From positions 1-47,243 of the forward strand of contig JAJZXP010000174.1 in assembly GCA_021806345.1 (NCBI GenBank): a DNA stretch of 47,243 nucleotides, written 5' to 3'. This stretch comes from Thermoplasmata archaeon (GTDB taxonomy: Archaea > Thermoplasmatota > Thermoplasmata > Thermoplasmatales > Thermoplasmataceae). The position numbers were made by a program, and so were the translations under genes. Below are positions 1-47,243 of the stretch, piece by piece (position 1 is the first letter of the stretch; the number at the start of each line of letters is the position of its first letter). The notes beneath the pieces were generated by a model. It saw only the letters and a program-made list of their open reading frames with translations. It did not search any database and was not told the origin of the DNA.

Positions 1-345
1 GGAATTGCAATGGGATCAGGTTCTGACATTGCAAGGGAAACTGGTGATATTCTGCTATTGAATAATGATCTCAGGTCCATGGAGTTAATTCTTTCAATAG
101 GAACGCTGTCCATAAAAAAGATAAGAGAGAATTTATTTTGGGCCGTAGGTTATAACTCACTCTTAATCCCGCTGGCAGCAGGAATACTTGTTCCGATTTT
201 CAATTTAAGTGTATTTTTTGTAATGCCCGTTTTTGCTGCACTTGCAATGGGACTGAGTTCCTCGTCCGTCGTGCTCAATTCTCTCAGAATGAGAAATTCA
301 TTTAAAAAAATGACAAGCACTCAGGGTATCAAATGGAATATCTGA
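1..345 (+). CDS. copA: C-terminal end of a P1B-type (copper) P-type ATPase, partial
   Basis: The frame is open from the first base of the window, so the gene starts upstream. Visible are the end of the P-domain hinge (GIAMGSGSDIA), the dipeptide YN in the first of two final membrane helices, and the last helix with AMGLSSSSVVLNSLR. The YN and M..SS signatures are the metal-site residues of the Cu(I) exporters in this family. The encoded enzyme would pump monovalent copper (or silver) out of the cytoplasm using ATP, a common need in acidophiles from metal-rich habitats. The protein ends about 15 residues after the last helix. The next gene has its own promoter-like sequence. The copper assignment is by family; the metal-binding N-terminus is not in view. 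Confidence 0.85.
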   Translation, partial: GIAMGSGSDIARETGDILLLNNDLRSMELILSIGTLSIKKIRENLFWAVGYNSLLIPLAAGILVPIFNLSVFFVMPVFAALAMGLSSSSVVLNSLRMRNSFKKMTSTQGIKWNI

Positions 346-447
346 CCAAGGTATTAAATTCGAAATAATGACAACATCAGAACTTATCAAATTTTTGGAC
401 TGGATCAAATTCTGAAAAACAATTATACTAACTTATTATCCATTACT

Positions 448-1410
448 ATGAAAATCGAAACATTAAGGATAAAATCCGAATCGTTGAAAGGAAATAGACT
501 AAATGACCCGGCGGAGAGAGATATAACCGTGATTCAGTACAATTTAAACAAAAATACTCCAATGTTAATCGGTCTGGCAGGTTTCTTTGGATCTAATGTA
601 TCGTTCATGAACAGGAGTTACAGCTCCATGGATTTTCCTACTGTGTTAAAAAGGATCATTGATCATAAGCTGTTGGATTCATTTCTGATAGTTCTCCCAG
701 ATACAATGACATCTCTGGGAGGAAATCAATATCTAAACAGTCCCTCAGTTGGAAATTATGAGGATTTTATTACTCGTGAACTTGTATCTGTTTTAAACGA
801 ACGGTTCGGTCAGCGTAAGATTGGTCTTTTCGGAAAATCATCAGGCGGTTTCGGTGCATATACATTAGTCTCTAGGCATCCTGATCAATTTGATGGTTTT
901 ATCGACGTTTCTGGAGACTCGGGTTTTGAGTATTGCTATCTCAGGGACATGGCAACTGCTATAACGACACTCAATAAGGAGCCGATGGAAGAAATCATTA
1001 GGAAATTCAGATCAGGTGCAATTTTGAATCGGGAAGAACTGGATACTATGAACATAATAGCCATGTCGGCATTTTACAGCCCTAGTGATAATTGCAAGTT
1101 TGGAATTGAGCTTCCATTTGACACCAGCAGTGGTGAATTCTTAGACTCTGTCTGGAAGAAATGGACTGAATTTGATCCGGTAAGAAACATTGATAGTTAC
1201 GCAGGAAATCTAAAGGGCAAAAAAATCATACTTCAGGTGGGTTCAAAGGATGAATTTTCAATGAATATAGGAATAAACACTTTGTCAAAGAAAATGAAAA
1301 ATAATGGAATTGATCATAAAATCGATATTTATGACAGCGGGCACTTTTCTCTTGATTATACATATCTTGACTCAATTCCTGAGATGAACAGAAGACTGAG
1401 TCAAGACTGA
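448..1410 (+). CDS. Alpha/beta-hydrolase, putative esterase (esterase D-like)
   Basis: A 320-residue alpha/beta hydrolase of the putative-esterase (PF00756-like) type. The nucleophile elbow is G129-K-S131-S-G133, followed by GFGAYTLVSRHPDQF, where the next helix is expected. The likely acid is Asp268 (VGSKDEF) and the likely base His299 (SGHFSL), in the right order for a catalytic triad. There is no signal peptide, so it should be cytoplasmic. It probably hydrolyses a carboxylic ester or thioester; the substrate cannot be read from sequence. A TATA-like AATTATAC lies at about 421-428, some 25 bases before the start, suggesting a near-leaderless transcript. It converges on the MFS gene with only five bases between stop codons. 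Confidence 0.8.
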   Translation: MKIETLRIKSESLKGNRLNDPAERDITVIQYNLNKNTPMLIGLAGFFGSNVSFMNRSYSSMDFPTVLKRIIDHKLLDSFLIVLPDTMTSLGGNQYLNSPSVGNYEDFITRELVSVLNERFGQRKIGLFGKSSGGFGAYTLVSRHPDQFDGFIDVSGDSGFEYCYLRDMATAITTLNKEPMEEIIRKFRSGAILNREELDTMNIIAMSAFYSPSDNCKFGIELPFDTSSGEFLDSVWKKWTEFDPVRNIDSYAGNLKGKKIILQVGSKDEFSMNIGINTLSKKMKNNGIDHKIDIYDSGHFSLDYTYLDSIPEMNRRLSQD

Positions 1411-1415
1411 AAGAT

Positions 1416-2906
1416 CTAACTTTCCAAATTAACGGTATTCTTAGTGGACTCTGTTAAACTCTTTCCCATCTGATCTCTTCTCCTTCCCAGCATCTCTTTT
1501 CCTGCAGCTGCAAATATAGCTGCAATTAGGAATGTGATTGCACCAATTACAAAGGCCCAATAGAAGGCAGTGGAATCAGGAAATGAAAATACCTGTCCTC
1601 TGGTTGTTATTGACACAGAGTAGAGTGAGAGAACTGCACCTGCAATTGGTGACCCTATGCTACTTCCCAAGAACCTGAAGGTGCTGTTCATAGAAACTGC
1701 CAGTCCCATATTGCTTGGTTCTACAGAAAGTACAAGCAGGTTTATGAGGGTGGCATTCATAATTGCCATCCCTGCTCCAATCACAAATTCCCACATAATT
1801 GTCTCATAGTATGTGGGGGAGATGGCAAGAAGGAAAAATCCCACCGCACTGATTATAGCACCAAGTGCTGAAAGAGGTTTTATTCCCACCCTTGTGATCA
1901 CTTTTCCAGTAATTATGGAAAATACAATCATACCGATTGCAAATGATACCAGTGAAATACCCGTATCAAGAATGCTAAGACCAAATCCGTAGGGTTTTGG
2001 GGTTTCAAACTTGTAAGAAAGTGCCTGCAGCGACAGGTACATACCGATGCCTGCTATTGTAAGAGTTAAATTGGAAACTATAACATTTCTCTTCCTGAGC
2101 AAATTTAGGTCAAATATTGCTTCGCCACCCTTTTTATGATATCTTGTCTCGTAGACAAACATTGGAACGAATAATACCAAACCAACGATCAAAACACTCA
2201 AAAATAGAGAAGATGTCCATCCCCATAGGGATCCTTCTGACAGTGCCAGAACAACCAGTGCTAATGGAACGGCAAGAGAAATAGCTCCAACGAAATCGAC
2301 CTTTGTGTTGGGTTTCCTGTATCTTGATTCTCGTACCTTAAAGGCCACAAGCAAAGCCAGTGCAAGAATAAATGGAATTGCAGTATGGTAGGTCATTCTC
2401 CACCCAAAATCATTGGAAATAAAAGAACCAAGAGGTAGACTGATTGCAAATCCAGCTCCAAACATTCCACTTATCAGAGACTGGGCTTTTGGAACCATCT
2501 CCTTAGGAAACTCTTCCCTGATTAGTGACATTCCGAGTGGCATTATTGTCAAGCCAATTCCCTGTATTGCTCTTGAAGCTACCATAAATGAGAAAGATGG
2601 GGAAAAGCCTGTAACTGAAACAGCACACGCATAGATTAGCATTACTATTGTCATCATTTTCTTCTTGCCGTATATATCCCCTAGTTTTCCAATGATCGGA
2701 CTTGCTGCAACTCCAGTTATCAGATACGTTGATAGCACAAGACTTACCTGGTCAACAGTAACATTAAATCCCTGTGCTATTGACGGGAGTGATGGTGTTA
2801 GCATTCCTTCCACGTACATCACTGACACGATGATCATTGCCAGCAAGACCATTACAAAATTAGCATATTTTTTATCATAAATTTCAACATTATTTTCCAC
2901 GTTCAT
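1416..2906 (-). CDS. MFS multidrug efflux transporter, DHA2-like (14 TM)
   Basis: A 496-residue major facilitator protein with about 14 hydrophobic segments. The family motif A is clear at residues 73-83 (GKLGDIYGKKK), and the helix 4-5 region has SRAIQGIGLTIMPLGMSLI. This length and topology fit the DHA2 drug:H+ antiporters, which export hydrophobic compounds using the proton gradient. Its start overlaps the stop of the upstream marR-family gene by four bases (ATGA), so the two are translationally coupled and very probably one transcript, a classic regulator plus efflux pump pair. The substrate is unknown. Confidence 0.88.
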   Translation of the reverse strand: MNVENNVEIYDKKYANFVMVLLAMIIVSVMYVEGMLTPSLPSIAQGFNVTVDQVSLVLSTYLITGVAASPIIGKLGDIYGKKKMMTIVMLIYACAVSVTGFSPSFSFMVASRAIQGIGLTIMPLGMSLIREEFPKEMVPKAQSLISGMFGAGFAISLPLGSFISNDFGWRMTYHTAIPFILALALLVAFKVRESRYRKPNTKVDFVGAISLAVPLALVVLALSEGSLWGWTSSLFLSVLIVGLVLFVPMFVYETRYHKKGGEAIFDLNLLRKRNVIVSNLTLTIAGIGMYLSLQALSYKFETPKPYGFGLSILDTGISLVSFAIGMIVFSIITGKVITRVGIKPLSALGAIISAVGFFLLAISPTYYETIMWEFVIGAGMAIMNATLINLLVLSVEPSNMGLAVSMNSTFRFLGSSIGSPIAGAVLSLYSVSITTRGQVFSFPDSTAFYWAFVIGAITFLIAAIFAAAGKEMLGRRRDQMGKSLTESTKNTVNLES

Positions 2907-3334
2907 TCAACCTCTAAATTTTCGGTTATACAACTTGATAGTTTATTCAAAGTTTTTACAATATTTTTTTGTGTCAATTCGTCTATTTCATTAATTGATT
3001 CCCTAAGTTTTTCATCGATTAACTCAAATCTTTTGAATAGTTCTTTTCCCGCCTCGTCTATTGTAACTTTCACGACCCTTCTATCTTCCGTTCCAAGTTC
3101 TCTCTTCATAAGACCTCTTTGTTCCAACACATCTACAACATGTGTAATGGTAGGTTTGGAAAGTCCAAGAATATTTGCAAATTCCGATAGTTTAACTGGA
3201 CCGGTTTTCATGACGTATAAGAGGACAAATAGCTCAGCATAAGAAAGGTTAGCCTTTCTCATCTGCTTTTCCCTATAGTGCATCATATTGAAAGAAAAAT
3301 TCTTCAGGGCATCAATAACTTCTTCTAATGACAC
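2903..3334 (-). CDS. MarR-family transcriptional regulator
   Basis: A 143-residue winged-helix protein. Residues about 30-100 have the MarR layout: a helix-turn-helix (KLSEFANILGLSKPTITHVVDVLEQRGL) followed by the wing (KRELGTEDRRVVKVTIDEAGKEL), where the D-R-R motif in the wing is diagnostic. Long flanking helices would form the dimer interface. The start is a GTG; no in-frame ATG exists upstream. It is the first gene of a two-gene operon with an MFS pump, so it most likely represses that pump and itself, released by a small hydrophobic or phenolic ligand. Inverted repeats lie just upstream. Confidence 0.9.
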   Translation of the reverse strand: MSLEEVIDALKNFSFNMMHYREKQMRKANLSYAELFVLLYVMKTGPVKLSEFANILGLSKPTITHVVDVLEQRGLMKRELGTEDRRVVKVTIDEAGKELFKRFELIDEKLRESINEIDELTQKNIVKTLNKLSSCITENLEVE

Positions 3335-3344
3335 AATGAGTAAT

Positions 3345-3372
3345 TAGTTTGATATATTTAACTATTTGTTAA
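3345..3372 (-). promoter_or_regulatory. Promoter and candidate operators of the marR-MFS operon
   Basis: Immediately upstream of the GTG start sit two overlapping inverted repeats: TAGTT (3345-3349) with AACTA (3360-3364), and TTAAC (3358-3362) with GTTAA (3368-3372). They flank and cover the A/T-rich ATATATT core that would act as the TATA element. MarR proteins bind palindromes of this size, so an autoregulatory operator is a reasonable inference. In such AT-rich sequence, short repeats also arise by chance. Confidence 0.4.
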
Positions 3373-3495
3373 TTTTTACTATTTATCTATTAATCTTCAC
3401 ATCCATGTAACCATTCGCAAGTAAATAACTAAGATTTAGTCAGGATAGACCCCTTGTTACATATGGAATATGGTTTTGTCAGATCATTTTCATGT

Positions 3496-3951
3496 TTAGT
3501 CTGCGTTGTTTATTATTTTGTATTCTATTCCCAATTTTCTTCCCATTTCTCCTTCCATGTCATCCCTGTCCCCTATTATTATAGAATTTTTTAGATCAAT
3601 ATCAAATTCATTGACCGCTCTATAGATCATACCTAGCTTGGGTTTTCTGCAGTCGCAATTGTCCTCAGGTGTATGGGGGCAGTAAAAGGTCTTATTAATA
3701 TTTATCCCCTCCTTCCCAAGATCAGACACCAATTTATTGTGGAATCTGTGAAATTCCTCCTCCGTGAATAACCCCCTGCCAATTCCAGATTGGTTTGTTA
3801 CAATTATGATCAGATAATTCTTTTCCATATAATTCCGAATTAAATCAACTGTTTTGGGAAATATATGTAAATCCTCAATTTCGTGACAGTACGGGCAGTC
3901 CCTGTTTATGGTTCCATCCCTATCAATAAATAGTGCCCTTTGTTTCAACAT
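3496..3951 (-). CDS. gmhB: D,D-heptose (1,7-)bisphosphate 7-phosphatase, HAD-IIIA family
   Basis: A 151-residue HAD phosphatase with the nucleophile motif D10-R-D12-G-T near the N-terminus, VTNQSGIGRG (motif II), and CPHTPEDNCDCRKPKLGM, the Cys/His zinc-binding loop plus lysine typical of GmhB and histidinol-phosphatase relatives. GDRDDMEGE is the acidic motif IV. It would remove the 7-phosphate from D-glycero-D-manno-heptose 1,7-bisphosphate. Divergent transcription from gmhA-hddA, with only 89 bases between, strongly favours heptose over histidine metabolism. The length is short but complete for this compact subfamily. Confidence 0.85.
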   Translation of the reverse strand: MLKQRALFIDRDGTINRDCPYCHEIEDLHIFPKTVDLIRNYMEKNYLIIIVTNQSGIGRGLFTEEEFHRFHNKLVSDLGKEGININKTFYCPHTPEDNCDCRKPKLGMIYRAVNEFDIDLKNSIIIGDRDDMEGEMGRKLGIEYKIINNAD

Positions 3952-4010
3952 TCTTGAAATTTAGAGGTACAATATAACATTGATGTTTCTTTCAATTGGT
4001 ATTAAGAAAT

Positions 4011-4019
4011 CTTATTATC
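4011..4019 (+). promoter_or_regulatory. TATA box for gmhA-hddA
   Basis: CTTATTATC is centred about 26 bases before the gmhA ATG, which is the normal archaeal TATA-to-start-site distance. This predicts a leaderless or nearly leaderless transcript; no ribosome site is seen before the ATG. Confidence 0.5.
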
Positions 4020-4040
4020 ACCACTCTCCATACTGGATAA

Positions 4041-4604
4041 ATGGATCTGGACAGCATATTAGCCTACATAAGAGAAGGATCAAATGTAAGGAATTCTATT
4101 GATGGAAAAAAGGTATTAAAATTTGGGACTGCCCTATCTAACTGCTTCAAATCGGGAAACAAGTTTATCGCAATGGGAAACGGTGGAAGTGCGGCTGACG
4201 CACAGCACATTGCAGCTGAATTTGTTGGAAGATTTGAAAAGGAGAGAAGGCCATTACCGGCAATGGCACTGCACACTAATACATCTTCCATAACCGCTAT
4301 TGGAAACGATTACAGTTTCAATGAAATATACTCGAGGCAGATACTTGCTTTTGCAAGAAAGGGAGATTATGTTTTAGCTCTGAGTACAAGTGGTAACTCA
4401 CCCAATATTGTTAAGGGTGTTAACAGTGCAAATGAAATTGGATGTAATGTTTTTGGCATAACAGGGAAAAAGGGTGGAAAATTGTCTGAAATTATAGATC
4501 CGGAGAATATCATCAAAATAGATTCTGACAGAACGTCCTATATTCAGGAATGCACAATTGCAATTGGACATATGATTTCAAAGATTGTAGAGGATAGTTT
4601 GTAA
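4041..4604 (+). CDS. gmhA: Sedoheptulose 7-phosphate isomerase (phosphoheptose isomerase)
   Basis: A 187-residue single SIS-domain protein. It carries the family signature NGGSAADAQHIAAEFVGRF in the first third, LSTSGNSPN in the middle (phosphate-binding Ser/Thr loop) and a C-terminal IQECTIAIGHMI helix with the catalytic-region Glu and His. GmhA converts sedoheptulose 7-phosphate to D-glycero-D-manno-heptose 7-phosphate, the first step of nucleotide-activated heptose synthesis. The length matches the family. The stop overlaps the start of the heptose kinase gene by one base (TAATG), so the two are coupled. Confidence 0.92.
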   Translation: MDLDSILAYIREGSNVRNSIDGKKVLKFGTALSNCFKSGNKFIAMGNGGSAADAQHIAAEFVGRFEKERRPLPAMALHTNTSSITAIGNDYSFNEIYSRQILAFARKGDYVLALSTSGNSPNIVKGVNSANEIGCNVFGITGKKGGKLSEIIDPENIIKIDSDRTSYIQECTIAIGHMISKIVEDSL

Positions 4605-5602
4605 TGCCCGGAACACCTAGAATAGTAACTACAAAGACTCCATTAAGAATCACATTTGCTGGTGGCGGAACAGATTTTCCTGAATATTTTAATACTTATG
4701 GAAATGGGGCCACTGTTTCAGCCACAATTAACAGATACATTTACGTGACCGTTGCCCAGAACTTCTATAAGGATGAGATAAGGATCAGTTATTCCAAAAC
4801 TGAAAATGCCTTGAAGTCTGTTAATCAAATTGAACACCCGACAGTTAGAGAAGCTATGAGAATGCTAGGAATAAAGTCTGGCATTCAGGTGGTGAGTATC
4901 ACGGAAATTCCTTCAGGAGGCACTGGCCTTGGATCCTCATCCGCTTTTCTTGTGGGACTATTAAACGCACTTCACACCTGGATAGGGGAAACAGTATCAC
5001 CAAATCAGCTTGCTGAAGAAGCAGTAAAGATAGAGAGGAATGTACTTGGAGAACCAGGTGGATGGCAGGATCAGTATTCTGCCGCATTTGGTGGTCTAAA
5101 TTTATTTGAATTTAAAAGAAATAACAGGGTATTCGTAAGGAAGCATCTTATGACTGCCGGGGAGGCACACGATCTGGAAGACAGGGTATTAATGTTTTAT
5201 ACAGGAAAGGAAAGAAAATCATCCTCAATACATAAAACGCAGATAATCCAGATTAAAGAGAAGGAAAATCATTATGAAAAAATGCGTGAATTTGCGTTGG
5301 AATCATTTGATTACATCTTGAAAGGCGAATTTCAGAAGCTCGGAGAAATACTCGATAAAAACTGGCAATTAAAGAAACAGTTAAGTTCTGGAATCACAGA
5401 CAAAAAAATTGACGAATGGTACAATGCAGCGGTACATGCTGGGGCATACGGAGGCAAATTACTTGGAGCAGGTGGTGGTGGTTTTCTTATGTTCCTTTGT
5501 GATCCTGATAATAAGTCAGATATTTCCAGGAGTTTGAAGACATTGATGCACGAAGATTTAAAAATTGAACCATTCGGATCCAGGATTGTTTATCTGGAAT
5601 GA
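4604..5602 (+). CDS. hddA: D-glycero-alpha-D-manno-heptose 7-phosphate kinase, GHMP family
   Basis: A 332-residue GHMP kinase. The N-terminus reads KTPLRITFAGGGTDFPEYF, typical of HddA/FKP-type sugar kinases. The ATP loop is P-S-G-G-T-G-L-G-S-S-S-A at about residues 103-114, and GAYGGKLLGAGGGGFLMF near the end is GHMP motif 3. HddA makes the 1-alpha,7-bisphosphate, so the pathway here is the GDP-heptose branch rather than the ADP-heptose branch (which uses HldE). The neighbours gmhA and gmhB supply the preceding and following steps. The expected guanylyltransferase HddC is not in the window. The related L-fucose kinase family is the main alternative but the context argues against it. Confidence 0.85.
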   Translation: MPGTPRIVTTKTPLRITFAGGGTDFPEYFNTYGNGATVSATINRYIYVTVAQNFYKDEIRISYSKTENALKSVNQIEHPTVREAMRMLGIKSGIQVVSITEIPSGGTGLGSSSAFLVGLLNALHTWIGETVSPNQLAEEAVKIERNVLGEPGGWQDQYSAAFGGLNLFEFKRNNRVFVRKHLMTAGEAHDLEDRVLMFYTGKERKSSSIHKTQIIQIKEKENHYEKMREFALESFDYILKGEFQKLGEILDKNWQLKKQLSSGITDKKIDEWYNAAVHAGAYGGKLLGAGGGGFLMFLCDPDNKSDISRSLKTLMHEDLKIEPFGSRIVYLE

Positions 5603-5699
5603 CTTTAAAGGTTTGTAAATGCGCTAAAACGCTTATAAAGAAGAAATTTCAGGAGATGAAATGAAAGGTATATTTTATGTTTAAAAATTTATCAGTTTC

Positions 5700-6866
5700 T
5701 TAAACTCCGCCTATGGCATTTATGAAAACCCCAGATGGAGGTTTAGGATAGAAAAAGGTAGATTTTTGTGGTAAGTAGCCCTTTTCAAGTATTAAACGTA
5801 TTAGATTCTCCTTGTCCCAATCGGGGATAATAGCTGAAAATATTCCAGTTCCTTCGTCCACCTCTGAAATTGCTTGATCTAGATCGTGCGTGTATATGAC
5901 GCTGGCTTGAAAGTCTTTCTCTTTGAATCCCAGTGTTTTCGCAAGGATTTCATTATTTAACAGGTGAATAGGAGAAAGACAATTTTCTGGATTTTCATCG
6001 CAGAATTTTCTGCATGGGGAAATTGGATGCCACTCTCTGTCATATATCTTGAAACTTTCATTGTTTTCGTCAGAATTTAATTCACTTATTTCATAGATTT
6101 TCTTAAGTTCACTTTTCTGATCGGCACAATTTTTAACAATCCTGTGGATTCCTTTAATCTTGAGTCCATTGCTTCCGAGGGGAACTATATATGCCATTAT
6201 CCAACTCCAAAACTCTCTCTTGACTCCATCAGAGTTTGAAGCAAGCCTTTTGCTTGCGGCCAATCTATGGTGACCATCAGCTACAACTGCAGGGAGATTT
6301 TCTATTATGCTTGCTATCTCATTTCCTGAGTTTTCATCCAGCTCATAAACCTTGTTTGTTACATCAGAAAAATCATTAAAATCGTACTTCGGTTTCATTT
6401 CATTTCTACATCTTGTAAGTGCCATTTCCAATTCGGGTGAGTCGACGAATAAATAAATTGGTTCAAGTTGTGCCCCCGCCGACTCCATAATCCGAATTCT
6501 CTCTTCAATTGGTATAGGAAAGGTCTTTTCATGCGGTTTTACACTTCCATCATCTGGGAATATGTTGACTAGGGAAACGATTCCCAGTAATTTGCTCACT
6601 TCATTTTTTGATCTATATTCTTGATCAAGTAAGAAAATTGATTTCTTCCCATTGTTTACAACCACCTTATCTGATATCCATTCCCTTAACAAATCTCCGG
6701 GACTCTTGCTAGATTCAGAGTTTGAGAGAGTAAGGTGCGTTATATTGTGGGGGTTTTTCTTCAACTTATTTTCCAGATTTTTCGAAATAGAATCGAAAGG
6801 AGGTGAAATTACATTCTTAATATCCTCAACAAAATTAAGGGGATCGAAAGCTTTAATCTTGACCAT
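5700..6866 (-). CDS. DUF1015-family protein (ParB/SerK-like fold predicted)
   Basis: A 388-residue cytoplasmic protein of the DUF1015 (COG4198) type. Signatures include FDPLNFVEDI near the N-terminus, a stretch around RSKNEVSKLLGIVSLV, and above all VVADGHHRLAASKRL at about residues 193-207. The D-G-H-H-R box is shared with ParB-like ATP/CTP-binding folds and with archaeal SerK serine kinase. DUF1015 genes commonly sit beside serA and a class V aminotransferase gene in other genomes, and the same arrangement occurs here, with this gene divergent from them. A role in serine or phosphoserine metabolism is inference; no catalytic activity is claimed. Confidence 0.75.
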   Translation of the reverse strand: MVKIKAFDPLNFVEDIKNVISPPFDSISKNLENKLKKNPHNITHLTLSNSESSKSPGDLLREWISDKVVVNNGKKSIFLLDQEYRSKNEVSKLLGIVSLVNIFPDDGSVKPHEKTFPIPIEERIRIMESAGAQLEPIYLFVDSPELEMALTRCRNEMKPKYDFNDFSDVTNKVYELDENSGNEIASIIENLPAVVADGHHRLAASKRLASNSDGVKREFWSWIMAYIVPLGSNGLKIKGIHRIVKNCADQKSELKKIYEISELNSDENNESFKIYDREWHPISPCRKFCDENPENCLSPIHLLNNEILAKTLGFKEKDFQASVIYTHDLDQAISEVDEGTGIFSAIIPDWDKENLIRLILEKGYLPQKSTFFYPKPPSGVFINAIGGV

Positions 6867-7137
6867 TTAGTGCAACCCATATACGGTAGAACACAGGAGC
6901 AAATAAATTTTGAAACATCTTTCAATGGATTCCATACAAACCAATAACCAAACAGAATATAGAAATTATTGTATTTTTAGCATACGAAATGACGGAATTT
7001 TTTCTTTTAAGGTTGTTAAAACTTTGGAAGGAGGTAATATTTTTTTGATTTAACTACATTTACCATACTTGAGCGACGTAATGTTGCTTGATTATATGAT
7101 CCTTTAATAATTGCACCAGCGATATGGCATTGAAACT

Positions 7138-8070
7138 ATGGTTAAATTAAATGCTCTTGTTTGTGACCCGGTGGATCAAATAATGCTTGATGGTTTTGAA
7201 AAAATGGGAATAAATACTGTTTATGCCCCTATGATTACTAAAGAGGAATTGGTCACTCAGATTCAATTGTACAATATTGTTGTTGTGAGGAGTAGGACTA
7301 AATTAACAGAAAACATAATTAAACAAGCAAACAACCTCAAAATAATTGCAAGGGCCGGAATAGGAACAGATAACATTGACCTGAAAGCTTCAGAATTCAT
7401 GGGCGTTGAGGTTGTAACTGCAGCAGGATCATCCACGCAGTCTGTTGCAGAACTAAATGTGGCACTGGCAGTGAGTTTAGCAAGATCAATTCCAAAACTT
7501 AGCTCCAATACTAAAAAATCAGAATGGAAAAAAGATACTGGATTGGAATTATTTGAAAAGACAGCAGGGATCATAGGTTTTGGTCGTATAGGGCTGTCGA
7601 CCGGCTTTATTTTAAGTGCCATGGGTATGAAAGTTATTGCTTATGATATTTATGAAGATTATGACCGTGCCAAAAAAGTTGGAGGAGAATACACTTCACT
7701 GGATGACCTTATTGAGAATTCAGACGTCATTTTCGTTCTTGCAACGCTGTCAGATAATGGCACGGGAATGCTTGGCAAATCACATTTTGACAGGATGAAA
7801 AAAGGTGCACTAATTGTTAACACCAGCAGATCAGAATTTATTAATGGAAAGGATCTGCTTACGGCCCTAAAATCTGGAAATGTGGGAGGATATGCAGCCG
7901 ACGTGGCATGGAATGAACCACCAAAAGAAAGTTGGGAACTGGAACTAATGGCTCTGGACAATGTGATCATAACTCCGCATATAGGGGCACAGACGAAAGA
8001 GGCCCAGAAAAGGGTTGCAGAATTCACACTGAATAATCTAAAGAAAAAAATGGAGGAGATGAAATTATGA
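7138..8070 (+). CDS. serA: D-isomer 2-hydroxyacid dehydrogenase, likely phosphoglycerate dehydrogenase
   Basis: About 310 residues from the ATG at 7138; an in-frame TTG at 7111 is less likely because a TATA-like GATTATATGA at about 7090-7099 places transcription start near 7121. The protein has the NAD loop GFGRIGLSTG, then catalytic residues in family order: Arg in NTSRSEFING, Glu in DVAWNEPP and His in PHIGAQT. The ARAGIGTDNIDLKAS motif is typical of SerA. It would oxidise 3-phosphoglycerate to 3-phosphohydroxypyruvate. There is no C-terminal ACT domain, so feedback control by serine through that domain is absent. It overlaps the aminotransferase gene by four bases. Confidence 0.82.
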   Translation: MVKLNALVCDPVDQIMLDGFEKMGINTVYAPMITKEELVTQIQLYNIVVVRSRTKLTENIIKQANNLKIIARAGIGTDNIDLKASEFMGVEVVTAAGSSTQSVAELNVALAVSLARSIPKLSSNTKKSEWKKDTGLELFEKTAGIIGFGRIGLSTGFILSAMGMKVIAYDIYEDYDRAKKVGGEYTSLDDLIENSDVIFVLATLSDNGTGMLGKSHFDRMKKGALIVNTSRSEFINGKDLLTALKSGNVGGYAADVAWNEPPKESWELELMALDNVIITPHIGAQTKEAQKRVAEFTLNNLKKKMEEMKL

Positions 8071-9185
8071 TGTTAATACCAGGACCTGTAGAGGTCCCAG
8101 AAAGCGTGCTAAAAGCATCTGCATATGTTGTCAATCACAGATCCGAGGAATTCAGAGAAATTGTTTATAATTCTGAGAGGCTCTTAAATAATTTTGCAAA
8201 TGCCACCAATTCCATCATGGTAACTGGATCTGGGACTCTTGCTGTGGAATCAATGATATTTTCACTTACGAAACCGAAAGATCATGTGATATCTGTAACT
8301 TTCGGAGAATTCGGAAACAGGTTAACTGAAAGCCTTAGCAGGAGGGGCTTAAAGGTGTCTGAAATAAGAAAGACAACTGAGGAAACGTTACTGAATGACG
8401 ATATTGAAGAAGTACTGAAATTAAACAGAGACATTAAATCAATATTCCTTGTCCATAACGAAACAGGAAATGGAACCTCATTAAAGAATCTCAGGGAAAT
8501 TGTTGGGAGATCTAAGGAATTAGGACTCAATGTATATGTAGATTCAGTATCAGGATTTGGTGCTGTACCTATTAAGGTAAACGAATGGGGGATAGATGCA
8601 ATGGCATCTTGCAGCCAAAAGGGGCTAGCCTCTGTACCTGGACTTGGAATAGTATCCTTAGGGGAAGAGTTATCAGGGCAGTTGAAGGTTAGTCAAGATG
8701 CCCCCCAATATCTGGACCTATCAATTTCGTTAAATTTTCTCAGGAAGAGAGAAACATCTTTTACTCCATCTACGGGCAGCTTTAATGCCCTTTTGAAAGC
8801 ATTGACAATTCTGGAAAAGGAAGGTCTCGAAAATAGATGGGAGAGACACAGACTGAACGCAGAGTTCTTGAGAAATGAGCTTCTTGATTCCAAATCAGAT
8901 GTAATGGGATTTGACGGGAATTACTCGGACACAGTGATAGCTTTTAAGCCAGTCCTTCCAGTTAAAGAGGTTGTTAGTGGTCTCCAAAAAATGGGGATTA
9001 CGGTTTCAAAGGGAATGGGAAAATTAGCCGATGAGATTATCAGAGTAGGAAATATTGGGATGGTTTCTGGAAAGCAAATATCCGTTTTCTTAAACGCTTA
9101 CTTCAAACTTCTAAAAATGGAGAAAGAAGTTGAACCATCAGCAATGACGGGTAAAACTGAAATATCTGAAGAACTGCTAAATTAG
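8067..9185 (+). CDS. Class V aminotransferase (serine-pyruvate/alanine-glyoxylate or phosphoserine type)
   Basis: A 372-residue fold-type I PLP enzyme. MLIPGPVEVPESVL and VNHRSEEF at the N-terminus are typical of the alanine-glyoxylate/serine-pyruvate aminotransferases. DSVSGFGAVPI holds the aspartate that contacts the PLP ring nitrogen, and the PLP lysine is in CSQKGLASVPGLG. The STGSFNALLKAL segment matches the substrate-side helix. The start overlaps the serA stop by four bases (ATGA), so the two enzymes are co-translated. In archaea lacking classical SerC, members of this family are thought to aminate 3-phosphohydroxypyruvate, and that is the most economical role here. A role in glyoxylate metabolism cannot be excluded. 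Confidence 0.82.
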   Translation: MMLIPGPVEVPESVLKASAYVVNHRSEEFREIVYNSERLLNNFANATNSIMVTGSGTLAVESMIFSLTKPKDHVISVTFGEFGNRLTESLSRRGLKVSEIRKTTEETLLNDDIEEVLKLNRDIKSIFLVHNETGNGTSLKNLREIVGRSKELGLNVYVDSVSGFGAVPIKVNEWGIDAMASCSQKGLASVPGLGIVSLGEELSGQLKVSQDAPQYLDLSISLNFLRKRETSFTPSTGSFNALLKALTILEKEGLENRWERHRLNAEFLRNELLDSKSDVMGFDGNYSDTVIAFKPVLPVKEVVSGLQKMGITVSKGMGKLADEIIRVGNIGMVSGKQISVFLNAYFKLLKMEKEVEPSAMTGKTEISEELLN

Positions 9186-9273
9186 TTTATAGGTTTGAAT
9201 CTATCTATCTAGGTAGATAAATTATCCATTGATACTTTTATCTGCATAAGCAACCCTTATTACTTGTCCTTAA

Positions 9274-11277
9274 ATGCCAAATGGCATGGGGTCAATTCTC
9301 CCGATACTGATTATTCTTGCAATTCTAATGGGTCTATTTGCATCCATCATTTTATACTATGCAAGAAATTCAGATAGTTATCTGAGGAAAATACTCGTAT
9401 ATGTCTCACTGGCTATGATGAATGGGATGCTGATTGGACCTGCAATTTATTTTCTCGGCATTCCCACAATAAATAAAATCGATGCAGTCGAAATATCCGG
9501 CGGAATAATGTTTCTGGAAGTAATTTTACCAATTTTTTCTTTTTTTAATAATGTCTTAGAAAGTAAGAACTCCGGTAGCAATCAAATTTGCATACCAATT
9601 GTCATTTTTCTTACGATTTTAAATGAATTTTTAATGAGTATGGTATTTGTGGGCTTCAGTTCTGGAGAAACCTTGGTGTCACTTTTCAAATTTAACTACA
9701 TAAGAATGGTATCTCATCTTCTTTCATCCTATTGGTTCATATTCCCAATGAGTTTGGAAATGGGACTTACTTCGGTTTTAACCATAAGAAAGGAAAAGGG
9801 ATTTTTCTTTGTCTTTATCGTATTGCAATCATTTATTATGCTATTCACACCAGATGCAGTTTCCAACGGAAAATGGGAAACAATTTCAATTTTTGTTGGA
9901 GCCTCAGTAATGACAGTTCTCTTGGTTTACACATTCGAAAAATTATACACAAAACAATATGTTTACAGAGGTTTTTCTAACTATATACTAATGATTCTTG
10001 GTGTATATTCTGTAATGATGGCCGGTGTGATGGTATATCAGTACAGCTCAGTGGAAATTGTCATTTCATCAGGAATAGTTGCAGAGATGATACTTTATCT
10101 ACATGCAATTCTGAATACAAAATATCTTTCAGAGGGAAAAAAGATCTACTGGCTTGCAAATCAAGGATGGACAACAATACTGATGGTTCTTGTATTTGTG
10201 ACAGAGATTGGTATGGGAGCAACTATGGACTTTCAGTACTATGGCACAAATCCATTCATAAATTCTATGCATTTATCATCATACTATGGAAATTATCTAA
10301 ATGTATTTTCAGAACTTCTCTACAATAGCATAATGTTCCTCGGACTTCTTGCGCTTTCAACCTGGTTTTACATAATGATGGGAATTGAAATGGGTTCACT
10401 TGTGGTAATGAAGATATTTAGAACAAGAGAATTAGAAACCCGAATAAGACTTGTTTTGATGATAATTGCATATGCAGTCTACTCCATACTTATTCCCAGC
10501 TTTATACTACCGGCAACAATTCAGAATTACACCTTTTTGGGATGGTCAATGGGAATAGGGACAGGCGGAGGATTGGCTCCAATCCTTATCTTTCCATTAC
10601 TTCTCACCTATGTTATCAGCGGGGCACTGTCCCTTTTATTTGGTGCAAGGCAGTTATGTTCAGTATTCTGCACGGCCCCAATGATGTATCAGGGAACATT
10701 TTATGGGGAAATGAAGAACTTTAATAAGACAGGGAGGCTTGCGCAGAAACTTTCAAAGGCAGGAGAAAAAAGTGCTATATATAAGATAACTTCCCTAACT
10801 GTCTACACTTCACTGGGAATTGCCTCCATAATCTCCTTTCTTTACAACTACAAAATTATAGGAAGGTTGACAATATACGGCACAGATCCGCTTTATTTTA
10901 TTTATATAGTCTTGTTTGGGATTGTGTGGTACCTTATCTTTATAACAATGCCATTTTTTGGCAACTATGGTTGTATAAACACAGGATATTGCCATTGGGG
11001 TAATTTTAACCGATTCGTTGGTAAATATGGGTTATTTAAACTAAAAGTTAAAGATCCAGATCAGTGCGTCACTTGCGAAACAAAAGCATGCACCAATGTT
11101 TGCCCAGTTGGGAATTCTGGTCAACCAGGAAGCTTTATTGAGAAGGGTGAATACAAGGAATCCCGTTGTATCGGGGTCGGAGATTGCGTTCAGGCATGTC
11201 CCTATGAAAACATATTTTATTACGATGTTCGGAATTACCTAAAGGAGAAGCTTGCACCCTCCAGAGATGATGACTAA
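9274..11277 (+). CDS. Polytopic membrane protein with C-terminal 2[4Fe-4S] ferredoxin domain
   Basis: A 667-residue protein. Residues 1 to about 570 hold roughly 15 hydrophobic segments. At about 460-470 there is LCSVFCTAPMMYQG and at about 563-575 GNYGCINTGYCHWGNF; both Cys pairs lie at membrane edges, reminiscent of the polyferredoxin NapH/NosR group, where such cysteines bind extra clusters or quinone-side groups. The last 75 residues contain two clear ferredoxin motifs, CVTCETKACTNVCPVG and CIGVGDCVQACPYEN. It probably passes electrons between a cytoplasmic donor and a membrane partner. The respiratory partner cannot be named; no subunit genes flank it. A TATA-like CTTTTATC lies at about 9235-9242. 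Confidence 0.7.
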   Translation: MPNGMGSILPILIILAILMGLFASIILYYARNSDSYLRKILVYVSLAMMNGMLIGPAIYFLGIPTINKIDAVEISGGIMFLEVILPIFSFFNNVLESKNSGSNQICIPIVIFLTILNEFLMSMVFVGFSSGETLVSLFKFNYIRMVSHLLSSYWFIFPMSLEMGLTSVLTIRKEKGFFFVFIVLQSFIMLFTPDAVSNGKWETISIFVGASVMTVLLVYTFEKLYTKQYVYRGFSNYILMILGVYSVMMAGVMVYQYSSVEIVISSGIVAEMILYLHAILNTKYLSEGKKIYWLANQGWTTILMVLVFVTEIGMGATMDFQYYGTNPFINSMHLSSYYGNYLNVFSELLYNSIMFLGLLALSTWFYIMMGIEMGSLVVMKIFRTRELETRIRLVLMIIAYAVYSILIPSFILPATIQNYTFLGWSMGIGTGGGLAPILIFPLLLTYVISGALSLLFGARQLCSVFCTAPMMYQGTFYGEMKNFNKTGRLAQKLSKAGEKSAIYKITSLTVYTSLGIASIISFLYNYKIIGRLTIYGTDPLYFIYIVLFGIVWYLIFITMPFFGNYGCINTGYCHWGNFNRFVGKYGLFKLKVKDPDQCVTCETKACTNVCPVGNSGQPGSFIEKGEYKESRCIGVGDCVQACPYENIFYYDVRNYLKEKLAPSRDDD

Positions 11278-11353
11278 AAATTAATTTTATAAGTGTTGAA
11301 ATTAGCATCTTTGATATTTCTGATATTAAATTATAAAAATTTTATAGTAAAAT

Positions 11354-11417
11354 GTTTATATGCATCGAATTCTTTATGACAGATGTCCGTTTTATTGTAC
11401 TTGTCTATCAAAGGAGG
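11354..11417 (+). promoter_or_regulatory. Promoter, leader and ribosome site of the tandem-paralogue operon
   Basis: A TATA box GTTTATATGC (11354-11363) predicts transcription from about 11383. A strong Shine-Dalgarno AAGGAGGT (11411-11418) follows, and the ATG at 11429 is in the right place. This rules out the upstream in-frame ATG at 11360, which lies inside the TATA element. Confidence 0.65.
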
Positions 11418-11428
11418 TAAATGGTGAT

Positions 11429-12367
11429 ATGGAGACGGAGCTGTTTGATCATAGGCTTAAGATGAAGTGCACAGTGGCCTTTGGACTGAGCGGCAAATCC
11501 TTTGGTCTTCTGAACAAGTATGAATCAAAAATTCAGTGTCATATTTATAAAAATGGGTCAGAACAGCACATTCAACTGTATTTTCCGAAGGAAAAGGTCA
11601 CAAGTGCAGCCCTATTCCCATTTATAACAAAATCTGTCTTAAAAGATAAAGGTTCCTTCTACGTTATGGAGATAAGCACTTCAAAGGAAACGGAACTGAT
11701 CATGGCGAATGAGTTAATGTCTCTAAAGTCTGTTTTGGTCGAAGAAACATACATTCAAAATGGGGAGTTATTTTTAGACTTCCTATTTCATTCCAATAAT
11801 ATTGGTCTCATATCCAAAAAGTTAAACGATATAACGTCAAAAAGTGAAAACTTTAGACTTATATTTTTTGGTTATTCTAAGGGACTGATATATGACATTA
11901 ATGAATTGGCAAAAAGCGAGGGCATTATGGTTGTCCAACTATCTACAAACATTGAGATATATTCAAATTTTGTAAAAGCTGCTTCTGACGAGGACCCGAA
12001 TGCAATTTTTATTCCCGATATCAGAATTCCGAACAGAAATGCCTTTAGAGTCCTTAAATTTTCAGATATAAATCTTGGTTCATCATACTTCAAGGAGATA
12101 GGACGCAATTCAGGAGTATACGAGGCATACGGTATCGACAATGTTCTCGCAAAAATAAGAAATTATGAGAATGAAAACAAAATACCCAGGCATATTGCAT
12201 TGTTCAGAAGAAGGGGGGATAGGCTTATAGATACCACACTTATGCCTGACAAACTAGCGGATGAGTACCTGAGAACATGGGTGAAGGAACTTCAAAACAT
12301 AAATGGAGCAGAACCCGAAATAGAATACTATCATAAGGTTGAACCCGATGTATGGAAATGGCTATAG
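11429..12367 (+). CDS. Unrecognised protein, tandem paralogue 1 of 3
   Basis: A 312-residue protein I do not recognise. The start at 11429 is set by a strong ribosome site and by alignment with the next two genes (METELFDHRLKMKC against MDTTIMDGKINLGC and MNTGIIDGKLNRRC). It has no signal peptide, membrane helix or obvious catalytic motif. Shared landmarks with its neighbours are a Cys at position 14, a TYIQNGELFLDFLFHSN stretch in the middle, KIPRHIALFRRRGDR near residue 255, and a terminal PDVWKWL. The layout of alternating beta strands with hydrophobic residues faintly recalls the sensor half of haloarchaeal bacterio-opsin-activator-like regulators, but no helix-turn-helix is evident, so no function is assigned. 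Confidence 0.75.
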   Translation: METELFDHRLKMKCTVAFGLSGKSFGLLNKYESKIQCHIYKNGSEQHIQLYFPKEKVTSAALFPFITKSVLKDKGSFYVMEISTSKETELIMANELMSLKSVLVEETYIQNGELFLDFLFHSNNIGLISKKLNDITSKSENFRLIFFGYSKGLIYDINELAKSEGIMVVQLSTNIEIYSNFVKAASDEDPNAIFIPDIRIPNRNAFRVLKFSDINLGSSYFKEIGRNSGVYEAYGIDNVLAKIRNYENENKIPRHIALFRRRGDRLIDTTLMPDKLADEYLRTWVKELQNINGAEPEIEYYHKVEPDVWKWL

Positions 12368-12398
12368 TTGAAAAAAGAAGCAAAGGGAGAAATGGGAA

Positions 12399-13331
12399 AT
12401 GGATACAACTATCATGGATGGAAAAATAAATCTGGGTTGCCAGATAGCAATAAAAATTGAAGATTCGATGCTGTCGCTGTTAAGGGGTGATACCAAAATC
12501 AGGCAAGCATACATATACTGCGAATCAGGAAAATTGTTTCTCACTGTATTTTTCCCCTTAAATGACATTAACTCAATGGAAAGGTCTCTGATTAAAAGAT
12601 ACAGTAACACTTTAATTTCGAAGGAAATGCTGAGCATCAGCCAAGAATTAAGTTCATCCTCAAATTACGGGGTTCTGACCGAATTGTTAAATGCAACATC
12701 CGTAATAGTTTCCGGAACATTTCTTGAAGGAAATGAACTCAACATGGTATTCAGATTTCATAAAAATTTTCAGGATAATATAATGAATATTTTGGCGACC
12801 GCCAACGAAAGTAACCAGAATTTTAGGATTGTTAAAATAAAGCGAACTCTAAACTTTAGGGAACGAATGGATAAGCTAAACAATAAAATTCCATTGAAAG
12901 TATTGCAGATTTCTTACAAAATGTCTGCTGGCAGTCGTTTAAGTCTGGTGGCATCGGTGGGTGGAAAATTTATAACTGAGGTAGAAGGAAGGAGTTTCAC
13001 AGAGGAGGGTGTGAGATGTGTACTATTCTCAGAGAAAAAACTCAATTTCGATTTTGTGCAGGAAATTTCTAGCGATGAGAGGATTTATGAATTCAAGTAC
13101 TTTGGAGTGACATTCGAGAAAAAGAGGAACGAAGTCAACAAACTGAGAATACCCAGGACAGCGTTACTGGTACACACATTAAAGGATCGAGCTTATATAA
13201 CATCGTTTTTTCCCGCTGAAGAAAGCGACTCTTTTTCACAAGTGATTGCTCGAATTAATAATTCTGAGGAAGCGGGAGTGCGATTTGAAATCTTTTCCCC
13301 TTTAAATGGAGATGTATGGAAATGGATATGA
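12399..13331 (+). CDS. Unrecognised protein, tandem paralogue 2 of 3
   Basis: A 310-residue paralogue of the genes on either side. It begins 31 bases after the first copy, with a purine-rich ribosome site (AAAGGGAGA) before the ATG. Conserved landmarks are MDTTIMDGKINLGC at the N-terminus, SVIVSGTFLEGNELNMVFRF in the middle, RIPRTALLVHTLKDRAY near residue 247 and a final GDVWKWI. Overall identity with the other copies looks low outside these blocks, so the duplications are old and each copy has probably specialised. It is predicted to be cytoplasmic and soluble. Function is unknown. Confidence 0.75.
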   Translation: MDTTIMDGKINLGCQIAIKIEDSMLSLLRGDTKIRQAYIYCESGKLFLTVFFPLNDINSMERSLIKRYSNTLISKEMLSISQELSSSSNYGVLTELLNATSVIVSGTFLEGNELNMVFRFHKNFQDNIMNILATANESNQNFRIVKIKRTLNFRERMDKLNNKIPLKVLQISYKMSAGSRLSLVASVGGKFITEVEGRSFTEEGVRCVLFSEKKLNFDFVQEISSDERIYEFKYFGVTFEKKRNEVNKLRIPRTALLVHTLKDRAYITSFFPAEESDSFSQVIARINNSEEAGVRFEIFSPLNGDVWKWI

Positions 13332-13368
13332 TCATAAGCTGTATAGGCTATTGCACAAAGGGTGGCAG

Positions 13369-14307
13369 ATGAATACGGGGATCATAGACGGAAAGCTCAA
13401 CAGGCGATGCCACATAAAGATAGTTCAATCGAGTGGGTTATTTGAGTTGTTGAAATTATATGATGAAAGAATGGAAACCTATTTCTTCGTGGAGGAAAAA
13501 ACAGCAAGCATACAAATTTATTTGCAAAAAAAGTTTACCGAAGCGGGTCATCTTTCTATTCTAAAAAATAGGACAGATTTGTTGGATCTTGGTAATTATT
13601 TTTCAATCACCGAAGATATTGGAAATTACAACGGGAACGGTGTTGTAAAAGACATTCTTGAAATTCCATCAGTGATAGTGGCAGATTCATACCTAATGGG
13701 CAATGAGTTACACTTTATATTCAAGTATCATTCGAATTATGGGAAAAAAATAAGTGATGCACTAAGCCATGGGATGTTGAAGAGTCCTGATATTTATGTG
13801 GAGGAGATAGGTCAACCTAGAAAATTTATGGACGATATGATGGAAATCAACAAGGAAAATCCCCTGGTGGTATTTCAGTCCTCTTCAGTTTTGCCAAATG
13901 AGACTGGTATTTTATTTGATGTCGCAAGAGAGTATCCTGATACGGTGACTGAGATAGACCCAAGAAGCATCACAATCGGTGGATTAAGGGCAATTTCTTA
14001 TGCCACTCAAGCAATTCATATACAAAATATAACTGAAATTTCGAAAGATACATTTATTTATGAAACAAGGCAGCTTGTAAGTGTCATGATGAAGAGGAGG
14101 GAAGAATTGATTAAGCACAGAATTCCAAGAATGGCCGCCATACTGGAGTTAAGGGGTGATAGAATTTTTAATACTACATTTTTACCAGAAGCATCGGCCA
14201 AGATGAACATGAACATTTACCTAAATACTGATTTCAAGATTAAAAAATATAACCCAAGGATAGAGGTTTATTCAAGGTTAAGTGATGATATATGGGAGTA
14301 TCTTTGA
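13369..14307 (+). CDS. Unrecognised protein, tandem paralogue 3 of 3
   Basis: A 312-residue third copy. A start at 13306 is possible in the same frame, but that would run back into the end of copy 2. The ATG at 13369 follows a GGGTGG ribosome site and restores alignment (MNTGIIDGKLNRRC). Shared blocks are SVIVADSYLMGNELHFIFKY, then RIPRMAAILELRGDRIFNTT near residue 257, and a final DDIWEYL. The constant length (310-312 residues) and same gene order orientation suggest the three are made together, perhaps as parts of one heteromeric assembly. Function is unknown. Confidence 0.75.
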   Translation: MNTGIIDGKLNRRCHIKIVQSSGLFELLKLYDERMETYFFVEEKTASIQIYLQKKFTEAGHLSILKNRTDLLDLGNYFSITEDIGNYNGNGVVKDILEIPSVIVADSYLMGNELHFIFKYHSNYGKKISDALSHGMLKSPDIYVEEIGQPRKFMDDMMEINKENPLVVFQSSSVLPNETGILFDVAREYPDTVTEIDPRSITIGGLRAISYATQAIHIQNITEISKDTFIYETRQLVSVMMKRREELIKHRIPRMAAILELRGDRIFNTTFLPEASAKMNMNIYLNTDFKIKKYNPRIEVYSRLSDDIWEYL

Positions 14308-14352
14308 TGAATCACGCCTGCTGCTTTTGCATTCCTAGACTCTTATCACTAA

Positions 14353-14487
14353 AATCACCAGAAAATACTAAAGTTCTTTCAAATTATGACTGAAAAGATC
14401 ATGATAAAAGGTCACAGATTTCCACTAATGATAGATGCCATGGGGCTTATACTCTTGACCTGTGTTCTTCACAAGACCCCTATCTAA
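14353..14487 (+). pseudogene. Possible relic of an IS5-like transposase
   Basis: A 44-codon open stretch in the 294-base gap ends in IMIKGHRFPLMIDAMGLILL followed by TCVLHKTPI and a stop. This resembles the IS5-family segment K-G-R-K-R-H-x-x-V-D-x-x-G-L-x-L-x-x-x-V around the catalytic region. It is too short to be active, and I see no inverted repeats or other transposase parts. The assignment rests on one short motif and may be chance. Confidence 0.35.
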
Positions 14488-14601
14488 GAATTGGAATTAC
14501 TGTTTAGAAACTTGGTATTCATTGAATTAGATTGAATTTCTATGATTTAAGGTCCTGTTAAAATTAATTAAAATAAAATATGATCATGGGCTTAACTGTT
14601 T

Positions 14602-15546
14602 ATGACAATAGCAAAAATAAACTTAGGAAATAACAAAGAGCTATCTGTGTCTAAAATTGGACTTGGATTATGGCAGGCAAGCAGCGCTTGGAATGGGGAT
14701 GATAACGAAATTATAAAAGGTGTCGGGAGAGCGAAAGAAATTGGAGTAACACTTGTTGATACCGCTGAAGGATATGGATCAGGGCACAGTGAATCGGTGC
14801 TCGGGAAAGCACTAAACGAATATGGAAGGCTTGATTATTTTGTCGCCACAAAGGTCTCAGGAGCACATTTAAGATACAAGGAATTACAGAGAGCGTGTGA
14901 TCAGAGCAGAAAGAGACTGGGAGTTGAAAAACTTGACATGTATCAAATTCACTGGCCCGATCCCTGGGAACAGATCCCATTTAAGGAAACCTTCAAGGCT
15001 ATGTCAAAATTGTATGAAGATGGGAAGATAAGGTCAATCGGGGTAAGCAACTTTGCAGTACGGGATTTGGAGGAAGCCCAATCAATTTTAGGAGATGTTA
15101 AAATAGTTTCCAATCAAGTGAGATATAATCTCCTTCAAAGAAACATAGAAGAAGAAGTTATGCCGTATTGCAGAAAGAATCACATCAACATAATAGCCTG
15201 GAGTCCGCTTGCACAAGGGGTTCTATCTGGGAAGTATCATTCTGCAGAAGCACCTAAGGGAGACGTAAGGGAAGGAAATGAATTATTCAACCGAAAAAAT
15301 CTGGACGCCACCAAAAGTGTTATTGGCAAACTTAGTGAAATCGGTAAGAAATATTCAATGACACCGTCCCAAGTTGCCCTCAACTGGCTTTCTTCTCAAG
15401 ATGGCGTAATTCCCATACCGGGTGCAAAGAATGTTAAACAGGTGGAAGAAAATGCAGCCTCATTAAGGATAAAATTAACAGAAAGGGAATTAGGGGAGTT
15501 AAGTAAAATCTCTAAAGAGATCGAAATCGACTATCTTCCAAATTAA
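14602..15546 (+). CDS. Aldo/keto reductase
   Basis: A 314-residue (beta/alpha)8 aldo/keto reductase. The catalytic tetrad is visible: Asp and Tyr in VDTAEGYGSGHSE, Lys in FVATKVSG and His in MYQIHWPDP. The C-terminal part has GVIPIPGAKNVKQVEENAAS, the NADPH phosphate-binding region. It would reduce aldehydes or ketones with NADPH in the cytoplasm, and resembles the Gcy/YhdN-type AKR group; the substrate is unknown. It is a single gene flanked by the transposase-like relic and by the glycan operon, which has its own promoter. Confidence 0.88.
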   Translation: MTIAKINLGNNKELSVSKIGLGLWQASSAWNGDDNEIIKGVGRAKEIGVTLVDTAEGYGSGHSESVLGKALNEYGRLDYFVATKVSGAHLRYKELQRACDQSRKRLGVEKLDMYQIHWPDPWEQIPFKETFKAMSKLYEDGKIRSIGVSNFAVRDLEEAQSILGDVKIVSNQVRYNLLQRNIEEEVMPYCRKNHINIIAWSPLAQGVLSGKYHSAEAPKGDVREGNELFNRKNLDATKSVIGKLSEIGKKYSMTPSQVALNWLSSQDGVIPIPGAKNVKQVEENAASLRIKLTERELGELSKISKEIEIDYLPN

Positions 15547-15605
15547 ATTCTACTCCATTAGATGTTCAGAAATATACGGTGATAAAATCATTTCACTTCT
15601 AAACT

Positions 15606-15615
15606 GATATATATC
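15606..15615 (+). promoter_or_regulatory. TATA box of the epimerase-glycosyltransferase operon
   Basis: GATATATATC is a perfect 10-base palindrome centred about 24 bases before the ATG at 15634, predicting a leaderless transcript. Confidence 0.55.
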
Positions 15616-15633
15616 AATCTTAGATTATCCACA

Positions 15634-16401
15634 ATGGAAATTCTGGTAACCGGTCATAAAGGCTTTATTGGTCACACTGTGATGAATACTCTTCTGGAAA
15701 ATGGATATAAGCCGGATGGTATTGATATTGGCGATTCACTTTTGGAGGATAAGAAATACGATATTATACTACATTTTGGAGCCAGAACATTGATCAGAAA
15801 CTCATTTCAAATGCCATACGAATATTACAGTGATGGTTTGGGACTTGCCATGAGATTTTTGGAAAAAGCTAGAAAGGACAACTCATTATTTCTGTTTCCA
15901 TCCTCAGGTTCCACAGCAGAGCCCACAAATCCTTATTCGATGGCCAAAAAACAGGCAGTTGAATGGATTAATCTGTACAGGAATTTATATGGTATTAGGG
16001 CTATTATTCTAAGGCTTTTTAACATATATGGGACAGAAGCAAGAAAGGGCGCGGTATTTCTCTTCTCAAATGCAGCTCTGAAAGGGGAAAAGGCAATAGT
16101 TTATGGGGATGGCAAACACATAAGAGATTACGTCAACGTTGAGGATCTTGCGAAGACGGTGCTGAGGGTAGTAAAAGGTGAGATACGGGAAGGAGATTAT
16201 GAAGTAGGATCAGGCATCGGTACAAGCGTGAACGAATTAATTGAGAAAGTTGAATTTATTACAGGAAAGAAATTAGAAATAGAATACAGAGAATTCATTG
16301 TCCAGGAGGCTGATGAACTTATAGCAAAAAATACAATTGTTAATGATCCAATGCCGATTGAAATTGGAATCAGGAAAATAGTGGAAGGCTTGAAGAGGTA
16401 A
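15634..16401 (+). CDS. NAD-dependent nucleotide-sugar epimerase/dehydratase
   Basis: A 255-residue extended short-chain dehydrogenase. It shows the NAD loop TGHKGFIG at residues 6-13, the Ser of FPSSGSTAEP, the catalytic Y-S-M-A-K (NPYSMAKKQAVEW), LRLFNIYG and YGDGKHIRDYVNVEDLA, all typical of UDP-glucose 4-epimerase and dTDP-glucose dehydratase relatives. It is about 50 residues shorter than the usual enzyme, mainly between the NAD loop and the Ser motif. It probably makes a nucleotide sugar for the two glycosyltransferases that follow at once. The exact sugar cannot be told. Confidence 0.85.
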   Translation: MEILVTGHKGFIGHTVMNTLLENGYKPDGIDIGDSLLEDKKYDIILHFGARTLIRNSFQMPYEYYSDGLGLAMRFLEKARKDNSLFLFPSSGSTAEPTNPYSMAKKQAVEWINLYRNLYGIRAIILRLFNIYGTEARKGAVFLFSNAALKGEKAIVYGDGKHIRDYVNVEDLAKTVLRVVKGEIREGDYEVGSGIGTSVNELIEKVEFITGKKLEIEYREFIVQEADELIAKNTIVNDPMPIEIGIRKIVEGLKR

Positions 16402-16406
16402 ATTTG

Positions 16407-17498
16407 ATGAAAATCGCACAGACCTGTCACCACTATTTTCCGCATACTGGTGGAACAGAAAGAAGCATGAAAACTCTTGTGGACGGTCTCGCAGAGAAGG
16501 GTCAAGAGGTTCACGTATTCTCAGACAGGGAAGATCTATCAAAGCTTCAAGATACAGAGAGAATCAAATATCACGGTATAAAACTTTTGAGGATTTCAAA
16601 ATTTAGATTCCCTCAGAAGAGCTACTGGGAGAAGATTGAGAATTCGCATTGCGATATTATACACGTTCAGGGGCAAAGAGTATGGAGTTCAGACTACCTC
16701 AACTCAAAGTTGGAAAAAATGACTGCTAAGAAGTTGTTTACTGCGCACGGCTTCTATCAGATGATATATCCTGGGAAATTTAATGATCTTTATTACCACA
16801 GATTCATGCCAAAATTTTTGTCTAAGTTTGACAGATTAATATGCCTGACGGAACATGAAAAGAGACAAACTCTGGAACTTTCACCAAATCTGGAAAGCAG
16901 AATAAGAGTCATTCCAAACGGTGTGGATTTCAACGCAATAGATGTGAACTCACATGAAAATAATTTACCTAAGGAACTGAAAGAAAAGGAATTCATTCTT
17001 CATTGCGGTGGTTTACAGAGAAACAAGAATGTAGAGGATATACTTGAAAGTATGAGGAACCTCAAGAAACCTCTTGTTCTCACGGGAAATATCCCAAACA
17101 GGGATTACTGGAATTTTCTCAGGGAAAAGGCAAAGAGTCTAGATGTATCTGTGTTACATCTTGGAAATGTAACAGATAACGTTCTAGTAAGCCTAATGAA
17201 AAACTGTTCAGCATATGTTACCGCGTCTAAATTCGAGGCATTTGGAATGTCTATGATTGAAGCTGCATATCTTGGTGCAAATGTTATTGCATATGAAACG
17301 GGGATTGCTTCCGAACTCTCAAAGATGGGAATTCTGAAACTGGCTTCCAATGGACACGATATTGAAATCGGTTTGAACGAATTTAAAAGGAAAGATTCTA
17401 AGGATGCTACCAAATCCAAATTGAGAACTCTTTTTGACAAAGAAATCGTCATTAATAGGTTAATCAAAGAATATGAGGATCTGAAGGATGAAAATTGA
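16407..17498 (+). CDS. Glycosyltransferase family 4 (GT-B)
   Basis: A 363-residue GT-B glycosyltransferase. The N-terminal domain begins MKIAQTCHHYFPHTGGTER, the acceptor-side motif of GT4 enzymes. The C-terminal domain starts at about RVIPNGVDFNAID and carries the donor-site E-x7-E motif (FEAFGMSMIEAAYLGANVIAY). I place the start at the ATG at 16407 rather than the preceding TTG at 16404. It would transfer a sugar from a nucleotide or lipid donor to a glycan at the cytoplasmic face. Six bases separate it from the epimerase gene and its end overlaps the GT2 gene, so the three form an operon. Confidence 0.9.
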   Translation: MKIAQTCHHYFPHTGGTERSMKTLVDGLAEKGQEVHVFSDREDLSKLQDTERIKYHGIKLLRISKFRFPQKSYWEKIENSHCDIIHVQGQRVWSSDYLNSKLEKMTAKKLFTAHGFYQMIYPGKFNDLYYHRFMPKFLSKFDRLICLTEHEKRQTLELSPNLESRIRVIPNGVDFNAIDVNSHENNLPKELKEKEFILHCGGLQRNKNVEDILESMRNLKKPLVLTGNIPNRDYWNFLREKAKSLDVSVLHLGNVTDNVLVSLMKNCSAYVTASKFEAFGMSMIEAAYLGANVIAYETGIASELSKMGILKLASNGHDIEIGLNEFKRKDSKDATKSKLRTLFDKEIVINRLIKEYEDLKDEN

Positions 17499-18471
17499 GC
17501 ATTCTGTGGTTATCACAGCCCATAACCGGAAAAAGTATCTGCTGAACGCAGTTGAGTCAGTACTGAACAGCAATGTAGAGAGAAACACATTTGAGATTAT
17601 TGTTGTGAAAAATTTTATGGATGAAATCATTGACACAGAACTCCTGAAACACGGCGTAAGTGCAATATATACTGAAGAAGTTAGCTTTGGTAAAAAATTA
17701 AGCATCGGAGTGGAAAATTCAAATGGTAAGATCGTCAGTTTTCTGGACGATGATGACTTGTTCACGCCAAATAAATTGAAAAGAGTCATGGACATATTTA
17801 CAAACTATCATGACGCAGTTTTCCTGCATAATAATATTATAAAAATAGATGAAAACAACTCTAGAACAGAGAATCAAAGTGAATTTGGTAAAGGTACCGT
17901 TTCAATCTATTCCAGTGAGAGCAGTTCAAAGAATTGGGGGGCTGCCCTAAGTCAGAGAGCTGACTGGTATGTCTCCTGCATTTCAATTAGAACTGAGTTT
18001 GCCAAGGATATTACCGAATATCTTAAAGAATCAAGCAGAAGCTTGGATAAAGTGATTTTCCTGCTTGCAAGCAGCTCAAGTAAGAAGATTGCCGTCTGTG
18101 ATGACAAACTGACATATTATCGAAAACATGAAAGTCTTACTGGAGTAAAAGCATCAAGTAAAGACTTCAGGGAGAGCCGATATTTATTTACGAAGCAATC
18201 CATTGATACTATAAACGAAATCCAAAAAAAGGGGGGAATTGAAGAAAATATTCCACTTGTTTTAATTCTTAATAAATTGCAATGTAATTTGCTTATTTAT
18301 GAAAAAGGAAATAGAATGAGGGCAATCAGGAAGGCGCTCAATCTTCACAAAGATGTAATGGAAACAAAGAATAGGGAAATCAGGATACTTTCACTGCTTC
18401 TTATCACGAAGTTTTTTTCCCCCACAATTGCCTTCAGAATATTCAAATTTTATCAAGTAAGAGATATATGA
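17488..18471 (+). CDS. Glycosyltransferase family 2 (GT-A)
   Basis: A 327-residue GT-A enzyme beginning HSVVITAHNRKKYLLNAVES, the typical GT2 nucleotide-sugar fold entry, with the metal-binding acidic motif SFLDDDDLFTPNKL at about residues 87-100. There are no strong transmembrane helices, so it is probably cytoplasmic or peripheral. Its start lies 11 bases inside the end of the GT4 gene. It likely adds a further sugar to the same glycan, perhaps that of S-layer proteins or membrane lipids. Donor and acceptor are unknown. Confidence 0.88.
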   Translation: MKIEHSVVITAHNRKKYLLNAVESVLNSNVERNTFEIIVVKNFMDEIIDTELLKHGVSAIYTEEVSFGKKLSIGVENSNGKIVSFLDDDDLFTPNKLKRVMDIFTNYHDAVFLHNNIIKIDENNSRTENQSEFGKGTVSIYSSESSSKNWGAALSQRADWYVSCISIRTEFAKDITEYLKESSRSLDKVIFLLASSSSKKIAVCDDKLTYYRKHESLTGVKASSKDFRESRYLFTKQSIDTINEIQKKGGIEENIPLVLILNKLQCNLLIYEKGNRMRAIRKALNLHKDVMETKNREIRILSLLLITKFFSPTIAFRIFKFYQVRDI

Positions 18472-18617
18472 TACTCAAGTGTGAGAGAATCTGAAATTTC
18501 GAAGTTGATTATCACAGAATTAGCATGTTGTTTTTGTTGAAACCCGCTTTATCCGGCGATAAACCATTGATCCCCCTTAATAATCTAAACATTGGAGGAA
18601 AATTGAGGTTTCCCAAA

Positions 18618-18628
18618 ATATTTATACA
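18618..18628 (+). promoter_or_regulatory. TATA box of the CARF-PIN gene
   Basis: ATATTTATACA is centred 26 bases before the ATG, with purines just upstream (CCCAAA) in the BRE position. It predicts a leaderless single-gene transcript. Confidence 0.6.
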
Positions 18629-18648
18629 AATGGCTTTTATGTAATAAT

Positions 18649-20019
18649 ATGATCAAAAAGGGAATTTTTTTAATTGGAACATCAAATGACATAATGGAAT
18701 CATCTTTTTCTTCAATACTGAGGGTTTTGGAGTCATTTCAAATAAATCAGGTAGTATTGCTGTACTCTTCATTTGCAAAAAGATATGCAGAAAAACTTAA
18801 GACAACTCTTGAGAAATTGTTTCCTAACGGCACATTAAGCGTTGGAATCGAAGAAATAAATGAAATTAGTTACAGAAATCAATTTGATGCTGCTTTTGAT
18901 GAAGAGACTCTGCTATGTCCCACTTCCGGTTCCAGATTCTATACAATTGTATCAACAGATATTGGAAAAGCTAAAGGGGCAACACTTGTCCACGTTATGT
19001 TTCCCTATGGTCCATGGAGGGAATTGTATTACCCGTTTGTACCAAGATTTCTACAACAGATAGTCGTCTTATCTGGAGACACAAAACCTCTAAGTGAGAT
19101 TAAGGATATTTTTGATGAGAATAATTCGAGGCTGCTTGAAGAGGACTGGAAGGACAAAATCAAAGGGAAGAATATAACAAAAAGAGTTGGGATGAGTTCA
19201 TTCAGATATAATAAACTGAACAAGAAAAATTTTGTTGAAAATGGAGAGGAAAATATTTTCGATTTGGGAATTGACAAGTACGGAGAAATAATATCAAATG
19301 ATACATCTAACACAATAATAAACCTCAGAATTCTTGACCAGTTTAAAAAGTATAATTTGTCAATATCAATCAATGACGAAAACAGGACAGATAGAGATTT
19401 TCCAAATTCAACAGAATTCAGAAAAAATTTTATTTCAACCACGTTCGGAATAAAGGGGATAAATATTTCAGATGACAGCAAACTGTCACCCTTTGATATT
19501 TTTGGCATCCTGGGATACTTGGATATAGACTGCATAAGTTTGGGAAATCAGAGAAATTCATTAGAAGAAATTTCGGAACAGTCAAAGGGAATTATTATTG
19601 ATACGAACATGATCTATCTGGGGATAAATCTCTACAAAGAAGCGAAAATCATGGTTCCTTACTGTGCGTATATAGAAATAGCGAATAAAAGAACAGAAAT
19701 GATGAAGGGTCATAAAGACGAGTTAACGCATATATTTGCAGATATACTCTGGGACGCTTTGAATGAATTGCTGGAATCAAATCCAATTGTCCCAACCGAG
19801 ACATTTTTCTGTGACGGCGTGATTCCAATGATGGATCCCTTAATTATAAGAAATTGCACACTTTTGACGAACGACGAGGGAGCTTATCAGCATTGGATGG
19901 GAATATTTTCTGATTGGGTGAGGGTTGCAAAAGCCAAAATAAGCAAGACGAGCAGTGTGGCTAAGGTTGTATTCGCATTGTTTCTTACATCGTCTGTGCT
20001 GCAGGAAGGAATAAGTTAA
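18649..20019 (+). CDS. Putative CARF-domain protein with C-terminal PIN nuclease domain
   Basis: A 456-residue protein. The N-terminal about 150 residues look like a CARF/Rossmann domain: FLIGTSND (residues 7-14) in the first strand-loop, VVLLYSS in the second strand, and TSGSR (about 93-97) followed by a helix, where CARF proteins have their T-[SG]-G-[ST] ligand loop. Residues about 310-430 look like a PIN RNase: Asp318 in IIIDTNMIYLGI, Glu343 in IEIANK, Asp396 in MMDPLIIRNCT and Asp409 in LLTNDEGAY, the four acidic positions of the family in the right order. CARF domains bind cyclic oligoadenylates made by type III CRISPR systems. No cas gene or array is in the window. The middle 150 residues are unassigned. 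Confidence 0.6.
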   Translation: MIKKGIFLIGTSNDIMESSFSSILRVLESFQINQVVLLYSSFAKRYAEKLKTTLEKLFPNGTLSVGIEEINEISYRNQFDAAFDEETLLCPTSGSRFYTIVSTDIGKAKGATLVHVMFPYGPWRELYYPFVPRFLQQIVVLSGDTKPLSEIKDIFDENNSRLLEEDWKDKIKGKNITKRVGMSSFRYNKLNKKNFVENGEENIFDLGIDKYGEIISNDTSNTIINLRILDQFKKYNLSISINDENRTDRDFPNSTEFRKNFISTTFGIKGINISDDSKLSPFDIFGILGYLDIDCISLGNQRNSLEEISEQSKGIIIDTNMIYLGINLYKEAKIMVPYCAYIEIANKRTEMMKGHKDELTHIFADILWDALNELLESNPIVPTETFFCDGVIPMMDPLIIRNCTLLTNDEGAYQHWMGIFSDWVRVAKAKISKTSSVAKVVFALFLTSSVLQEGIS

Positions 20020-20408
20020 TCAGGCGGACTGTTTGAATCCGATTGCCCTGTTTCACTTTTTTTTCCGATGTTAATGAATTCATAAACACTTGAAAATAAC
20101 AAAGCTGAAAATGCGCAAATCAATCCAGATATCAGTGGATACATAAACAGGACAAGAAACTGAGGGAGTCCTATTATGGATGAAATTATTCCCGCAATTT
20201 TAAGGTCACCGGTAAGGCTGTACATAAGGTATACAGACAGAAATGATCCAAACCCCTCCAGGAATCCGAAAATAAATGCGAATCTTTTCCTTAACATCAG
20301 TAAAAGAAAGCCCGAAATTATCAGATAATAAGCGTCTTTCAGGAAAAAAGCAATGAGGATTGATAAAGGAATAGACAGTAAAGACAGATAGAATACTCTA
20401 CGGTTCAT
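20016..20408 (-). CDS. Small membrane protein (4 TM), unknown function
   Basis: About 130 residues from the ATG at 20408, two codons after an in-frame TTG at 20414. Four hydrophobic segments are evident, with a charged Ser/Asp-rich tail (KKSETGQSDSNSPPD). The start overlaps the end of the penicillin acylase gene by 11 bases, so it is translated from the same message. Its stop codon overlaps the convergent CARF-PIN stop. I do not recognise the family; the coupling suggests a role with the acylase or in its export, but that is inference only. Confidence 0.65.
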   Translation of the reverse strand: MNRRVFYLSLLSIPLSILIAFFLKDAYYLIISGFLLLMLRKRFAFIFGFLEGFGSFLSVYLMYSLTGDLKIAGIISSIIGLPQFLVLFMYPLISGLICAFSALLFSSVYEFINIGKKSETGQSDSNSPPD

Positions 20409-22893
20409 ATTCAATAGTCACCTCCGTTGGAAGTCCCTGCATCGGATAATATTGATGGTTTAACCAGTGACTCAACTGATTATCAAACCAGTAGCTTTCA
20501 ACATTCTCGCTAGGGCCCCCTGGGAATACCCCGTAGAATGTTCCCGTGGCCGGACTTGCAATTGTTCGGAGAGAAGATCCGATTGACACGCAGGGTAAGG
20601 GATACTCTAATAACCTTGGCACTGATCCAACGCTGACTGTATGTCTACCTCCCCAAATTGATATTGGGCCAATTCCCAGTGCTGGAATACCTGTAAGACT
20701 AGCAATTTCAACCTTGTGGACACTCCCCCAGGCCCAGTTACTGACATTTCCTAATTTCGAATCCATAAAATTAATCGCGATTACAAAAGCTTCTTGCATC
20801 GTTTTACTGAAATTGCCATTAAACCATGAGGATGTTGGATCTTCCTTAGCCATTTCAATAGCAGTATTTACATAAACACATGGCGTGAACTGATAAATTC
20901 CATTTTCTTTCAAAACTTTATCATAAGTCAAATTATAGAACGCGGCTGTTACATATTGGTATACGGTTGGATTCTCCATGCCTGGCCAGAATGTGTAATT
21001 CCATGTTTCCAGTAATTTTAGGGCCATTTTCTGAGAATAGTTAAGATTCATGGAACCAGTGATGGCCTTCACTATTAACGGATTATACTGGGTGGCCCAG
21101 TAGTCAGAAACATTCGATTGAAGTGCCATCATGTCTTTAAAATTCATTTTTGTATGATTCTGCAGGAAATGATCTATTGTCTTCGCTCTGCCACCTGTGG
21201 CCCAGTAAGAACCTATGAATGGATATGGATAGTTCTTCCCAACTGTTGGCTGATTTGGGGCAAACATGTATCCCCTTGACGGGTTTACTGCCTGTGGGAG
21301 ATACTTAAACGGAACAAATCCTGTTTCCCTGTATTTTGAGTTTGATCCATTTAAAAGAGATACCGAACCTACTACCTGCAGGCTCTTACCGTCTGGAAGA
21401 GTTTCATTTATTAAGGGATAGCCACCTGCAGTAATATAACCGGAGTGATGAAGCGAAACTAGTGCGAAATTTTGTGGCGGTGCCGGTCCCCAGTATTTCA
21501 AGGCGTTCAGCATTTGTGAATAGTTATTTGACTGATCAAGCATTATTTCTGCAATCAAATCAGTGCTTGGTTGATTCTCATCCCAGTTCATACTGATCCC
21601 CAGAGTACTGTTCCTTGATATTATAGGACCATTGTTTGTCGAATAAACAGTGTAAGTTCTACCGAGTTGGGTGAAATTGCATGTTGACATGGCAATGTAT
21701 TTTCCATTGTATAAATAGGAATTACCTTTCAGGGATTCCAAAAAGTCATTGGCAGAATTTCCTTCCGGCGTTGTCAAACCAAAAGAAGTATGTTTTGTGT
21801 GGCCTATTAGAATCCCTAGCAATCCTGCAAGACCCCAGCCTGTAACATTAAACGACGGATCAACTAATTGATACTCAATCCAGAGAGAGGGAGCCAGCAG
21901 TGGTAAATGAGGATCATTTGCCAGCATTGGAGAACCATTAGAAGAATAATTGGATGCAATAATCCAACTATTGCTACCAACAGGAGATCCAGTGTTGTGC
22001 GATCCTGGCAGATTGTATGGGTCGGAAATATTCATACATGCTTCTTTCAGCAGTGTGGTTAATGTGCTTAGTTTCTTTGAACTCACACCAGTTGCCCATT
22101 GGGAAAACCAATCCTGGGACCAAACATAGCTGGAAGAAATGCCCTGTTCAGCTAAATTGTAACCATTTACTGTTCCGTCTCCTGGAATCATGGTAACATT
22201 CTCCGTGTAGTAAGGATAATAGGGCCAAATCTGGCTGTAATTTGAATATCCAAGTGAATTTACAAAAATGTCAGATTGAAGTACATTCGTGGAACCTATG
22301 GCAAGTGACCATGCCATATATTGCTGCCATACCAAGCTATCATAAACTGTCCATTTAAATGGTTTAACGCCTAACAGATGAAATCCCAGTATATCAGAAA
22401 CAGAAGCTGAATTATTTATGTAGGCGTTTACACCCTGTGAGTACCAAAGCAAATAATCATAATATTTAGTATAATTATGTTCAATATCAGACTGTAACCT
22501 TTCAGCATTTCGGGTTAATCCTATCAGTCTCATCGTGTAATCTGATTGAAGACCAGAACTTCCAATAAATTTAGATAAGTTTCCAGCAGCAACTGTAGCC
22601 TGAAGTTCCATTTGAAACAGTCTCTGACATGCGCTATAATAACCTTGGGAGTAAAACAGATCGTGATTGTTCTTGGCCTGAATATGAACCATTCCAGACG
22701 AATCTATAGTTAGCGAAACGCTGTTTTCCAGTCCGGGAACTATGTAAGAACCAGATGTAAAGTTATTACTTGAAGAACTTTGAAAAACACCAGTAGAGGG
22801 GTTTAAAATACCCAGAGAAGTGGAAATATATGAAAGACTTCCTACCAGTATGAAAGAAATTACAATAATTACAGCTAAAAACTTCCTTTTCAT
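20398..22893 (-). CDS. Penicillin acylase-family Ntn hydrolase, secreted
   Basis: An 831-residue precursor. The N-terminus (MKRKFLAVIIVISFILVGSL) is a signal peptide or anchor. The linker ends before the family nucleophile: Gly306-Ser307-Asn-Ser-Trp, followed by LANDPHLPLLAPSLWIEYQL-like beta-chain sequence. Ser307 would become the N-terminal nucleophile after autocatalytic cleavage, giving alpha and beta chains. Members hydrolyse amides such as penicillin G, cephalosporins or acyl-homoserine lactones; the natural substrate is unknown. Many Asn-X-Ser/Thr sites fit glycosylation on the cell surface. A TATA-like TGTATATTAA lies at about 22944-22953. Confidence 0.88.
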   Translation of the reverse strand: MKRKFLAVIIVISFILVGSLSYISTSLGILNPSTGVFQSSSSNNFTSGSYIVPGLENSVSLTIDSSGMVHIQAKNNHDLFYSQGYYSACQRLFQMELQATVAAGNLSKFIGSSGLQSDYTMRLIGLTRNAERLQSDIEHNYTKYYDYLLWYSQGVNAYINNSASVSDILGFHLLGVKPFKWTVYDSLVWQQYMAWSLAIGSTNVLQSDIFVNSLGYSNYSQIWPYYPYYTENVTMIPGDGTVNGYNLAEQGISSSYVWSQDWFSQWATGVSSKKLSTLTTLLKEACMNISDPYNLPGSHNTGSPVGSNSWIIASNYSSNGSPMLANDPHLPLLAPSLWIEYQLVDPSFNVTGWGLAGLLGILIGHTKHTSFGLTTPEGNSANDFLESLKGNSYLYNGKYIAMSTCNFTQLGRTYTVYSTNNGPIISRNSTLGISMNWDENQPSTDLIAEIMLDQSNNYSQMLNALKYWGPAPPQNFALVSLHHSGYITAGGYPLINETLPDGKSLQVVGSVSLLNGSNSKYRETGFVPFKYLPQAVNPSRGYMFAPNQPTVGKNYPYPFIGSYWATGGRAKTIDHFLQNHTKMNFKDMMALQSNVSDYWATQYNPLIVKAITGSMNLNYSQKMALKLLETWNYTFWPGMENPTVYQYVTAAFYNLTYDKVLKENGIYQFTPCVYVNTAIEMAKEDPTSSWFNGNFSKTMQEAFVIAINFMDSKLGNVSNWAWGSVHKVEIASLTGIPALGIGPISIWGGRHTVSVGSVPRLLEYPLPCVSIGSSLRTIASPATGTFYGVFPGGPSENVESYWFDNQLSHWLNHQYYPMQGLPTEVTIEYEP

Positions 22894-23003
22894 TATTACT
22901 GTAAATCGTATTACTTAATTAGGGTTTATGAAAACTGCTTTATTAATATACAAAACTAAAAATAGAGTGTGTAAAGCCGATTATTAAACCCTTAAATTTA
23001 ACT

Positions 23004-23531
23004 CTATTGTACCAAAAATCCGCAATTTGCGCAAAATTTTGCTTGTTCATCCACAAGAGTCTTGCATTGAGGGCATCTTATCTTCACTACTTCAGTCTGG
23101 GTTTGTTTTATTTCTGATTGTTGTTGAGTGCCTGAATTCCCTGGTTGTTGTATCACTATATTTTGGGTTGTTCCCCCTAATGTATTATTTGGATTCTGAA
23201 CATTTCCAGACTTCGCAGCAGCTATCTGGTTAATCCATAACTGCGGTTCATTAACAGTAAATTCCATTATTTTTCCCTCTGCATTGATAGAAAATTCATG
23301 TTTCTTAAAAATAAAATCCTTTTTCTTATCTGCAATCAAAATATTTGAAAGTGGAACATTGAACACTATGACATCTCTTCTCTGCTTTCCAAAAAATCCC
23401 GACTTTTCCATTCTTGAAGTTTCCAATGCCAGTCTTTTGTTAGTCAGAATTAAATTTCCACTTTCTTTCCCATTTTTAGTTGGAACATTGTGTTCCGTCA
23501 GCAATACATACTCTCCCGCATCAAATAACAT
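23004..23531 (-). CDS. PH/GRAM-like domain protein with C-terminal zinc ribbon
   Basis: A 175-residue protein. Residues 1 to about 95 have the beta-rich pattern of small bacterial PH/GRAM-like domains (GNLILTNKRLAL, then NVPLSNILIADKKKDF). A Gln/Asn/Thr-rich linker (about 105-145) leads to a zinc ribbon with two CxxC pairs, CPQCKTLVDEQAKFCANCG. No membrane segment is visible. Proteins of this build are usually called uncharacterised zinc-ribbon proteins, and a membrane-adjacent or protein-binding role is possible. It is a single gene, divergent from the next. Confidence 0.7.
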   Translation of the reverse strand: MLFDAGEYVLLTEHNVPTKNGKESGNLILTNKRLALETSRMEKSGFFGKQRRDVIVFNVPLSNILIADKKKDFIFKKHEFSINAEGKIMEFTVNEPQLWINQIAAAKSGNVQNPNNTLGGTTQNIVIQQPGNSGTQQQSEIKQTQTEVVKIRCPQCKTLVDEQAKFCANCGFLVQ

Positions 23532-23673
23532 AAAATATCAATTCATAATCATATAAAAACATTCTTCAAAGGTAGATACGGAGAAACTTTAAATTTAATT
23601 CTCTTAGCATAACTGAACAATAGGTCCAGACAGTATTAAAGATAAAATAAGGGTAATTTGATTTCCATATGTT

Positions 23674-24804
23674 ATGAATAAGGAAAGTATAAGAAAACTC
23701 TTTAATGGTATAGATTCAAAAATACATCTCGCAGCGTGTTCTCAATCTCCGATGAGCTTTGCTTCAATCAATGCATTACAAAATTACATCAGAGATTTAA
23801 ACGAATTCGGAAATCCCTGGGATATTTGGATAAATAAGGTATCAGAAGCAAGGAGTTTATTTGCAAGAATTATAAAAGCCAGTCCAGACGAAATTGCCGT
23901 TTTGGACTCAGTGTCGAGCTGCTTCAATTCTTTATTAAGTTCAATGGATTTCAGCATAAGAAATGAGGTTATCACATCCGATTTAGAATTTCCCACCACC
24001 AACTTTATCCTAAATGGCAAGAAAAAATATGGAGCGGTAATAAGAACAATCAAAAGCAAGGATGGCCAAATAACTCCTGCTGACTATATATCAATGGTAG
24101 GGAAAAAAACAAAGTTAGTAACCGCAGTGAGGGTATCATCATTGAATGGTTCTCACCAAAATGTAAGAGAAATCTGTCACATTTCCCACGGAAATGGATC
24201 CTTATGCTATGTTGACGACTATCAGGCGCTAGGATCCCTAAAAATGGATGTTAAAAAATTTGATATTGATTTTCTAGCGTCTGGCACATTAAAATGGCTC
24301 CTTGGTGTTCCTGGTGTTGCGTTCCTCTATGTGAAGCGAGAACTCATTGAAACTTTATATCCCGCAAATTCAGGATGGCTTTCTCAAACCAATCCTTTTC
24401 TTTTCGGTTCTGTTGAACTTGGATTTCCAAAAGATGCAAGGAAGTTCGAAAATGGAACCTGGTCAATACCCTCACTCTACGCATCGATTGAGGGAATGAA
24501 AATCATATTGGATCATGAGGAATATATTGGAAATCAGAATAAGGCCCTTTTTTCACATTCTCTGGACTATTCCAGGGATATTGGACTGGAAGTCATTAAC
24601 CCAGAAAAGAGTGCTAATATTCTGGCCATCAAAACAAAAAACCCATATGAAATGGAAAGCAAATTGAGGATGAACGAAGGAATTTTCACTTCGGCTAGGG
24701 GTGAATGTCTCAGAATTGCACCCCATTTCTATAACACCAAAAACGAAATAGAGATTGCTTTGGACAAGATTAGTTCACTGGAATCCGGGGAATCAAGGTC
24801 CTAA
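23674..24804 (+). CDS. Class V PLP enzyme (selenocysteine lyase/kynureninase-like)
   Basis: A 376-residue fold-type I PLP protein. The N-terminus HLAACSQSPMS fits the substrate-carboxylate loop of the cysteine desulfurase/kynureninase branch, VDDYQALGSLKMDV contains the PLP-contacting Asp and Gln, and the Schiff-base lysine is in SGTLKWLLGVPGVAFLYV. The C-terminal small domain ends with LRIAPHFYNTKNEIE, including the carboxylate-binding Arg. There is no cysteine loop of the kind needed for persulfide transfer that I can identify. It could be a kynureninase, an epimerase or a lyase; substrate unknown. It stands alone, with unrelated genes nearby. Confidence 0.78.
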   Translation: MNKESIRKLFNGIDSKIHLAACSQSPMSFASINALQNYIRDLNEFGNPWDIWINKVSEARSLFARIIKASPDEIAVLDSVSSCFNSLLSSMDFSIRNEVITSDLEFPTTNFILNGKKKYGAVIRTIKSKDGQITPADYISMVGKKTKLVTAVRVSSLNGSHQNVREICHISHGNGSLCYVDDYQALGSLKMDVKKFDIDFLASGTLKWLLGVPGVAFLYVKRELIETLYPANSGWLSQTNPFLFGSVELGFPKDARKFENGTWSIPSLYASIEGMKIILDHEEYIGNQNKALFSHSLDYSRDIGLEVINPEKSANILAIKTKNPYEMESKLRMNEGIFTSARGECLRIAPHFYNTKNEIEIALDKISSLESGESRS

Positions 24805-24851
24805 ATTTATAGTGCATTAGGTAAATATAGTGAAATCTACTTCGTCTTAAT

Positions 24852-25376
24852 ATGACTAGTCTGGAAGATTTAATTCTCAGAATTAAAAGTGGAAGGATGG
24901 TTTCAAAAGACAAATCGCTCGTGATTTACGATTTAACAAGAGGAATAGATTTTTCCAAACCTGAACTCGTCGCTGAAGCTCTTTCCGATGTGTTCTTTAA
25001 AATGGATGCCGTTAACTGGTTTAAAATCATTGATGAAAATATCGATTTCAACCCAAATTATAAAGTGAGAGTAGTTCTTGCAGATGTCCACCAAGACCTT
25101 ATTCAGAACACTTCAGACGACTTTCTGCTGGATTTGGAAAAGGATGATATAGGAAAGAAATTATCCTCTATTATAAGGAAAGAAGATGATAATGATCTCA
25201 AGCTTGATAAAATAGTGGCCGCTGGAACTTTAAAATCAACAATATTCAGGCATGGAGAGGAAAAGGTATTAAAAAATTACATCAAGGACGATCTTTTTAC
25301 TGACATTCTGGAGGTTCTGGAAATCAAATCGCTGAATAATGATGACCTCATAAATTGGCAAAGATTGCATTTATAA
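24852..25376 (+). CDS. Unrecognised 174-residue acidic protein
   Basis: A 174-residue protein I do not recognise. It is highly charged, predicted soluble and mostly helical, with an acidic middle (LDLEKDDIGKKL, RKEDDNDLKLDK). There is no cysteine pair, signal peptide or membrane segment. An AAATATAG box at about 24823-24830 lies 25 bases before the ATG, so it probably has its own leaderless transcript. Clean codon usage and a promoter at the right spacing support a real gene. Confidence 0.65.
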   Translation: MTSLEDLILRIKSGRMVSKDKSLVIYDLTRGIDFSKPELVAEALSDVFFKMDAVNWFKIIDENIDFNPNYKVRVVLADVHQDLIQNTSDDFLLDLEKDDIGKKLSSIIRKEDDNDLKLDKIVAAGTLKSTIFRHGEEKVLKNYIKDDLFTDILEVLEIKSLNNDDLINWQRLHL

Positions 25377-25425
25377 TTTATTTTTTGATCTAACTCCTTT
25401 AATAAAAAGATGGGAAAGAGAGTTC

Positions 25426-26532
25426 TCATATGTAACTCAGATCGTCTGTAAACATCATGTTAATTGCCAATTTCTCATCTTCCCACCCGAAAATAAAGTC
25501 AGTGAGTTGGCTTCTGCCAGTAATAATGTAGTCTTTTGATTCAATACTGACTCTCCATGTCTCATTGGCTATTTGTGTAGCACTGAAATCCCATCCAAGC
25601 TTTTCCCTTACTATAGAATTCACAATTTCTTCCAAACCATTCACGTCCAGACACATAAGTGTTCCCTGAGCATACGATGAAGTTGTTGAAATGTTCAATT
25701 CCTTGCATAGGGAGATCAATTCCAAATCCTCTGTATTTACATTAAATTTGAGCCAGTCCCCTTCTAAATCCTTCAAAATAAAGCTTAATGATTCAATTAT
25801 TGCTTTTCTATTTCCTGCATATTCCATCACTTTTACGGTTCTCTCTTTTTTTTGCCTGTAAGCTACTACGTAAGCTTTAATCTCATTTGAACTTTTAACT
25901 TCATATAGTTCCATTACTGCAGACTCTCTCTTAAACCAGAGAGAATCAATCAGTATTTTTGATAAATCGGGAGTTCTGAAATATCTAAATTTTTCAAGTG
26001 CATAAAGTTTATGATATTCGAAACTTCTTTCTTTTCTATCAGATACACCAATTCTGACAGTTTTGAAATTGTTGAACTGGTTGATTTCTCCATTCAAGGT
26101 TCCAATTAATACCTTTCCGGTTTTTGCGCAGCCAATTTTTTTGTACAAATCAATTTCTCCAGATACCAAAAGAAGGTGAAATCCGTTATCCGTTTTATCC
26201 TTGACAACTTCCCTTATCACTTTAGTCGAAAGTCCCCTGTGGCGATATTCTGGGAGTGTAGAAACAGAACCTAAGGAGGCGACCTTTAAAGTATATCCAT
26301 TTAAATTGCACTTCCAATCAAATACGCTCGCTTGGCTTACAATTTTGCCATCCTCTTCTATGTAGTAAGTATTCCTCATATTTTCATCAGAAAAAAGATG
26401 TGGGAACTCTAATGCCATTCCCATATTCGATCCACTGCCGGGCCTGAAAACACTGTTTAGATTTGAAATAAGTTTGTCTCTCAGCTCTATTGTACCCTTT
26501 TTAACTTTATCCATATTAGATGCTAAAACCAA
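25426..26532 (-). CDS. GNAT acetyltransferase, Eis-like
   Basis: A 368-residue protein with an N-terminal GNAT domain. The acetyl-CoA loop is in VSTLPEYRHRGLSTKVIREV (about residues 93-112), where R-x-x-G-L-S is the pyrophosphate-binding motif A, and GFHLLLVSGEIDLYKKIG is the following motif B. The long C-terminal part (second GNAT-like and sterol-carrier-like regions) matches the Eis/COG4552 group of acetyltransferases in length. It would acetylate an amine on a small molecule or protein; the substrate is unknown. The start can be the TTG/GTG or ATG near 26532-26517; the exact codon is uncertain. Confidence 0.75.
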   Translation of the reverse strand: MVLASNMDKVKKGTIELRDKLISNLNSVFRPGSGSNMGMALEFPHLFSDENMRNTYYIEEDGKIVSQASVFDWKCNLNGYTLKVASLGSVSTLPEYRHRGLSTKVIREVVKDKTDNGFHLLLVSGEIDLYKKIGCAKTGKVLIGTLNGEINQFNNFKTVRIGVSDRKERSFEYHKLYALEKFRYFRTPDLSKILIDSLWFKRESAVMELYEVKSSNEIKAYVVAYRQKKERTVKVMEYAGNRKAIIESLSFILKDLEGDWLKFNVNTEDLELISLCKELNISTTSSYAQGTLMCLDVNGLEEIVNSIVREKLGWDFSATQIANETWRVSIESKDYIITGRSQLTDFIFGWEDEKLAINMMFTDDLSYI

Positions 26533-26607
26533 CTGTCCTTATTTGATTTATGGCAATATATCGAATATTAACAAAAAGATGTATTATGTTGGATTGGATA
26601 TTCATTA

Positions 26608-27339
26608 ATGAAAAAAGAATTTGCAATCGTTACGGGGTCTTCGGGAGGACTTGGTCAGGAAATCGCAAATGAATTATCCAATGATGGATGGAAAATAGTA
26701 CTTCACTATAACAAGAACTCTGAAAGTGCATCCAATATTAAAAAGAAATTAAGGGATGCTGGCACTGAAGTCGTTAAGATCCAAGCAGATTTGTCAAATG
26801 AGTCAGGAATTAAGATGTTGTTTAATACGATTCATTCAAATGGGATAATTGCCAATGGTCTTGTCAATAATTCCGGAATTGCAAAACATGTTCCGTTTAA
26901 AAAACTTGAAGAAAACATTTGGTCTGAGGTAGAAAAAATCAATCTGATGGCCCCTGTTCTGCTTACGAGCTATTTTTCTAGGAACACCCAGGAAGGGAAT
27001 GTAGTGAATATTAGTTCAGCGGCAGGGATAAGATCTGGTTTTTCATCTGTATCCTACGAATCCTCAAAGGCTGCATTGATTCACGCAACTAGATCTATGG
27101 CAATTTCTCTAGCTCCAAGAATAAGGGTGAATGCAGTAGCTCCCGGATTTGTCAAGACAGATCTGAACCGGCATCGACTGGAAGATGAAAAAACACTAAA
27201 TATGATTCTTAGCAGAACACCACTTCAACGTCTGGGAACTGGTGCTGAGGTTTCAAGAACTGTTAAATTTCTAATGTCCGATGATTCCTCTTTTATTACC
27301 GGCGAGACGATAGTCGTGGATGGTGGAATCTCACTTTAG
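26608..27339 (+). CDS. Short-chain dehydrogenase/reductase, FabG-like
   Basis: A 243-residue classical SDR. It shows the NAD(P) motif TGSSGGLG (residues 8-15), NNSG in place of the usual NNAG, the catalytic Ser in NISSAAG, and Y-E-S-S-K (SYESSKAAL). VNAVAPGFVKTD and the end FITGETIVVDGG are standard for 3-oxoacyl-ACP-reductase-like enzymes. It would interconvert a ketone and alcohol with NAD(P)H in the cytoplasm. Archaea do not need FabG for fatty acid elongation, so the substrate is probably a sugar or a small ketone. No operon partner is visible. Confidence 0.87.
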   Translation: MKKEFAIVTGSSGGLGQEIANELSNDGWKIVLHYNKNSESASNIKKKLRDAGTEVVKIQADLSNESGIKMLFNTIHSNGIIANGLVNNSGIAKHVPFKKLEENIWSEVEKINLMAPVLLTSYFSRNTQEGNVVNISSAAGIRSGFSSVSYESSKAALIHATRSMAISLAPRIRVNAVAPGFVKTDLNRHRLEDEKTLNMILSRTPLQRLGTGAEVSRTVKFLMSDDSSFITGETIVVDGGISL

Positions 27340-27426
27340 TTCGAAATCTCAATATACGAAAATATTAAAAATTTTTCTAATTCTAAGATATGTTCTGCTT
27401 AAAACTTTCTTTAAATACGTTGAATT

Positions 27427-27473
27427 ATGACCCCCTCTTCTATAAATATACTATAGATTAAAGTATAGGTCAT
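27427..27473 (+). promoter_or_regulatory. Promoter of the ABC transporter operon with two concentric inverted repeats
   Basis: The outer repeat is ATGACC (27427-27432) and GGTCAT (27468-27473), and the inner is TCTATA (27439-27444) and TATAGA (27452-27457). Both are perfect and share nearly the same centre (27448-27450). The inner repeat contains the A/T-rich TATA-like core. The outer arms are about four helical turns apart. It lies 41 bases before the ATG. A regulator binding here would block the TATA element; the TrmB-family gene in the same cluster is the obvious candidate. Confidence 0.5.
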
Positions 27474-27513
27474 TGACAAAACATTAAATACCCTACTTTG
27501 GCTAATTTACCTA

Positions 27514-29370
27514 ATGAAAGACCTTAGTAATAGAAGTAAGATAGCAATAGCAATTGGGCTGACATTGGTAATGGTTTTGTCCGGGGCTACATTTTTGGCA
27601 ACATCAAATGCCGGATTTAAGCCCAGTAGTGTAGCTAACAGCTATACAGCATCCAGTTCAAATAACTCCACCCTTTATTTAACTGGAGGACCTTCGCCGG
27701 CCTACGTAGATAATTTCAATCCATTTAATATTTGGTCCGAGCCTACGGGAATTATGGGCATGATGTTTGAGCCACTTCTCCAAATTAACACATACAATGG
27801 AACAGTAATACCATGGTTGGCAACAGGTTATACCTTCAGTAAAGGTGGATTATATCTCAATATGACATTGAGGCATAACGTCACTTATACTAATGGACAG
27901 CCTTTTAACGCATACGATGTTCAATACGTCTTTAATCTTGAAAAATCAGTAATAGGAGAATGGGGTGCAGTTCGTTACATAAATGCCACTGGTCCCTATT
28001 CTGTATCGTTCAAGTTCTATTCTCCCACAACAAATTACCTTTTCTACATAGGATGCAATGCCATGTTCCCAACAAATCAAACATGGGAAAAGACAACAAA
28101 CAGCAACGGTGTCCTCGTTCCTCAGAGTGCAATTGTAACAAACCCAATAGGAACAGGTCCGTATATGATTCAGTCATTCAGTCCACAAAAAATAGTGCTG
28201 GTCAGGAATCCTCATTACTGGCAACCCGGACTCCCAAAGATGGGAAGACTGGTATACAATGATTATACAAGCGGAAATGCAGCAACTCTTGCACTTGCAG
28301 AAGGTAAGTTGGATTGGGCTTCTTGTTTCGCTCCGAATCTGACCCAGTTATATGTTGCAAACAATCCAAAATACAACCATTACTGGTTCCCATCTGGACA
28401 GACTGTTACACTTATGGTAAACGACCTGGCACCATTCCTCAACAGTAGTTATGTAAGACAGGCAATGAGCATGGCAATAAACAGGACTGCAATATGCCAG
28501 ATTGGTGAATACGGTTTCGAAAAGCCTGCAAATGCGGCAATGCTGCTGAAACAACAGATGAACGAATTGAACAGTGGAAATCTTAAGCAAGCAACAAGTC
28601 TTGCGACATACAACGTAAGTGCAGCGTTGAGTTTGCTGGAAAGTCACGGATTTAAGATGTCATCATCTGGAAAGTTGGAATACTCCAATGGAACACTGGT
28701 GCCCTCAATTTCCCTGATGTCAGTTTCAGGGTATGCCGACTGGGATACAGATATAACTATAATTGCATCCGAATTAAAAGCAATAGGTCTTACTGTAACG
28801 ACGACAACACCAACAGGCAGTGTTCTTGCAAGCGATATTTCAACGGGTTCATACCAGTTGGCCCTTGATACAGTGTCAGGAATAGGTCCTAACGCATGGT
28901 ACGATTACGGTGGAATGGTAGGATCAGTTACACCAGTAGGTAAGACTGCATATGTAAATGAGGAAAGGTGGAATGTCTCTTCGACATTCATGTCTGCATT
29001 CAACAATTTTACACTTACCGGAAACACAACTCTCCAGAGGAACTACGAGAATGTAATGGCTTCACAGTGGATGAACAGTATGCCGGTTATTTCTCTCGTT
29101 TACTCGGGTGACTGGTTTGAATATGTTAACAGTTCCATAGGAGGATGGCCAAGTGCAGCTAATCCGTACTGGATCCCCATGCCGTGGTATCCGCACCCTG
29201 CTGAATTCGTAGTACTTCACCTATATCCATTGACAACATCCCATTCTTCCCCGGCAGGAATAAGCGCATTAACATACGACTTTATTGGAATAGTCCTGGT
29301 TGCAGCAGTAGCTGGAGCCTTAGCATTCACATACGTTAGAAAAAAGAAGAAGATGCAGAGTAATGAATAA
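27514..29370 (+). CDS. ABC transporter substrate-binding protein, family 5 (Opp/Dpp/cellobiose type)
   Basis: A 618-residue binding protein. It starts with a basic region and hydrophobic stretch (residues about 9-28) for export, then the family-5 body with YTFSKGGLYLNMTLRHNVTY, NGQPFNAYDVQYVFN and IGTGPYMIQSF. The end has a Ser/Thr-containing stretch and one membrane helix (FIGIVLVAAVAGALAF) followed by RKKKK, a C-terminal anchor as seen in Sulfolobales and Thermoplasmatales Opp-type receptors. It would present an oligosaccharide or peptide to the permease on the outside of the membrane. The GH1 gene downstream suggests a beta-glucoside ligand, as for the Sulfolobus cellobiose system. Confidence 0.9.
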   Translation: MKDLSNRSKIAIAIGLTLVMVLSGATFLATSNAGFKPSSVANSYTASSSNNSTLYLTGGPSPAYVDNFNPFNIWSEPTGIMGMMFEPLLQINTYNGTVIPWLATGYTFSKGGLYLNMTLRHNVTYTNGQPFNAYDVQYVFNLEKSVIGEWGAVRYINATGPYSVSFKFYSPTTNYLFYIGCNAMFPTNQTWEKTTNSNGVLVPQSAIVTNPIGTGPYMIQSFSPQKIVLVRNPHYWQPGLPKMGRLVYNDYTSGNAATLALAEGKLDWASCFAPNLTQLYVANNPKYNHYWFPSGQTVTLMVNDLAPFLNSSYVRQAMSMAINRTAICQIGEYGFEKPANAAMLLKQQMNELNSGNLKQATSLATYNVSAALSLLESHGFKMSSSGKLEYSNGTLVPSISLMSVSGYADWDTDITIIASELKAIGLTVTTTTPTGSVLASDISTGSYQLALDTVSGIGPNAWYDYGGMVGSVTPVGKTAYVNEERWNVSSTFMSAFNNFTLTGNTTLQRNYENVMASQWMNSMPVISLVYSGDWFEYVNSSIGGWPSAANPYWIPMPWYPHPAEFVVLHLYPLTTSHSSPAGISALTYDFIGIVLVAAVAGALAFTYVRKKKKMQSNE

Positions 29371-29396
29371 ATTCATCCTGCATATTCGGTGATTGA

Positions 29397-30404
29397 ATGG
29401 GATTTCCAATTAAATATATTTTTAAAAAGTTATCAGTTTTTTTTGGTGTTTTTTTTGGGGCTCTTACCCTCAATTTTATTCTTCCAAGATTAATTCCCGG
29501 GGACCCTGCTGAAATAGTTTATGAAGACCTTCTCAGAGTATCCGGAGGGACGATCAACATTGCGTATCTAGGTCAACTGGAAGCTGAATATGGAATATCT
29601 ACGAAAACTCCGATCTGGGTTCAGTACTACACATACCTTGCAGATCTTTTCCACGGAAATTTAGGTCTATCCATTGCGTATTATCCTACACCTGTTTCTA
29701 CAATATTGAAAGAAGCTCTTCCATGGACTCTTTTTCTCGTGATTGCCTCTATCTCAATTTCCTTCTTTGTTGGAAACAGGCTTGGGCGTTACGCCGGTAT
29801 CAATAGAAATACAAGGAGAGATTTGGCAATTGACCTGTTTTCAATGTTCATGGCATCATTTCCTGCCTTTGTGTTAGCCTTCTTGATGCTGGACATATTT
29901 GCAGTGTATGGAAAACTTTTTCCTCTTGGAGGGGCATATTCATCAAGTGTTAATATGGGATTCAATATGCCTTTTATTATCAGCACTCTTTACCACGCTT
30001 TTTTACCGGTAGCCACAATTTTCTTAACTTCCCTTGGGGGGTGGGTTTTGGGCATGCGTAACAATATAATTCCCAATGTGAACAGTGATTACATTGCATT
30101 TGCCCAAAATTTGGGTATGACGAATGATCAGATCAAATCCATCGCATACAGGAATGCACTGCTTCCAAATCTGACTGGATTCTCAATGTCAATTGGTTTA
30201 TCAATGAGCGGAGTTATTATAGAAGAAGCAATATTTTCTTACCCTGGGGTTGGGATGTTTATGATTACAGCAATAGTAGACTTGGATTACCCTCTTCTTC
30301 AGGGGATATTCCTTATGGTTATAATTGCTGTTCTTGTAGGCAATCTTATAGTCGATATTCTTTATGGCTTCCTTGATCCAAGAATTAAGCAAGAGGGTGA
30401 TTAA
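29397..30404 (+). CDS. ABC transporter permease, DppB-like
   Basis: A 335-residue inner-membrane permease with six hydrophobic segments and the DppB/OppB layout: N-terminal helix with FFGALTLNFILPRLIPGDPAE, then the EAA-type cytoplasmic loop (YIAFAQNLGMTNDQIKSIAYRNALLPNL) that contacts the ATPase. A GGTGAT ribosome site precedes the ATG by three bases in the 26-base gap after the receptor gene. It forms one half of the translocation channel with the next gene product. Confidence 0.9.
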   Translation: MGFPIKYIFKKLSVFFGVFFGALTLNFILPRLIPGDPAEIVYEDLLRVSGGTINIAYLGQLEAEYGISTKTPIWVQYYTYLADLFHGNLGLSIAYYPTPVSTILKEALPWTLFLVIASISISFFVGNRLGRYAGINRNTRRDLAIDLFSMFMASFPAFVLAFLMLDIFAVYGKLFPLGGAYSSSVNMGFNMPFIISTLYHAFLPVATIFLTSLGGWVLGMRNNIIPNVNSDYIAFAQNLGMTNDQIKSIAYRNALLPNLTGFSMSIGLSMSGVIIEEAIFSYPGVGMFMITAIVDLDYPLLQGIFLMVIIAVLVGNLIVDILYGFLDPRIKQEGD

Positions 30405-30406
30405 TT

Positions 30407-31372
30407 TTGGTGGAAGTTTCAGAGGACTATAAGAACTCAATAGACAGTAAGAAAAATAATTTCAAATTACTGCTAAATAAAATGTTAAAACCGCTAAAGA
30501 TTTTGTTTGAGAACAACAAATCCAAAGTGGGATTTATTATGCTCACGGCCATGATTGCATTTGCAATTTTTGGAATTTTCTATCAACCTTATCCACCAAA
30601 TGCCTATTTATTTAAAAGATCGCTGAAACCGTCTATGGCACATCTATTGGGAACAACCGGCTATGGACAGGATGTGTTTTCGCAATTGCTTGCGGGAGCT
30701 GCTCCCACACTGATGGTTGGTTTTTCAGTTGGAGTACTGGGAACCCTAATATCTGTTTTTGTGGGAATAGTTTCCGGGTTTGCTTCAAAGAGATTGAATG
30801 AGTTCATTAATGGAATAGTCAACATTTTTCTGGTGATTCCCGGCGTTCTTCTAATAATGCTATTTGGGTCGTACTTTTTGGGACTAAAGGAAAATTTGGG
30901 TTATCTTCCAACAGTGATTATTCTGGTGGTTACTGGATGGGCATTTGGGGCAAGGACTTTCAGGTCTGTAACTTTGTCAGTATCAAAGAGGGATTATATT
31001 CTCTCTTCGCTGCTTATTGGTGAAAAAAGAATCTCAATCATTTTTCGGCAGATCATAAAATCGATTCTGCCAGTTATAGTTTCAAATTTCTTCTTCACGG
31101 CGATGTATGGGACAATGGGTCTGACGTTCGTGGAGTATCTTGGAGTTGGAAATCTGCAGCAGGTCAATTGGGGAACCATGCTGTACTGGGCGATAAACAA
31201 CGAGGCATATCTTTATTCAGAATGGTGGTGGATCCTTCCTCCTGCAATTCTTATTTCAATGCTAATGTTCTCATTTACTCTGCTTAACTTTGGTTTGGAT
31301 CAGATAGCAAACCCAGCACTCAGGGTATTTAAAAAGAAAAAAACAAGGGGTAAAAAAAATGAGTCTAATTGA
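30407..31372 (+). CDS. ABC transporter permease, DppC-like
   Basis: A 321-residue permease with a cytoplasmic N-terminus, then about six hydrophobic segments, including the LLGTTGYGQDVFSQLLAGA motif typical of DppC/OppC, and an EAA loop near RDYILSSLLIGEKRISIIFRQ. The start is a TTG at 30407 or GTG at 30410, both after a GGGTGAT ribosome site. There is no gap to dppB beyond two bases. It is the partner channel subunit and ends overlapping the next gene by 14 bases. Confidence 0.88.
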   Translation: MVEVSEDYKNSIDSKKNNFKLLLNKMLKPLKILFENNKSKVGFIMLTAMIAFAIFGIFYQPYPPNAYLFKRSLKPSMAHLLGTTGYGQDVFSQLLAGAAPTLMVGFSVGVLGTLISVFVGIVSGFASKRLNEFINGIVNIFLVIPGVLLIMLFGSYFLGLKENLGYLPTVIILVVTGWAFGARTFRSVTLSVSKRDYILSSLLIGEKRISIIFRQIIKSILPVIVSNFFFTAMYGTMGLTFVEYLGVGNLQQVNWGTMLYWAINNEAYLYSEWWWILPPAILISMLMFSFTLLNFGLDQIANPALRVFKKKKTRGKKNESN

Positions 31373-32153
31373 AACCAGAAATCTGTATAAGGAATTTAAC
31401 ATGGTCAGGGGATTTCTTAAGAGTGATAAGATTCATGCGCTTAGTGACGTCAATATCAAGCTGGAACAAGATGAAATAATTGGAGTTGTAGGAGCCAGTG
31501 GAAGTGGCAAAAGCACACTTGCCAGACTACTCGTTCTTCTGTATAGACCAACCTCTGGTGAAATCATCTTCCATGATGAAGATGTGGCAAATATTAAGGG
31601 AAAGGAATTGAGAAAGTACAGGTCGAACATTCAAATGGTATTTCAAGACCCTTATGCCTCGCTAGATCCCTTCCATAATGTGGACTGGCACATTCGAAGA
31701 CCCTTGATCATTTCAAAGTACAGTGGCAACATCTCAGAAAGAATTAATGAACTTTTAAGCTTAGTCAAGTTAGATCCACCGGAAATTTATCGATATAAAT
31801 TTCCACATGAGATGTCAGGAGGTCAGAGGCAACGGGTGTATATGGCCAGAGCCTTGGCAATGGACCCAAAAATACTCATTGCTGATGAACCAGTCTCCAT
31901 GCTGGATGTTTCCTTAAGGGTTGAAATTCTTGACCTGCTCTTGACAATAAAAAGGAACATGAATATAGGTATTATCTACATCACACATGATCTCAATACA
32001 GTGAGTATGGTAACTGATAGGATATATGTTCTAAATAACGGAAGGGTCGTGGAAAGTGGTTATACTTCAGATATAATGAAAAACCCAACAGATCAGTACA
32101 CTAGAAAATTGATTTCTGCAGCTCCTGATCCTTACAAGAAGATTGAGGTTTGA
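31359..32153 (+). CDS. ABC transporter ATP-binding protein, OppF/DppF-like
   Basis: A 264-residue ATPase. Walker A is GASGSGKST (residues about 46-54), the Q-loop is in QMVFQDPYASLDP, the signature MSGGQRQRV and Walker B ILIADEP follow, then THD with the switch His. The C-terminus is short and lacks the oligopeptide-transporter tail that the next subunit has, a pattern common in OppF. It powers transport together with the next protein. Its ATG lies 14 bases inside the DppC gene. Confidence 0.92.
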   Translation: MSLIETRNLYKEFNMVRGFLKSDKIHALSDVNIKLEQDEIIGVVGASGSGKSTLARLLVLLYRPTSGEIIFHDEDVANIKGKELRKYRSNIQMVFQDPYASLDPFHNVDWHIRRPLIISKYSGNISERINELLSLVKLDPPEIYRYKFPHEMSGGQRQRVYMARALAMDPKILIADEPVSMLDVSLRVEILDLLLTIKRNMNIGIIYITHDLNTVSMVTDRIYVLNNGRVVESGYTSDIMKNPTDQYTRKLISAAPDPYKKIEV

Positions 32154-32159
32154 TATTAA

Positions 32160-33134
32160 ATGGCTTATTTATTAGAAATAAAGGACTTGACAATTGGATA
32201 TAACTGGGAGAATGGTTTCAGTACAGTCGTAAATCATTTCAATCTTTCAATTGAAGAGGGCACAATTTACGGAATAGCTGGAGAATCTGGTTCGGGGAAG
32301 AGCACAATGGCACAGGCAGTGTATCATTCTCTAAAATATCCAGGTGAGGTTAAGTCCGGCGAGGTATTATACAAAGGCACAGACATTTTCAAATTGAAGC
32401 CAAATGAACTGAGGAAACTCAGGGCAAATGAAATGTCATTTGTTCCACAGGCTGCTATGAACGCCCTGAACCCTGTCAAGAGGATAGGAGACCAGTTCGG
32501 AGACATAATGATTGCACACGGCAAGAATCCTCTAAAACACATGGAAGAAGTATCGGATGTATTGAGTATGGTACGATTGGATCCTAAAATAATACTGGAC
32601 GCATATCCACATGAACTGAGTGGAGGTATGAGGCAGAGGACAGTTATTGCAATGGCATTGGTCCTCAATCCAGAATTTGTAATCCTTGACGAGCCAACTA
32701 CAGGCCTGGATGTACTGGTAGAACATGACATTCTGGTAGACCTGAAAAGAATCCAAAGGAACAGAAAATTCTCAATGCTCATGATCACACACGATCTCTC
32801 AGTTTTATACGAGATCTCGGACAAGATAGGCATGATGTACGCAGGGGAATTAACCGAATTCGGGTCAAGAGAAGATATGCTGGATAATCCTGCCCATCCT
32901 TACAATTATCTACTACTGAAATCTATTCCACGGATAGGACAGGGGAGGTATGAAGGAATAAAACTGAAGGGAAGTCCGGGCAACTATGAGGATAATTTTT
33001 CAGGATGCCAGTTTATCAAAAGATGTCCATATAGCGTTGGTGAATGTGAAATTACAACTCCCCGACTGAGATTATCGGAAGAAAAGGATCATTTTACCAG
33101 ATGTTTGAGATATCCCGCTTTTAAAAACATTTAA
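32160..33134 (+). CDS. ABC transporter ATP-binding protein, OppD/DppD-like
   Basis: A 324-residue ATPase with Walker A GESGSGKST, Q-loop VPQAAMNALNP, signature LSGGMRQRT and Walker B FVILDEP. The C-terminal 60 residues form the oligopeptide/dipeptide transporter tail (HPYNYLLLKSIPRIG and a Cys-rich RCPYSVGECEI region with a later Cys), where OppD-like subunits can bind an iron-sulfur cluster. It completes the transporter. It starts six bases after the stop of the OppF-like gene. Confidence 0.92.
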   Translation: MAYLLEIKDLTIGYNWENGFSTVVNHFNLSIEEGTIYGIAGESGSGKSTMAQAVYHSLKYPGEVKSGEVLYKGTDIFKLKPNELRKLRANEMSFVPQAAMNALNPVKRIGDQFGDIMIAHGKNPLKHMEEVSDVLSMVRLDPKIILDAYPHELSGGMRQRTVIAMALVLNPEFVILDEPTTGLDVLVEHDILVDLKRIQRNRKFSMLMITHDLSVLYEISDKIGMMYAGELTEFGSREDMLDNPAHPYNYLLLKSIPRIGQGRYEGIKLKGSPGNYEDNFSGCQFIKRCPYSVGECEITTPRLRLSEEKDHFTRCLRYPAFKNI

Positions 33135-33144
33135 AAGAATTTAA

Positions 33145-33176
33145 ATATGGCAACTATTTTTATATTTTCGCCATAT
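33145..33176 (+). promoter_or_regulatory. Inverted repeat around the TATA box of the trmB-like gene
   Basis: ATATGGC (33145-33151) and GCCATAT (33170-33176) are perfect 7-base inverted arms, 18 bases apart, flanking the TTTTTATATTTT core. The GTG start at 33182 follows at leaderless spacing. This is a plausible autoregulatory operator. Its arms differ in sequence from those of the ABC promoter. Confidence 0.5.
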
Positions 33177-33181
33177 CGCAT

Positions 33182-34216
33182 GTGATAAAAGTGCCAGAGG
33201 ATATTTTCGAGAATTTAGAGCGGATAGGATTCAGTAAGTATGAGATCAGAATTTACGAGGCACTTCTTCTGAAGGGTTCAATGAACTCCACACAGATAGT
33301 AAAAGAAACTGGAATCCCGCAACCGAGGGTTTATGATTTATTCAGCTCTATGCAAAAGAAAGGATTCATAGAAAGTAGTTTTGGTAAGAAGAAAATGTAC
33401 AAGGCCATTTCTATAGCCACGATCATGGAAAGGGAGCAGAAGTGGATCGAAAATTATCGTATAACTCTTGAAAGACATGTCAGAAATAGAAAATCCTTCA
33501 ACAGGAGAAATCAATCAACATTCATTTCTATGATTGAGGGTGAGGAAAACATTACCGAAAAAATGAAGGATCTTATTGAAAACACAAAGGATGAACTCAT
33601 CCTATCAGTTGATTACGAGAGATATATGATCTTGCTACCTCTCATCAAGCATCTATCTGCAAAGAACGCAACAATCTGCATAATAGTTTTCCTTTCGGGT
33701 TCTCAGAGTCTAAATACAGAAATTAACTGCAATTGCTTCATAAGAACAATGAAGGGAAAACCCGTTCTATTGATCATCTCAGACAGAGAGTCATCCATAA
33801 TGGGAATCGAATCCAAGTCAAGAAAGGATGAGATTGCACTTTATCTAGAGGAAGATAACTTTATTCATGTAGTTTCATATTATTTTAATCAATCACTATG
33901 GAAATATGCCGACATTTTCATAGATAAAATAGAAAGGGAGAGCATCAGGTTCAGAACAATCTGGCTTGCCTGCGATATTATAGAATTTTACCTTCTCCAC
34001 AAGTATAAATTAAACTGCTATCTTGAAGGTTATCTACTCGAAGAGAAGGTTGTGCTGGAAGGGAAAATTGAGAAGGTTGAAAAGATTCCATTTGTAAGGA
34101 ATACGTTCTTTATACAGTCCAAAGGGAAGAAATACTCAGTTGGAGGAAAAACATCATCAATTGAGGACATCAAAATGAGCTATCTTGAAATAAGGGCTCA
34201 TTTACTACAGGAATGA
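33182..34216 (+). CDS. TrmB-family sugar-responsive transcriptional regulator
   Basis: A 344-residue regulator. Residues about 10-75 hold the TrmB winged helix (FSKYEIRIYEALLLKGSMNS, then IPQPRVYDLFSSMQKKGFIE). Next is a short coiled-coil (about 80-100) and a C-terminal effector domain of some 240 residues, as in full-length TrmB proteins that bind maltose, trehalose or other sugars. The start is GTG; the nearby ATG at 33180 runs straight into a stop. Placement between the transporter genes and the GH1 gene suggests it controls this cluster in response to the imported sugar. Confidence 0.85.
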   Translation: MIKVPEDIFENLERIGFSKYEIRIYEALLLKGSMNSTQIVKETGIPQPRVYDLFSSMQKKGFIESSFGKKKMYKAISIATIMEREQKWIENYRITLERHVRNRKSFNRRNQSTFISMIEGEENITEKMKDLIENTKDELILSVDYERYMILLPLIKHLSAKNATICIIVFLSGSQSLNTEINCNCFIRTMKGKPVLLIISDRESSIMGIESKSRKDEIALYLEEDNFIHVVSYYFNQSLWKYADIFIDKIERESIRFRTIWLACDIIEFYLLHKYKLNCYLEGYLLEEKVVLEGKIEKVEKIPFVRNTFFIQSKGKKYSVGGKTSSIEDIKMSYLEIRAHLLQE

Positions 34217-34264
34217 GTATAACGGCCCATAAAAAGTTAAAATAACAAAGTTAAATGAAAAGCC

Positions 34265-35719
34265 GTGTTTCCAAAGGGATTTATATTTGGATTTTCGCAG
34301 GCTGGTTTCCAGTCAGAAATGGGCCTGTCCGACAAAGACGAAAATAGCGATTGGTACATATGGGCAAATGACCAATACAACACAAAACAGGGGCTGGTTT
34401 CTGGGGATGATCCATCCAATGGGGCGGCATATTGGGATTTATATGAAACTGATCATGCAATTGCCAAAAGTATCAATATGAATGGTGCTAGGATTGGAAT
34501 AGAGTGGTCAAGAATTTTCCCGAAATCCACTGAATCCGTTGCTGTAAGTGTAGAGGAGAACAAGGATGACATTCTGAAAATAGAAATATCGGAGGAGAAC
34601 CTGGTGCAATTGAAAAAACTGGCCAATGCTGGGGCAGTCAATCATTACAAGGATATTTTTCTGGATTTAAGAAAAAAAGGTTTCCATACAATATTAAATC
34701 TATTTCATTGGGCACTTCCGAAGTGGATAAATGATCCTTCAAAAAGATCACACCATCCCGGGAATACCATACAAAACTGCTTTGATGGAAGAACTGTCGT
34801 TGAGTTTACGAAATTTGCAGCCTTTATCGCTTCGGAATTCAAGGATATAGTGGATGAATTCTGCACGATGAATGAACCAAATGAGGTATTCAAGACATGT
34901 AGTGAAGATAAAACTGTTCCTTCCTTCCATATCAGAATGAAATATTTTGTGGAGGCCCATGCCAGAGCCTATGATGCAATCAAAAGCATTGCAAACAAGG
35001 AAGTAGGGGTAATTTATGCAAATGGAGATATTCAATCATTTGAGAATAAGGACCCTGGAATTAAGGAGATAGTGGAATATGAGCAGAGATATTCATTCTT
35101 TGATGCACTTGTTCACGGCGATGTTTCCTGGTATGTGAGGGCACGCGAGGCAAGAAAGCTGGATCATGGAGCTTCCCTACGTGAGGACCTTAAGGGTAGA
35201 ATTGATTGGATTGGAGTCAATTATTACAGCAGGAATGTGGTGAGAAGAACCAAAAATGGCTATGAAAACGTCAAAGGTCTGGGGTACGACACAGGGTGGA
35301 TATCGATGGAAAAGTCCCTCGATGGAAGATCTGTTTCTGACACAGGCTGGGAAATATATCCAGAAGGCATTTACAATGTGTTGATGAGTTATCATAATAG
35401 ATATGGATTGCCAATGATGATTACGGAAAATGGATTGGCTGACGTAAACGATGTTTACAGGCCAAGGTATATAGTTTCTCATCTGAGTTATCTGGAAAAG
35501 GCAATAGAGGAAGGTGCAAATGTGAGAGGTTATTACACATGGGCTCTTTGTGATAATTTTGAGTGGGGTAGCGGTTATTCAAAGAGATTTGGTTTTATAA
35601 TGGTTGACTATGAGACAAAGAAGCGATATATCCGTCCCAGTGCCCTTGTCTTCAGAGAGATTGCAGGAGCCAATGCAATTCCTGAAAGCTTGAGCTGGAT
35701 GATCCAAGAGAAATTTTAA
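34265..35719 (+). CDS. Beta-glycosidase, GH1 (LacS-like)
   Basis: A 484-residue family 1 glycosidase closely patterned on the Sulfolobus beta-glycosidase. It starts with FPKGFIFGFSQAGFQSEMG; the acid/base is Glu204 in TMNEPNEV and the nucleophile Glu388 in MITENGLAD, nearly the same numbers as in LacS. GVNYYSRNVV and WALCDNFEWGSGY complete the active site. No signal peptide is present, so it acts in the cytoplasm on imported beta-glucosides, galactosides or cello-oligosaccharides. The start is the GTG at 34265; an ATG at 34255 is out of frame. It follows the trmB-like gene by 48 bases. Confidence 0.95.
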   Translation: MFPKGFIFGFSQAGFQSEMGLSDKDENSDWYIWANDQYNTKQGLVSGDDPSNGAAYWDLYETDHAIAKSINMNGARIGIEWSRIFPKSTESVAVSVEENKDDILKIEISEENLVQLKKLANAGAVNHYKDIFLDLRKKGFHTILNLFHWALPKWINDPSKRSHHPGNTIQNCFDGRTVVEFTKFAAFIASEFKDIVDEFCTMNEPNEVFKTCSEDKTVPSFHIRMKYFVEAHARAYDAIKSIANKEVGVIYANGDIQSFENKDPGIKEIVEYEQRYSFFDALVHGDVSWYVRAREARKLDHGASLREDLKGRIDWIGVNYYSRNVVRRTKNGYENVKGLGYDTGWISMEKSLDGRSVSDTGWEIYPEGIYNVLMSYHNRYGLPMMITENGLADVNDVYRPRYIVSHLSYLEKAIEEGANVRGYYTWALCDNFEWGSGYSKRFGFIMVDYETKKRYIRPSALVFREIAGANAIPESLSWMIQEKF

Positions 35720-35762
35720 AAAATATGCAGATTATTCAAATTAAATTAATGGTGATACATAA

Positions 35763-38078
35763 TTGAAAAAGAGGGTAATAGCTATCATTATGGTGGTTCT
35801 CATCATTTCATTAATTTTCACCTCTTTTTCTGCAGGAGGACAGGAGAAAACTCATGTCAAATACGTATTAAATGAATATAAGGCAGGTACGGCGGTTAGT
35901 CTTGTTTCGACACTATTTCTAAACAATGGAACACTGAAAAGTAACAATCTCTCACCTGTATACAATGGATTTCATCCATCAGAAGGAGTTTTCGACAAAT
36001 TAAATCATATGATTTACGTGACTGATTCATTCACGAATTCTGTTTCCATTGTCAACACGAATACTGATAAACTGGAGGGAGCCATTCAAGTGGGTGGATA
36101 TCCTTACGGTCTTGCATTAGACAACAAAACCAATACACTATATGTAGCGAATTCCCTGGGAAATTCTGTATCTGTAATAGACCTTTATAACAATAAGGTT
36201 GTAAGCACTATTCAAGTAGGAAAGTATCCAATTGGTGTAACTTTTGATTATGTCAATAACTGCATCTACGTTGCAAACGCGCAGGGAAACTCCCTATCGT
36301 TCATCAATACGTCTTCAAACATGGTAGCTGGCACTTTAACTGTTGGGATCTATCCGTATGCCTCAATCTTCGTGGAAAAAGATAACTTGATTTATGTTGC
36401 TAACTCGGGTTCAAATAATCTGAGTGTTATTAACCCCATTACAAAATTAATGAAGACCATAAATGTGGGATTTGATCCGAGAGGGTTAACTTTTGACAGC
36501 AGTTCAAACTCCATATATGTAGCAAATGAATGCGATAGTACTGTCTCTTACTTTAATATCTTCAATTCCAGTCGGGTGAATACATTTCACGCAGGGGATT
36601 TTCCCTATTTTCCATTATACATACAAAACCTTTCTGAAATTTTTATGTCCAGTGCCTGCTCAAACAACGTTAATATGATAAATCCAACGACAAACTTGAT
36701 TGTAAAGAATATATCCGTAGGTACTGCTCCAAGAAGCATTATTTATGATCCCTTTAATTCGAACATATACGTAGTGAATCCGTACTCGAATAACCTGAGC
36801 ATATTAAGCAAAAATCTAAGGATTATAGGTTCAATAAATGTGGGATATGGGCCAAGATCTATGATTTATGACAGCGCTTCAAAAGAGGTTGTAGTTTCAA
36901 ATGCCTGTTCAGACTATTTGACCACATTTAATGCCCTGAATTACTCCAATTTAACTGTGAGATATGGTGGAATGGATCCTTATGGATTATCTTCTTTAAA
37001 CAATGGAAAAAACATTGCAGTTTCAGATTCAGGTTCCAATAAGATAATGCTGTTGAATTCCACGAGTTTAAATGCTGTTTCCAATCTTACAACCGGAACA
37101 TTTCCAATTGAGTTAAACCTCGGAATTGGATCTGGTCCCATTGGAAACGCTTGGGATCCTGTTAATGGATATATTTACGTCGGAAATTCTTATAGAAATA
37201 ACATTTCAGTCATAGACCAAAATACCGGAAAGGCGTTGAAATATATAGGTTCCGGCATATACCCATTTTCTGTTGTATATGACCAATATAACGGATTAAT
37301 TTACGCGACAAATTCAGGATCCAATAATGTAACAGTTATCAACCCAGCTACTTGTCGTGTGATAGATTCAATCAATGTGCAAAATGGACCGAGAGGAATT
37401 GCAATTGCAAATGGCGGTGTAACCCTCTATGTGGTGAACCAGGTTTCAGGCACAGTATCTCAAATTAATGCATCTTCAAATACAGTTCAGGATACTTTTA
37501 ACGTTGGAGGAGGACCATGCTGCGCAGCAATTGACCCACAAAACGGCTTTCTATATATCACCGATGCATATTCGAACACACTAGTAGCATTAAACACTTC
37601 CTCCCAAGCAGTTCAGTGTGATTTTTCAGTGGGACAAAATCCAGCGGGAGTTTTATTCGATCCAGTTTCACATGCCGTTCTGGTATCCAACCATAACAGC
37701 GGAACAATTTCAGTTATCTATACCCCGGCTAAAACGGGTGGATATACGCTAACATTCAAAGAATATGGATTGGCAAAAGGGTCAAAATGGTCAGTGAATA
37801 TTTTAAATATAAAGTCAGAGAATTCAGTAAATAACGATCTTAATTTCACGCTTATCAACGGAACATATTCCTATGCTGTGGCAAACATCACAGGATACAG
37901 GATCATCACCAATTCCTCAGGTCGAATCAGCATTAACGGAGAAAATGTTAAGGTAAGTATATTATTCCAGAAATCAGTCGGAGGCGGTTCCATTGAGTTA
38001 ATATGGGGACTTATTGTTGCCACATCTGTTGTCTTAATCTCACTGTTTTTGTATCGGAAGAAGAAAAATGGGATTTGA
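35763..38078 (+). CDS. Secreted YVTN beta-propeller surface protein with C-terminal anchor
   Basis: A 771-residue protein. A signal peptide (residues about 1-24) is followed by about 14 repeats of the YVTN type, with the recurring pattern [IV]YVAN..SN..SVI... plus VG.YP.G, enough for two seven-bladed propellers. Next is a small beta domain (about 660-735, YTLTFKEYGLAKGSKW) often found in Thermoplasmata surface proteins, then one membrane helix (IWGLIVATSVVLISLFLY) and RKKK. It is cell-surface and likely binding or adhesive; the ligand is unknown. The start is a TTG preceded by GGTGAT with 6-base spacing, and there is no clear TATA box, so it is probably co-transcribed with the GH1 gene. Confidence 0.85.
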   Translation: MKKRVIAIIMVVLIISLIFTSFSAGGQEKTHVKYVLNEYKAGTAVSLVSTLFLNNGTLKSNNLSPVYNGFHPSEGVFDKLNHMIYVTDSFTNSVSIVNTNTDKLEGAIQVGGYPYGLALDNKTNTLYVANSLGNSVSVIDLYNNKVVSTIQVGKYPIGVTFDYVNNCIYVANAQGNSLSFINTSSNMVAGTLTVGIYPYASIFVEKDNLIYVANSGSNNLSVINPITKLMKTINVGFDPRGLTFDSSSNSIYVANECDSTVSYFNIFNSSRVNTFHAGDFPYFPLYIQNLSEIFMSSACSNNVNMINPTTNLIVKNISVGTAPRSIIYDPFNSNIYVVNPYSNNLSILSKNLRIIGSINVGYGPRSMIYDSASKEVVVSNACSDYLTTFNALNYSNLTVRYGGMDPYGLSSLNNGKNIAVSDSGSNKIMLLNSTSLNAVSNLTTGTFPIELNLGIGSGPIGNAWDPVNGYIYVGNSYRNNISVIDQNTGKALKYIGSGIYPFSVVYDQYNGLIYATNSGSNNVTVINPATCRVIDSINVQNGPRGIAIANGGVTLYVVNQVSGTVSQINASSNTVQDTFNVGGGPCCAAIDPQNGFLYITDAYSNTLVALNTSSQAVQCDFSVGQNPAGVLFDPVSHAVLVSNHNSGTISVIYTPAKTGGYTLTFKEYGLAKGSKWSVNILNIKSENSVNNDLNFTLINGTYSYAVANITGYRIITNSSGRISINGENVKVSILFQKSVGGGSIELIWGLIVATSVVLISLFLYRKKKNGI

Positions 38079-38163
38079 TATGGGACGTTAATGATTTAAA
38101 CAAATGAATATAAAATATGACCTTTTTCCAAACTGGATCAACTTGTCACTTTAGCCATGTAAA

Positions 38164-38173
38164 CCATATAATA
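38164..38173 (+). promoter_or_regulatory. TATA box for the FMN split-barrel gene
   Basis: CATATAATAG is centred about 28 bases before the ATG at 38197, predicting transcription start within a few bases of the start codon. Confidence 0.5.
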
Positions 38174-38196
38174 GAACTTCCCGTTTATCTCAGTAT

Positions 38197-38820
38197 ATGT
38201 CTTTAAACTATAGGGTCAAACGAAATCCGGAAAGAGAAATTCTTGACGTTGAGCAGGCTTATCAAATCCTGGATGAAGGATCGATAGCGCATGTATCATT
38301 CGTGGAGGACAATATTCCCTATAATATTCCAATGATATATGCAAGGGATGGAAACAGGATCATAATTCACTGCTCCATCAAAAGCAGATTTTATAAGACC
38401 TTAAGTTATGGAACTGAGACATGCGCAACCGTCACGATACTCGATGGAATTGTTGTGGCAAAAAGTGCTTTTCATTGCTCTATGAACTACAGGTCAGTTA
38501 TGCTATTTGGGTCAATGAAACCAATTACTGATGGAAATGAAAAGATGTTAGCTTCAAGAATAATAACAGAAAAAATTATTCCTGGAAGGTGGAGCGACTG
38601 TAGACAACCAAATCAAATCGAACTTAAGTCTACAGGTTTCCTTGAAATGAAAATCGAGACATTTTCGGCCAAAGCCCGGAGAGGATGGCCAAAGGATGAT
38701 CCTGCTGATTCCAATCTGCCCTACTGGTCTGGAGTGATACCTGTCAAAACCTACAAATCAAAGGCGGAAGCTTCTCCAACCGACAATAACAATATCAGGG
38801 TTCCGTCCTATATCAATTAA
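38197..38820 (+). CDS. Pyridoxamine 5'-phosphate oxidase-like FMN split-barrel protein (NimA-like)
   Basis: A 207-residue protein with the split-barrel pattern of NimA/PPOX-like flavoproteins. EQAYQILDEGSIAHVSFVED is the first helix-strand unit, IPMIYARDGNRIIIHCS the next, and SVMLFGSMKPI the barrel strand facing the flavin. The C-terminal WSDCRQPNQIELKSTG and KARRGWPKDD match the NimA-like tail. It may bind FMN or F420 and reduce nitro or related compounds, but the true substrate is unknown. It is likely a single-gene transcript. Confidence 0.78.
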   Translation: MSLNYRVKRNPEREILDVEQAYQILDEGSIAHVSFVEDNIPYNIPMIYARDGNRIIIHCSIKSRFYKTLSYGTETCATVTILDGIVVAKSAFHCSMNYRSVMLFGSMKPITDGNEKMLASRIITEKIIPGRWSDCRQPNQIELKSTGFLEMKIETFSAKARRGWPKDDPADSNLPYWSGVIPVKTYKSKAEASPTDNNNIRVPSYIN

Positions 38821-38891
38821 ACGGGACTAAGTGATGGAATTGTTGAATTATTCGTAATTTAACTGTTTTTAACTGAGTTTCACGTTTTTAA

Positions 38892-38909
38892 TTTAAATAA
38901 TTATTTAAA
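38892..38909. repeat. Perfect 18-base A/T palindrome
   Basis: TTTAAATAATTATTTAAA reads the same on both strands and lies in the 165-base gap before the DUF167 gene. It could be a regulator site or promoter element, but its extreme A/T content makes chance a real possibility. Confidence 0.35.
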
Positions 38910-38940
38910 ATAATGGAGAAAGAATGATTTTAACTATACA

Positions 38941-38956
38941 AAAGAGGGATCTCTTT
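38941..38956. promoter_or_regulatory. Short hairpin AAAGAG-GGAT-CTCTTT
   Basis: A perfect 6-base inverted repeat with a four-base loop, 30 bases before the DUF167 start. It could be an operator or a structured leader. No T-run follows, so a terminator is less likely. Confidence 0.3.
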
Positions 38957-38985
38957 CCCATAAGTGAAAATCTTTAATTCATATA

Positions 38986-39249
38986 TTGTATAAGACCAGT
39001 GTGATCCTCCATGTGAAGGTTAGAGTTGGACGGGGCAAATTGAATAGAAATGGAGATAATCTCACAATTTTTACGGAAGAACCAATGAAAAACAATCGGG
39101 CAAATTATGACATCATCAAACAGGTAGCCAATAACTTCCACGTGAATACTGAACAGGTGAGGATTCTAAGAGGTTTCACTTCAAGGAATAAACTCATAGA
39201 ATTAAGGATAAATGGGTCGGATAATACTTCTGAGTTGAACAACGATTGA
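38986..39249 (+). CDS. DUF167/YggU-family protein
   Basis: A small basic protein of about 80-87 residues with the DUF167 pattern: HVKVRVGRGKLNRNGD (first strands), then PMKNNRANYDIIKQVANNF (the family's P..GKAN helix, here with N for G), and VRILRGFTSRNKLIEL. The family has a conserved fold of unknown function, sometimes linked to nucleic-acid binding. The start is uncertain: TTG at 38986 or GTG at 39001; both precede the first conserved strand. Confidence 0.7.
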   Translation: MYKTSVILHVKVRVGRGKLNRNGDNLTIFTEEPMKNNRANYDIIKQVANNFHVNTEQVRILRGFTSRNKLIELRINGSDNTSELNND

Positions 39250-39340
39250 ATCATCGAAATTAGATAAATTTAATTCCTTTAGGTTTTATCTTATGGTACG
39301 AATTGGTTAAAAAAATGGACAATAAACTTAAACTGAAAAT

Positions 39341-39766
39341 TTACAAATTTTCAACAGTCTTACTTACTATTTCCAGCTTATTCCCGATTTTGTTGAGTTT
39401 CTCATTATCTGTCAGAAGCGTGAGTTTCATTTCCTTCGCGTTCCAAAGATATGAGACATCCCTGAAATTAATATTTTTATATATTGCAATATCCAGCATA
39501 GTTCTGAAATTGTCCCAGGTTCCTTTGAGAGTATCAACATTTTTCATAATGTCCATCAAATCTTCCCCTATGGAAATAATTCTATTTTTTTCCTCTTCCT
39601 CTTCTTCCATTAGGCATCTGTTTGCTATAAGATCCCCGACTTCTGAATAGCAGGATTCTAAAATATAAGAATTCTCAATTATTTCAAGGGCCTTATCAGA
39701 TTTAACCAAAAATAACTTTATGAAAGAGGGCCCATCAATAAGATATTGCTTTACTATACTAATCAC
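39341..39766 (-). CDS. vapC: VapC-like PIN-domain toxin
   Basis: A 141-residue PIN protein with the VapC acidic residues in order: Asp11 (YLIDGPSFIKLF), Glu42 (YSEVGDLIA), Asp103 (FRDVSYLWNA) and Asp120 (LLTDNEKL). VapC toxins are Mg-dependent endoribonucleases that cut tRNA or rRNA when freed from antitoxin. A Glu run (EEEEEEK, residues 54-60) is unusual. The start overlaps the end of the antitoxin gene by eight bases, typical of vapBC. The stop sits inside an inverted repeat GAAAATTT-AC-AAATTTTC (39335-39352). Confidence 0.8.
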   Translation of the reverse strand: MISIVKQYLIDGPSFIKLFLVKSDKALEIIENSYILESCYSEVGDLIANRCLMEEEEEEKNRIISIGEDLMDIMKNVDTLKGTWDNFRTMLDIAIYKNINFRDVSYLWNAKEMKLTLLTDNEKLNKIGNKLEIVSKTVENL

Positions 39767-39977
39767 TCCTTTTTTTATTAACCATTAAGAAGTTCCCCAG
39801 CGACTCCCCTTTAAATTTCTCTGATAGGTTCTGTATCTTTTTTGCCAAAATCTCCCTTTCCATAGCTAAAACCTCTTTTTTCAAAGACCTCCTGATTAAA
39901 TCAGAAACATTTAAATCGTATTTCTTCAATTGCTCGTATAAGTCATCTTCAATTCTTACACTAATGATCTGGGTCAT
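39759..39977 (-). CDS. vapB: VapB-like ribbon-helix-helix antitoxin
   Basis: A 72-residue protein with the RHH DNA-binding N-terminus TQIISVRIEDDLYEQLKKY and NVSDLIRRSLKKEV, and a charged C-terminal helix (EREILAKKIQNLSEKF) that would wrap the toxin. It is expected to neutralise the PIN toxin encoded next and repress the pair's own promoter. A palindromic TGTATACA (39985-39992) lies 8 bases upstream of the ATG and is a good candidate for the repressor site. Confidence 0.82.
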   Translation of the reverse strand: MTQIISVRIEDDLYEQLKKYDLNVSDLIRRSLKKEVLAMEREILAKKIQNLSEKFKGESLGNFLMVNKKRSD

Positions 39978-40313
39978 CTATTTTTGTATACACATAACGT
40001 ATTTTAACATTGTTTTACCCAATATAAGAATGTAAATAACTTCATCATTCTGCTAGTATATATTGAAGCGAGTCTGTATATTGAACAATGAAACATATTC
40101 TGATATGGATTTAATTAGAAGATGAGTATAGATGAAAATCAATCCACTCGGAAAGAAATTCTAGCAATAAAAATCATATAAAAGAGGGTATAGATTGTTT
40201 CCAAACAAATTCTTACAAGTTAAATTTATCAACCAACATAAAATAGAAATCCATTACCTAATGAGTAATTGTTATATAGTGTTAGACAATGTCTATCACG
40301 ATGAATAGAAAAA
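39978..40313. other. Intergenic region with divergent promoters
   Basis: This 336-base gap between the vapBC and aromatic-acid operons has no recognisable gene. Near the left end is the palindrome TGTATACA (39985-39992), before vapB on the minus strand. Near the right end is GTTATATAGT (40271-40280), a TATA-like box 40 bases before the chorismate mutase start. A 19-codon open stretch at 40122 is too short to call. The rest is A/T-rich and featureless to me. Confidence 0.5.
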
Positions 40314-40913
40314 GTGGTGGTTTATTTTATAGAGGATGTTACGTCAGGGTCACTTCAGAAATTAAGACAGGAAATTTTTAGAAATACTGAGGAGTTGTTA
40401 AGGCTTTTTGATGAGAGGAGAAAACTTTCCAAACATATTTCAGTCCTTAAGTCTAAGGAAAATATGAAAATTCGTGATCGCGAAAGGGAGATTCAAGTGA
40501 TTGATAATATTCATCCCGCGGATTCTATACAAAAGGGAATTCTAAACATGATATTTGAATACACTATTTCCTGCGAAACCTCATTGGATATCCCCGCAGA
40601 GAATGACTTTTCTTCTGAGACATTAGTGATAAGAGGGCCAACAGGAACTCTTGAGCTTTTGGCTTCGACTATAAGTTGCAATCCAGGTGCTGAGGTTTAC
40701 GCCACCGATAAATTGGATGAAAAATTCAAATTGGGTGCTGTTAAGAAGGGAGCTCACATTATACATGGAAATTGCAGCAATGCAGACATCAAAATAGGTC
40801 ATGGCGAAGACCTTGGTGCATTTGACATAGTTATATCCAATAATGGCACGATGATGATCAGGTCTGAGGTCGTACATTCAGGTGGTATTGGTCTCAAGGT
40901 TCAGGTGGACTGA
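40314..40913 (+). CDS. Chorismate mutase (AroQ-type) fused to an uncharacterised C-terminal domain
   Basis: A 199-residue protein. Residues about 14-85 match AroQ chorismate mutase: LQKLRQEIFRNTEELLRLFD, then RRKLSKHISVLK and DREREIQVI, supplying the Arg and Lys residues that bind the substrate. This enzyme converts chorismate to prephenate. Residues about 95-199 (LVIRGPTGTLELLAST through SNADIKIGHGEDL and FDIVISNNG) form a second, alpha/beta-like domain that I do not recognise; it lies where some fusions carry TyrA or PheA. The start is GTG at 40314 or 40317. The tyrA start follows the stop immediately. Confidence 0.75.
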   Translation: MVVYFIEDVTSGSLQKLRQEIFRNTEELLRLFDERRKLSKHISVLKSKENMKIRDREREIQVIDNIHPADSIQKGILNMIFEYTISCETSLDIPAENDFSSETLVIRGPTGTLELLASTISCNPGAEVYATDKLDEKFKLGAVKKGAHIIHGNCSNADIKIGHGEDLGAFDIVISNNGTMMIRSEVVHSGGIGLKVQVD

Positions 40914-41576
40914 ATGAATGTCTTCATAATGGGTAACAGAGGACGAATGGGGACTCTCCTCACCGGCATATTTATTGCGATGGGACACGAAGTAGGTGGA
41001 TTTGACATACTGGATGGGAGAAATGAGCCCGATTCAAGGGAATTGCAAAAGAGCGATGCAATATTGCTATCCATACCACAGGAGCAAGCCCTGCAATTTT
41101 GCGTTAGCCACCCCGAATTAAGAAACATAATCGAAATTGGGTCAACCAAATCCATAATGAAAGCACTCAGGAACAGGATCATAAGTATACATCCACTGTT
41201 CGGTCCACTTAGTTACCAGTCTGGCAACAAGAGGAAGATCTTCTTCATAGACGATATTTCTCCTGAAGGATCCATGGTTCTGATTAGAAAATTATTTGGC
41301 GATATGGAATTGATCCCCATAGGGTATGACGACCACGATAAGTTAATGGCTGAAATGCTGGTGACTCCATACATAATTTCACTTATCAGTTCAAGACTGA
41401 GTACTGGCAGGGAACCCATGACAAGATCAGCTGAGGTTTTGGAGCAGGTGTCGCTAATTTCAAAGTTGCAGAGTCCGGAGGTTTTGAACATGAGCGTTTT
41501 CCTGAATCCCTATTCAAAATCAGTTTTCGAAAATATACGAACATCACTTGAATCACTAATGGGGGAAATTAAATGA
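40914..41576 (+). CDS. tyrA: Prephenate dehydrogenase, short form
   Basis: A 220-residue prephenate dehydrogenase. The NAD loop is GNRGRMG (about residues 7-13), the substrate motif is SIHPLFGP (H-P-x-F-G-P), and the helical C-terminal part has MAEMLVTPYIISLISSRL, where the family binds the prephenate ring. It would oxidatively decarboxylate prephenate to 4-hydroxyphenylpyruvate for tyrosine synthesis. It is shorter than the usual 270-300 residues and has no ACT domain. It lies directly between chorismate mutase and DAHP synthase, overlapping the latter by four bases. Confidence 0.85.
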   Translation: MNVFIMGNRGRMGTLLTGIFIAMGHEVGGFDILDGRNEPDSRELQKSDAILLSIPQEQALQFCVSHPELRNIIEIGSTKSIMKALRNRIISIHPLFGPLSYQSGNKRKIFFIDDISPEGSMVLIRKLFGDMELIPIGYDDHDKLMAEMLVTPYIISLISSRLSTGREPMTRSAEVLEQVSLISKLQSPEVLNMSVFLNPYSKSVFENIRTSLESLMGEIK

Positions 41577-42565
41577 TTTTTATACCTAAGAACGAAGAAT
41601 ACATGGAAAGCTTAAAGGATAGAATTGCAGATTCAACCACATCCTACAGGGTCATGCATCTTTACGGGAAAAATATTCTGATAACACCGGACGATAGTGC
41701 TCCAATCCTGAAGGATGACAAAGAAAATCTGGTCGCAGTGAAAACAGGCCTCTATTCAAGAGACCTGACAGATAGGAATACCAACGTTTCAATAGGCAAC
41801 ATAAACATTGGTGGAAAGAAATTGATCATTGCCGCCGGTCCTTGCGCAGTTGAAAGCCTTGAGCAGACGACTGAGATTGCCGAACAGGTAAAGAAACTCG
41901 GTGCAGATATGATTAGAGGTGGTGCATTTAAACCCAGAACCAGTCCGTATAATTTCCAGGGACTCGGGAAGGATGGAATAAGGATCCTGGAAAAAGCAAA
42001 GGAACAGACAGGATTGCCAATAGTCTCTGAATTAATGGATATATCCGATTATCCCTTTTTCAGGGATGGAATAGATATGATTCAGGTTGGTTCAAGAAAT
42101 TCCCAAAACTTCTCAATGCTCAAATTCCTTGGAAGATCAAATAAACCAGTTCTCCTAAAAAACGGCATGGGAAATTCCACAGATGAATGGATGAGTTCTG
42201 CGGAATACATTCTTTCAGGAGGTAACGGAAACGTAGTCCTGTGCTACAGGGGAACCAGGGGGTTTGAAAGGAGAACAAGGTTTGCAATGGATATAGGATC
42301 AATAACTGTAGCCAAGAAGATCAGTCACCTACCAGTATGTGCCGACCCCAGCCATCCATCCGGAAACAGGGATTATGTTGAATCCATGGCATTAGCCGCA
42401 GTTTCAGCCGGTTGTGATATGCTGGAAATAGAAGTACACAATGATCCTGACAATGCCCTATCCGATAAGGAACAGCAGATCACGTTTGAAACCTTTGGGA
42501 GGATTGTGAAAAGTGCCAGAAAAATCAGGGAGTTTATACTTGAGAATTCAAAAACTGTGGAATAA
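41573..42565 (+). CDS. aroF: 3-deoxy-7-phosphoheptulonate (DAHP) synthase, type I-beta
   Basis: A 330-residue protein. Residues about 1-70 form a ferredoxin-like regulatory domain found in the Thermotoga-type enzyme, followed by the TIM barrel with KKLIIAAGPCAVES, RGGAFKPRTSPYNFQGLG, LLKNGMGNS, CYRGTRGFE and ADPSHPSGNRDYV, which hold the metal and phosphoenolpyruvate/E4P site. It starts the shikimate pathway from erythrose 4-phosphate and phosphoenolpyruvate. Most euryarchaea use a different route, but Thermoplasmatales have DAHP synthase. The start overlaps tyrA by four bases (ATGA). Confidence 0.93.
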   Translation: MIFIPKNEEYMESLKDRIADSTTSYRVMHLYGKNILITPDDSAPILKDDKENLVAVKTGLYSRDLTDRNTNVSIGNINIGGKKLIIAAGPCAVESLEQTTEIAEQVKKLGADMIRGGAFKPRTSPYNFQGLGKDGIRILEKAKEQTGLPIVSELMDISDYPFFRDGIDMIQVGSRNSQNFSMLKFLGRSNKPVLLKNGMGNSTDEWMSSAEYILSGGNGNVVLCYRGTRGFERRTRFAMDIGSITVAKKISHLPVCADPSHPSGNRDYVESMALAAVSAGCDMLEIEVHNDPDNALSDKEQQITFETFGRIVKSARKIREFILENSKTVE

Positions 42566-42634
42566 AATGTCAGCTGCATTTTTCCAATGTATAGGAAATT
42601 AGTATGGCCGTGATTGATTCTTTCATTATTTCAA

Positions 42635-42642
42635 GTTTTTTT
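42635..42642 (+). terminator. T-run terminator after the aromatic operon
   Basis: A run of T residues (AAGTTTTTTTAAATTTT) about 70 bases after the DAHP synthase stop fits a simple archaeal poly-T terminator. It overlaps the end of the convergent Lrp gene. Confidence 0.4.
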
Positions 42643-43102
42643 AAATTTTAATCCTGTTCTGATCATATGCTTTGAGAACTGTTCTGCTGTCTGTTCTCTC
42701 TATCTCCTCTATCTTGGTCAACTCTTCAAGTATGTGGCCGTAGTCCTCCTTGGATTTACTGTATGTTGTCACCAAAAAATCAATATCTCCGAGCAGGAAA
42801 ACCATTGATTCCACCCCCTGTATTTTTTTAATCTTCTCAGCAACTCTGTCAACATACCCAGGTCCATATCTGGCTTTAACAAATGTCACAGTTATGAATC
42901 CATAACCTAACTTTTCGTAATCAAGAACTAATCTTTCCCCTTTAATAAATCCATTTTGTCTAAGCTTTTTAATGCGCCTGCTAATTGTGGAAGTGGATAA
43001 AATACCAGTTTTTCTCTGCAATTCATTAAGGGAGAATCTTGGATTCTCGCCAAGTGCATAAAGTATAAGGGAGTCCAGCCTGTCAATAACATAATTTTGC
43101 AT
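42641..43102 (-). CDS. Lrp/AsnC-family transcriptional regulator
   Basis: A 153-residue regulator. The N-terminal winged helix is in LDSLILYALGENPRFSLNEL through STSTISRRIKKLRQNGFI, and the C-terminal half is the RAM (ligand-binding) beta-alpha-beta domain (GYGFITVTFVKARY, VFLLGDIDFLVTTY). Such proteins form octamers and respond to amino acids. It is divergent from the aminotransferase-permease operon, which it probably controls in response to the transported amino acid. Confidence 0.88.
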   Translation of the reverse strand: MQNYVIDRLDSLILYALGENPRFSLNELQRKTGILSTSTISRRIKKLRQNGFIKGERLVLDYEKLGYGFITVTFVKARYGPGYVDRVAEKIKKIQGVESMVFLLGDIDFLVTTYSKSKEDYGHILEELTKIEEIERTDSRTVLKAYDQNRIKI

Positions 43103-43218
43103 GATTTATCAATATTTTCCTCTTAGATAAGATTATTTATCGTTTATTAGCAAAGAATAGAGAAATTATTGCAATTTTATCTGATTTATAGTGGCAACCA
43201 TAACTATAATTTACCACT

Positions 43219-43231
43219 TATTCTATATATT
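43219..43231 (+). promoter_or_regulatory. TATA box deciding the aminotransferase start
   Basis: TTCTATATATTTT is centred at about 43226, so transcription starts near 43250. Start codons at 43191 and 43242 are too close or upstream; the ATG at 43260 or 43275 is favoured. Confidence 0.55.
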
Positions 43232-43259
43232 TTTGATTTGCATGGAAAATAATAAATTG

Positions 43260-44561
43260 ATGCATGTACCAAGCATGAAGACTAAAATCCCCGGACCAAA
43301 AAGTCAGAGTATGCTAAGGGAACAGCAAAACTATGAGACAAGAACTGTCACTTATACAGACTCATTTCCCATTGCTGTTAGCAGATCCAGGGATTCCGTA
43401 ATTACGGATGTTGATGGAAATACCTTCATTGACTGGATGACGGGCATTAGTGTTTTGAACCTGGGTTACAGTGAAGGAATAATAGAAGCAGTTAAGAACC
43501 AGATGGACAAAACTTGGCATTCTCTAGAGATACCCACTGAAGCCAGAATTGGATTCCTTAAAGCGCTTTCTGAGTCCTTTCCCAGCAATATGCAGGATTA
43601 TCGGTCAATGTTCGGTATTAGTGGAGCGGACGCCGTAGAAACAGGAGTAAATATAGCGCATTCCGTGGGAGGGCCGAAATCCCCCACAATTGTATTCGAA
43701 GGTGCGTATCATGGTGTATCTGGTGGAATAATTTCCGCAACTGCTGGCACCAAATACAGGAAGACAGTATACTCTAAAGGTCAGGAAGTTATCAGGGTAC
43801 CTTATCCCTACAGTCTCTGGTACAAGGAGGATGTATCTGATATACTTTCAAATTTAAGGAAACTCATGCAGGATAACGAGGCTGGCTATGATAGGCCTGA
43901 CTCTATTCTAGTTGAACCCATTCAGGGTGAGGGAGGATATATTGTGCCACCCCAGGGGTTTCTAAAAGCCCTGAGGGAATTTTGTGACGAATATGATCTG
44001 GCGATGATTGTGGATGAAGTTCAATCAGGTATGGGAAGAACTGGAAAAATGTGGGCATTTGAACATGAGAATATAACTCCGGACATTGTTTGTATAAGCA
44101 AATCTGTAGGTGGCGGGATTCCAATTTCAGTGATACATTTCAGGGACGATTATGATGGAAAGCTGCCCAAGCCATTCCATATGGGGACATACAGGGCTAA
44201 TCCGCTGGGACTGGCAGCCGGGGAGTATGTTATAAGGGAAATACCAAAGCATCTTGACAGGGTTAAGGCAGATGGTGAAAAACTAATGAAGAAATTTAGG
44301 AGCATTGACTCGGAGAGAATTCTCGAGGTAAGAGGGAAAGGCTTCATGATCGGGGTTGAACTGGGCAAGGACGGGAAACCATTGAAAGAGAATGAAATGA
44401 AAAATCTCAAGCACAGCATGTTGGAATCAGGGCTTATCATGCATACCTGTGGGCATTTTGGAAATGTGTTTAGGTATATGGCAGCGCTTAACATCCCAGA
44501 CGAACTGAATGACATGGGATTCCAGATATTTAAGAATGTTATTGAAAGGGGTGTGGCATAA
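43260..44561 (+). CDS. Class III aminotransferase (4-aminobutyrate aminotransferase-like)
   Basis: About 433 residues from the ATG at 43260 (an ATG at 43275 is also possible). It is a fold-type I PLP enzyme of the GabT/ornithine aminotransferase group: FGISGADAVETGVNIA, VFEGAYHGVSGG, VEPIQGEGGYIVPP, the PLP-ring Asp in IVDEVQSGMGRTG, and the Schiff-base Lys281 in ISKSVGGGIPIS. It transfers an omega- or alpha-amino group to 2-oxoglutarate or pyruvate. The first conserved block (PGPKSQSMLREQQNYETR) starts soon after the chosen ATG. The permease gene overlaps its stop by one base, so the two should act on the same amino acid. Confidence 0.88.
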   Translation: MHVPSMKTKIPGPKSQSMLREQQNYETRTVTYTDSFPIAVSRSRDSVITDVDGNTFIDWMTGISVLNLGYSEGIIEAVKNQMDKTWHSLEIPTEARIGFLKALSESFPSNMQDYRSMFGISGADAVETGVNIAHSVGGPKSPTIVFEGAYHGVSGGIISATAGTKYRKTVYSKGQEVIRVPYPYSLWYKEDVSDILSNLRKLMQDNEAGYDRPDSILVEPIQGEGGYIVPPQGFLKALREFCDEYDLAMIVDEVQSGMGRTGKMWAFEHENITPDIVCISKSVGGGIPISVIHFRDDYDGKLPKPFHMGTYRANPLGLAAGEYVIREIPKHLDRVKADGEKLMKKFRSIDSERILEVRGKGFMIGVELGKDGKPLKENEMKNLKHSMLESGLIMHTCGHFGNVFRYMAALNIPDELNDMGFQIFKNVIERGVA

Positions 44562-45967
44562 TGGAGCCACATTCACTGCACAGGAATGTCGGAGGATTAT
44601 GGGCTGGAGTCTTTCAATCCATAGCATTTATTGCGCCAGCAGCTGTAGCAGCTTCATTTCTGGTCGTTGAAACAGGGTATGTAGGGCCGTCTGCCACGTT
44701 TGTCTTCTTTCTGGCAATAATCGGTGTTTCTTCAGCCATGTATATGAATTATGAATTTTCGGGAAGAATCGCCCATGCCGGCGGCTACTACGCCTACGTT
44801 AGAGCAGGTTTGGGACCTAAATTTGGAATCTTTTCAGGATGGCTCTATTTTATCAATGTTCTTGGCGCACTAAGCGGATTCGCAGTTTTGTTCTTTGCAG
44901 GAGTGCTCTGGCCACTGATACCCTCGCTTTATGCCAATCCATACGGATGGATACCGCTTGCATTCATACCACTCTCAATAATTCTCCTTCTTCTTTACAG
45001 GGGCTTAAAACCTTCGTTAACCTATACTGTTATAGGTGCAACAATTGAAGTCTGTTTCCTTATTGGTATCTCACTAGCAATCATAATTAAGGCAGGATCA
45101 GCCAATTCAGCTGTGCCATTTACTCCAGATGGAAACTCTTTAGGTAACCTCGGTCTGGCCACAGTATTTTCCATTCTTGGATTCGTGGGAGTTGGATCGG
45201 TGATTACACTGTCTGAAGAGTTGAGGAAACCTAAAAAGATCATTAAAAAGGCAATTTTCATAGCAATGGGCATAACAGCCGTTGTTTATGTCTTGGTCTC
45301 ATATGCCATGGTGATAGGATGGGGGATCAACAACATGTCTTCTTTTTCAATCGCAACTAACCCCGGATTTACAGTAGTTGGCAACTATTTCGGCCCGGTT
45401 GTGATGGTTGCATTTATCGTCATAACGCTGAACAGTTTCATATCCAACGCAATTGCAGAAGGCAATGCATTCAGCAGGGAAGGATTTGCACTTGCAAGGG
45501 ATGGGATAGTATTCCCGAAATCCATGGCAGTGGTTCATAAGAGATTTGGGTCTCCCCACAAGGTGATAATAGTTGAGTGGATAGTGATAGTTGCGCTCAC
45601 ACTCGTTGGAGGATTGCTTTTTGGCCCACTCATTGGCGCCACCATAATAACGGCAGTTAATGGAGTTGTACTTTACATCGTACATATACTTGCGAACTTC
45701 TCTCTGCCAATTTATGGGAAAAAGACCTTAAAAATGAAAGTTAAGGGATTGCTTCCGTTAGCTCTGGGTCCACTTCTTGCCACCGTTGTTTATGGATTTG
45801 CAATATATGGAGAATTTTTCCCATTTCCTGCATACCCATACAGTATTGGTGCATACGGCATCATACTTTCAGTAGTGGTCGGGATAATAATAGTGTTTTA
45901 TCTCGTTCTGAGAATGCCAAAAGAGGACATGGAGAGTATTGGAACAGAGAAGGAAAACCTCTCGTAA
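44561..45967 (+). CDS. APC-family amino acid permease
   Basis: A 468-residue membrane protein with about 12 hydrophobic segments. It has the APC start (GLWAGVFQSIAFIAPAAVAA), then FSGRIAHAGGYYAYVRAGLGPKFGIFSGWLYF in helices 2-3 and FVGVGSVITLSEELRKPKK, where the helix 6 break and the conserved Glu lie. It imports an amino acid with protons or exchanges it. The overlap TAATG with the aminotransferase gene and the divergent Lrp gene suggest catabolic uptake of the same substrate. Which amino acid is not visible. Confidence 0.9.
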   Translation: MEPHSLHRNVGGLWAGVFQSIAFIAPAAVAASFLVVETGYVGPSATFVFFLAIIGVSSAMYMNYEFSGRIAHAGGYYAYVRAGLGPKFGIFSGWLYFINVLGALSGFAVLFFAGVLWPLIPSLYANPYGWIPLAFIPLSIILLLLYRGLKPSLTYTVIGATIEVCFLIGISLAIIIKAGSANSAVPFTPDGNSLGNLGLATVFSILGFVGVGSVITLSEELRKPKKIIKKAIFIAMGITAVVYVLVSYAMVIGWGINNMSSFSIATNPGFTVVGNYFGPVVMVAFIVITLNSFISNAIAEGNAFSREGFALARDGIVFPKSMAVVHKRFGSPHKVIIVEWIVIVALTLVGGLLFGPLIGATIITAVNGVVLYIVHILANFSLPIYGKKTLKMKVKGLLPLALGPLLATVVYGFAIYGEFFPFPAYPYSIGAYGIILSVVVGIIIVFYLVLRMPKEDMESIGTEKENLS

Positions 45968-45980
45968 TATGGCTTTAATA

Positions 45981-46003
45981 CCCGGCAATTTGATTTGCCA
46001 GGG
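45981..46003. terminator. Hairpin between convergent genes
   Basis: CCCGGCAA (45981-45988) pairs with TTGCC-A-GGG (45995-46003) with one bulged A and a six-base TTTGAT loop. It lies 14 bases after the permease stop, and A/T-rich sequence follows. It may terminate or stabilise both converging transcripts. Confidence 0.5.
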
Positions 46004-46038
46004 GATCAATATTATTTTACAATTTGGATCGTTTTAAA

Positions 46039-47243
46039 TCAAATGTTGTTCCTAAAATGGTTCAGATCAAAGATGACAAATTTCCACGCTGGGATAATGT
46101 TGATGTAATGTCCATTGATTTGAAGGGAATTTTCTTGGCTCTTTGTGATTATTAATAGATTATCGATCCCCAGGTCATCTGACACCTTCATCAGTCCTTT
46201 TATTTCTCTCCTCTCGTTTCCATCATTTAACACATAACATACCTGAATAGCAAAGTTCTGATCAGGCAAAACAAAATCCACTTCAGTTTTATCGACCTTC
46301 CTGTAATAGTAGAAATCATATTGATTTCGTTTTAAATGCACTGCAACCATATTCTCAAGCAATCTCCCATTCTTTTCAATAAAATTGTCCGTATAAATCC
46401 GTAACAGACCGTTATCAACGCAGTATAACTTCTTAGGGCTTGAAGGATATGTTTTGATTTTTCTAGAGTACCTCTCGACAATGAAAACCAGATAGGTTTC
46501 GGAAGCGTAAGTGACGTACTTTTTCACAGTTGTCTCGCTTTTTATTCCCAAGGAACGACTGATAGACCTAAATGTAATTTCATTGGAAATATCATTCAAC
46601 AAAAATAAAATCATAGATCTTATTTCAGATAATTTCCTAATTTTGTAGCGACTTACCATATCCTTTTAAATATTGTCGCTAATCAGGGAACTCAGGATTT
46701 CAGTGTTTTTTGAAAGAACTATTTCAGGCATTCCCCCGCTTCTAAAATATTCCTCAAAAGAGACTGTCATTTTTGCAATAGTTCCTGTATCAAAAGAATC
46801 CGTCTCAGGAATTTCTACTTTACTGGCCAATAAAAACTCACGAAAAGAGAATGGGAACAACTCAAAATCCAAGTGCCTTCCCATAAGATGAGTACCCAGT
46901 TCTTTACTTAGCAGGTTGGCGTTAGATCCGGTGATATAAACAGTGTAGTCAGACCTTAACATCCTGTTCACAAAGGATTCCCATCCAACAACATTTTGGA
47001 TTTCATCAAGAAAAAGTGTTCGGCAATTTTCCATGGTTTCAATAAAGCATTCCATCATAAGTTGAAAATCTTCCACCTTAAAATCAAACAATCGCTCATC
47101 GTCAAAATTCAAATAACAGAATCGGTCTTTAAACTTACTTTGCACGAAAAGTTTAAGCATTGTACTCTTGCCAACCCTCCTGAGTCCTTTTATGATAAGA
47201 GCCTTATTTTCTAGTTTCGTAGGAATTCGTTGCAGCAATTCTC
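46039..47243 (-). pseudogene. AAA+ ATPase with DUF4143 domain, broken by an in-frame stop codon; partial
   Basis: The gene runs from beyond the right edge to 46039. The N-terminal part has Walker A GLRRVGKSTMLK, Walker B LFLDEIQNV, sensor TGSNA and FELFPFSFREFL, all typical of archaeal AAA/DUF4143 ATPases. The C-terminal part (MVSRYKIRKLSEIRSM onward, ending near FVIFDLNHF) is DUF4143 with a PD-D/ExK-like VDFVL. The parts are in the same frame, separated only by a TAA at 46668-46666, in SDNI-stop-KDMVSRYKIR, where relatives keep an unbroken D-I-V-x-R-Y. A single substitution explains it. The C-terminal half might still be made from the ATG at 46659, but the ATPase would not be intact. Confidence 0.8.

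Follow-up and report, generated by a model that had tools for sequence, protein, structure and literature searches.

A CARF-PIN gene in Thermoplasmata genomes without detected cyclase-type Cas10

Where a CARF nuclease is encoded, signalling through Cas10-made cyclic oligoadenylates is usually assumed. The gene described here raises the question of what such a protein might answer to when it stands by itself, within a 47,243-nucleotide contig of a Thermoplasmata archaeon (the window, by which we mean the whole stretch of DNA analysed). Its features are collected in Table 1. On balance, we suggest that its product is a ligand-gated RNase whose ancestor was a type III effector, and that the gene has been retained in Thermoplasmata genomes where searches detected no cyclase-type Cas10.

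Table 1. Coordinates of the CARF-PIN gene, its parts and its conserved residues in the window
Feature	Position	Strand	Remarks
CARF-PIN gene	18649..20019	+	456 aa, ATG start; PADLOC CARF_m3--CARF_PIN E 3.6e-47
CARF domain, residues 1-145	18649..19083	+	
CARF loop 1 FLIGTSND, residues 7-14	18667..18690	+	G10 invariant, S12 is P in 2/14
CARF loop 2 TSGSR, residues 92-96	18922..18936	+	P91, T92, G94, S95 invariant 14/14; R96 varies
Family signature H115...W123...YPxVPR..Q136	18991..19056	+	In and after model strand 112-116; invariant in alignment
Variable middle, residues 146-310	19084..19578	+	Predicted helices, strand meander, helices
PIN domain, residues 311-456	19579..20016	+	
D318, first PIN acidic residue (DTN)	19600..19602	+	Invariant 14/14
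E343, second PIN acidic residue	19675..19677	+	Invariant 14/14
D389, additional acidic residue	19813..19815	+	Invariant 14/14; not named in the original prediction
D396, third PIN acidic residue (DP)	19834..19836	+	Invariant 14/14
D409, fourth PIN acidic residue	19873..19875	+	Invariant 14/14
TATA-box-like TTTATA	18621..18626	+	Centre ~26 nt 5' of ATG; consensus match only

Translation of the gene confirmed the reading frame, both CARF loops and the four PIN acidic residues named in the original prediction, and the CARF-PIN fusion that it proposed is borne out by profile, alignment and predicted structure. By profile comparison, the match to the PADLOC CARF_m3--CARF_PIN model, which spans residues 9-444, is far beyond chance; a second such model (3.1e-32) and a CARF+PIN model (4.5e-11) also matched, and the PADLOC Csx1 profile did so weakly (E 2.7e-4). 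Neither Pfam nor NCBIfam returned a family for the protein, and the PDB yielded no relative by sequence, also when searched with a profile. A search for related proteins returned eight, among which is the cluster of the window protein itself; three more (two being fragments) came from a profile search and one from a later search. Because the protein and profile searches scored the ~8,000 candidates sharing the most words with the query, distant relatives may be missed.

All 14 sequences in our alignment, several of them near-duplicates and with identity reaching down to 22%, match CARF_m3--CARF_PIN. Of the 145 CARF positions 21 are invariant, as are 19 of the 146 in the PIN domain and 2 of the 165 in the middle, which has 20-26% identity to six relatives, so the original remark that the middle matches nothing known is fair so far. 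N320 is invariant alongside the residues listed in Table 1, and D318, E343, D396 and D409 follow the PIN order along the elements of the predicted model. In this single-chain model a PIN fold accompanies a Rossmann fold of the CARF type, which has two ligand loops; a Foldseek search with a PIN-only model found no PIN structure at E 0.001, the best match being at 0.004. The H115/W123/YPxVPR/Q136 signature may line the ligand site. Upstream of the gene, TTTATA is the same hexamer that was listed by a sigma-70 scan, again as a consensus match only, and its position makes a leaderless archaeal transcript plausible. The GC content of the gene (0.353, against 0.378 for the window) falls inside the spread.

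The nearest solved structure is that of SiRe_0806 from Sulfolobus islandicus (PDB 9jxw; 9jxx with cA4), a whole-length structural match in which a CARF part is followed by a part, residues 202-365, that aligns with the PIN domain of the window protein. Since the part aligned to window residues 300-456 begins at residue 202, the middle of SiRe_0806 is shorter. The two proteins are 12% identical with no sequence-level match, and the structure comparison, SiRe_0806 included, gave TM-scores of 0.35-0.46 with high rmsd. We found no paper on SiRe_0806 in the open-licence literature. The host of SiRe_0806 carries type III-B systems. Proteins grouped by PADLOC as CARF_m3--CARF_PIN (PDLC01983, PDLC01984) have the same architecture as the window protein. 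Csx1 and Csm6 likewise join a CARF sensor to an RNase, and the structural matches include CARF domains of these effectors, but the window protein has a PIN domain where they have HEPN.

The original prediction held that no cas gene, array or other CARF gene lies in the window, and this was upheld. Besides the CARF-PIN gene, the window contains 63 ORFs of at least 90 aa, of which 42 were scanned against PADLOC (the remainder mostly overlap longer ORFs); no cas effector gene, adaptation gene or second CARF domain was found among these 42. Matches to Csa3/CasR/CARF3 profiles in two short ORFs (2903-3334 and 42641-43102) were rejected as a further CARF gene, since they cover only the C-terminal part of the profiles, from position 120 upwards, which is presumably the HTH part. 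No CRISPR array is present in the window, because it holds no exact 20-mer repeat and TRF reported no array across it. A Pfam scan of 10 window ORFs, the nearest neighbours included, identified among others an aldo/keto reductase, an epimerase, two glycosyltransferases, a penicillin amidase, an aminotransferase and a small ORF without a family.

The penicillin amidase-family gene and the small ORF, which together occupy 20016-22893 (-), also occur as a pair in three relatives, G064, G191 and G381, at 74-75% identity for the acylase and 47-50% for the small ORF. In these genomes CARF_m3--CARF_PIN gave only weak matches in the PIN range (E 8e-4 to 0.0034). The pair is followed by a 1205-aa ORF in G064 and G381; the G191 contig stops immediately beyond it. 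Aside from the pair and scattered weaker matches, the flanks of the window are absent from all three, and for this reason a clean empty site in close relatives could not be demonstrated.

Is the gene equally solitary elsewhere? A contig scan found five CARF-PIN loci, and a class-wide search placed the family in six of 400 Thermoplasmata genomes, five with an intact gene and one with a decayed copy. Adding G005, which came from the contig scan, gives six genomes with intact relatives, among them Ferroplasma acidarmanus Fer1. Four of the six are MAGs of unstated completeness; the Fer1 record is a complete sequence, and approximately the whole G039 genome lies on a single contig of 1,826,943 bases. 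We take G039 to be F. acidiphilum, which agrees with its type I-D locus and with the 94% identity of its protein to that of Fer1. A type I-D CRISPR locus is described for F. acidiphilum in PMC5473848. Six further relatives (P0003, P0005, P0008, P0009, P0012 and P0016) are known as proteins only, and their genomes could contain a Cas10.

Where loci of the relatives were inspected, the gene is flanked by other genes and by no type III locus, so that it stands alone there as it does in the window. Three MAG loci share, by eye, the order RNase Z-like gene, transporter, CARF-PIN gene and ScpB-like gene; the two Ferroplasma-type loci have another common arrangement, save for a transposase-like ORF in Fer1; that of G003 differs again; and the window presents a fourth. 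Arrangements thus vary between lineages and are common within them, indicating that the gene is stable within lineages and not tied to a partner.

The original prediction proposed looking for a Cas10 in the same genome, and in the genomes of the six intact relatives this search was negative: Cas10 profiles gave no credible match in any of them. TIGR02578 matched none of five carriers (G039 lay outside that search). PF22335 matched one of seven genomes, namely G072, which carries the decayed copy; among 14 control genomes it matched nine at E 10 and five, including E. coli, at E 0.001, which shows the Cas10 profiles to be imperfect. TIGR02577 reached G072 under its cut-off and otherwise gave a 17-position match in G005 (E 0.197). 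Across the 400 Thermoplasmata genomes PF22335 was found in eight, none of which is among the five intact carriers, an outcome to be expected by chance if the two were independent (P 0.90). More telling is that a Cas10 should accompany a dedicated type III effector in almost all genomes carrying it, and by these profiles none of the six has one.

The cas loci of Fer1 type as I-B, and two RAMP matches there (E 0.0085 and 0.036) proved to be Cas6. The G039 locus encodes Cas10d, which we set aside as a cyclase because no GGDD was found. Cas1 is present in the two Ferroplasma-type genomes and G072 and was not found in the four MAG carriers; the Csx1 model matched nothing in the six carriers and matched in G072 only. 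SMODS was matched in five of seven genomes at E 1, exceeding its cut-off in two, the carrier G003 and G072. A CBASS-type cyclase was nevertheless rejected for G003 and Fer1: tRNA_NucTransf2 and the C-terminal domain of CCA-adding enzymes fit their SMODS ORFs far better, which identifies these as CCA-adding enzymes. As a separate observation, Fer1 has two type I-B cas operons (L022 and L023), whose Cas8b proteins match different models.

These searches bear on the possibility that the gene is an ordinary type III effector acting in trans, with a Cas10 elsewhere in the window's organism making cA4 and the gene simply lying apart from the cas locus. SiRe_0806 was solved with cA4, Thermoplasmata can carry Cas10, as the eight PF22335 genomes and the GGDD protein of G072 attest, and the Cas10 searches cover the relatives' genomes, not the window's own. 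Set against this are the six intact-relative genomes lacking a credible match, which include the complete Fer1 record and the G039 contig with about its entire genome, and we therefore hold the in trans reading to be unlikely, though it deserves serious consideration.

That the family nonetheless has a type III past is suggested by G072. This genome has a GGDD Cas10, and the Csx1 model matches it twice. A decayed CARF_m3 copy (L026:4150-4610, -) lies some 640 bases downstream of its intact csx1; the copy covers profile positions 10-200 with two stops and has no PIN part that we could find. From this position beside csx1 in a Cas10 genome we infer that the family once belonged to a type III set. 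Among the eight Cas10-positive genomes, a clear CARF_m3 trace occurs in G072 alone; a weak match in another, G018 (E 0.0015), is to a CARF3 (Csa3-type) protein (E 7.9e-133) and not to a CARF-PIN protein. This CARF3 gene (L039:14359-15755, -) sits beside a weakly CARF3-like gene, about 8-10 kb from the Cas10 gene. An origin from mobile elements was considered and dropped, as viral contigs held no relative and plasmids and phages gave no match. The description of the protein as a type III ancillary effector finds support as regards its descent only: no type III locus was found in the window or at the loci inspected, and no Cas10 was detected in the genomes of the six intact relatives.

Under the reading that we favour, of a ligand-gated RNase retained where no Cas10 was detected, the protein would work by analogy with SiRe_0806 and CARF effectors generally. 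The CARF domain probably dimerises, and the two loops GTSN and PTSGS would hold a small RNA-derived ligand between them. Once bound, the ligand would turn on the C-terminal PIN domain, which would cleave RNA using metal ions coordinated by D318, E343, D396 and D409, and such cutting might slow or kill the cell. The family would descend from a SiRe_0806-like, CARF_m3 type III effector and have been kept, in the Thermoplasmata lineages seen, as a one-gene unit. With no cyclase-type Cas10 detected, the signal would be a cOA-like or RNA-end ligand of different cellular origin or, alternatively, would come from Cas10 systems arriving on mobile elements or present in unassembled sequence.

A different proposal would remove CRISPR from the account altogether: a CARF domain whose ligand has switched would sense a host signal, for example RNA ends with 2',3'-cyclic phosphate as the divergent CARF of RtcR does, and the protein would be an RNase of tRNA damage or stress. 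RtcR is a CARF protein acting outside CRISPR, its CARF binding 5' tRNA fragments with cyclic phosphate (PMC7790460). In contrast to the window protein, it is a transcription factor with AAA+ and HTH domains and not a nuclease. The family's own invariant signature and the keeping of the gene in carriers with no detected Cas10 would suit such a switch, whereas most structural neighbours are CARFs that bind cOA or act as ring nucleases; we judge this proposal improbable.

The gene is under purifying selection: whole-gene dN/dS by NG86 is 0.23 between the two Ferroplasma sequences and 0.11, 0.08 and 0.09 in three pairs from MAGs. For the CARF part alone in the Ferroplasma pair, dN/dS is 0.35 (NG86) or 0.54 (YN00), and constraint there is weak, with few changes. 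If the gene were a functionless remnant, decaying since its type III system was lost, one might see such weak constraint, as well as the decayed copy in G072 and the rarity of the gene (five intact in 400 genomes), but the frames are open and free of stops in the six carriers and the window, whole-gene dN/dS is low in all four pairs and the catalytic residues are invariant, which makes this reading very improbable.

The CARF-PIN architecture is already known, since a PADLOC model for it exists. The literature records two CARF families with PIN in 2014 (PMC4012209) and names PIN effectors in the 2025 classification (PMC12669027). Within the open-licence literature we found no paper using the term "CARF-PIN" and no discussion of the family being kept without Cas10. 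Here a CARF effector of this kind is intact and under selection where no cyclase-type Cas10 was detected, the complete Fer1 record included, and the question of what else makes a CARF ligand becomes testable with one cultivable archaeon and one gene. We advance tentatively, as a doubtful but possible extension, that the Thermoplasmata CARF-PIN line has left type III CRISPR altogether and answers to a signal that Cas10 does not make, either a second messenger or an RNA end. If true, this would constitute a CRISPR-free CARF-nuclease pathway in archaea.

The window also holds matches to other PADLOC defence models, including PDC-S01, mad3, mad8, DndA, SspA and AriA, none of which are cas genes. 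At 46039-47238 (-), two adjacent ORFs, one of 206 aa matching the second half of PDC-S01 and one of 190 aa matching its first half, are apparently a broken gene. One window ORF matches AAA_14, and three match the Ta1207 family, one of them at 12399-13328 (+).
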